DNA of 34,208 nucleotides from Streptomyces diastatochromogenes (GTDB lineage: Bacteria > Actinomycetota > Actinomycetes > Streptomycetales > Streptomycetaceae): assembly GCA_001550305.1 (NCBI GenBank), contig LRTP01000529.1, positions 1-34,208 of the forward strand. The letters run 5' to 3'. A program made the position numbers and the translations under genes. The first letter of the stretch is position 1. Every line of letters begins with the position of its first letter. Below are positions 1 through 34,208 of the stretch, piece after piece. Below the pieces are notes generated by a model. The model was given only the letters and a program-made list of their open reading frames with translations. It did not search any database and was not told the DNA's origin.

Positions 1-76
1 CGCGACCCGCTACGACAAGACCGCCGAGTCCTACCAAGCAGCCGTCACCCTCGCCTCGCTCCTGATGTGGGCGTGA
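1..76 (+). mobile_element. 3' end of an IS5-family-like transposase (partial)
   Basis: From base 2 the plus strand reads 24 codons, ATRYDKTAESYQAAVTLASL followed by LMWA, and stops with TGA at 74-76. The RYDKTAxxYxAxVxLASLxxW ending resembles the C-terminus of IS5-family DDE transposases of Streptomyces, where the RYDK...Y segment follows the last catalytic residue. Only the tail is inside the window, so completeness cannot be judged. A CTAG at 93-96, rare in such genomes and a common target motif for this group, may mark the right end of the element. The element lies just downstream of galE, which points at it. The assignment rests on about 24 residues. Confidence 0.6.
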
Positions 77-112
77 CATTTGACGACAACTCCTAGGGCG
101 CCGGGCTCGCCG

Positions 113-150
113 CCGGCACCCTGGCCCGTCCGTCGGCTCACGGGTGCCGG
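113..150 (-). terminator. hairpin overlapping the galE stop
   Basis: A perfect 9-bp inverted repeat (CCGGCACCC at 113-121, GGGTGCCGG at 142-150) has a 20-nt loop that contains the galE stop codon. There is no T-run, as usual for Streptomyces hairpin terminators. It probably ends galE transcription or insulates galE from the adjacent IS fragment. Confidence 0.4.
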
Positions 151-1109
151 TGCTGCCACCCCTGCCACGCGGACTCGATCATCTCGTCCAAGCCGTGGCG
201 GGCCGACCATCCGAGTTCCTGGTGAATACGGTCGGCGGAGGCCACGACCCGGGCGGGGTCGCCGGGGCGGCGTTCCGTGACCTCGGGGACCGCGTCGTCA
301 TGGCCGGTGAGCTTGAGGATGCGGTCCACCATCTCGCGGACGGAACTTCCCTCGCCCCGGCCGATGTTGAGGACGAGTGAGGTTGCCGCGGGAGCGTCAT
401 GAAGACGGCGGGCCGCCGCGAGGTGGGCGGAGGCGATGTCCTGGACGTGGATGTAGTCACGCACGCAGGTGCCGTCAGGCGTGTTGTAGTCGGCGCCGAA
501 GATCCGCGGGGCCTCACCGGCCTGCAGGCGTTCGAAGACCATGGGGATGAGGTTGAACACGCCGGTGTCGGCGAGTTCGGGACCGGCTGCCCCGGCGACG
601 TTGAAGTAGCGCAGCGAGGCGGCCCGGATCCCGTGGGCGCGTGCGGCGGCGCCGATCAGCCACTCGCCGATCAACTTGCTCTCCCCGTACGGGCTCATCG
701 GCACGCAGGGAGTGTCCTCGGTGACGAGGTCCACGTCCGGCATGCCGTAGACCGCGGCGGACGAGGAGAAGACGATCCGGGCGACCCCGGTGGCGGTCAT
801 GACCTCCAGCAGGGTCTGGAGTCCGGTGACGTTCTCGCGGTAGTAGTGAAGCGGTCGTTCCACGGATTCGCCGACCTGCTTCTTGGCCGCGATGTGCACC
901 ACACCGGTCACAGCATGGTCACGAATCGTCTTCTCGAGCCGGGTGGCGTCCAGCACACTGCCGACGACCAGCGGAACGTCGGCGGGCACGCGGTCGGCAC
1001 TGCCGGTCGACAGATCGTCGTACACCACGACGCGCTCACCGCCCTCGATCAGGGCGCGTGTGACGTGCGCGCCGATGTATCCGGCGCCACCTGTTACCAG
1101 CCAGCTCAT
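138..1109 (-). CDS. galE: UDP-glucose 4-epimerase
   Basis: Extended short-chain dehydrogenase of 323 residues that interconverts UDP-glucose and UDP-galactose with bound NAD+ in the cytoplasm. The NAD-binding GGAGYIG is at residues 7-13, the conserved Ser run SSS near 115-117, and the catalytic YxxxK pair is Tyr141/Lys145 in SPYGESK. The length fits bacterial GalE (about 320-340). An ATG start at 1109 is preferred because AAGGAG (1118-1123) lies 8 nt upstream; an in-frame GTG at 1115 is only 2 nt from it. The gene is divergent from the glycosyltransferase/TagF-like operon starting at 1369. I infer that it supplies UDP-Gal for that wall polymer as well as for the Leloir pathway. Sister epimerases with the same fold, such as UDP-GlcNAc 4-epimerase, cannot be excluded by motif alone. 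Confidence 0.93.
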   Translation of the reverse strand: MSWLVTGGAGYIGAHVTRALIEGGERVVVYDDLSTGSADRVPADVPLVVGSVLDATRLEKTIRDHAVTGVVHIAAKKQVGESVERPLHYYRENVTGLQTLLEVMTATGVARIVFSSSAAVYGMPDVDLVTEDTPCVPMSPYGESKLIGEWLIGAAARAHGIRAASLRYFNVAGAAGPELADTGVFNLIPMVFERLQAGEAPRIFGADYNTPDGTCVRDYIHVQDIASAHLAAARRLHDAPAATSLVLNIGRGEGSSVREMVDRILKLTGHDDAVPEVTERRPGDPARVVASADRIHQELGWSARHGLDEMIESAWQGWQHRHP

Positions 1110-1246
1110 CGTCACATCTCCTTTGCTGCGGTCAGTGTGTTCAGACTGGTCTCTGGGGCCGGGAAAATCGAGTCAGGCAAATGGGGCGCCCATGCAGAAG
1201 GGCGGACAAGACGGTTAAGGCGAGGGAGCGGTACGCGACTACCGTC

Positions 1247-1278
1247 TTCACGGAAACATCTCGTGAATCCTTTACTCT
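1247..1278 (+). promoter_or_regulatory. candidate promoter of the glycosyltransferase operon
   Basis: TTCACG at 1247-1252 resembles a -35 box and TACTCT at 1273-1278 a TAnnnT -10 box. The 20-bp spacing is long. It lies in the 259-bp galE/glycosyltransferase divergent gap and points at the start at 1369. Weak, pattern-only call. Confidence 0.3.
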
Positions 1279-1294
1279 ATTGGGCGGTGCGTCC

Positions 1295-1314
1295 CACGGC
1301 CGGTATCGGCCGTG
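1295..1314 (+). other. perfect hairpin in the glycosyltransferase leader
   Basis: CACGGCCG and CGGCCGTG are exact complements around a 4-nt GTAT loop. The hairpin sits 54 nt before the ATG at 1369, between the candidate promoter and the start, so it could be an RNA structure in the leader or a protein-binding palindrome. No T-run follows. Confidence 0.45.
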
Positions 1315-1368
1315 CGTGCCGGCCCGCACGCGCTCTCGAGGTTCGCCCCGGAAACAGGTTGCAAAAGG

Positions 1369-3627
1369 ATGCCAAGACTCTCCCTCGTCGTCCCCGTCTA
1401 CAAGGTGCAGGGGTATCTCTCCGAGTGTCTTGAATCCGTCCTGGGTCAGGACTACGCGGACTTCGAAATAGTCGCGGTCGACGACTGCTCTCCGGACGGG
1501 TCGGGCGCCATCCTCGACGAGTACGCCGCACAGGACGACCGAATTCGTGTGATTCACCTCACCGAGAACGTCGGGCTCGGGCGTGCGCGGAATGCCGCGC
1601 TGGAAAAGGCCCGGGGCGATTACGTGTTGTTCCTCGACAGTGACGACACGTTGTCCCCGGGGGCGCTCGCGGCGATAGCCGGGCGGCTGGAGGCCACCGG
1701 GGACCCCGAGATACTCATCTACGACTACGTCCGCACCTACTGGAACGGCGAGGTCCGCCCGAACCAGCGGAGGGACCTGCTCACGAGCGCCGGCCCGGAC
1801 GTGTTCTCCCTCGCCGACCGGCCGCAACTGCTCGACCTGCTGCAGATCGTCTGCAACAAGGCCTACCGCCGGGACTTCATCGCCCGCCAGGGCCTCGCCT
1901 TCCCGCCGGGCTACTACGAGGACGCCCCCTGGACGTTCTGCTCCCTGATCAGCGCCGATCGCATCGCCGTACTGGACCGCGTCTGCCTGCTGTACCGGCA
2001 GCGGCGCGAGGGCGGCAACATTCTCGGGACCGTCAGCCGCAAGCACTTCGACGTCTTCGACCAGTACCGCCGCATCTTCGACTTCGTCGACGCCCGTGAG
2101 GACCGCGCGCAGTGGCGCGCACCGCTGTTCCGCAAGATGGTCAACCAGTACCTGACCATCCTGGAGCGCCCGGGCCGCCTGCCGCAGGACGCCCGGGCGG
2201 AGTTCTTCCACCGTGCCGCCGCCGACTACCGCGCCCGCCTTCCCGAGGACTTCAGGCGGCCGGCCGGCGACCGCGGCCACAAGTTCGCGATGCTCGAGCG
2301 CGACGCGTACGCCCAGATGGTGAGCGCCATGGCCGCGGTGAAGATCCGCAACACGGTCAAGGGGCGGGCACGCACCGCGCTCCACCGCTCCAAGCGCGGC
2401 GCGATGAGCCTCTTCTACCAGTCCCAGCTGAAGCTGCCGCGCGACGAGAACCTCGCGGTGTTCTCCGCGTTCTGGAGCCGCGGTGTCTCCTGCAACCCCG
2501 CGGCCATCGACGCCGAACTCGCCCGCCGCACCCCAGACATCCGCCGCGTGTGGGCCGTCCACCCGGACGCGATGGACACGGTGCCGGAGGGTGTCGAGCA
2601 TGTGCGGGTGGGGTCGCGCGAGTACTGGGCGGCGCTCGCCCGTGCCACCTACCTGGTCAACAACGTGAACTTCGCGAACGCCGTGGTGAAGCGGGAGGGC
2701 CAGATCCATGTGCAGACGCACCACGGCACCCCGCTGAAGACCATGGGCCTGGACCAGCAGAAGTACCCGGCCTCGACGAGCATGGACTTCGCCGAACTTC
2801 TCGAGCGCTGCGATCGCTGGGACTTCAGCCTCGTCTCCAACCGGTTCTCGAGCGCCGTGTGGGAGCGGGCGTACCCCTGCGCGTACACCTCCCTGGAGAC
2901 CGGCTACCCACGCAACGACGTCCTGCTCAACTCCACGGCTCAGGACGTCCGCGAGGCCCGCCGCGACCTCGGGCTGGACGACGGCGCGACGGCCTTCCTC
3001 TACATGCCGACGCACCGCGAGTACCAGCCCGGCTTCGTACCCCGTCTCGACCTCGAGAAGCTCGCCGAGCGGCTGGGGCCGGAGGCCACGCTGCTCGTGC
3101 GCGGGCACTACCTCCACAACCGGTCCGACCGACTCGCCGAGCTGCGGTCCGAGGGCCGGATCCTCGACGTGTCCGCCCACCCCGCGGTCGAGCGCCTCTA
3201 TCTCGCTGCCGACTGTCTGATCACGGACTACTCGTCAGCGATGTTCGACTACGCCAACCTGGACCGCCCGATCGTGATCTTCGCCGACGACTGGGACACG
3301 TACTCCGTCGTCCGTGGCACGTACTTCGATGTGGTAGCCCAGGCCCCGGGCGCCGTCGCCACCACTGAGGAGGAGCTGGCCGAGGTACTCTGCTCCGACG
3401 GTTGGCGCGGCGAGCGGGCCGCCCGGGCCCGGGACGGTTTCCGGCGCCGCTTCTGCGACTTCGACGACGGTCGCGCGGCGGAGCGTGTCGTGCGCCACAT
3501 CTTCCTCGGCGAGCCCCTCGCGGCCATGCCACCCGTCGTGCCGCTGGACGAACGGATCCCCGCTCCGCCACCCGGAACGGCCCACGAAGCATCGGCCCCG
3601 ATATCCACCTACTCGAGCCAGAGGTAG
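1369..3627 (+). CDS. GT2 glycosyltransferase fused to CDP-glycerol glycerophosphotransferase-like (TagF) domain
   Basis: Bifunctional protein of 752 residues. The N-terminal GT-A domain (about 1-230) starts PRLSLVVPVYKV and has VDDCSPDGS (37-45), the metal/nucleotide motif DSDD (90-93) and a YYED acceptor motif near 181-184. The C-terminal half (about 370-720) has the hallmarks of the glycerophosphotransferase family PF04464: QTHHG (449-453), TGYPRND, a PTHRE strand, RGHY and DYSSAMFDY (around 620). Known family members polymerise CDP-activated polyol units onto teichoic acid chains on the cytoplasmic membrane face. Substrates cannot be read from sequence. In Streptomyces such proteins are linked to polydiglycosylphosphate or teichoic polymers. 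The ATG at 1369 fits the family N-terminus; a GTG at 1312 would add 19 atypical residues. It is first in a three-gene operon, 8 nt before the next gene. Confidence 0.88.
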   Translation: MPRLSLVVPVYKVQGYLSECLESVLGQDYADFEIVAVDDCSPDGSGAILDEYAAQDDRIRVIHLTENVGLGRARNAALEKARGDYVLFLDSDDTLSPGALAAIAGRLEATGDPEILIYDYVRTYWNGEVRPNQRRDLLTSAGPDVFSLADRPQLLDLLQIVCNKAYRRDFIARQGLAFPPGYYEDAPWTFCSLISADRIAVLDRVCLLYRQRREGGNILGTVSRKHFDVFDQYRRIFDFVDAREDRAQWRAPLFRKMVNQYLTILERPGRLPQDARAEFFHRAAADYRARLPEDFRRPAGDRGHKFAMLERDAYAQMVSAMAAVKIRNTVKGRARTALHRSKRGAMSLFYQSQLKLPRDENLAVFSAFWSRGVSCNPAAIDAELARRTPDIRRVWAVHPDAMDTVPEGVEHVRVGSREYWAALARATYLVNNVNFANAVVKREGQIHVQTHHGTPLKTMGLDQQKYPASTSMDFAELLERCDRWDFSLVSNRFSSAVWERAYPCAYTSLETGYPRNDVLLNSTAQDVREARRDLGLDDGATAFLYMPTHREYQPGFVPRLDLEKLAERLGPEATLLVRGHYLHNRSDRLAELRSEGRILDVSAHPAVERLYLAADCLITDYSSAMFDYANLDRPIVIFADDWDTYSVVRGTYFDVVAQAPGAVATTEEELAEVLCSDGWRGERAARARDGFRRRFCDFDDGRAAERVVRHIFLGEPLAAMPPVVPLDERIPAPPPGTAHEASAPISTYSSQR

Positions 3628-3635
3628 CTGCTGCA

Positions 3636-6512
3636 GTGTCCGAGCACCCCGACACAACGCCCGACATCAGCGTCGTCGTCATCGTCTTCAATGACGCGGA
3701 ACGCCTTCCGACAGCCGTGCAGTCAGTCCTCGACCAGACCCTGCAGAGCGTCGAGGTGATCATCGCCGACGACCACTCCACCGACGGCTCGTACGAGGTC
3801 GCGCAGCAATTGGCCGCCCGGTCCGACCGCGTGCGGGCGATCCAGTTGGCCGAGAACAGCGGTGGCTGCGGCGAGCCGCGCAACCAGGGCGTGGCCGTCG
3901 CCCGTGGCCGCTACGTGATGTTCCTCGACAGCGACGACACCCTCGAGCTCAACGCCTGCCGCAACATGCTGGACGCGGCGGAGAGCACCGGGGCCGACCT
4001 TGTCTCCGGGCTGTGCGTGCGCGTCCACACGGACAACAGGCACGGCAAGACGGTCAAGTGGTACCCGTGGCTGTACCGGGAGACCCGTACCTTCGACTCC
4101 ATCGCGGAGATACCGGACCTGCTGGTCTTCGACACCCTGTCGACGAACAAGTGCTACCGGCGCGAGTTCCTGCTCGAGAACGGGCTGACCTTCCCCCGAG
4201 GCATCCACTACGAGGACCTGCTCTTCTCGGCGCAGGCCTACCTGGCCGCGACTCGGATCACCCTCATCCCGAACACGGTCTACTACTGGAACGTGGTCGA
4301 GAAGGCCGTCGAGAAGTCGATCAGCAACCGGCGTCACGAGATCAGCAACTTCGCCGACCGAGTGGAGATCCACCGCCGGATCGACCGCATCCTCGCCGAG
4401 CTGGGCCACGACGAGCTGAAGCTCCACAAGGACCGCAAGTTCCTCAAGAACGACCTCGTGCTGTACCTGCGGGACCTGCCCTTCCTGGACGACGACTACC
4501 GGCACCGCTTCGCCGAGATGACCCGGGGCTACATCCGGGACTTCCCCCAGGCGGCCTACGACGAGCTGTCCCCGATCCACCGGATCTGCGCCTACCTTCT
4601 GCTGCAGGAGGACTGGACGAACCTCTCCCCGGCGATCGACACGCTCATCAACACCAACAAGGTGTCCAGCCCGCTGCTGGAGCGCGACGGCCGGGTCTAC
4701 TGGTGCACGGAACACCTCGACGACCCGCTGGGCCGCGAGGTCCTCGATGTGACCGACCTCGGCTACCACGCCAAGCCGGTGCAGCGCCTCAGCCTGCGCA
4801 ACGAGGTGACCGACTACGCGGAGAGCCCCTCGGGCATCACGCTGGCCGGAGCGCTCGTGAACCCGCTCGGTGTGATCCCGCCGGACGCCAAGCTCAAGGC
4901 CGAACTGGAGTTCCGCGCCCGCCGCAGGAGCCTGCAGACGTTCCGGTTCCCGGTGGAGAGCCTGAAGCACGAGGGCGAGTCCGTGACCTGGCGGGCCGCC
5001 CTGCCGCTGGCCGCCGCGCTCCGTCCCGTCGGCATCGTCGACGACGTGTGGGACGTGCGCCTGCACCTGACCGTCAACGGCGAGCGGACGACCAGCCGCC
5101 TGACGGTCAGTCAGATCTCGCTGGAGGATTCGGGAGCCGTCCGCATCCGTCCCCGGCTCGGCCGGATGATGGCCGACCGCCTCCAGCCGCACGCCTCAGC
5201 CAAGGGCCACCTCGCCTTCCGCCTCACCCAGCACGGCAGGCTCGCCCGGCGCACCTCGATGCTGGTGCAGCGCAACATGCAGAGCCCGCCCGCCGAGCTG
5301 GCGAAGAAGATGGCGCGCAAGGTCGTCTCGGTGCGCAAGGACCTGCATTCGGGCCCCCGGAAGATCGAGGCGTACCACCGGATGATCCGGCTCCTGCCCG
5401 TCCGCAAGGGCACGGTCGTCTTCGAGAGCCACCTCGGCAAGCAGTACAGCGACAGCCCACGGGCGATCTACGAGGAGATGTGCCGCCGCGGCGTGCCCTT
5501 CAAGGCCATCTGGTCGTACGCCGGTGAGCGTCCCACGGGCTTCCCGAAGGACGTCGAGCTGGTCCGGCGCTGGTCCTGGTCCTACCTCAAGGCGCTGGCG
5601 CAGGCCGAGTTCTGGATCGACAACCAGGGCTTCCCGCTCAAGCTGAGCAAGCGCCCCGAGACCACGTACATCCAGACCTGGCACGGCTCCGCCCTCAAGC
5701 GCATGGGATTCGACGAGCCGAAGTACCGCATCCAGTCGGAGCACGAGCAGAGCGCCTACCAGGAGGCGATCGACCGGTTCGACCACTTCGTGGTGCGCGG
5801 CCGGCACGACGAGGAGACCCTGGCCCCCGCCTACCGGATTCCGGAGGAGAAGCTCCTGCGCACGGGCTACCCGCGCAACGACGCCCTGGTGCGGGCCAAG
5901 GACGCCGAGGCCCTCGACCCGGCGGCGCGGGAACTCGCCGAGCGGCTCGGCATCCGCCGGGACCGTCCGGTCGTCCTGTACGCGCCGACGTTCCGGGAGC
6001 AGGCCAACGGAGGCGTGCGGAAGTTCGAGTTCCCGTTCGACGTCGATGCGTTCGCGGACCGTTTCGGTGACCGCTTCACCCTGCTGATCCGGACCCACTA
6101 CCTGAACAACGTGACGCTCCCGCCGTCCGTGGCCGGCCGGGTGGTCAACGTCAGCGAGGAGCCGGACATCACCCCCGTCCTCCTGCTGGCGGACGCGATG
6201 ATCACCGACTACTCCTCGGTGATGTTCGACTACGCGCTGCTGCAGCGCCCGATGGTCTTCTTCACCTACGACTGGGAGGAGTACGTCAACAACAGCCGTG
6301 GCACGTACTTCGACCTGTCCGAACAGGCCCCCGGCCCCGTCGTGCGGACCGCCGAGGAGCTCTTCGACGTCCTGACGGATCTGGATGCCCTCGCGTCCGA
6401 CCAGGAGGGACGCCTCAAGGAATTCGTGACCCAGTACGGCGAGTACGACCGCGGCGACGCCGCCGCGCAGATTGTCGACCGCTTCTTCGGAAACCGGGGA
6501 GACGCCCGATGA
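3636..6512 (+). CDS. second GT2 glycosyltransferase-TagF-like fusion protein
   Basis: Protein of 958 residues with the same two-domain plan as its upstream neighbour. The GT-A domain covers about 1-320, with ADDHSTDGS near 44-52, DSDD at 98-101 and an HYEDLLF motif. A beta-rich linker lies at about 385-500. The CDP-glycerol glycerophosphotransferase-like domain covers about 590-950, with QTWHG (680-684), TGYPRND, YAPTFRE, RTHY and DYSSVMFDY (858-866). GTG at 3636 is chosen because GAGG (3621-3624) precedes it and VVVIVFND then falls near the N-terminus. An open frame upstream to 3402 overlaps the previous gene and is only a shadow. The gene begins 8 nt after the upstream stop and overlaps the next by ATGA. 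The two copies are diverged, not recent duplicates, so they probably use different substrates, for example primer versus polymer extension. Confidence 0.87.
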   Translation: MSEHPDTTPDISVVVIVFNDAERLPTAVQSVLDQTLQSVEVIIADDHSTDGSYEVAQQLAARSDRVRAIQLAENSGGCGEPRNQGVAVARGRYVMFLDSDDTLELNACRNMLDAAESTGADLVSGLCVRVHTDNRHGKTVKWYPWLYRETRTFDSIAEIPDLLVFDTLSTNKCYRREFLLENGLTFPRGIHYEDLLFSAQAYLAATRITLIPNTVYYWNVVEKAVEKSISNRRHEISNFADRVEIHRRIDRILAELGHDELKLHKDRKFLKNDLVLYLRDLPFLDDDYRHRFAEMTRGYIRDFPQAAYDELSPIHRICAYLLLQEDWTNLSPAIDTLINTNKVSSPLLERDGRVYWCTEHLDDPLGREVLDVTDLGYHAKPVQRLSLRNEVTDYAESPSGITLAGALVNPLGVIPPDAKLKAELEFRARRRSLQTFRFPVESLKHEGESVTWRAALPLAAALRPVGIVDDVWDVRLHLTVNGERTTSRLTVSQISLEDSGAVRIRPRLGRMMADRLQPHASAKGHLAFRLTQHGRLARRTSMLVQRNMQSPPAELAKKMARKVVSVRKDLHSGPRKIEAYHRMIRLLPVRKGTVVFESHLGKQYSDSPRAIYEEMCRRGVPFKAIWSYAGERPTGFPKDVELVRRWSWSYLKALAQAEFWIDNQGFPLKLSKRPETTYIQTWHGSALKRMGFDEPKYRIQSEHEQSAYQEAIDRFDHFVVRGRHDEETLAPAYRIPEEKLLRTGYPRNDALVRAKDAEALDPAARELAERLGIRRDRPVVLYAPTFREQANGGVRKFEFPFDVDAFADRFGDRFTLLIRTHYLNNVTLPPSVAGRVVNVSEEPDITPVLLLADAMITDYSSVMFDYALLQRPMVFFTYDWEEYVNNSRGTYFDLSEQAPGPVVRTAEELFDVLTDLDALASDQEGRLKEFVTQYGEYDRGDAAAQIVDRFFGNRGDAR

Positions 6513-7654
6513 CACAGCGTGACATCATCTTTGTGGCCAACGAGGTCAACGAACTCGGTGGCGTGGCACGCTGGCAGGCGCTGATGGCCACGCTGTTCGC
6601 CGAGCGCGGTCACCGGGTGACCATCGTGGGCATCGCGCCGCCCGAAGTACCCATGGACCTCGGCGACAACCCGCCGTTCGCCACGGTGACGCTCTACGAC
6701 GAGCGCCCGCCGGGGCGTTGGCAGGCGCGCACCCTGCGGAGCCGTGCCAACCTCGCGGCGCGGCGGCGTGAGGCCGCCCGCGAGACGGGCATGCGGGAGG
6801 CCACCGAGCGGCTGTCGCGCATCTTCCGCGCCGCCGAGCCCGGTGCGTTGATCATCGTGACCCAGGTGTGGGCCATGGAGTGGGTGGCCATCGCGGACAC
6901 GGCCGGGCACCCGGTCATCGGCATGAGCCACGAGTCCTACGAGTACTCGCGCGGCTCCTCCCGATTCCAGCGCGTCGAGCGGTACTACAAGGACGTCGAC
7001 CGCCTGCTGCTGCTGACCCGCGAGGACGCCGACCTGTGGATAGGCCGCGGCCTCAACAACGTCGGGTACATGCCGAACCCGCTGCCGATGATGCCGGAGG
7101 CCCCCTCTCAGCGCACTGAGAAGGTCGTCGCGAGCATCGGCCGGCTGGGGCACCAGAAGGGCATCGACATGCTCCTGGACGCCTGGGCCGAGGCGGCGCC
7201 GAAGCACCCCGGCTGGCTCCTGCGCGTCTACGGCTCAGGCCCCGACGAGCAGGCGCTGCGGCAGCAGTGCACCCGGCTGGGCCTGGACGGATCGGTGGAG
7301 TGGGCCGGCCAGACCGACGACGTCGCCGCCGCGCTGCGCGGGGCGTCCGTGTTCGTGCAGTCGTCCCGAGGCGAGGGCTTTCCACTGGCCCTGCTGGAGG
7401 CGATGGCCTGCGCCGTGCCGTGTGCCGCCTTCGACTGCGCCCCCGGCGTGCACGAGATCATCCGGCACGAGGAGGACGGACTCCTCGCCCACCCCGGCAA
7501 CACCACCGAACTCGCCCACCAGCTGGGCCGGTTGATGGAGGACGCCGACCTCCGCGACACGATGGGGGAGCGGGCGCGGAAGAACGTCCAGCGCTACTCG
7601 CCCGCCGCCATCACCGACCGGTGGGAGGAACTGTTCGCGTTCCTGGAGCGCTGA
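6509..7654 (+). CDS. GT4-family (GT-B) glycosyltransferase
   Basis: Protein of 381 residues with the two Rossmann lobes of GT-B enzymes. The N-lobe has ELGGVARW, an acceptor-side Gly-rich loop. The C-lobe starts near 205 with SIGRLGHQKGIDMLLDAW, continues with RVYGSGPD, and carries the E-x7-E nucleotide-sugar motif in GEGFPLALLEAMACAVP. It probably transfers a sugar from a UDP- or GDP-donor to a lipid-linked or polymer acceptor at the membrane. The ATG overlaps the previous stop (ATGA at 6509-6512), so it is translationally coupled and part of the wall-polymer operon. A strong hairpin ends the operon 36 nt downstream. Exact donor and acceptor are unknown. Confidence 0.87.
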   Translation: MTQRDIIFVANEVNELGGVARWQALMATLFAERGHRVTIVGIAPPEVPMDLGDNPPFATVTLYDERPPGRWQARTLRSRANLAARRREAARETGMREATERLSRIFRAAEPGALIIVTQVWAMEWVAIADTAGHPVIGMSHESYEYSRGSSRFQRVERYYKDVDRLLLLTREDADLWIGRGLNNVGYMPNPLPMMPEAPSQRTEKVVASIGRLGHQKGIDMLLDAWAEAAPKHPGWLLRVYGSGPDEQALRQQCTRLGLDGSVEWAGQTDDVAAALRGASVFVQSSRGEGFPLALLEAMACAVPCAAFDCAPGVHEIIRHEEDGLLAHPGNTTELAHQLGRLMEDADLRDTMGERARKNVQRYSPAAITDRWEELFAFLER

Positions 7655-7690
7655 ACATCGCTGCGTCCCGCGCCGGTTGCGGAGGTAGAA

Positions 7691-7725
7691 GGGGGCTTCC
7701 CCGGCTGAGTGCCGGGGAAGCCCCC
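7691..7725 (+). terminator. strong hairpin terminator of the glycosyltransferase operon
   Basis: A 15-bp perfect inverted repeat (7691-7705 with 7711-7725) closes a 5-nt loop (TGAGT). It lies 36 nt after the GT4 stop. A C-tract rather than a U-tract follows on the plus strand. It would work in either direction and also closes the possible minus-strand remnant just beyond it. Confidence 0.75.
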
Positions 7726-7743
7726 CCTCCGCATTCGGTGCTT

Positions 7744-7930
7744 ACCGCGGCCGGACCAGCGGACCCCCTGGCCGGGCTGGTAGGTGGTGATCGCCGCGTT
7801 CGAGCCGCCGGCGGTCACATTGGACAGCGTCTGGCCGAAGCGGTCACCGGCCTCGGAGGTGCCGGGCACGGCGTCGGTGCGCAGCAGCAGGACGACCGTG
7901 AGACCGTCCTCTTCCTCAGCGCCGTCTGCG
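7744..7930 (-). pseudogene. possible gene remnant in the gap before proB
   Basis: The 483-bp gap 7655-8137 has no intact gene. On the minus strand from about 7930 down to 7744 one frame has strongly coding-like G/C third positions and reads DGLTVVLLLRTDAV, then AGDRFGQTLSNVTAGG, then NAAITTYQPGQGVRWSG. Above about 7930 the reading frame loses this character, and below 7744 it runs into the terminator hairpin without a stop of its own. I see no credible start. It may be the 3' remnant of a decayed gene for an exported beta-rich protein, or simply GC-biased intergenic DNA. I do not recognise a family. The rest of the gap holds only the terminator and the proB promoter. Confidence 0.25.
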
Positions 7931-8125
7931 CAGCCGGTGTGGCGGCCGCGGCGCGGGCAGCCCTGGAGTCCACGGACGAAGCCGCGCCCACCGCCTTCGG
8001 CGTCTCAACGGACCCCTGCCGCCCCTCTTGCGGACGTCCGGAGACCGACTGGCTCCTTCAGCGTTGCGGCTCTCTGCCGCTCGTCCGCGTACTGGACGAC
8101 CGCGCGGCGACCGCCCCGCCTCGCG

Positions 8126-8131
8126 TAGATT
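8126..8131 (+). promoter_or_regulatory. -10 box for leaderless proB transcript
   Basis: TAGATT fits the TAnnnT -10 consensus and ends 6 nt before the GTG at 8138, so the predicted transcription start coincides with the start codon. I see no good -35 at 17-18 bp. The same layout occurs before proA and several other genes in this window. Confidence 0.5.
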
Positions 8132-8137
8132 CGGCAC

Positions 8138-9313
8138 GTGGACACGGGCGTGCAGCGGGATCGGCGTGAGGAGACGGACAGCAAGGTGGCAAAGGCAAGG
8201 CAGGCCGTGCACGAGGCCCACAGAATCGTCGTCAAGGTGGGTTCCTCGTCGCTGACCACGGCCACCGGCGGACTCGACGCCGACCGTGTCGACGCGCTCG
8301 TCGACGTCCTCGCCAAGCACCGCAGCGGCGGCGAGAAGGAGATCGTCCTCGTCTCGTCCGGCGCCATCGCGGCCGGCCTCGCCCCGCTCGGGCTGCGTCG
8401 CCGCCCCAAGGACCTGGCCCGGCAGCAGGCCGCCGCCAGCGTCGGCCAGGGCCTCCTGGTCGCCCGCTACACCGCCTCCTGCGCCCGCCACGGCGTCCGT
8501 GTCGGCCAGGTGCTCCTCACCTCCGACGACACCAGTCGGCGCGCCCACCACCGCAACGCAGCCCGCACCCTCGACAAGCTCCTCGCGATGGGCGCCCTGC
8601 CGGTCGTCAACGAGAACGACACCGTCGCCACGGACGAGATCCGCTTCGGCGACAACGACCGGCTCGCCGCGCTCGTCGCCCACCTCGTCCGGGCCGACCT
8701 GCTGGTCCTGCTCTCCGACGTGGACGGCGTGTACGACGGCGACCCCAGCAAGCCCGGCACCTCGCGGATAGCGGAGGTCCGCGGACCCGGGGACCTCGCG
8801 CACGTCGACATCGGCACCGCGGGCAAGGCGGGCGTCGGCACCGGCGGCATGGTCACCAAGGTCGAGGCGGCCCGGATCGCGGCGGCCGCGGGCATCCCCG
8901 TGGTGCTCACCTCCGCCGTGCACGCCGCCGAGGCCCTCGCGGGCGGCGACACCGGCACGTACTTCCACCCCACCGGCAAGCGCTCCGCCGACCGGCTGCT
9001 GTGGCTGCAGCACGCATCGACGCCGCAGGGTGCGCTCGTCCTGGACGACGGGGCCGTGCGCGCGGTCGTCGACCGGCGCACCTCGCTGCTGCCGGCGGGT
9101 ATCGCGGCCGTCGAGGGCGACTTCACCGCGGGCGACCCCGTCGAGCTGCGCGACAGCACCGGACGTGCGGTCGCACGGGGTCTGGTGAACTTCGACGCCA
9201 AGGAGATTCCCCAGCTCATCGGGCGCTCGACCCGTGAGCTGGCCCGCGAACTGGGCCCGGAGTACGAACGCGAGGTCGTACACAGGGACGACCTCGTGCT
9301 CCTGCATCCGTAA
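8138..9313 (+). CDS. proB: glutamate 5-kinase
   Basis: First enzyme of proline synthesis: ATP-dependent phosphorylation of L-glutamate to gamma-glutamyl phosphate. The amino-acid-kinase domain (about 30-275) begins RIVVKVGSSSLTT and includes VSSGAIAAGL, PVVNENDTVATDEIRFGDND and LLSDVDGVY. A C-terminal PUA domain (about 295-380) is present, as in E. coli-type ProB. The start is uncertain. The GTG at 8138 gives 391 residues and sits exactly 6 nt after a TAGATT -10 box (leaderless). The in-frame GTG at 8186 gives 375 residues, closer to the usual length, with GAGGAG 12 nt upstream. proA follows after one small gene, so the pathway is split into separately promoted genes. ProB is usually feedback-inhibited by proline; that is not visible from the DNA. 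Confidence 0.95.
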   Translation: MDTGVQRDRREETDSKVAKARQAVHEAHRIVVKVGSSSLTTATGGLDADRVDALVDVLAKHRSGGEKEIVLVSSGAIAAGLAPLGLRRRPKDLARQQAAASVGQGLLVARYTASCARHGVRVGQVLLTSDDTSRRAHHRNAARTLDKLLAMGALPVVNENDTVATDEIRFGDNDRLAALVAHLVRADLLVLLSDVDGVYDGDPSKPGTSRIAEVRGPGDLAHVDIGTAGKAGVGTGGMVTKVEAARIAAAAGIPVVLTSAVHAAEALAGGDTGTYFHPTGKRSADRLLWLQHASTPQGALVLDDGAVRAVVDRRTSLLPAGIAAVEGDFTAGDPVELRDSTGRAVARGLVNFDAKEIPQLIGRSTRELARELGPEYEREVVHRDDLVLLHP

Positions 9314-9474
9314 GACGCCTGTTCCGCGCCACCTCTGAAACAGCTGTCCAGTACACCCGTAAAAGGCCGATTCCGAGGCCCCCGCCGGGGGACGTTGTGT
9401 AAAAGCGCCACACGGCGGCTCCCCACCTGCTCAACTTTGTTGCGGGGAGGCCCCGGTGCAGCCCGATGCAGTAC

Positions 9475-9504
9475 GACCATTGCGGACCATTGCGGACCAA
9501 TGCG
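9475..9504 (+). repeat. three tandem 10-bp repeats before a ribosome site
   Basis: GACCATTGCG occurs twice (9475-9484, 9485-9494), followed by GACCAATGCG (9495-9504), one base different. The array ends 2 nt before AAGGAGG (9507-9513) of the gene at 9519. The 10-bp period is about one DNA helical turn, so it could be a regulator array; replication slippage is the alternative. Confidence 0.8.
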
Positions 9505-9518
9505 AAAAGGAGGCCGTC

Positions 9519-10007
9519 GTGAGACGAGTGCGCCCTGGGGCGGCGGCGTCCCGCGGCGGTGCCGCCTCCCGGGCGGGTGGTCCGGCTTCCCGCGCGGCGG
9601 GCGAGGAGCGGGCCCTGACGAGCGTCGCGGCCGGTGACACCTACCAGCGCGGGAAGCCGGCCGACCAGCCGCGGCTGTGGCACGTCACGCTGAGCGTCTC
9701 GGGCGGCGAGGCCCCGCTGAAGGAGGTCAGGCGTGCCCTCGAACAGCTGGCCCACGACCACCCGTTCCTGCTGACCAGCCGCTACGCCAACGACCACGCG
9801 GAGATCCGCTACTGGGAAGAGGCCCGCGACCTGCACGACGCGGCGGCCGTCGCCCTGCGCCTGTGGGGCGAACACCGCCAGACCGCCAAGCTCCCGCCCT
9901 GGGAGATCGTCGGCCTGGAGGTCATCGACCGCGAGACGTACCACCAGCGGATCGCGGAGGGGTATGGACCACTTCCGGCCACTCCGGTCGGAGTCCATCC
10001 CTTTTGA
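9519..10007 (+). CDS. conserved hypothetical protein between proB and proA
   Basis: Protein of 162 residues. A basic, Ala/Gly-rich, probably disordered N-terminus (about 1-50) precedes a compact domain (about 58-155) that begins [20 protein letters not shown] and contains [20 protein letters not shown] and [15 protein letters not shown]. The alternation of strands and helices suggests an alpha/beta ferredoxin-like fold, but this is inference. GTG at 9519 is chosen because AAGGAGG ends 5 nt upstream. No signal peptide or membrane segment is seen. I believe it is the conserved Streptomyces protein between proB and proA (SCO2586-like from memory), function unknown. The context suggests no firm role in proline synthesis. 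Three tandem 10-bp repeats lie directly before its ribosome site. Confidence 0.75.
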
Positions 10008-10033
10008 CCCTGTCTCGGGGTGTGGGACAGCCG

Positions 10034-10062
10034 CTGGACGGGTCCGTCCGGCGCACTACCCT
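10034..10062 (+). promoter_or_regulatory. promoter of leaderless proA
   Basis: CTGGAC (10034-10039) as -35, a 17-bp spacer, and TACCCT (10057-10062) as -10, followed by 6 nt and the ATG at 10069. The predicted transcription start is the A of the start codon. No ribosome site precedes the ATG, which supports a leaderless mRNA. Confidence 0.6.
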
Positions 10063-10068
10063 TCCGAT

Positions 10069-11355
10069 ATGACCACGCTCTCGCCGTACGACTCGATGTC
10101 CCCGGTCACCCAGGCCGCCTACCGCGCCAAGGCCGCCGCCGCCGATCTCGCACCCCTGCCGCGGGCCGAGAAGGACGACGCGCTGCTCGCGATCGCGGAC
10201 GCGCTGGAGGTCCGTACGAGCGAGATCGTCGCGGCCAACGCCAAGGACATCGCGCGCGCCCGCGAGGCCGGCACCAGCGAGACCGTCATCGACCGGCTCA
10301 CGCTCACGCCCGAGCGCGTGCGCGCCATCGCCTCGGACGTGCGGGACGTCGTCGCGCTGCCCGACCCGGTCGGCGAGGTCGTGCGCGGCTCGACCCTCCC
10401 GAACGGCATCGACCTGCGCCAGGTCCGTGTCCCGCTCGGTGTCGTCGGCATCATCTACGAGGCCCGCCCGAACGTCACGGTCGACGCCGCCGCCCTCTGC
10501 CTGAAGTCCGGCAACGCCGTCCTGCTGCGCGGCTCCTCCTCGGCCTTCGAGTCGAACACCGCCCTCGTCCGCGTGCTGCGCGACGCCGTGGGCGGCGCCG
10601 GACTGCCCGCCGACGCCATCCAGCTGGTGCCCGGCGAGGGCCGCGAGTCGGTGCGCGAGCTGATGCGTGCCCGCGGTCTGGTCGACGTGCTCATCCCGCG
10701 CGGCGGCGCCTCGCTGATCCGCACAGTCGTCCAGGAATCCACCGTCCCCGTCATCGAGACCGGCACGGGCAACTGCCACGTGTACGTCGACGCCAACGCC
10801 GACCTCGACATGGCGATCGACATCCTGATCAACTCCAAGGCGCAGCGGCCCAGCGTCTGCAACTCCGCCGAGACGCTCCTCGTGCACCAGGACATCGCCC
10901 CCGAGTTCCTGCCGCGCGCCCTGGACGCCCTCGCGGACGCCGGGGTCACCGTGCACGCCGACGAGCGCGTCCTCGCCTACGCCAAGGACTCCAAGGCCAC
11001 CGTCGTCGAGGCCACGCCCGAGGACTGGGAGACCGAGTACCTCTCGTACGACATCGCCGCCGCCGTCGTCGACTCGCTCGACCGGGCCGTCGAACACATC
11101 CGGCTGTGGACCTCCGGCCACACCGAGGCCATCGTCACCACCTCGCAGCAGGCCGCCCGCCGCTTCACCCAGCTGGTGGACTCCACCACGGTCGCCGTGA
11201 ACGCCTCGACCCGCTTCACCGACGGCGGCCAGTTCGGCTTCGGCGCCGAGATCGGCATCTCCACGCAGAAGCTGCACGCGCGGGGGCCGATGGGACTGCC
11301 GGAGCTGACGAGCACCAAGTACATCGTCACGGGCGACGGACACATCCGGCGCTGA
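10069..11355 (+). CDS. proA: glutamate-5-semialdehyde dehydrogenase (gamma-glutamyl phosphate reductase)
   Basis: Second proline-pathway enzyme: NADPH-dependent reduction of gamma-glutamyl phosphate to glutamate 5-semialdehyde, which cyclises to pyrroline-5-carboxylate. The 428 residues are typical for the family. Visible motifs are [32 protein letters not shown], the [10 protein letters not shown] strand, [12 protein letters not shown] and the catalytic Cys264 in [12 protein letters not shown]. The C-terminus has [20 protein letters not shown], the ProA signature. The ATG at 10069 gives the MTTLSPYDS start; the frame is open upstream to 9964 but lacks coding character and overlaps the preceding gene. 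There is no Shine-Dalgarno, and a TACCCT box lies 6 nt upstream, so the mRNA is probably leaderless and transcribed independently of proB. Confidence 0.96.
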
Positions 11356-11432
11356 GCCCGCGCTCCGCGTGAGCCGCGTCTCGTCAGGCGGATGAATTTC
11401 CATACCGTCTGCCCAAAATGACCCCCCAGGTC

Positions 11433-11438
11433 TACTCT
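11433..11438 (+). promoter_or_regulatory. -10 box for leaderless membrane-protein gene
   Basis: TACTCT followed by exactly 6 nt and the GTG at 11445. There is no clear -35 and no ribosome site. It matches the layout before proA and the paralogous gene at 12213. Confidence 0.45.
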
Positions 11439-11444
11439 GGATCC

Positions 11445-12068
11445 GTGCCGGAGGACGTGGGGGGCACGCCGTTCCCTGACGGCTGGGAGCCCGACGACGA
11501 CCGCGACCGCGGGGGTGCGGACGAAGAGTTCGCCTCCGTGGTCTTCGACGAGGACTTCGTACGTGCGGCGGTGATTCATGAGCCGACCGCCGTCGAACGC
11601 CTCCTAGCAGCCGCGCAGGCCCGCGCGGAGGCCTCAGAGGCCGAGGCGCGCCGGGCGCACTCCCGGGGTGCCCGCGGCGACGACGAGCGCTACGAGGACG
11701 GGTTCGGGCCCGACGGCCCTGGCGATTTCGGCCATGACCCGGACCTGGACGACCTCGACGACACCGAGATCCTCGAAGGCCGCTACGGAGCGCCGGGCTC
11801 GTACGGCAGATACGGCAGGGCCTACGGAAAACAGGCCCGCTGGCACCGCCCCGTCGCCTGGGTGCTCGCCCTCGTGATGGGCGTGGGCATGGTCGCCCTG
11901 GCCTTCACGGCGGTCTACCGGGGGGCCTCCTCGGGCCGCCAGGACCAGGTCCCGCCACCCGCCTCCACGGGCCTTGAACAAGGCCAGGACAAGGTCACCG
12001 GCCCCGGCCCCTCCGCTTCGGCCGAGTACTCCCATTCGGCCGTGTCAGCGGTTCCCAAAACGCCCTGA
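11445..12068 (+). CDS. single-pass membrane protein with SVVFDExFVRAA motif (paralog 1)
   Basis: Protein of 207 residues, family unnamed to me. The cytoplasmic N-terminus is acidic and carries DEEFASVVFDEDFVRAA (26-42), continuing through VIHEPTAVERLL. Next come an Ala/Glu/Arg-rich helical segment (about 54-75), an Asp/Gly/Tyr-rich low-complexity stretch (80-130), one membrane helix (about 136-158) and a short Pro/Ser-rich outside tail. GTG at 11445 is chosen because it lies 6 nt after TACTCT; an ATG at 11418 in frame would lie upstream of that box. The next gene encodes a paralog with the same motif. From memory the position corresponds to SCO2584, reported to interact with the Streptomyces spore-wall synthesising complex. 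That identity is unverified and the role in envelope assembly is inferred from it and from context. Confidence 0.75.
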   Translation: MPEDVGGTPFPDGWEPDDDRDRGGADEEFASVVFDEDFVRAAVIHEPTAVERLLAAAQARAEASEAEARRAHSRGARGDDERYEDGFGPDGPGDFGHDPDLDDLDDTEILEGRYGAPGSYGRYGRAYGKQARWHRPVAWVLALVMGVGMVALAFTAVYRGASSGRQDQVPPPASTGLEQGQDKVTGPGPSASAEYSHSAVSAVPKTP

Positions 12069-12177
12069 CACCCATGGCGCCCGCGCCACCTCCGACCGCC
12101 ATTCGAACATTCTGACGATCGCGATGGTCCTTGGCGATCCTGGTGAGAACCTGTCAGAAGTTGTCGTGTACCACGGC

Positions 12178-12206
12178 GTTTACCTGAGCCCCCGGAGACC
12201 TACCCT
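12178..12206 (+). promoter_or_regulatory. promoter of second SVVFDE membrane protein
   Basis: GTTTAC (12178-12183) as a weak -35, a 17-bp spacer, TACCCT (12201-12206) as -10, then 6 nt to the ATG at 12213. There is no convincing ribosome site, so a leaderless transcript is likely. Confidence 0.5.
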
Positions 12207-12212
12207 GAAGGT

Positions 12213-13280
12213 ATGGGCGGGCCTGGAGACCCACCTGAGGGGACACCCGAGGGCGCTCCCGCTGGTGGAGAGGACGAATACCGATCCGTCGTCTTCGACG
12301 AGTCGTTCGTCCGTGCTGCCCGCCTCCAGGAGTTCTCCGCGCAGGAGCGGATGGCCGACCACGCCCCGGCCGTACGCCGCCGCCCCACCCTCCAGCGCGG
12401 TCTGCCCCGGCAGGCGCTGATCCTGGTCCTGCTGATCGCCGTCGCCTTCGGCACCGCGATCTACATGGGTGTACGGCACCCGTACCAGACCCCGGCCGCG
12501 CAGCCCCCCGAACCGCTGCGGATGACCGTCATACCCCTCGCGCCCCAGACCGCCGTACCGGGGGCCACGAGCGCCGAGCAGCTGTACGCGCACAGCCCGG
12601 CCGCCCAGTTCGCCGTCGGCGCCGACGGCATCGCACTGCCCGCCTACCGGCGCACCGCGCACTTCTCCGACAGTCAGGTCGTGGCCGCCCTGACCACCGC
12701 CAAGGACTACCTCGTGAAGTCCTCGCTCGACCCGGAGGTGCTCACCGGCGTCACCAACCGGCCGGTGCGGATCCTGCTCGCCCCCCAGCAGCTCGACCAG
12801 TTCGACCAGAGCTTCGACCACCCGGCCGCCGACGGTCGGCACGCGCCCACCGGCTGGCTGGTCCGCTTCGATTCCACCCGCGCCCAGCTCGCCGACTCCA
12901 GGATCAGGGTGCAGGGCACGCTTCAGGCCGCCGAGTTCGACTCCAGCACCCTTGAGGTCATCGCCGACCACACCTTCGTGTACGCCCTGAAGCCGGCCGG
13001 CTCGGACGTCAACGCGAAGGCCTCGCTGTTCACCGTCCGGCGCGAGCTGCAGTTCCGCTTCGACCGCGACGACCTGCGCATGCACCAGGCCCAGGTGGTC
13101 GTCTCCTACGTCCAGGCCGGACCGCTCGCCTGCTCCGAGGACTCGGTGACCCATCTGCACCCGCTGCTCGCGGGCCAGACGGCGAAGGCGGGCGGCCCGG
13201 CCGGCACCGACCCGTACGCGACGGGCAGCGCGACGGCACTGTGCGGCTCACTGGCGACGAGCTCGCAGCCGAGGGTCTGA
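12213..13280 (+). CDS. single-pass membrane protein with SVVFDExFVRAA motif (paralog 2)
   Basis: Protein of 355 residues. The cytoplasmic N-terminus carries DEYRSVVFDESFVRAA (21-36) and LQEFSAQERM, aligning with the upstream gene product. One membrane helix (about 67-87) follows, then an extracytoplasmic domain of about 265 residues with mixed alpha/beta character and two Cys near the C-terminus (PLACSED and ALCGSL) that could form a disulfide. No catalytic motif is recognised. It differs from paralog 1 in having a long outside domain and a short linker. The stop codon lies inside the first copies of a 15-bp tandem repeat array that fills the gap to the convergent M48 gene. Probable SCO2583-type protein from memory; function unknown, envelope role inferred. 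Confidence 0.78.
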   Translation: MGGPGDPPEGTPEGAPAGGEDEYRSVVFDESFVRAARLQEFSAQERMADHAPAVRRRPTLQRGLPRQALILVLLIAVAFGTAIYMGVRHPYQTPAAQPPEPLRMTVIPLAPQTAVPGATSAEQLYAHSPAAQFAVGADGIALPAYRRTAHFSDSQVVAALTTAKDYLVKSSLDPEVLTGVTNRPVRILLAPQQLDQFDQSFDHPAADGRHAPTGWLVRFDSTRAQLADSRIRVQGTLQAAEFDSSTLEVIADHTFVYALKPAGSDVNAKASLFTVRRELQFRFDRDDLRMHQAQVVVSYVQAGPLACSEDSVTHLHPLLAGQTAKAGGPAGTDPYATGSATALCGSLATSSQPRV

Positions 13281-13372
13281 CGGCCGGGGGTCCGACGGCC
13301 GAGGGTCTGGCGGCCGTCAGTCTGGCGGCCGCTGGATGGTCCGACAGCCGCAGGTCCGACGCCCACAGTTCC
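13264..13372. repeat. imperfect 15-bp tandem repeats between convergent genes
   Basis: About seven units of the type GACGGCCGAGGGTCT start at 13264, 13279, 13294, 13309, 13324 (19 nt, with an insertion), 13343 and 13358. Copies vary at several positions. The stop codon of the upstream gene (13278-13280) falls at the boundary of the first two units, so the array begins inside the coding region and extends into the convergent gap before the M48 gene (stop at 13408). Confidence 0.75.
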
Positions 13373-13407
13373 GACCGTGACCGTCGTGTCCCCGGCTCCC
13401 CTGCGTG

Positions 13408-14556
13408 TCAGTCGTCGTCCTCGGGGGTGCTGTCCCGGGGCGGCTGGTCCTTCGGCGAGGTCCGGTCCTCGGGGGTGGTCTGGTCGTTCGGGGCGGTCTG
13501 GTCCTTCGGGGTGCCGCCGGCGAAGCCTCCGAACCCGCGCCGCACCCGCCCGCCGAGGTCGCCCGCGCCCCCCGCGATGTCGCTGACCAGCTTCATCAGC
13601 GGGTCCTTGGAGTTCTTGACGTCCGTGGCGTAGCTCGCCGCCGACTGCCGGAAGGAGTCCGAGACCGAGGTCTCCTTGTCCTCGGTGCGCCGCGGATAGT
13701 GACCGTCCATGATCCGCTGGTAGTCGCGGGACTCGGCCCACTTCTTCAGCTCGGCGGCGCGCACGGTGGTGAAGGGGTGTGTGCGGGGGAGGGTGTTGAG
13801 GATCTTGAGCACGGAGTCGCGCAGGTCGCCCCCGGCCTCGTACTCCTCGGCCTGTTCGAGGAACGCGTCCACGTTCATCTCGTGCAGGTGATTTCCTCCC
13901 GCGAGCTTCATCAGGCCGCGCATCGAGGCCTTCAGGTCCTGCCCGACGAGGAGCCCCGCCCGGTCGGCCGACAGCTCCGACTTGCGGAACCACTCGCGCA
14001 GCGCGGTCACGATCGCCATGATCGCGATGTTGCCCAGCGGGATCCAGGCCACCCGGAGCGCCAGATTGGTCAGGAAGAGCAGGATCGTGCGGTAGACGGC
14101 GTGCCCGGAGAGCGCGTGGCCGACCTCGTGCCCGACGACGGCCCGCATCTCCTCCTCGTCCAGCAGTTCGACGAGCCCGGTCGTCACGACGATGATCGGC
14201 TCGTCCAGGCCGATGCACATCGCGTTCGGCTGCGGGTCCTGGGCGACGTACATCGGCGGGACCTTCTCCAGGTCCAGGATGTGGCAGGCGTCCCGCAGCA
14301 TCGTGTTGAGGTGCGCGAACTGGGCGTCCGAGACGCGCACCGAGTCGGACAGGAACAGCAGCCGCAGGCTGCGCTCGGGCAGTAGGCCGCTCAGGGCCTT
14401 GAAGACCGTGTCGAAGCCGCTGAGCTTGCGCAGGGCCACCAGGGCCGAGCGGTCCGCCGGGTGTTCGTAGGTGCGTGAGGAGATCCCCTCGAAGCGCCTG
14501 CGCTGCCTGCTCGGCACGTTCTCGTGCTCGTTCTGCTGGTGGCCGTTGTCGGACAT
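13408..14556 (-). CDS. M48-family zinc metalloprotease (HtpX-like), membrane-associated
   Basis: Protein of 382 residues. The zinc site HEVGH is at 143-147 (GHEVGHALSGH) and the third ligand Glu is in KSELSADRAGLL. Hydrophobic stretches just after HExxH (YRTILLFLTNLALRVAW and IAIMAIVTAL) look like membrane helices, as in HtpX/Ste24 proteins. The C-terminal 60 residues are disordered, with repeated PKDQTxPxDxTxPxD units. Family members degrade or process membrane proteins. ATG at 14556 is preferred with GGGGGAA (14560-14566) before it; an upstream in-frame ATG at 14568 would add four residues. The gene is convergent with the SVVFDE pair and surrounded by small membrane proteins, which could be substrates; that is speculation. 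Confidence 0.87.
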   Translation of the reverse strand: MSDNGHQQNEHENVPSRQRRRFEGISSRTYEHPADRSALVALRKLSGFDTVFKALSGLLPERSLRLLFLSDSVRVSDAQFAHLNTMLRDACHILDLEKVPPMYVAQDPQPNAMCIGLDEPIIVVTTGLVELLDEEEMRAVVGHEVGHALSGHAVYRTILLFLTNLALRVAWIPLGNIAIMAIVTALREWFRKSELSADRAGLLVGQDLKASMRGLMKLAGGNHLHEMNVDAFLEQAEEYEAGGDLRDSVLKILNTLPRTHPFTTVRAAELKKWAESRDYQRIMDGHYPRRTEDKETSVSDSFRQSAASYATDVKNSKDPLMKLVSDIAGGAGDLGGRVRRGFGGFAGGTPKDQTAPNDQTTPEDRTSPKDQPPRDSTPEDDD

Positions 14557-14659
14557 GTGTTCCCCCATGTGCGTCAGAGTGCCCTTTGTGCCCCCAAGGC
14601 ACGGACCAGCCTAGGCGGAGATAACGTGGACGGGCAGTACAGAGAAGGAGTCCATCACC

Positions 14660-14818
14660 ATGGAGCACATCCCCGCAGCCGCCTGGCTCACCGAGGCCGC
14701 GAACGCGGCAGACAAGCAAGGCCCGGGCAATCTGCTCCGTGTCGTGCTGATCGTGATGATCGTCGGGGTGGGCCTGACCGCCTGGTTCCTGCTGCGCGGG
14801 TACAAGCGGGACGACTGA
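14660..14818 (+). CDS. 52-residue single-pass membrane protein
   Basis: Small ORF with ATG at 14660 and a good AGAAGGAG ribosome site (14643-14650, 9-nt spacing). The amphipathic N-terminus MEHIPAAAWLTEAANAADK is followed by a membrane helix (about 25-44, LLRVVLIVMIVGVGLTAWFL) and a basic RGYKRDD tail. The layout predicts outside N-terminus and cytoplasmic C-terminus by the positive-inside rule. It is divergent from the M48 gene and upstream of another small membrane protein and nadD. I do not recognise a named family. The clean ribosome site and membrane helix make it a convincing small gene. Confidence 0.68.
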   Translation: MEHIPAAAWLTEAANAADKQGPGNLLRVVLIVMIVGVGLTAWFLLRGYKRDD

Positions 14819-14996
14819 CACCGGGACAGGCGGCACGGCCGAGGCGGGGACAAGCCGGACGACCGAGGCTGTGTCGGCCGGGGAGGCCGGAGCAACCGGC
14901 GTCCCCAACGGCGGAGTCGGCGTGATCGCGACCGAGGCCCCCGCATACGATGGGCCGACGTCTTTATCCCGCCCACACCGGATAGGTCCTGCCGAG

Positions 14997-15158
14997 ATGA
15001 GCTTCCACAGCACCGCTGCACAGTTGGTCACCGTTGCCGCCGAGGGCGAGCAGGGGGGCAACCACGAGAGCCTCAACCCGTTCCTGACCGGCGGTGGCGC
15101 GCTGTTCGTGCTGCTCCTGCTGCTGTGGATCACCACGCGTTTCAACCGCGACCGCTGA
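14997..15158 (+). CDS. 53-residue single-pass membrane protein upstream of nadD
   Basis: ATG at 14997 gives [19 protein letters not shown], then [18 protein letters not shown] running into a hydrophobic helix (about 33-45) and the basic tail TTRFNRDR. The frame is open upstream to 14871, but that part lacks protein character. The ribosome site is weak (CGAG); a TAGGTC box 8 nt upstream could give a nearly leaderless mRNA. It precedes nadD by 79 bp on the same strand. I believe it is a conserved Streptomyces small protein next to nadD; function unknown. Confidence 0.65.
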
Positions 15159-15237
15159 GCCTTTTCGGCCGTTCGGAGCCGTCCCGGGGACCCCTGTCGG
15201 GCGGAGCCCGTCGACCGGGCCGGTAGGGTCTGCACGC

Positions 15238-15972
15238 ATGGGAGAGCAGGACATGCCTACCGGTCCGGCGAGTGACACGGAGAGCGGCGCCGTCGGCGGC
15301 GCCGCGGGTGACGCGCTCGGCGGCCCAGTGAGAGGCGGGACCAGTCGGTTGACGACCGGCCCCGGGAACGGCCCCTCGAATCCGGGCAAGCGCCGCCTCG
15401 GCGTCATGGGCGGAACCTTCGACCCGATCCACCACGGGCACCTCGTGGCGGCCAGCGAGGTCGCCGCGCAGTTCCACCTCGACGAGGTGGTGTTCGTGCC
15501 GACCGGGCAGCCGTGGCAGAAGTCGGACCGGAAGGTCTCACCGGCCGAGGACCGCTACCTGATGACGGTCATCGCCACCGCCGAGAACCCGCAGTTCTCG
15601 GTGAGCCGCATCGACATCGACCGCGGCGGCCCGACCTACACCACGGACACCCTGCGCGATCTGCGCGCCCTCAACCCCGACACCGATCTGTTCTTCATCA
15701 CCGGTGCCGACGCGCTCGGTCAGATCCTCACCTGGCGGTACGCGGAGGAGCTGTTCTCCCTCGCGCACTTCATCGGAGTCACCCGGCCCGGTCACACCCT
15801 GACCGATCCGGGCCTGCCGGAGGGCGGCGTCTCGCTGGTCGAGGTTCCCGCGCTGGCCATCTCCTCCACAGACTGCCGTGCGAGAGTCGCCAAGGGCGAC
15901 CCCGTCTGGTACCTGGTACCGGACGGTGTGGTGCGCTACATCGACAAGCGTGAGCTGTACCGCGGCGAGTGA
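15238..15972 (+). CDS. nadD: nicotinate-nucleotide adenylyltransferase
   Basis: Protein of 244 residues that adenylates nicotinate mononucleotide to deamido-NAD in NAD synthesis. The core starts near residue 53 with [17 protein letters not shown], including the nucleotidyltransferase HxGH at 66-68, then [27 protein letters not shown] and the ISSTDCR signature near the C-terminus. An N-terminal extension of about 50 residues, rich in Gly/Ala/Thr, precedes the catalytic core; Streptomyces NadD usually begins MGEQ but the extension here looks long. ATG at 15238 lies 8 nt after TAGGGT; an ATG at 15253 with GGAG 8 nt upstream is the alternative. An LCP gene separates it from rsfS, which in many bacteria follows nadD directly. 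Confidence 0.94.
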
Positions 15973-15997
15973 GGCGAGTGAGCCGAGAGGGGCACCG

Positions 15998-17827
15998 GTG
16001 AACGACCGATACGACGGATACGCGGGCGGCGACCAGTACGAGCTCGTCGGCTACGACGAGTTCGGGCAGCCTGTGTACCGACAGGTGCCGCCCCAAGGGT
16101 CCCAACAGGGCTACGACCCGTACGCGCAGCGGCAGCCGCAGCAGCCCCAACAGCACCAGGGCTATGGCTACGACCCGTACGCGACCGGCGCGGGGGGCTA
16201 TGACACCGGTCAGCAGCAGCCCGTGTCCTCGTACGACACCGGTCAGCAGACCGCGGTCCCCGCCTACGACCCCTACGACCCGTACGGAGCCGGCGCGTCC
16301 GGTGCCACCGGGACGACGCCGTCGTACGACCCCTACGGGCAGACGGCGCACACGGGGCAGGCTGGTCAGGCCGGCCAGACGGGGCGGGGCGGGCAGACGG
16401 ATCGGGCCGGGCAGGCGGGTCAATCCCGGAGCGGGACCGGCGCCGCGGGCACGAGCACCGGGCAGCAGCCCCGGGTCGCCGAGCAGACCGCGTACATCCC
16501 GCAGCAGGCGCGCCCCGCGGAGGAGAACGAGCCCCGGGCCGACCGGGACTACCGCACCGAGCAGTTCGCCTTCGTCGAGGAGCAGGAAGCCGAGCCCGAA
16601 GACGTCATCGACTGGCTCAACTTCACCGAGAACCGTACCGAGCGCCGCGAGGAGGCCAAGCGCCGCGCCCGCAGCAGGGTCGTCGCCCTGGTCGTCGTGC
16701 TCGCCCTGGTCGTGGTCGGCGGCGTCGGCTACCTCTGGTACGCGGGGAAGCTGCCCGGCACCTCCTCCGGCGGCAAGTCCGCCGCGACGACGGCCACGGG
16801 TGCCCAGAACCGTGACGTGATCGTCGTCCACCTGCACAACACGAAGGGCGGCGGCACCTCCACGGCCCTGCTCGTCGACAACACCACCACCAAGCAGGGC
16901 ACCACCGTCCTGCTGCCCAACTCCCTTGCCCTGACGGACGACAGCGGCTCGACGACCACGCTCGCCAAGTCCGTCGGCGACGACGGCTCCTCCGGGACCC
17001 GGGACGCGATCGACACGGTGCTCGGGACCAACATCCAGGGCACCTGGCGCCTAGACACCCCCTACCTCAACAACCTCGTCGACCTCGTCGGCAACATCGA
17101 CCTGACCACCAACGCCGATGTGCCGGACCCCGATGCGAAGAAGAAGGGCGAGGCGCCCCTCGTGAAGAAGGGCGAGAACCAGACCCTCAGCGGCAAGATG
17201 GCGGTCGCCTACGCCACCTACCGGGCCTCCGGCGAAGCCCAGAACGCTCAGTTGGAGCGGTTCGGACAGGTCATGCAGGGCGTGCTGCGCAAGCTGTCCT
17301 CGGACAAGCAGGCCGCGACCACCACCGTGCAGACCCTGGCGCAGATCCTCGACCCCTCCCTGACCGACCAGGACCTCGGCGCCTTCCTCGCCAAGCTCGC
17401 CGACCTCGCCAAGGGCGGCGACTACAAAACGGCGCTGCTGCCCGTGCAGCCGGACGGCACTCTGAGCGAGAGCGCCACCAACAGCGTGGTCAAGGACGTC
17501 CTCGGCGGCACCGCCAAGAGTCCCGACGCCGGCGCCGCCGTCCGTGTCGGCATCAAGAACGCCACCGGGAAGAAGGACGCCACCGAGAAGGCCCGCGTCG
17601 TCCTGGTCAACGGCGGCTACACCTTCCTGGACTCCGGCACCGCCGCCACCGCCCAGAGCGTGTCCCAGATCACGTACACCGATGCCGCCAGGAAGAACGA
17701 CGCCATCGAGGTCGCGAAGACCCTCGGTCTGCCCACCAGCACCGTGAAGAAGGGCAGTGGCTCGTCCAACGCGGACGTCTCGGTGGTCCTCGGCCAGGAC
17801 TACAAGGTGACCAGCTCCACCGGGTGA
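15998..17827 (+). CDS. LCP/LytR-CpsA-Psr family protein, probable PdtA-type wall-polymer transferase
   Basis: Protein of 609 residues. A long cytoplasmic N-terminus (1-226) has Tyr/Gln/Gly-rich repeats (YDPYA, YDTGQQ, GQAGQ). One membrane helix follows (about 228-249), then an extracytoplasmic LCP-like domain (about 272-490) and a C-terminal LytR_C domain (about 525-605, AVRVGIKNATGKK ... DVSVVLGQDY). LCP enzymes transfer lipid-linked wall polymers to peptidoglycan. The usual catalytic arginine strand (xxPRDT) reads TVLLPNSLAL here, so the active site looks degenerate. GTG at 15998 has GAGAGGGG upstream and starts 25 nt after nadD. By position it should match SCO2578, which I recall as PdtA, a polydiglycosylphosphate transferase needed for proper sporulation. 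It fits functionally with the TagF-like operon at the left end. Confidence 0.82.
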   Translation: MNDRYDGYAGGDQYELVGYDEFGQPVYRQVPPQGSQQGYDPYAQRQPQQPQQHQGYGYDPYATGAGGYDTGQQQPVSSYDTGQQTAVPAYDPYDPYGAGASGATGTTPSYDPYGQTAHTGQAGQAGQTGRGGQTDRAGQAGQSRSGTGAAGTSTGQQPRVAEQTAYIPQQARPAEENEPRADRDYRTEQFAFVEEQEAEPEDVIDWLNFTENRTERREEAKRRARSRVVALVVVLALVVVGGVGYLWYAGKLPGTSSGGKSAATTATGAQNRDVIVVHLHNTKGGGTSTALLVDNTTTKQGTTVLLPNSLALTDDSGSTTTLAKSVGDDGSSGTRDAIDTVLGTNIQGTWRLDTPYLNNLVDLVGNIDLTTNADVPDPDAKKKGEAPLVKKGENQTLSGKMAVAYATYRASGEAQNAQLERFGQVMQGVLRKLSSDKQAATTTVQTLAQILDPSLTDQDLGAFLAKLADLAKGGDYKTALLPVQPDGTLSESATNSVVKDVLGGTAKSPDAGAAVRVGIKNATGKKDATEKARVVLVNGGYTFLDSGTAATAQSVSQITYTDAARKNDAIEVAKTLGLPTSTVKKGSGSSNADVSVVLGQDYKVTSSTG

Positions 17828-17832
17828 TCGCG

Positions 17833-17869
17833 GTGACCACTCCACTGGGTGATCACGAGGAGTGGTCAC
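17833..17869 (+). terminator. hairpin just after the LCP gene
   Basis: 11-bp perfect arms (GTGACCACTCC at 17833-17843, GGAGTGGTCAC at 17859-17869) with a 15-nt loop, beginning 5 nt after the LCP stop. No T-run. Confidence 0.55.
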
Positions 17870-17894
17870 GGGTGACCCTCCGGAGCGGTCGGCG

Positions 17895-17921
17895 CCACGT
17901 CCCGGGGCCCTCGGGACGTGG
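17895..17921 (+). terminator. second hairpin after the LCP gene
   Basis: 10-bp perfect arms (CCACGTCCCG at 17895-17904, CGGGACGTGG at 17912-17921) around a 7-nt loop. It lies between the LCP gene and rsfS and, with the preceding hairpin, separates the two units. No T-run follows. Confidence 0.55.
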
Positions 17922-17999
17922 CCACGTAAACGCGTGGGGTGCCGTCGGCGGTCCGTGAGACCCTTGAGTCATTACTGACCGCCGACGGAAAGCCGCGTA

Positions 18000-18443
18000 G
18001 TGACCGCCACGGACCGCTCCATCGAGCTCATCACCACCGCCGCGCAGGCGGCCGCAGACAAGCTCGCGCACGACATCATCGCTTACGACGTCAGCGACGT
18101 TCTCTCGATCACCGACGCCTTTCTGCTGGCGTCCGCCCCCAACGACCGCCAGGTCAAGTCGATCGTCGACGAGATCGAGGAGCGGCTGAACAAGGAGCTC
18201 GGCGTCAAGCCGGTGCGCCGCGAGGGCGACCGCGAGGCCCGCTGGGTACTGCTCGACTACGTCGACATCGTGGTGCACGTGCAGCACAGCGAGGAGCGTG
18301 TCTTCTACGCTCTGGAGCGGCTGTGGAAGGACTGCCCGGAGCTTGACCTGCCCGCCGACGCCAAGGCCACCCGCGGCAAGGCCGCCGAGCACGCCAAGCT
18401 GCAGGCCGAGGAGGACTCCGTCGAATTCGGGGAGCTGCGGTGA
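18000..18443 (+). CDS. rsfS: ribosomal silencing factor RsfS (Iojap family)
   Basis: Protein of 147 residues. The Iojap domain (about 5-118) includes DIIAYDVSDVLSITDAFLLASAPN and the conserved REGDREARWVLLDYVDIVVHVQ, where the W-x-L-x-D-Y/F-x-D-x-V-V-H signature is intact. The family binds L14 (uL14) of the 50S subunit and blocks subunit joining when nutrients are short. The C-terminal tail (about 119-147) is charged and Ala-rich. GTG at 18000 is the only sensible start; a weak GGAAAG precedes it. It overlaps the next gene by 4 nt (GTGA), so the two are translationally coupled. The nadD-rsfS-phosphatase order is the same as I recall for Rv2421c-Rv2420c-Rv2419c. Confidence 0.94.
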   Translation: MTATDRSIELITTAAQAAADKLAHDIIAYDVSDVLSITDAFLLASAPNDRQVKSIVDEIEERLNKELGVKPVRREGDREARWVLLDYVDIVVHVQHSEERVFYALERLWKDCPELDLPADAKATRGKAAEHAKLQAEEDSVEFGELR

Positions 18444-19177
18444 CCGCGGCGGGCGCCGAGGCGGCCGCGACGTCCGCCACGGGTGACGCCCAGGCGGGGC
18501 GGCAGCCGACCGTCGCGGGCGTCGAGGCCGGGGAGAAGCCGGGCCGCGGTCGCCGCGTCATCCTGTGGCGGCACGGCCAGACCTCCTGGAACGTGGATCG
18601 CCGCTTCCAGGGCACCACGGACGTCGAGCTCACCGAGACGGGCGTCGGCCAGGCCCGCCGCGCCGCCCGGCTGCTCGCCTCGCTGAAGCCCGACGTGATC
18701 GTCGCCTCGGACCTCCAGCGCGCCGCGAACACGGCCGCCGAACTGTCCACGCTCACCGGCATCGACGTCATCCACGACGAGGGCCTGCGCGAGACCTACG
18801 CGGGCGTCTGGCAGGGGCTGACGCACGAGGAGATCATCGCCCAGTACGGCGACGAGTACGCCGCCTGGAAGCGTGGTGAGCCGGTGCGCCGCGGTGGCGG
18901 CGAACTGGAGACCGAGGTCGCCGACCGCGCCGCTCCCGTGGTGCTGCGCCACGCCGACAAGCTCCCCGAGGACGGCACCCTCGTGGTCGTCAGCCACGGC
19001 GGCACCATCCGTACCACCATCGGGCGCCTGCTCGGCCTGGAGTCCCGGCACTGGGAGAGCCTGGGCGGCCTCTCCAACTGCTGCTGGTCCGTCCTCGGAG
19101 AGGGCGCGCGGGGCTGGCGGCTGCTCGAGCACAACGCCGGCACACTGCCGGAGCCGGTGCTCGGCGACGACGACTGA
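18440..19177 (+). CDS. histidine phosphatase superfamily protein (phosphoglycerate mutase-like)
   Basis: Protein of 245 residues. After a low-complexity Ala/Gly-rich leader of about 37 residues, the domain starts RRVILWRHGQTSWN with the phospho-acceptor His in RHG (44-46), then the ASDLQRAANTA helix, and the second active-site His in VVVSHGGTIR. This pattern fits broad phosphatases rather than true mutases. The mycobacterial gene in the same place next to rsfS (Rv2419c) is glucosyl-3-phosphoglycerate phosphatase (GpgP), so a role in methylglucose-lipopolysaccharide or glucosylglycerate-type metabolism is possible. Substrate is not determined by sequence. GTG at 18440 overlaps the rsfS stop. 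Confidence 0.88.
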   Translation: MTAAGAEAAATSATGDAQAGRQPTVAGVEAGEKPGRGRRVILWRHGQTSWNVDRRFQGTTDVELTETGVGQARRAARLLASLKPDVIVASDLQRAANTAAELSTLTGIDVIHDEGLRETYAGVWQGLTHEEIIAQYGDEYAAWKRGEPVRRGGGELETEVADRAAPVVLRHADKLPEDGTLVVVSHGGTIRTTIGRLLGLESRHWESLGGLSNCCWSVLGEGARGWRLLEHNAGTLPEPVLGDDD

Positions 19178-19218
19178 ACGGCCCCCTGTCCGGTCCCGGG
19201 GGCCGGGCGGGACCGGAT

Positions 19219-19248
19219 TTCACTTTCTGGCAGGTCGCAGGCTAAAGT
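19219..19248 (+). promoter_or_regulatory. promoter of first tRNA-Ala
   Basis: TTCACT (19219-19224) and TAAAGT (19243-19248) with an 18-bp spacer, placed 36 nt before the mature tRNA. A GTTCTTC/GAAGAAC pair (19247-19253, 19274-19280) could fold the leader for processing. Confidence 0.45.
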
Positions 19249-19284
19249 TCTTCTTGTTCGCCCCGCCGGGCGGGAAGAACGCAA

Positions 19285-19357
19285 GGGGCTATAGCTCAGT
19301 TGGTAGAGCGCCTGCATGGCATGCAGGAGGTCAGGAGTTCAATTCTCCTTAGCTCCA
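19285..19357 (+). tRNA. tRNA-Ala (anticodon GGC), copy 1
   Basis: A 73-nt cloverleaf. The acceptor GGGGCTA pairs with TAGCTCC (19350-19356), with discriminator A at 19357. The D arm contains AGCTCAGTTGGTAGAGC. The anticodon stem CCTGC/GCAGG holds the loop ATGGCAT, hence anticodon GGC reading GCC/GCU alanine codons. The T arm is AGGAG-TTCAATT-CTCCT. CCA is not encoded (ACA follows). It is identical to the copy at 23773, and the identity extends to 78 nt including flanks. GCC is the dominant alanine codon in such genomes, so two copies make sense. Confidence 0.97.
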
Positions 19358-19406
19358 CAGATCAACTCTCTTGAGTTGTCAAAGATCAGCACAGATCAGT
19401 GATGAG

Positions 19407-19438
19407 AATCCCGTTCCCTTCGAGGGGCGGGATTTCTT
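19407..19438 (+). terminator. terminator after tRNA-Ala copy 1
   Basis: AATCCCG (19407-19413) pairs with CGGGATT (19428-19434), with an inner CCC/GGG pairing and TTCGA loop, followed by TTTCTT-like bases. It also covers the 3' end of the convergent XRE gene (stop at 19438). A smaller hairpin, CAACTC-TCTT-GAGTTG, lies at 19363-19378 just after the tRNA. Confidence 0.6.
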
Positions 19439-20355
19439 CATGTCCCCCAGGTTGTCGGTGACATGGGCGACTTCGACCCCAGGGATGCCGTGGCGGCCGG
19501 GAGTGACGGTGGCCACAACCGCTCCCGCCGCTCGCGCAGAACCGCCAGCCCCTTGCGCGCCTTCTCGTCGTCCGGGGTGTAGGCGACGATCCGGCACTCC
19601 GGCATCCCGTCGATGGACAGCGACACCGAGGTCATCCGCAGTTCGCCCACCGCCTCATGGCGGAACGTCTTCACACGCGGTCCCGGCGGGAGGACGTCCC
19701 CGCCCGCCCACAACTCGGCGAAGCGCGGGCTGGCGGCCGACAACTCGCGTATGTAGTCCTCCCAGGCGGGCTCGCCGACGTGTCTGCCGTACGCGGAGCG
19801 CAGCGTCGCCACCATCAACGGCAGTTCGCTGTCCCGGAACACCACGGGGCAGCCGGGCTCGGGCACGGTGAACAGGGTCCACAGCACGTTGGGAACGCCG
19901 ATGTCGAGCGTCTGCGGCACGAAGAACAGGTCGCGGTAAGGGGGGTTGGCGGCCAGGATGTCGTACCGCGAGTTGTAGACCGCCGCCGGGCGCGGATCGA
20001 GGGCGTCGATGATGCCCTGGATCTCCGCGCTCACGGTCTGCGCGGGGAGCTCCGGCTCGGACTCGTAAGGCACTTCGGCCAAGTGGTACAGATGCTCCCG
20101 CTCGGTCTGGTCCAGGCGCAGGGTGCGCGACACCGCGTCCAGCACCTGAGGAGAGGCGTTGATGGGGCGGCCCTGCTCCAGCCAGGTGTACCAGGTCACA
20201 CCGACCCCGGAGAGCTGTGCGACCTCTTCGCGGCGCAGACCCGGCGTGCGGCGCCGCAAGCCCGGAGGCATCCCGACGTCGGCGGGTGTCACCCGCGCCC
20301 GCCGGCCGCGCAGAAAGCCGGCCAGCTCCGGCCTGCGACGTTGTGTCGTGTTCAT
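19438..20355 (-). CDS. XRE-type helix-turn-helix regulator with MmyB-like ligand domain
   Basis: Protein of 305 residues. The N-terminal HTH (about 12-75) contains PGLRRRTPGLRREEVAQLSG and VTWYTWLEQGR, typical of the large actinobacterial MmyB-domain XRE family. The C-terminal PAS-like MmyB domain (about 100-265) contains PRPAAVYNSRYDILAANPPY, LWTLF and EDYIRELSAASPRFAELWAGGDV. Such proteins usually repress or activate a divergent neighbour, often a short-chain dehydrogenase or transporter. Here the neighbour is the MFS exporter at 20475. ATG at 20355 is chosen because MNTTQRRRPELAGFLRGRR starts the domain and GGGGAAG precedes it; the frame is open further upstream but is not protein-like. 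Confidence 0.88.
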   Translation of the reverse strand: MNTTQRRRPELAGFLRGRRARVTPADVGMPPGLRRRTPGLRREEVAQLSGVGVTWYTWLEQGRPINASPQVLDAVSRTLRLDQTEREHLYHLAEVPYESEPELPAQTVSAEIQGIIDALDPRPAAVYNSRYDILAANPPYRDLFFVPQTLDIGVPNVLWTLFTVPEPGCPVVFRDSELPLMVATLRSAYGRHVGEPAWEDYIRELSAASPRFAELWAGGDVLPPGPRVKTFRHEAVGELRMTSVSLSIDGMPECRIVAYTPDDEKARKGLAVLRERRERLWPPSLPAATASLGSKSPMSPTTWGT

Positions 20356-20409
20356 CGGCTTCACTTCCCCCGTCTTCCATCGTCCGCGCCGAACCCGCCC
20401 GCTGCCAGG

Positions 20410-20426
20410 TGCTGTCAGTACCAGCA
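20410..20426. promoter_or_regulatory. candidate operator in the XRE/MFS divergent gap
   Basis: TGCTG (20410-20414) and CAGCA (20422-20426) form inverted half-sites with a 7-bp spacer, in the 119-bp gap between the divergent regulator and exporter starts. Likely binding site for the XRE regulator; inferred from position and symmetry only. Confidence 0.3.
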
Positions 20427-20474
20427 TCGGCGGGCTCTCGGCACCCGTATCCGGCCGCCGCCAGGCTCGGAGCC

Positions 20475-21944
20475 ATGACGACGACAACCCCCGCGGACCC
20501 AGGTCCCGCAGCGGATTCAAGTCCTGCGACCAGTAAAGCCCCCGGCACTGACAATCGCCCCGGACGGCTGCTCGCGGTCGTGCTCACAGCCCAGTTCATG
20601 GCACTGCTGGACGTTTTCATCGTGAACGTCGCCGTGCCCACGATCGGTTCCGAACTCCACGCGTCCGGCGCCGGAATGCAGTTGGTGGTCGCCGGATACT
20701 CCATCGCGTACGCCGTACTGCTGATCACCGGCGCGCGCCTCGGCGACCTGCTCGGCCACCGCCGCGTCCACCTCGCCGGGCTCGCGCTGTTCACCGCGGC
20801 CTCGCTGGCGTGCGGACTCGCCCGGGGAACCGGGGAGTTGATCGCCTTCCGGCTGGTGCAGGGCGCCGGTGCGGCCGTGATGATCCCGCAGGTACTCAGC
20901 CTCATCCAGCGCCACTTCACCGGCGAGGCCCGGGCCCGTGCCCTCGGCGCGTACTCCGCCGTCGTCGCGACGGGAGCCGCGGCCGGACAGGTGCTGGGCG
21001 GCGTCCTGGTCAGCGCCGACCTGTTCGGCACCGGCTGGCGGCCGGTGTTCCTGGTCAACGTGCCCGTGGGCCTCGTACTCCTGGCCGTCGGCCACCGCGT
21101 CCTGCCCCGGGACGCCCCGGGAGCCGTGGAGCGCTCACGCGGCCTCGACCTGCCGGGCCTCGTCCTGCTCGGCGCCGCCGTGACGCTGCTCACCGTGCCG
21201 CTCGTGCTCGGACAGGAAGAGGGCTGGCCGCTGTGGTCCTGGCTGTCGCTCGGCGCGGCCGTGGTCTTCTTCACCCTTTTCTGTCTGTACGAGTCCCGGC
21301 TCGCCCGGCGGGGTGGAGCGCCGCTGATTTCACCCCGGGTGCTGCGCCACCCCGGCATGGGCCTCGCGGTCTTCCGCCTGCTCGCGGTGATGGCGGTCAA
21401 CGCGGGTTTCCTGTTCGCTCTGACCCTGCATGTTCAGGGCGGCCTCGGGTACAGCGCGCTGCGCGCCGGACTCACCTTCGCGCCGACCGCGGTGGTCTTC
21501 GGCCTGGTCGGTCTGACCTGGCGCGACTGGCCGGCCGCTCTGCAAGGTGTCCTGATCCCGGTCGGCTTCGCCATCGCCGCCGTTTCCGTGGCCGGTGTCG
21601 GAGCCGTGCTGAAGGGCGGGGGCGACGGCGGATTCTGGCTGTACGTGGCGTTCGCGGGCATGGGGACCGGTCTCGCGCTGGGCTTCAGCCCCACACTGAC
21701 CAGGGCTCTGGCCACGGTGCGGCCCCAGGACGCGGCGGACGCCAGTGGACTGCTCGCGACGGTCACCCAGCTCGGTCAGCTGTTCGGTGTCGCGGCCTTC
21801 GGCACACTCTTCTTGAACCGACTTGAGTCACTTGGGGCTCCGGGGGCGTATACCTCTGCGGACGCGCTCCTCATGTGCACGTATGCGCTGGCCGCGACGG
21901 CCACGTCGGGTGCTGTGTCCGGACTGGTACGAAGGCGTCGCTGA
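20475..21944 (+). CDS. MFS exporter of the DHA2 (EmrB/QacA) type
   Basis: Membrane transporter of 489 residues. Helix 1 contains the DHA2-like sequence MALLDVFIVNVAVPTI. The loop-2 motif GARLGDLLGHRR matches the MFS motif A, and a helix-5-type motif C region is seen in GAAAGQVLGGVL. Hydrophobic segments throughout suggest 12-14 helices. Homologues export drugs or secondary metabolites using the proton gradient. ATG at 20475 has only GGAG 2 nt away or CCAGG 9 nt away, so translation initiation may be weak, but the MTTTTPADPG start is typical. It is divergent from the XRE regulator, the standard arrangement for a substrate-inducible exporter. The substrate is unknown. Confidence 0.88.
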   Translation: MTTTTPADPGPAADSSPATSKAPGTDNRPGRLLAVVLTAQFMALLDVFIVNVAVPTIGSELHASGAGMQLVVAGYSIAYAVLLITGARLGDLLGHRRVHLAGLALFTAASLACGLARGTGELIAFRLVQGAGAAVMIPQVLSLIQRHFTGEARARALGAYSAVVATGAAAGQVLGGVLVSADLFGTGWRPVFLVNVPVGLVLLAVGHRVLPRDAPGAVERSRGLDLPGLVLLGAAVTLLTVPLVLGQEEGWPLWSWLSLGAAVVFFTLFCLYESRLARRGGAPLISPRVLRHPGMGLAVFRLLAVMAVNAGFLFALTLHVQGGLGYSALRAGLTFAPTAVVFGLVGLTWRDWPAALQGVLIPVGFAIAAVSVAGVGAVLKGGGDGGFWLYVAFAGMGTGLALGFSPTLTRALATVRPQDAADASGLLATVTQLGQLFGVAAFGTLFLNRLESLGAPGAYTSADALLMCTYALAATATSGAVSGLVRRRR

Positions 21945-21954
21945 CCGTATTGCT

Positions 21955-21981
21955 CCGGCCGTGGCAGAATCAAACGGCCGG
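21955..21981 (+). terminator. hairpin after the MFS gene
   Basis: CCGGCCG (21955-21961) pairs with CGGCCGG (21975-21981) across a 13-nt loop, 11 nt after the MFS stop. No T-run; a possible terminator between the exporter and the zinc-ribbon pair. Confidence 0.4.
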
Positions 21982-22013
21982 AAGGGGGCGCGGCCCGACG
22001 GGAGGGAGAAGCG

Positions 22014-22187
22014 ATGCCTGCGAGCATCCTCGAGGAGGTCGACGATCTCCTCGATGTGGCACAGACACGTAGAAGAGCCACCCTCCTCGACTGTCCTTCC
22101 TGCGGATCGGTCCACGTCGCCCAGGTCCTCGGCGACAACGGCGGGATCTCCTACGTGTGCACGGCCTGCGGCCACAGCTGGAGCTGA
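22014..22187 (+). CDS. 57-residue zinc-ribbon protein
   Basis: ATG at 22014 has a strong GGAGGGAG ribosome site (22001-22008). The protein MPASILEEVDDLLDVAQTRR continues into a ribbon with CPSC (Cys27, Cys30) and CTAC (Cys49, Cys52), an arrangement typical for one structural zinc. The N-terminal helix is acidic and amphipathic. No DNA-binding family is recognised; similar tiny ribbons act as protein partners or in transcription. It is followed 3 nt later by a second Cys-pair protein, so the two are probably one operon. Confidence 0.72.
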   Translation: MPASILEEVDDLLDVAQTRRRATLLDCPSCGSVHVAQVLGDNGGISYVCTACGHSWS

Positions 22188-22190
22188 TCG

Positions 22191-22424
22191 ATGGGTGCAC
22201 ACAGGCGGAAGTGCGATTGGTGCGGCAGTGGTACGCCGATCGTCCGCGACATGGAGCCGGTCAACCACGACTACCAGTACTGGTGCGAGGAGTGCGCGCG
22301 GGCGCTGATCATAAAAGGCGACCCGATCGAGACGTACCGCGAGCTGGAGGGCGAGCCGATCTACGGCCGGCTCCTCGACGAGCACTGCACGCTCAAACGG
22401 TTCTATACGTTCGCCACAGCCTGA
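22191..22424 (+). CDS. 77-residue protein with two CxxC pairs
   Basis: ATG at 22191 follows the previous stop by 3 nt, with GGAG at 22180-22183. Cys pairs CDWC (8, 11) and CEEC (32, 35) predict a zinc finger; the C-terminal half (ALIIKGDPIETYRELEGEPI and onwards) is a charged helix with one further Cys. Its 3' end overlaps the convergent GT87 gene by 32 bp (22393-22424). Unknown function. The operon pairing with another zinc ribbon is the only contextual clue. Confidence 0.72.
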   Translation: MGAHRRKCDWCGSGTPIVRDMEPVNHDYQYWCEECARALIIKGDPIETYRELEGEPIYGRLLDEHCTLKRFYTFATA

Positions 22425-23637
22425 CCCCGATCAGGGTCAGGAAGACGAGACCGGCTCCTTCGTAGAGGGCCGACAACGTCAACTGGGCGCCCGTCTGATG
22501 CAGTTCGAGCCGTCCCGGGCCGTGTGGCACCCACCACAGCGCGTAGGAGCAGAAGACCAGCGACGTACCGACGGCGGTCACCAGCGCCGTACTGACGGCG
22601 GTCATCTGTGCCGCGCCGACGGCGGACGCCCTGCCGCGCGTGGCGAGGATCAGCACCATCGGTACGCACCACACCCAGTGGTGCGACCACGACACCGGAC
22701 TGATCAGCAGCGCCGTGACCGCGCAGGCGGCCACCGCCCAGGCGCGTCGTCCGCGCAGCTCCGCCGCCACGGCGACCCCGAGGCCCAGGGAGCCCGCCAC
22801 GACCGCCGTGGCGACCCACCAGAGGCCCGGCTGAGTGGTGTGCAGCAGCCGGGCCAGTACCCCGCGCAGCGACTGGTTCGCGGTGTCCTCCACGAGCCCG
22901 ACCCGACCCGTTTCGAAGACCATGCGGCTCCAGAAGCGCCATGAGTCGTAGGGCAGGGCGCAGGCAGCCAGCAGGGTTGCCCCGGCGAACGCGACGGCCG
23001 ACCCGCGCACGTGCCGCAACCAGGGGCCTCCGGAGCCCCGCCGTACGTATGCCACGACACCGGTGACCAGCAGGAACGCCGCGAAGAGCGCCGGTGTCAG
23101 CTTGATCGCCGCCGCGAGCCCGATGCCCACTCCTGCCCACCGGTGCCCGGGCCGCCGCGTCAGGTCCCACAGCACCAACACGCCGAGCAGCAGATTGATC
23201 TGCCCGTACCGCACGGTCGTCCACACCGGCTCGCACCACACGGCCGCCGCGGACGCCCACCAGACGCCCTCCACGCGCGCGTGGTCGACGAGCCGTAGCG
23301 ACAGGGCCACGAACACCACAAGAAGGGCCAGATTTCCGGCCGTCGCCAGAGTCCGCATGGTCGACGTGTCCAGCAGCGTCAGCGGCGTGAACAGCAACGC
23401 CGCGAACGGCGGGTAGGTGGTCGGCAGATGGGCCTCGGTCGTACGCAGCGCGTAGAGGTCGCCGCCCGCGCGGACGGTCTCGCCCTCCGCCCGGTACACC
23501 ATCAGGTCGATCATCGACACGTGCGCGGCCCGCTGTGCCCACCAGAAGGCGGCGAAGGACAACAGGCACGCCCCCAGGGCGACGGGCGCACGGCGGCGGA
23601 CATCGGGGAGCGCGATCACGGTCACGAAGGCCGACAC
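22393..23637 (-). CDS. GT87-family polyprenyl-phosphate-mannose-dependent mannosyltransferase-like membrane protein
   Basis: Polytopic membrane protein of 414 residues with about 10 hydrophobic helices. The first outside loop has the acidic motif MIDLMVYRAEGE, and AHLPTTYPPFAALLF and VRYGQINLLLG are typical of GT87 (DUF2029) GT-C enzymes such as PimE, which add mannose from polyprenyl-phosphate-mannose to phosphatidylinositol mannosides or lipoglycans. The Asp in the first loop is the expected catalytic base. GTG at 23637 has GAGGG a few nt upstream. The tail-to-tail overlap with the CxxC gene is 32 bp. The true acceptor (lipoglycan, glycoprotein) is unknown. Confidence 0.86.
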   Translation of the reverse strand: MSAFVTVIALPDVRRRAPVALGACLLSFAAFWWAQRAAHVSMIDLMVYRAEGETVRAGGDLYALRTTEAHLPTTYPPFAALLFTPLTLLDTSTMRTLATAGNLALLVVFVALSLRLVDHARVEGVWWASAAAVWCEPVWTTVRYGQINLLLGVLVLWDLTRRPGHRWAGVGIGLAAAIKLTPALFAAFLLVTGVVAYVRRGSGGPWLRHVRGSAVAFAGATLLAACALPYDSWRFWSRMVFETGRVGLVEDTANQSLRGVLARLLHTTQPGLWWVATAVVAGSLGLGVAVAAELRGRRAWAVAACAVTALLISPVSWSHHWVWCVPMVLILATRGRASAVGAAQMTAVSTALVTAVGTSLVFCSYALWWVPHGPGRLELHQTGAQLTLSALYEGAGLVFLTLIGVRLWRTYRTV

Positions 23638-23678
23638 TATCCCTCATGTCCGCATTGTCCGCACGGCGCGGAATCGAT

Positions 23679-23709
23679 TTGGTGGTCCACGGGGAGGACC
23701 GTGTAATGT
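23679..23709 (+). promoter_or_regulatory. promoter of second tRNA-Ala
   Basis: TTGGTG (23679-23684) and TAATGT (23704-23709), spacer 19 bp, 64 nt before the mature tRNA. A perfect 7-bp hairpin (ATGCGGC-TTC-GCCGCAT, 23748-23764) lies between, likely a leader processed away. It differs from the promoter of copy 1, so only the tRNA unit is duplicated. Confidence 0.4.
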
Positions 23710-23772
23710 TGGCGTCGCCGCCGGGGAAGCCGGGCGACACGGTCGATATGCGGCTTCGCCGCATGGCCACAA

Positions 23773-23845
23773 GGGGCTATAGCTCAGTTGGTAGAGCGCC
23801 TGCATGGCATGCAGGAGGTCAGGAGTTCAATTCTCCTTAGCTCCA
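23773..23845 (+). tRNA. tRNA-Ala (anticodon GGC), copy 2
   Basis: Same 73-nt sequence as 19285-19357, base for base, with identity running from 23770 to 23847. Anticodon loop ATGGCAT gives GGC. CCA is not encoded. It lies in the gap between the GT87 gene start (minus strand) and the convergent ferredoxin-flavoprotein gene, and is followed by a 15-bp hairpin terminator. Confidence 0.97.
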
Positions 23846-23853
23846 CACATATT

Positions 23854-23888
23854 GAAGGCGGGTCACCCGGTCAGGGTGACCCGCCTTC
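23854..23888. terminator. bidirectional terminator between tRNA-Ala copy 2 and the flavoprotein gene
   Basis: 15-bp perfect arms (23854-23868 and 23874-23888) around a 5-nt loop. The plus-strand tRNA and the minus-strand gene ending at 23896 converge on it, so it can serve both. Confidence 0.75.
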
Positions 23889-23895
23889 GTCGTGT

Positions 23896-25515
23896 TCAGC
23901 GGCCGCTGCCGAGCGCCCGACGACCACGGCGCTGGGAGAGGACCGGAAGGTTGTTGCGGGCCGGGGCGGAGGAGCGGCTGTCCTCCTCGATGCGCAGGGC
24001 GAGCGCCGGGCAGCGGCGTACGGCCCGCAGCGCCTTCGCCTCCGCGTACCGGGGCACCTGGGCCTGCGCGACGGTGGGGAAGCCGTCGGCGCCCAGTTCG
24101 AAGACCTCGGGAAGGATGTCCGCGCACAGGCCGTGACCGCGGCACAGTGTCCAGTCGACGTAGATCTTCTGGCGGCTGGGGCCGGCCTCCTCGACCGCCT
24201 GGCCGCCGGGGATGCCGGTGGGCAGCTGACCGCCCTCGAAGAGCGGCAGAACGCCCTCCACGGGCCTTCCGCAGCCATTGCCGAGGACATGGGCGGCCAG
24301 ATCGTCCGTGAACGCCTTGATGGTCGACTCGATGAACATCGCCGAGCCGTCGGGGTGCGAGCAGGCGCCGCGTCTTTTCACGGCCTTGGCGACCTGCTTC
24401 ACGGCCTCCAGGGCGGCCGGTCCGCCGCCGTTGAGGATGTCCTCCAGGCCGCGCGCCGCGGCGGGCAGGCCGAGGTAGCAGGGACCGCACTGTCCCGCGC
24501 TCTCCTCCGCCAGCCACTGGGCCACCCGGAGGGACTCGCCCAGCGGGCACGTCTCCTGGGTGATCGGGAGGATCGCGCCGGCGCCGAGCGCGCCGCCCAC
24601 CGCGTCCAGGGAGTTGCGCGAGACGATCGCCTCGTTGACCGTCGCCGCGTCCAGCCACTTGCCGTGGTAGCCGCCGGTCAGCACGCCCTGCGGCATCGGC
24701 GGGGCGCCGGCCAGCTGGAGCACGTAACGCAGCGGCACGCCGGTGGGGACCTCGATCACCATGGGGCGGGCGACCGCCCCGGAGATGGTGAGCATGACGG
24801 TGCCGGGCTCGTCGTACAGACCGGTGTTGCGGTAGCGGTCGGGGCCGATACGGGCGGCGATGGCCAGCTGCGCGTACGTCTCGGCGTTCGACAGCAGGGT
24901 GGGCGCGCCACCGACGCCGCTCTGCGACGCGCTGATCTTGCGACCCGGCGGGATGGCCGGGCCGCCGTCGATGGAGCGGATGAGCGAAGCGGCCGCTCCG
25001 GTCACCATCCGCACCGGATTGCGCTGCACGCGCGCGCGGAGCGGCGATCCGCGCCGATCGCTGAGGCCGCGCTCGGCCAGCGCGGCCTCCATGGACCGCT
25101 GGGTCGACTCGCGGGTCACCCCGATGACCAGGGTGCGGGCACCCATGGCCTCCGCGGCCAGCAGGGCGCCGTCCAGGATGAGGTGCGGGGCACGGTTGAT
25201 GAGCACCGTGTCCTTGCGGCAGGCGGGTTCGTCCTCACTTCCGTTGACGACCACGACGGGTCGGATGCCCTTGCTGATGGCCGACTCGGCGACCGAGCGC
25301 AGTTTCTTGGCGAAGGGGAAGCCCGCACCGCCGCGGCCCTTCAGACCGATCGCCTCGGCGAGGCCCGCGAGCTGTTCACCGCCCATCGGCTCGAGCGGCC
25401 CGTGCACCTTGAGGTGCATGGGCAGATCGAGCCGTTCAACCAGGTCGAAGCCCGACGTGAGCTGCGGAAGCCCGACGACGCGGACCTCCGGGACGTCGGG
25501 CAGGGCCTCGTTCAC
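23896..25515 (-). CDS. NuoF-like NADH-binding flavoprotein fused to a C-terminal ferredoxin
   Basis: Protein of 539 residues. It resembles the 51-kDa subunit (NuoF) of complex I: FMN/NADH loop GLKGRGGAGFP (57-67), NGSEDEPACRKD (91-102), an SLBB-like region (about 240-300) and the iron-sulfur site ESAGQCGPC (338-346) with a further Cys385. The first Cys of the canonical ESCxxCxPC is Ala340, so the cluster ligand set is changed. The C-terminus (about 450-512) is a ferredoxin domain with CRGHGLC (458-464) and C502-P, the three-Cys pattern of [3Fe-4S] ferredoxins. GTG at 25515 overlaps the upstream stop (GTGA), so it is coupled to the bis-heme membrane gene. Inferred role: passing electrons from NADH to the membrane partner. 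It is not in a nuo operon. Confidence 0.85.
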   Translation of the reverse strand: MNEALPDVPEVRVVGLPQLTSGFDLVERLDLPMHLKVHGPLEPMGGEQLAGLAEAIGLKGRGGAGFPFAKKLRSVAESAISKGIRPVVVVNGSEDEPACRKDTVLINRAPHLILDGALLAAEAMGARTLVIGVTRESTQRSMEAALAERGLSDRRGSPLRARVQRNPVRMVTGAAASLIRSIDGGPAIPPGRKISASQSGVGGAPTLLSNAETYAQLAIAARIGPDRYRNTGLYDEPGTVMLTISGAVARPMVIEVPTGVPLRYVLQLAGAPPMPQGVLTGGYHGKWLDAATVNEAIVSRNSLDAVGGALGAGAILPITQETCPLGESLRVAQWLAEESAGQCGPCYLGLPAAARGLEDILNGGGPAALEAVKQVAKAVKRRGACSHPDGSAMFIESTIKAFTDDLAAHVLGNGCGRPVEGVLPLFEGGQLPTGIPGGQAVEEAGPSRQKIYVDWTLCRGHGLCADILPEVFELGADGFPTVAQAQVPRYAEAKALRAVRRCPALALRIEEDSRSSAPARNNLPVLSQRRGRRALGSGR

Positions 25516-26828
25516 TTAAAGCCTCCGGAAGGGGCGTTCCATGGTTCACCGGAGCCAGGAGCGTCGAAGGCGCCCGGCAGTACGTCAGTCGTGGGACCGC
25601 TGTCGTACGTGTCGTTGGTGTTGTACGTACCGAAGGCGGGGTTCGTCTCACCGTTGTTGTACACATCACTCGTGCCGTACCCACCGGTGGCCGAATTGTC
25701 ATAGACGGGGATGTTGTATCCCGTGTCGGCGAGCGGGTCGTACGCGGAGCGCGGCGCCTCGCCGACCGGCGGCGGCGAGGGGATGGGCCAACTGCCCGAC
25801 GTGCTGCCACCGGCGTCGGCGCGGGGGAACGTCTCCGTCGGCTGCATGTTCATGGGCATCTGGAAGCGCTCGGTCGGGGCCGCGCCTGCGGGGTTCGCGC
25901 CGGGCGTGCCCGAGACGGCCCGGTAGGCGGCCGCGAAACCGGACGTGGCGTCCGCGGCGGCGGGGTCGGCCGGGGTCTGGTACAGCGACTGCTCGGGGGA
26001 CGGCGTGCGCTGCGGGGGTACGAAGGGGGCGCCCGAGGACTGCTGCGCGGGGCGCGGGGCGAAGCCCGGCAGGGAGTTCTCCGACAGGGCGGCACGGGAT
26101 GCCGTCAGGTCCTCGCGGGCCATGCGGCCACCGGCGCCGCCGCCCTCGCCGAGGATCGCCAGGATCCGGTCGGCGACCTTGCGCTTGAAGGGGTGCGGAG
26201 CCGCACGCAGGGCGAGAGCCCCGCCGACCGCGACCAGGCACAGCTCGTACGACACCATGAAGAACGGCTTTGCCGCCCGTCCCGCGAAGAGACCGTGGAT
26301 CAGCGCCGCGCACAGGGCCGGGTACGCCAGCATGTGCATCGCGCGCCAGCGTGCCGCGACCGGTGCCGGGGCCGCGAACTGGTTGCGCAGTGCGCCGGTG
26401 ATGCCTACGAAGATCATGAGCAGCCCGGCCAGGGAGCCGAGGCCGATGAGTCCGGCGCTGCCCTTGACGCCCAGGCTGAAGGGGATCAGCGCGGCGATCA
26501 GGACGGTGTGGTCCAGCGCCAGTTTGATGGTGATGTGCACCAGGAGGAACGCGATCGAGCCGACGGCCGTCACCCGGTGGATGCCCTGTGCCACGATCCG
26601 CTGACGCGTGTTGAGGATGAGCCGGTCCTGGGCGATGAGGCCCCAGATGACGGAACACGTCAGGGAGACGAGCGACAGGACGCCCGCACCGAAGTTGAGG
26701 AAGTCCTGGACTCGGTTGCCTCCGGTCAGCACGACCACGGGTATGAGCAGCAGGACGGCAGCCGTCGCCACCCCGTAGGCCGAGCGGCCCGGTCGGGGAA
26801 GCGTGCTGCCACTGCGACGAGGGTTCAT
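25512..26828 (-). CDS. ferric-reductase-like transmembrane cytochrome b with disordered C-terminal tail
   Basis: Protein of 438 residues. Residues 1-210 hold about six membrane helices with paired histidines His84/His98 and His165/His178 (spacing 14 and 13), the bis-heme pattern of the ferric reductase/NADPH oxidase transmembrane domain. Unlike FRE/NOX there is no FAD/NADPH domain. Instead the protein continues as a Pro/Ser/Gly/Tyr/Asn-rich disordered tail (about 225-438). The missing flavin domain is plausibly supplied by the coupled NuoF-ferredoxin gene. ATG at 26828 has GGGAG 9 nt upstream. The promoter region is AT-rich and carries a clear inverted repeat (26979-26992). The acceptor (iron, quinone or periplasmic methionine sulfoxide) is unknown. 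Confidence 0.82.
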   Translation of the reverse strand: MNPRRSGSTLPRPGRSAYGVATAAVLLLIPVVVLTGGNRVQDFLNFGAGVLSLVSLTCSVIWGLIAQDRLILNTRQRIVAQGIHRVTAVGSIAFLLVHITIKLALDHTVLIAALIPFSLGVKGSAGLIGLGSLAGLLMIFVGITGALRNQFAAPAPVAARWRAMHMLAYPALCAALIHGLFAGRAAKPFFMVSYELCLVAVGGALALRAAPHPFKRKVADRILAILGEGGGAGGRMAREDLTASRAALSENSLPGFAPRPAQQSSGAPFVPPQRTPSPEQSLYQTPADPAAADATSGFAAAYRAVSGTPGANPAGAAPTERFQMPMNMQPTETFPRADAGGSTSGSWPIPSPPPVGEAPRSAYDPLADTGYNIPVYDNSATGGYGTSDVYNNGETNPAFGTYNTNDTYDSGPTTDVLPGAFDAPGSGEPWNAPSGGFK

Positions 26829-26978
26829 AGGGGGTTACTCCCAACGGTTCGGGGAAGCGGTCCCGAAGCCGAACTCTAAGTCGAGCCATACCGATGGGTA
26901 CGAGGTTTGAGTTATTGCGTTGTTATCAAAGTGCGACCAGGTCCTTGTGTTGTCCCGTAGCGTCCCCTTACGCGAAGT

Positions 26979-26992
26979 AATATTTGAATATT
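26979..26992. promoter_or_regulatory. AATATT-TG-AATATT inverted repeat, candidate operator
   Basis: Two AATATT half-sites (26979-26984 and 26987-26992) with a 2-bp spacer in an unusually AT-rich patch of the gap between the divergent bis-heme gene and leuS. A T-run (26999-27005) follows. Such an island in a high-GC genome is usually a protein-binding site; the regulator is unknown. It is about 150 bp from the bis-heme gene start and about 100 bp from the leuS leader. Confidence 0.45.
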
Positions 26993-27079
26993 GTTCAGTT
27001 TTTTTGGCGTGATTGTGACGAGCGGCACGGCGTGTCCGACCCCGTCCCAAGCTCGTCGCGGCGCGCGCGGGGGCTGCGG

Positions 27080-27085
27080 TACCCT
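27080..27085 (+). promoter_or_regulatory. -10 box of the leuS leader transcript
   Basis: TACCCT followed by exactly 6 nt and the ATG of the leader peptide at 27092, so the transcript should start on that codon. No clear -35 is seen. Confidence 0.55.
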
Positions 27086-27091
27086 GACGCC

Positions 27092-27130
27092 ATGCGTGCC
27101 GTACGCCTTCTGCTTAGCGAGCCGCGCTGA
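27092..27130 (+). CDS. leuS leader peptide with three consecutive Leu codons
   Basis: A 12-residue [15 protein letters not shown], with codons CTT-CTG-CTT at 27107-27115. CTT is a rare codon in this genome type. It begins 6 nt after a TACCCT -10 box (leaderless) and ends 44 nt before an intrinsic terminator, then leuS. This is the classical layout of translation-coupled attenuation: ribosome stalling at Leu codons when charged tRNA-Leu is scarce would favour readthrough. Downstream RNA can form a hairpin (27137-27161) and an 11-bp stem between 27121-27131 and 27163-27173 (with one G-U pair), which a ribosome stalled at the Leu codons would block. Confidence 0.75.
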
Positions 27131-27136
27131 TCAGTC

Positions 27137-27199
27137 CCGACCACTGATGACCCGTGGTCGGCATCGGCGCGGCGTCCCCTCCTGTGCGAGGGGATTTTT
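27137..27199 (+). terminator. leuS attenuator: hairpin plus intrinsic terminator
   Basis: First hairpin: CCGACCAC (27137-27144) with GTGGTCGG (27154-27161). Terminator: TCCCCTC (27175-27181) with GAGGGGA (27188-27194), 6-nt loop, then TTTTT (27195-27199), a true U-run rarely seen in this genome type. It lies inside the leuS leader, between the leader peptide and the leuS start at 27246, so it can only regulate leuS. Confidence 0.75.
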
Positions 27200-27245
27200 C
27201 ATTTCTAAGCCGCTGGCAGAGACGATCGATGGAGCTTTGAGGATC

Positions 27246-30134
<2,889 letters not shown>

Positions 30135-30187
30135 GCGATTGCCCCGGTCCGGCACGGATGGGTGGCTTGGCTAGGGGTAGTCCCCTA

Positions 30188-30228
30188 CGGGCAGGTTCGG
30201 GGTTCTTCTGGAACTCCGGACCTGCCCG
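30188..30228 (+). terminator. terminator after leuS
   Basis: CGGGCAGGT (30188-30196) pairs with ACCTGCCCG (30220-30228), with further pairing inside (GTTC/GAAC region) around a TTCT loop. It lies 53 nt after the leuS stop and ends in TTGCGTTT. Confidence 0.7.
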
Positions 30229-30287
30229 TTGCGTTTACCGTTGAAGAGCGACGCGGCGGCTGCCGCGACCGTCCGAGGAGGAGGAGC

Positions 30288-31022
30288 GTGGTGGAAGCCG
30301 TGATCACAGTGATCGCCCTGCTCTTCCTGCTGTTCGTGGTGCTGGGCGCATACGCCACCGTGAAGGTGATCGGCGCCGCCAAGCGCGGTGTGGACCGCAC
30401 GATCTCCCAGGCCCGCCGCACGGTCGAGGACACCACCCTGCGTGCCAAGACCTTCACTCAGCCGGGCCCGGCGGGGGAGATCGCCCAGCTGAGGCTGACG
30501 CTGCGCACCTCGATGCGGGCCACGCAGGACGCGCTGCACTCGGGCGTGGCCGAGGACGAGTCCCTGAAGGAGTCCCTGGGGCTGTTCGAGCGGCTCAGTG
30601 TGCACGGGCGTGAGCTGGACGACGAGCTGAGGCGCCTCGAGAGCGAACCGGACAAGAGGACGCTCTCCACGCGGTTGCCCGAGCTGCGCGAGCGCACCGA
30701 ACGGATCACGCAGTCCGCGGACTCGCTGCGCTGGGCCGCACGCGACCGGGCCCGCCGGTTCGCCGCCGACGACCTGGATTCGCTGAGTGAGCAGATCGAC
30801 GTGGAGGCGGGCGCCCTGCGGCACTGGACGACCGAGCCGGGACCCACTGCCTCCTGGCCCGAGGCGCCGGCACCGGACACGGCCACTTCCAGCGGCCAGA
30901 CCTGGCCGGAGCCTCCGCGGTCCCGCCCGGCCGACGAGCCGCCGCCCTCCGCGATCACCCCGCCGGTACAGCGGCCCACTTACCCTTGGCAGAAGAAACC
31001 CCGTCCCGAGAGCACGACTTGA
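30288..31022 (+). CDS. N-terminally membrane-anchored hypothetical protein
   Basis: Protein of 244 residues. It starts VVEAVITVIALLFLLFVVLG with one N-terminal membrane helix (about 3-25), then a long, charged, probably coiled-coil region (about 45-175, many Glu/Arg/Leu heptads such as LKESLGLFERLSVHGRELDD) and a Pro/Ser-rich tail (about 180-244). The GAGGAGGAGGAG ribosome site (30275-30286) is very strong; GTG at 30288 and GTG at 30291 are both well spaced. No catalytic motif is recognised. It could be a membrane scaffold by architecture, which is inference. It follows leuS after a terminator and precedes degV by 69 bp. Confidence 0.8.
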   Translation: MVEAVITVIALLFLLFVVLGAYATVKVIGAAKRGVDRTISQARRTVEDTTLRAKTFTQPGPAGEIAQLRLTLRTSMRATQDALHSGVAEDESLKESLGLFERLSVHGRELDDELRRLESEPDKRTLSTRLPELRERTERITQSADSLRWAARDRARRFAADDLDSLSEQIDVEAGALRHWTTEPGPTASWPEAPAPDTATSSGQTWPEPPRSRPADEPPPSAITPPVQRPTYPWQKKPRPESTT

Positions 31023-31078
31023 CCTGACCTAGACCGCAGGTGAAAGGGGCCGGGCTGCCGTCCGCGCTCCCCGGCAGG

Positions 31079-31084
31079 TAACCT
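31079..31084 (+). promoter_or_regulatory. -10 box for leaderless degV
   Basis: TAACCT followed by 7 nt and the ATG at 31092; no ribosome site, no obvious -35. Matches the leaderless layout seen before proA and others. Confidence 0.4.
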
Positions 31085-31091
31085 CCAGCTC

Positions 31092-31937
31092 ATGTCCCGC
31101 CATGTCGCGATCGTCACCGATTCCACGGCCTACTTGCCGCCCCGGACGATGGAGCGCCACGGCATCACCGCGGTGCCCCTGACCGTGGTTCTCGGTGATC
31201 AGGCGCTCGAAGAGGGCACCGAGATCTCGGCCCGCTCCCTGGCACAGGCACTCCAGAAGCGGCGCCCCGTCACCACGTCCCGGCCCAGCCCCGAGGTCTT
31301 CGCCGCGGCCTATCGCAGGGTCGCCGAGTCGGGCGCGACCGACATCGTCTCGCTCCACCTGTCCGCCGAGCTCTCCGGCACCTACGACGCCGCCGTCATC
31401 GCGGCCCGAGAGGCCCCGGTCCCCGTGCGAGTGGTGGACACCGGGATGATCGCGATGGCCCTCGGGTTCTGCGCACTGGCCGCGGCCGAGTCCGCGGAGG
31501 CGGGGGGCACCGTCGACGAGGCGGTCACGGCCGCGGAGAAGCGGGCCGCCGGCACCTACGCGTACTTCTACGTCGACACACTCGACTATCTGCGCCGTGG
31601 CGGCCGGATCGGCGCCGCGCAGGCGCTGTTGGGCTCCGCGCTCGCGGTGAAACCGCTGCTCCAGCTCGACGGGGGGCGGATCGAACCTCTGGAGAAGGTA
31701 CGGACGGCGTCCAAGGCGATCGCCCGGCTCGAGGAGATCGTGGCCGAACGCGCGGGCAGTGCCCAGGTCGACATCGCCGTCCACCATCTCGCCGCCCCCG
31801 AGCGGGCGTCCGCTCTCGCGGACCGGTTGCGGGCGCGGGTGCCGGGCGTGGTCGATCTGCATGTGAGCGAGGTCGGTGCGGTGATCGGCGCGCACACGGG
31901 TCCCGGGCTGCTGGGAGCGGTCGTCTCGCCTCGATGA
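31092..31937 (+). CDS. DegV family fatty-acid-binding protein
   Basis: Protein of 281 residues with the DegV fold. The start VAIVTDSTAYLP, the lipid-pocket motif VTTSRPSPEVFAAAYRR, SLHLSAELSGTYDAA and DTLDYLRRGGRIG are all family hallmarks. DegV proteins (FakB in Firmicutes) bind fatty acids and present them to a kinase for acyl-phosphate formation. No fakA-like kinase is visible in this window. The ATG at 31092 lies 7 nt after a TAACCT box and lacks a ribosome site. It is upstream of comEA/comEC, the same order I recall for Rv2417c and Rv2415c in M. tuberculosis. Confidence 0.92.
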   Translation: MSRHVAIVTDSTAYLPPRTMERHGITAVPLTVVLGDQALEEGTEISARSLAQALQKRRPVTTSRPSPEVFAAAYRRVAESGATDIVSLHLSAELSGTYDAAVIAAREAPVPVRVVDTGMIAMALGFCALAAAESAEAGGTVDEAVTAAEKRAAGTYAYFYVDTLDYLRRGGRIGAAQALLGSALAVKPLLQLDGGRIEPLEKVRTASKAIARLEEIVAERAGSAQVDIAVHHLAAPERASALADRLRARVPGVVDLHVSEVGAVIGAHTGPGLLGAVVSPR

Positions 31938-32050
31938 GGCTGGGGAATTCGGTGGGGGCGGGGTGGGCGCGCCTGCGTCTGGTGGGACTGCTGCGTGTGC
32001 TGCGCGTGCTGCGCATGCTGTGTCCACCGTGCCTGCTGGGCCTGGTGTGA
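31934..32050 (+). CDS. possible 38-residue ORF overlapping the degV stop
   Basis: ATG at 31934 overlaps the degV stop (ATGA) and reads MRLGNSVGAGWARLRLVGLL, then RVLRVLRMLCPPCLLGLV before TGA at 32048-32050. Leu/Val/Arg-rich, with a CPPC motif. The coupling position is suggestive, but the repetitive CTGCGTGTGCTGCGCGTG DNA could make any such frame by chance. Weak call. Confidence 0.22.
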   Translation: MRLGNSVGAGWARLRLVGLLRVLRVLRMLCPPCLLGLV

Positions 32051-32059
32051 CTCGTGTGG

Positions 32060-32089
32060 GTGACGGAGTTATCCACAACTGGGTAGTTT
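32060..32089 (+). promoter_or_regulatory. candidate comEA promoter with DnaA box in the spacer
   Basis: GTGACG (32060-32065) as -35, TAGTTT (32084-32089) as -10, 18-bp spacer. Inside the spacer lies TTATCCACA (32069-32077), a perfect consensus DnaA box. DnaA binding there would block RNA polymerase. A single box is not an origin. Confidence 0.45.
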
Positions 32090-32146
32090 TCCCCGGGATT
32101 TGAGCAAGATCATCGCGAGGGACGCGAGTTGCCCGATCCTCGACGC

Positions 32147-33388
32147 ATGGCACTTCGATCACGCTCACGCACCGCCACACCGACCAGCGGCCCGGGCCGC
32201 GGCCCCGTCTCCGACGGCCGCACCCGCCATCGCCGCCCTCACTCGCCAAGCCGCACAGGCGCAGGTGTAGGCACAAACGCAGGTACAGGTACAGGTACAG
32301 GTACAGGCACGGGTACGGATACAGGCGCCCGCGCCCGACGCCGCGATGCCTCGGCCGAGGCGCTCCGTCTGCGTGCACAGGCACTGTTCTCCGAAAGGCC
32401 CGGCACGCGAGGGGAGTTGGGGGACGGGCCGCCGGGCGTGGACCGGGATGTGGGAGGCCCAAGGGGGAGCACCTCGGCGGGGGTCGGCGTCGCCGTAGTT
32501 CGGGGGAGTGGCGGCTCTTCGCCCACCGGGGTCCTGGACCATGACGAACCGAGCCGAAGCTCAGGTGCGCGTGCGAGTGCGGGCGACCATACCGAGCACG
32601 GCGCTCCCGCCCCCGGGGCAACGGCGGCATGGCGAGCGCGGGCCGGGCTTGCCGTGCGGGAGCGGATGCCGCTGTGGCTGCAGTCGAGGTGCGGTCTGGA
32701 GCGCAAGAGTGTGACCGCACTCGGTGTGCTGCTCGTTGTCGCCGTGGTCTTCGCCGTGCAGCAGTTCTGGGGTGGCCGGACGCAGTCGGTGCGGGCCCCT
32801 GAGGTGGTGCGGGCAGTGGCGCCGTACGGCGGGCAGAGCGGCGCGGTGGAGCGGAAGTCGGCGGAGCCGGGAGGCGCGGCCGGGGCGCCGCCGAGCCCGG
32901 GCGGTTCGACCGCTTCGACCGGTTCGACCGGGACCGCGATCGTGGTGGACGTCAGCGGCAAGGTGCGCAGTCCCGGGCTGCAACGACTGCCGGCCGGGTC
33001 GCGGGTCGAGGACGCGCTACGGGCCGCGGGTGGGGTGCGACCGGGTGCGAACACCGAGGGGCTCAACCGGGCCCGCCTCCTGGTGGACGGCGAACAGGTT
33101 CTGGTGGGCGTCCCGGTCGGCGTGACTGGACCGGTCATGGGTGGCGGCTCCAGTGCCACGGGGATCGGTGGATCCGTGTCAGGAGCGGCTCCTTCGGCTC
33201 CCGTCTCCCTCAACACGGCCACCGTGGACCAGCTCGACACCCTGCCGGGCGTCGGCCCCGTTCTCGCGCAACACATCATCGACTACCGCACCCGGCACGG
33301 AGGCTTCCGTTCGGTCGACGAGCTCCGCGAGGTCAATGGCATCGGCGACCGCCGGTTCTCCGATCTGCAGAAACTCGTACGACCGTGA
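32147..33388 (+). CDS. comEA: ComEA-like helix-hairpin-helix DNA-binding protein
   Basis: Protein of 413 residues. A long low-complexity cytoplasmic N-terminus (1-185), including a Gly-Thr run encoded by a hexanucleotide repeat, precedes one membrane helix (about 188-206). An SLBB domain (about 264-325, IVVDVSGKVRSPGLQRLPAG) and a C-terminal double helix-hairpin-helix domain (about 354-413, SLNTATVDQLDTLPGVGPVLA) complete it. ComEA binds incoming dsDNA outside the membrane in competent bacteria. In Streptomyces the role is unproven. ATG at 32147 starts MALRSRSRT; TTG at 32129 with GAGGGA 6 nt upstream is an alternative. It overlaps comEC by GTGA at 33385-33388. Confidence 0.88.
   Translation: MALRSRSRTATPTSGPGRGPVSDGRTRHRRPHSPSRTGAGVGTNAGTGTGTGTGTGTDTGARARRRDASAEALRLRAQALFSERPGTRGELGDGPPGVDRDVGGPRGSTSAGVGVAVVRGSGGSSPTGVLDHDEPSRSSGARASAGDHTEHGAPAPGATAAWRARAGLAVRERMPLWLQSRCGLERKSVTALGVLLVVAVVFAVQQFWGGRTQSVRAPEVVRAVAPYGGQSGAVERKSAEPGGAAGAPPSPGGSTASTGSTGTAIVVDVSGKVRSPGLQRLPAGSRVEDALRAAGGVRPGANTEGLNRARLLVDGEQVLVGVPVGVTGPVMGGGSSATGIGGSVSGAAPSAPVSLNTATVDQLDTLPGVGPVLAQHIIDYRTRHGGFRSVDELREVNGIGDRRFSDLQKLVRP
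32279..32326 (+). repeat. hexanucleotide microsatellite inside comEA
   Basis: Eight 6-nt units starting GCAGGT, then ACAGGT three times, ACAGGC, ACGGGT, ACGGAT, ACAGGC. In frame, they encode alternating Thr/Gly. Since the unit is two codons, length changes would not shift the frame. Confidence 0.85.
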
Positions 33389-34208
33389 GCGGGCCCACCG
33401 GGCCCTCGACGGCTTCCGCGACCTCCTCGCCCTTTGTGTCCCGGTCACTCCCTTCACCTCCTTCAACTCCTGCACCCTCTTCGCCCCACGCGGCCTCACC
33501 ACCGGCGGATGTCACGCGGAGCACCCGGCACTCCCGAAGCCGCCGAGCCGTGCACGCCGCCTCGGGAAAGCGGCTCGGTACCGCCCACCCCCGCGAGGAA
33601 GGGCCGACGGATCTGCGGCTCGTCCCGCCCGCGCTCGCGGTCTGGGTGACGGCGGCGGTGACGGTGGGCGCACCGCCCGGACGGGTCACGGCCGTGGTGG
33701 TGAGCTGCATGGTCCTGGCCGGCGCGTTGTTGGCGTTGGGGCGGACCAAGGCGCGCAGGGTGAGGGAGTACGGCGCACGACCATCCCGTGCGTGGCCGCG
33801 GGTCTCCGTCGCTGCCTCGCTGCTCTGTGTCGCGGCGGCCGCCGCCTCCGCGGGGCTGCACGGGGCGGATGCGCGCCGCGGCCCGATCCCGGCCCTGGCA
33901 CAGCAGTACGCCCATGTGACCGCCGAGGTGGAGATCACCTCCGATCCACGGATCACCCGGCCTCGGATCAAGGGGGATCACGCGGCTCCCACGGCTGTGC
34001 TGCTCGACGCGGAGGTCCGGCGAGTGACGCGGGCGGGCGGAGACGGGACCGTGGTGGTGACGCGTACGCCGGTGCTGGTGATCGTCGACGCGAGTTCGCC
34101 GAGGGGCTCGCCCCGGCTGCCCGGCGGGCGCTCGCCCTGGCTGTCACTGCTGCCGTCCACACGGTTGCGGGTGGCCGCGCGGCTCGCCCCCGCGCTGTCG
34201 GGCGGGGA
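33385..34208 (+). CDS. comEC: ComEC/Rec2-family DNA-uptake channel, N-terminal part (cut by window end)
   Basis: Reading frame open from GTG at 33385 to the window end (274 codons, no stop). A Ser/Pro/Thr-rich cytoplasmic leader (about 1-70) is followed by hydrophobic helices (PPALAVWVTAAVTVGAPPGR, VVVSCMVLAGALLAL, and VSVAASLLCVAAAAASAGLH) and then the start of an outside beta-rich domain (HVTAEVEITSDPRI ... LLDAEVRRVTRAG) that matches the DUF4131/OB-like domain of ComEC. The GTG overlaps the comEA stop (GTGA), so they are coupled. ComEC forms the membrane channel for single-stranded DNA in transformation. The transmembrane competence domain itself lies outside the window. Confidence 0.82.
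   Translation, partial: MSGPTGPSTASATSSPFVSRSLPSPPSTPAPSSPHAASPPADVTRSTRHSRSRRAVHAASGKRLGTAHPREEGPTDLRLVPPALAVWVTAAVTVGAPPGRVTAVVVSCMVLAGALLALGRTKARRVREYGARPSRAWPRVSVAASLLCVAAAAASAGLHGADARRGPIPALAQQYAHVTAEVEITSDPRITRPRIKGDHAAPTAVLLDAEVRRVTRAGGDGTVVVTRTPVLVIVDASSPRGSPRLPGGRSPWLSLLPSTRLRVAARLAPALSGG

Follow-up and report, generated by a model that had tools for sequence, protein, structure and literature searches.

Two adjacent genes in the window, the whole 34,208-nucleotide stretch of Streptomyces diastatochromogenes DNA analysed here, probably encode a single two-subunit transmembrane NADH oxidoreductase that sends electrons outward and that was streamlined from a wider module. The membrane subunit, MEM, resembles ferric-reductase-domain (FRD) proteins, and its partner, NUO, is a NuoF-like flavoprotein to which a ferredoxin is fused. 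An original prediction had read the pair as a two-gene NADH oxidoreductase, and this interpretation is supported by the sequence comparisons given below, which also correct parts of it. The genes were located as follows:

25512 to 26828, minus strand: MEM, ferric-reductase-domain-like membrane protein, 438 aa (list of open reading frames)
23896 to 25515, minus strand: NUO, NuoF-like flavoprotein with fused ferredoxin, 539 aa (open reading frame, Pfam and matches to sequences of solved structures)
25512 to 25515, minus strand: GTGA stop/start overlap of MEM and NUO, 4 nt (sequence)

The GTGA junction, already noticed in the original prediction, was found as a 4-nt overlap of the two reading frames, and the same stop/start offset is common to 68 of 79 loci in the relatives with named records; by NUO the closest of these, among the best 80 of at least 559 loci, is Streptomyces sp. 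NBC_01549 with 99% identity. On the opposite strand and divergent from MEM lies a gene which by eye we take to be leuS-like, its likely start being separated from MEM by about 0.4 kb, and a tRNA-Ala is located beyond the end of NUO. A tRNA was the sole Rfam match between 23500 and 27400. The promoter scan of the locus found none, and the scan for terminator-like sites gave four, each of them on the plus strand, compared with an expectation of 1.4.

MEM is predicted to span the membrane with a core that holds two haems, followed by a long tail. Its parts are:

26202 to 26720, minus strand: FRD core, residues 37-209 (alignment with relatives; the model range 30-214 was used in the structural comparison)
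26535 to 26579, minus strand: H84 and H98 in TM3 (H-x13-H), proposed haem ligands (alignment)
26295 to 26336, minus strand: H165 and H178 in TM5 (H-x12-H), proposed haem ligands (alignment)
25515 to 26201, minus strand: tail, residues 210-438 (pLDDT below 50 from residue 251)

The four histidines stand where the original prediction, which had called MEM FRE-like, placed them. They are invariant in 17 of 17 aligned MEM proteins, window included, and each was kept in all 82 readable rows of a larger alignment, whose rows (83 for MEM, 69 for NUO and 64 for the ferredoxin) came from 80 fetched regions, a part of all the places found. Furthermore, the four-His pattern recurred at 77 of 80 named loci (79 Streptomyces and one 'Actinobacteria bacterium', the best 80 of at least 559), the remaining three being cut by contig ends. 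The spacing is that of human NOX2, with histidines at 101/115 and 209/222 (PMC3591440), and by these putative ligands in TM3 and TM5 MEM is placed with the FRD superfamily of NOX, FRE, STEAP and YedZ/MsrQ. Against the Pfam family Ferric_reduct (PF01794) the window MEM reached 10.4 bits, below the cut-off of 28; three relatives scanned at the matching gene position scored 29.6, 35.4 and 36.5 bits, above it.

The AlphaFold model of MEM has about six membrane helices, counted by eye, with a core pLDDT of about 70-90 and a long disordered tail; the first helix, before residue 37, is missing from more distant relatives in the alignment. VIA-align of the model gave Z values of 13.3 for SpNOX, 13.1 for STEAP2/4, 12.7 for STEAP1, and 12.0 and 11.7 for NOX5, with cytochrome b561 (12.6), b6f (11.7) and a designed bundle (10.3) near the best values, and a Z of about 13 is attainable by helical bundles from arrangement alone. 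Foldseek returned best E values of 0.015-0.05, none to 0.001, with unrelated BAR domains at 0.063. Based on these bundle-level Z values and on Foldseek matches that stay above E 0.001, the fold is taken as support for the assignment and not as proof. Searches of MEM against PDB sequences found no meaningful match (best E 0.19).

As had been proposed, MEM carries no flavin domain, since no FAD or NADPH match was found in Pfam at E up to 1 and the tail is disordered. MEM thereby differs from the FRD-superfamily oxidoreductases with a C-terminal FAD/NAD domain, and its proposed electron donor is a separate NuoF-type protein. This finding led to rejection of an identity as NOX, as did Lys102 at the +4 position, where the NOX signature has His-119 (PMC3591440), no His being found among the six commonest residues at this place, in 80 of 83 rows. 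The NOX2 spacing of the histidines and the structural match to SpNOX and NOX5 would suit a NADPH-oxidase-like producer of superoxide or peroxide, but with Lys102 for His-119 and a missing FAD/NADPH domain such a role for MEM/NUO is highly improbable; a NOX-type reaction with oxygen is disfavoured because His-119 is missing. An MsrQ/YedZ identity was also rejected, as Arg is expected there in place of the first TM3 His (PMC3591440) and His84 is retained in every readable row.

The tail of MEM bears short motifs, AYR, WPxPSPPP and GEPWxxPSGG, that are conserved in Streptomyces orthologues, and PSGG[YF]-type ends were found in at least 56 of 79 loci. Judged from the helix count and from positive loops identified by eye, the tail is expected on the cytoplasmic side and could tether NUO there. 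These conserved motifs, as well as the occurrence of the ferredoxin as a separate gene in 50 of 69 NUO loci, would agree with a model in which NUO is a NADH:ferredoxin reductase for soluble partners, the tail mainly anchors or regulates it and haem transfer is secondary. This model is quite unlikely, however, as every readable row retains the haem histidines, whereas several relatives in the alignment have a short tail or none.

NUO provides the proposed flavin and iron-sulfur centres of the oxidoreductase, and the NuoF-like flavoprotein with a ferredoxin domain, as originally described, was recovered in Pfam with the following domains:

24865 to 25353, minus strand: Complex1_51K, FMN/NADH domain, residues 55-217 (Pfam, 6e-31)
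24700 to 24792, minus strand: SLBB domain, residues 242-272 (Pfam, 2e-6)
24289 to 24528, minus strand: NADH_4Fe-4S, N3-type domain, residues 330-409 (Pfam, 1.1e-16)
23989 to 24165, minus strand: Fer4_15 domain, residues 451-509 (Pfam, 5e-15)

Among solved structures, the best sequence matches of NUO were hydrogenase beta subunits and NuoF-type chains; its own AlphaFold model, built from an alignment of 19 close orthologues, is of low confidence (mean pLDDT 41.7, pTM 0.27). The Glu pair of NuoF that includes E184 is Ala-Ala in the window NUO, and in the 69 NUO rows the first place holds Glu in 57, Gln in 9 and Ala in 3, and the second Glu in 28 and other residues in 41. In Aquifex NuoF, E95, E97 and D103 hold NADH (PMC6560083), and the corresponding E94, E96 and D102 of NUO are conserved in 68, 69 and 69 of the 69 rows. 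NUO carries these three NADH-site residues of the NADH-binding 51-kDa flavoprotein family, and it shares with NuoF, HydB and HoxF the FMN/NADH, SLBB and N3-type domains, but differs from them in the first Cys of the N3 site and in its location beside an FRD protein.

The iron-sulfur centres required a correction to the original prediction, as the N3-type site and the ferredoxin are both down to three Cys, from which unusual centres are predicted. At the N3 site the first Cys is replaced by Ala340 in the window while C343, C346 and C385 are kept; across the 68 readable rows the first position holds Ala 66 times and Ser twice, with the other three Cys present in every readable row. The ferredoxin has the motif C458-x2-H461-x2-C464...C502-P, of which the first and second Cys were kept in 64 of 64 rows and the third in 61 of 61 readable rows; the variable place of this C-x2-H-x2-C...CP motif is His in 46 and Arg in 13 of 64 rows. 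Three Cys at each site suggest that both centres of NUO are [3Fe-4S]. In fact, ferredoxins with CXXHXXC(X)nCP-type motifs were isolated as [3Fe-4S] proteins, the His forms having a raised potential (PMC6237146); those are free small proteins encoded near P450, whereas the ferredoxin of NUO, with the like motif, is fused to a NuoF-like reductase. With Ala-Ala at the Glu pair and a lost N3 ligand, the NADH and cluster chemistry of NUO may differ from that of NuoF.

An identity of NUO as NuoF of complex I was rejected on score, 168.6 bits against the NCBIfam NuoF equivalog cut-off of 558.65, and on the N3 site, where four Cys ligands are expected and the first is Ala or Ser in all readable rows. 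A displaced complex I subunit was rejected also, since the genome has its own canonical NuoF-type gene, the other Complex1_51K protein, on the separate contig C15; the reading frames beside that gene look NuoE- and NuoG-like by eye.

The linkage between MEM and NUO is conserved across genomes of many families, as the original prediction had proposed to check; with the four proposed haem histidines kept as well, neither of the refuting outcomes named there is borne out at the level of sequence. MEM was present in 28 of the 41 genomes of the first search, counting that of the window, and NUO adjoined it at 24 of the 25 loci fetched, the 25th being cut by a contig end; with the window set aside the count is 23 of 24. 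When wider regions were inspected, adjacency was seen in 20 of 20, comprising 14 already counted and six new places. A sample of 246 genomes of the class yielded 95 MEM places in 86 genomes, with NUO beside MEM at at least 52 of them among the NUO matches listed. From the other 43, 39 were fetched, revealing NUO nearby on the same strand at 25, at two of which ApbE follows NUO and the ferredoxin, and its absence at 14, three of which end at a contig edge. The total is thus 77 of 95 places, window included, where the 95 also count four places outside the 39 fetched, in G052, G054, G099 and at G098:C168. The pairing of MEM and NUO is not due to chance. In a sample of the phylum, MEM was found in 34 of 198 genomes, and 20 regions from 18 MEM genomes outside the class, some of them ending near contig edges, contained NUO in four and ApbE in 19. 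Since NUO is found in only four of these 20 regions, the FRD protein also occurs without NuoF.

The 80 regions were scanned with profiles of MEM, NUO, ApbE and the ferredoxin that had been derived from the first relatives. The usual gene order in the class is ApbE, MEM, NUO and a separate ferredoxin, and Pfam scans of the relatives' module confirmed ApbE (2 scanned), Ferric_reduct over the cut-off (3), Complex1_51K (1) and Fer4_15 (1). The original two-gene picture is corrected here as well, for the class module usually includes an ApbE that is missing from the window's clade. ApbE and a fused ferredoxin were never found together in 69 NUO loci: 44 loci contain ApbE (41 with a separate ferredoxin and three in which none was found), 14 are fused and have no ApbE, and 11 are neither (nine with a separate ferredoxin and two in which none was found). 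A maximum-likelihood tree built on 70 rows groups all 15 that have a fused ferredoxin, the window's among them, into a single clade with support 100/99. Two genomes of the window's genus, G011 and G014, carry the ApbE form too, at another place. The fused clade most likely arose from the ApbE/FRD/NuoF/separate-ferredoxin module by ferredoxin fusion and ApbE loss; as the tree was rooted at its midpoint for drawing, and the fork just below the fused clade is weak (92/45), we infer late fusion and loss from the nesting.

The closest prior statement is that of Meheust et al. 2021 (PMC8238504), so that the idea of a MEM/NUO pair is not wholly new. MsrQ-like clusters, for which that study required PF01794 in the neighbourhood of an FMN-binding or ApbE gene, were found mostly in Actinobacteria; a NuoF-like (PF10589) gene was present in 31 clusters, and NAD(P)H was proposed as donor for at least some (PMC8238504). 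The likeness lies in a six-helix two-haem FRD protein together with a NuoF-like gene; the window differs in having no FMN-binding or ApbE gene on its contig, in its fused ferredoxin and in a MEM below the PF01794 cut-off. ApbE and FMN_bind were found nowhere on the window's contig C760, the matches within its own genome being on C249, C457 and C589, so the pair stands outside the ApbE-linked MsrQ-like systems, and with MEM below the cut-off the method of that study should not list the window. The passages of PMC8238504 on such clusters do not name separate or fused ferredoxins, a missing N3 cysteine or ApbE-free members. The claim of an unusual combination hence stands in part: by the signatures examined the pair is none of NOX, MsrQ and complex I NuoF, but NuoF-like genes with MsrQ-like ones had been reported (PMC8238504). 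New here are the usual form of the module in the class, the single clade with a fused ferredoxin and no ApbE to which the window belongs, the loss of the first N3 Cys in all 68 readable rows, and the [ST]x[GA]S endings of a one-helix protein in relatives. In open-licence literature, outside of which most subscription journals lie, no paper was found on NuoF with a ferric reductase-like transmembrane protein or with a ferric reductase in a Streptomyces operon, nor on SCO2569, SCO2572 and SCO2573, taken as likely S. coelicolor gene numbers.

A mechanism is proposed in which NADH would reduce FMN in the NuoF domain of NUO, and single electrons would then pass from FMN to the three-Cys N3-type centre and on to the fused three-Cys ferredoxin. 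The ferredoxin would deliver them to the cytoplasmic haem of MEM (H84/H165), from which they would move on to the outer haem (H98/H178) on the far side of the membrane and then reach an outside acceptor, with ferric iron, quinone, oxygen or a cell-wall partner as candidates. As the ferredoxin is fused and ApbE dropped, transfer from the outer haem to the acceptor probably involves no covalently bound flavin in between. An inward route, by which electrons enter MEM from outside or from the quinol pool and are handed by NUO to a cytoplasmic acceptor such as P450 or NAD+, is unlikely. In its favour, ferredoxins with the NUO-type cluster motif serve mycobacterial P450 enzymes (PMC6237146). NuoF chemistry is also reversible in principle. 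Against it, a His-type [3Fe-4S] ferredoxin of M. tuberculosis has -31 mV (PMC6237146). NADH stands at about -320 mV, so far lower that reduction of NAD+ by this route would be uphill. Also against it, the presence of ApbE in the wider module points to flavin-linked transfer in the outward direction, which was proposed for MsrQ-like systems (PMC8238504).

A candidate for the flavin carrier was noticed in the relatives. The gene just before ApbE encodes a protein with one hydrophobic helix in 50 of 56 loci (47 under slightly different filters), its N-terminus net positive in 49 of 50 and its tail of low complexity. The protein ends in [ST]x[GA]S in 41 of 50, against 13 of 795 background reading frames from the same loci. 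Candidates had been selected for one hydrophobic segment and for a tail in which small and polar residues abound, a choice that somewhat favours such endings, and the background may contain a few one-helix proteins. ApbE flavinylates [ST]GA[ST]-like motifs, and flavinylation was demonstrated for FMN_red proteins whose predicted sites lie on an unstructured C-terminal extension (PMC11334425). The strict [ST]GA[ST] motif fits five of the 50, and the commonest ending is [ST]GGS (24). A possible signal helix before ApbE was seen in 2 of 56 only by a crude hydropathy test, which fits poorly with an outer tail, and no gene of the one-helix type was seen by eye in the window between MEM and the leuS-like gene. 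As a flavin carrier in relatives the one-helix protein is a lead, not a result. It is conceivable, though rather doubtful, that the window pair represents the reduced endpoint of a five-part actinobacterial electron export module, its flavin arm replaced by direct haem-to-acceptor transfer. The five parts would be a one-helix protein whose disordered outer tail bears a single FMN on the last residue of [ST]x[GA]S, a signal-less ApbE attaching this FMN ahead of export, the bis-haem FRD protein, the NuoF with a three-Cys cluster and the [3Fe-4S] ferredoxin. Outside the membrane the tail would swing as a flavin arm and form a minimal flavinylated carrier that has no FMN-binding domain.

If the proposed reading of MEM and NUO is true, Streptomyces and many other actinobacteria would possess a further membrane route of NADH oxidation in addition to complex I and the other NADH dehydrogenases, and this route could carry electrons out of the cell. 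NuoF and FRD modules would then be combinable as separate subunits, with a likely evolutionary path from a free ferredoxin with ApbE to a fused ferredoxin without it, and the one-helix protein of the relatives would be a candidate, open to test, for a minimal flavinylated tail.

In the family of the NuoF-like flavoprotein fused to a ferredoxin (NUO), the first Cys of the N3-type cluster is replaced by Ala or Ser in all 68 readable rows, while the other three are retained. In the adjoining FRD-like membrane protein (MEM), the tail is otherwise disordered but keeps the short motifs AYR, WPxPSPPP and GEPWxxPSGG among Streptomyces orthologues.

24496-24498, minus strand: first N3-type Cys position (NUO residue 340)
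25524-25931, minus strand: MEM tail with conserved short motifs (residues 300-435)

Next to NUO, two tRNA genes in the same orientation enclose about 4.4 kb. A GT87 protein is encoded there and, as judged by eye, so are a helix-turn-helix regulator and also an MFS transporter. The stretch resembles DNA that was inserted or duplicated next to a tRNA.

19285-19358: tRNA-Ala (GGC)
23773-23846: tRNA-Ala (GGC)

Elsewhere in the same genome (G000), ApbE/FMN_bind genes were found in regions L227 (contig C249) and L228 (contig C589), adjoined by ORFs of 459-472 aa that, by eye, resemble FRD proteins of the long form, in which a NAD domain is included. Among relatives, region L034 carries three FRD-NuoF sets and L044 two, with response-regulator-like and sensor-kinase-like ORFs (by eye) nearby. 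Beyond the class sampled for relatives, the fetched FRD-protein regions (L235-L254) contain ApbE in 19 of 20 and NuoF in 4 of 20; in most of them the FRD protein adjoins ApbE without NuoF.

Directly 5' of ApbE in relatives' regions L033-L138, one-helix proteins with Ser/Gly/Thr-rich tails are encoded, and 41 of the 50 end in a C-terminal [ST]x[GA]S. An FMN-binding Pfam match was absent from the single one scanned. One-helix proteins with such ends are candidate minimal ApbE substrates.

L038, near 9857-10276: example one-helix protein before ApbE
L041, 5013-5336: second example
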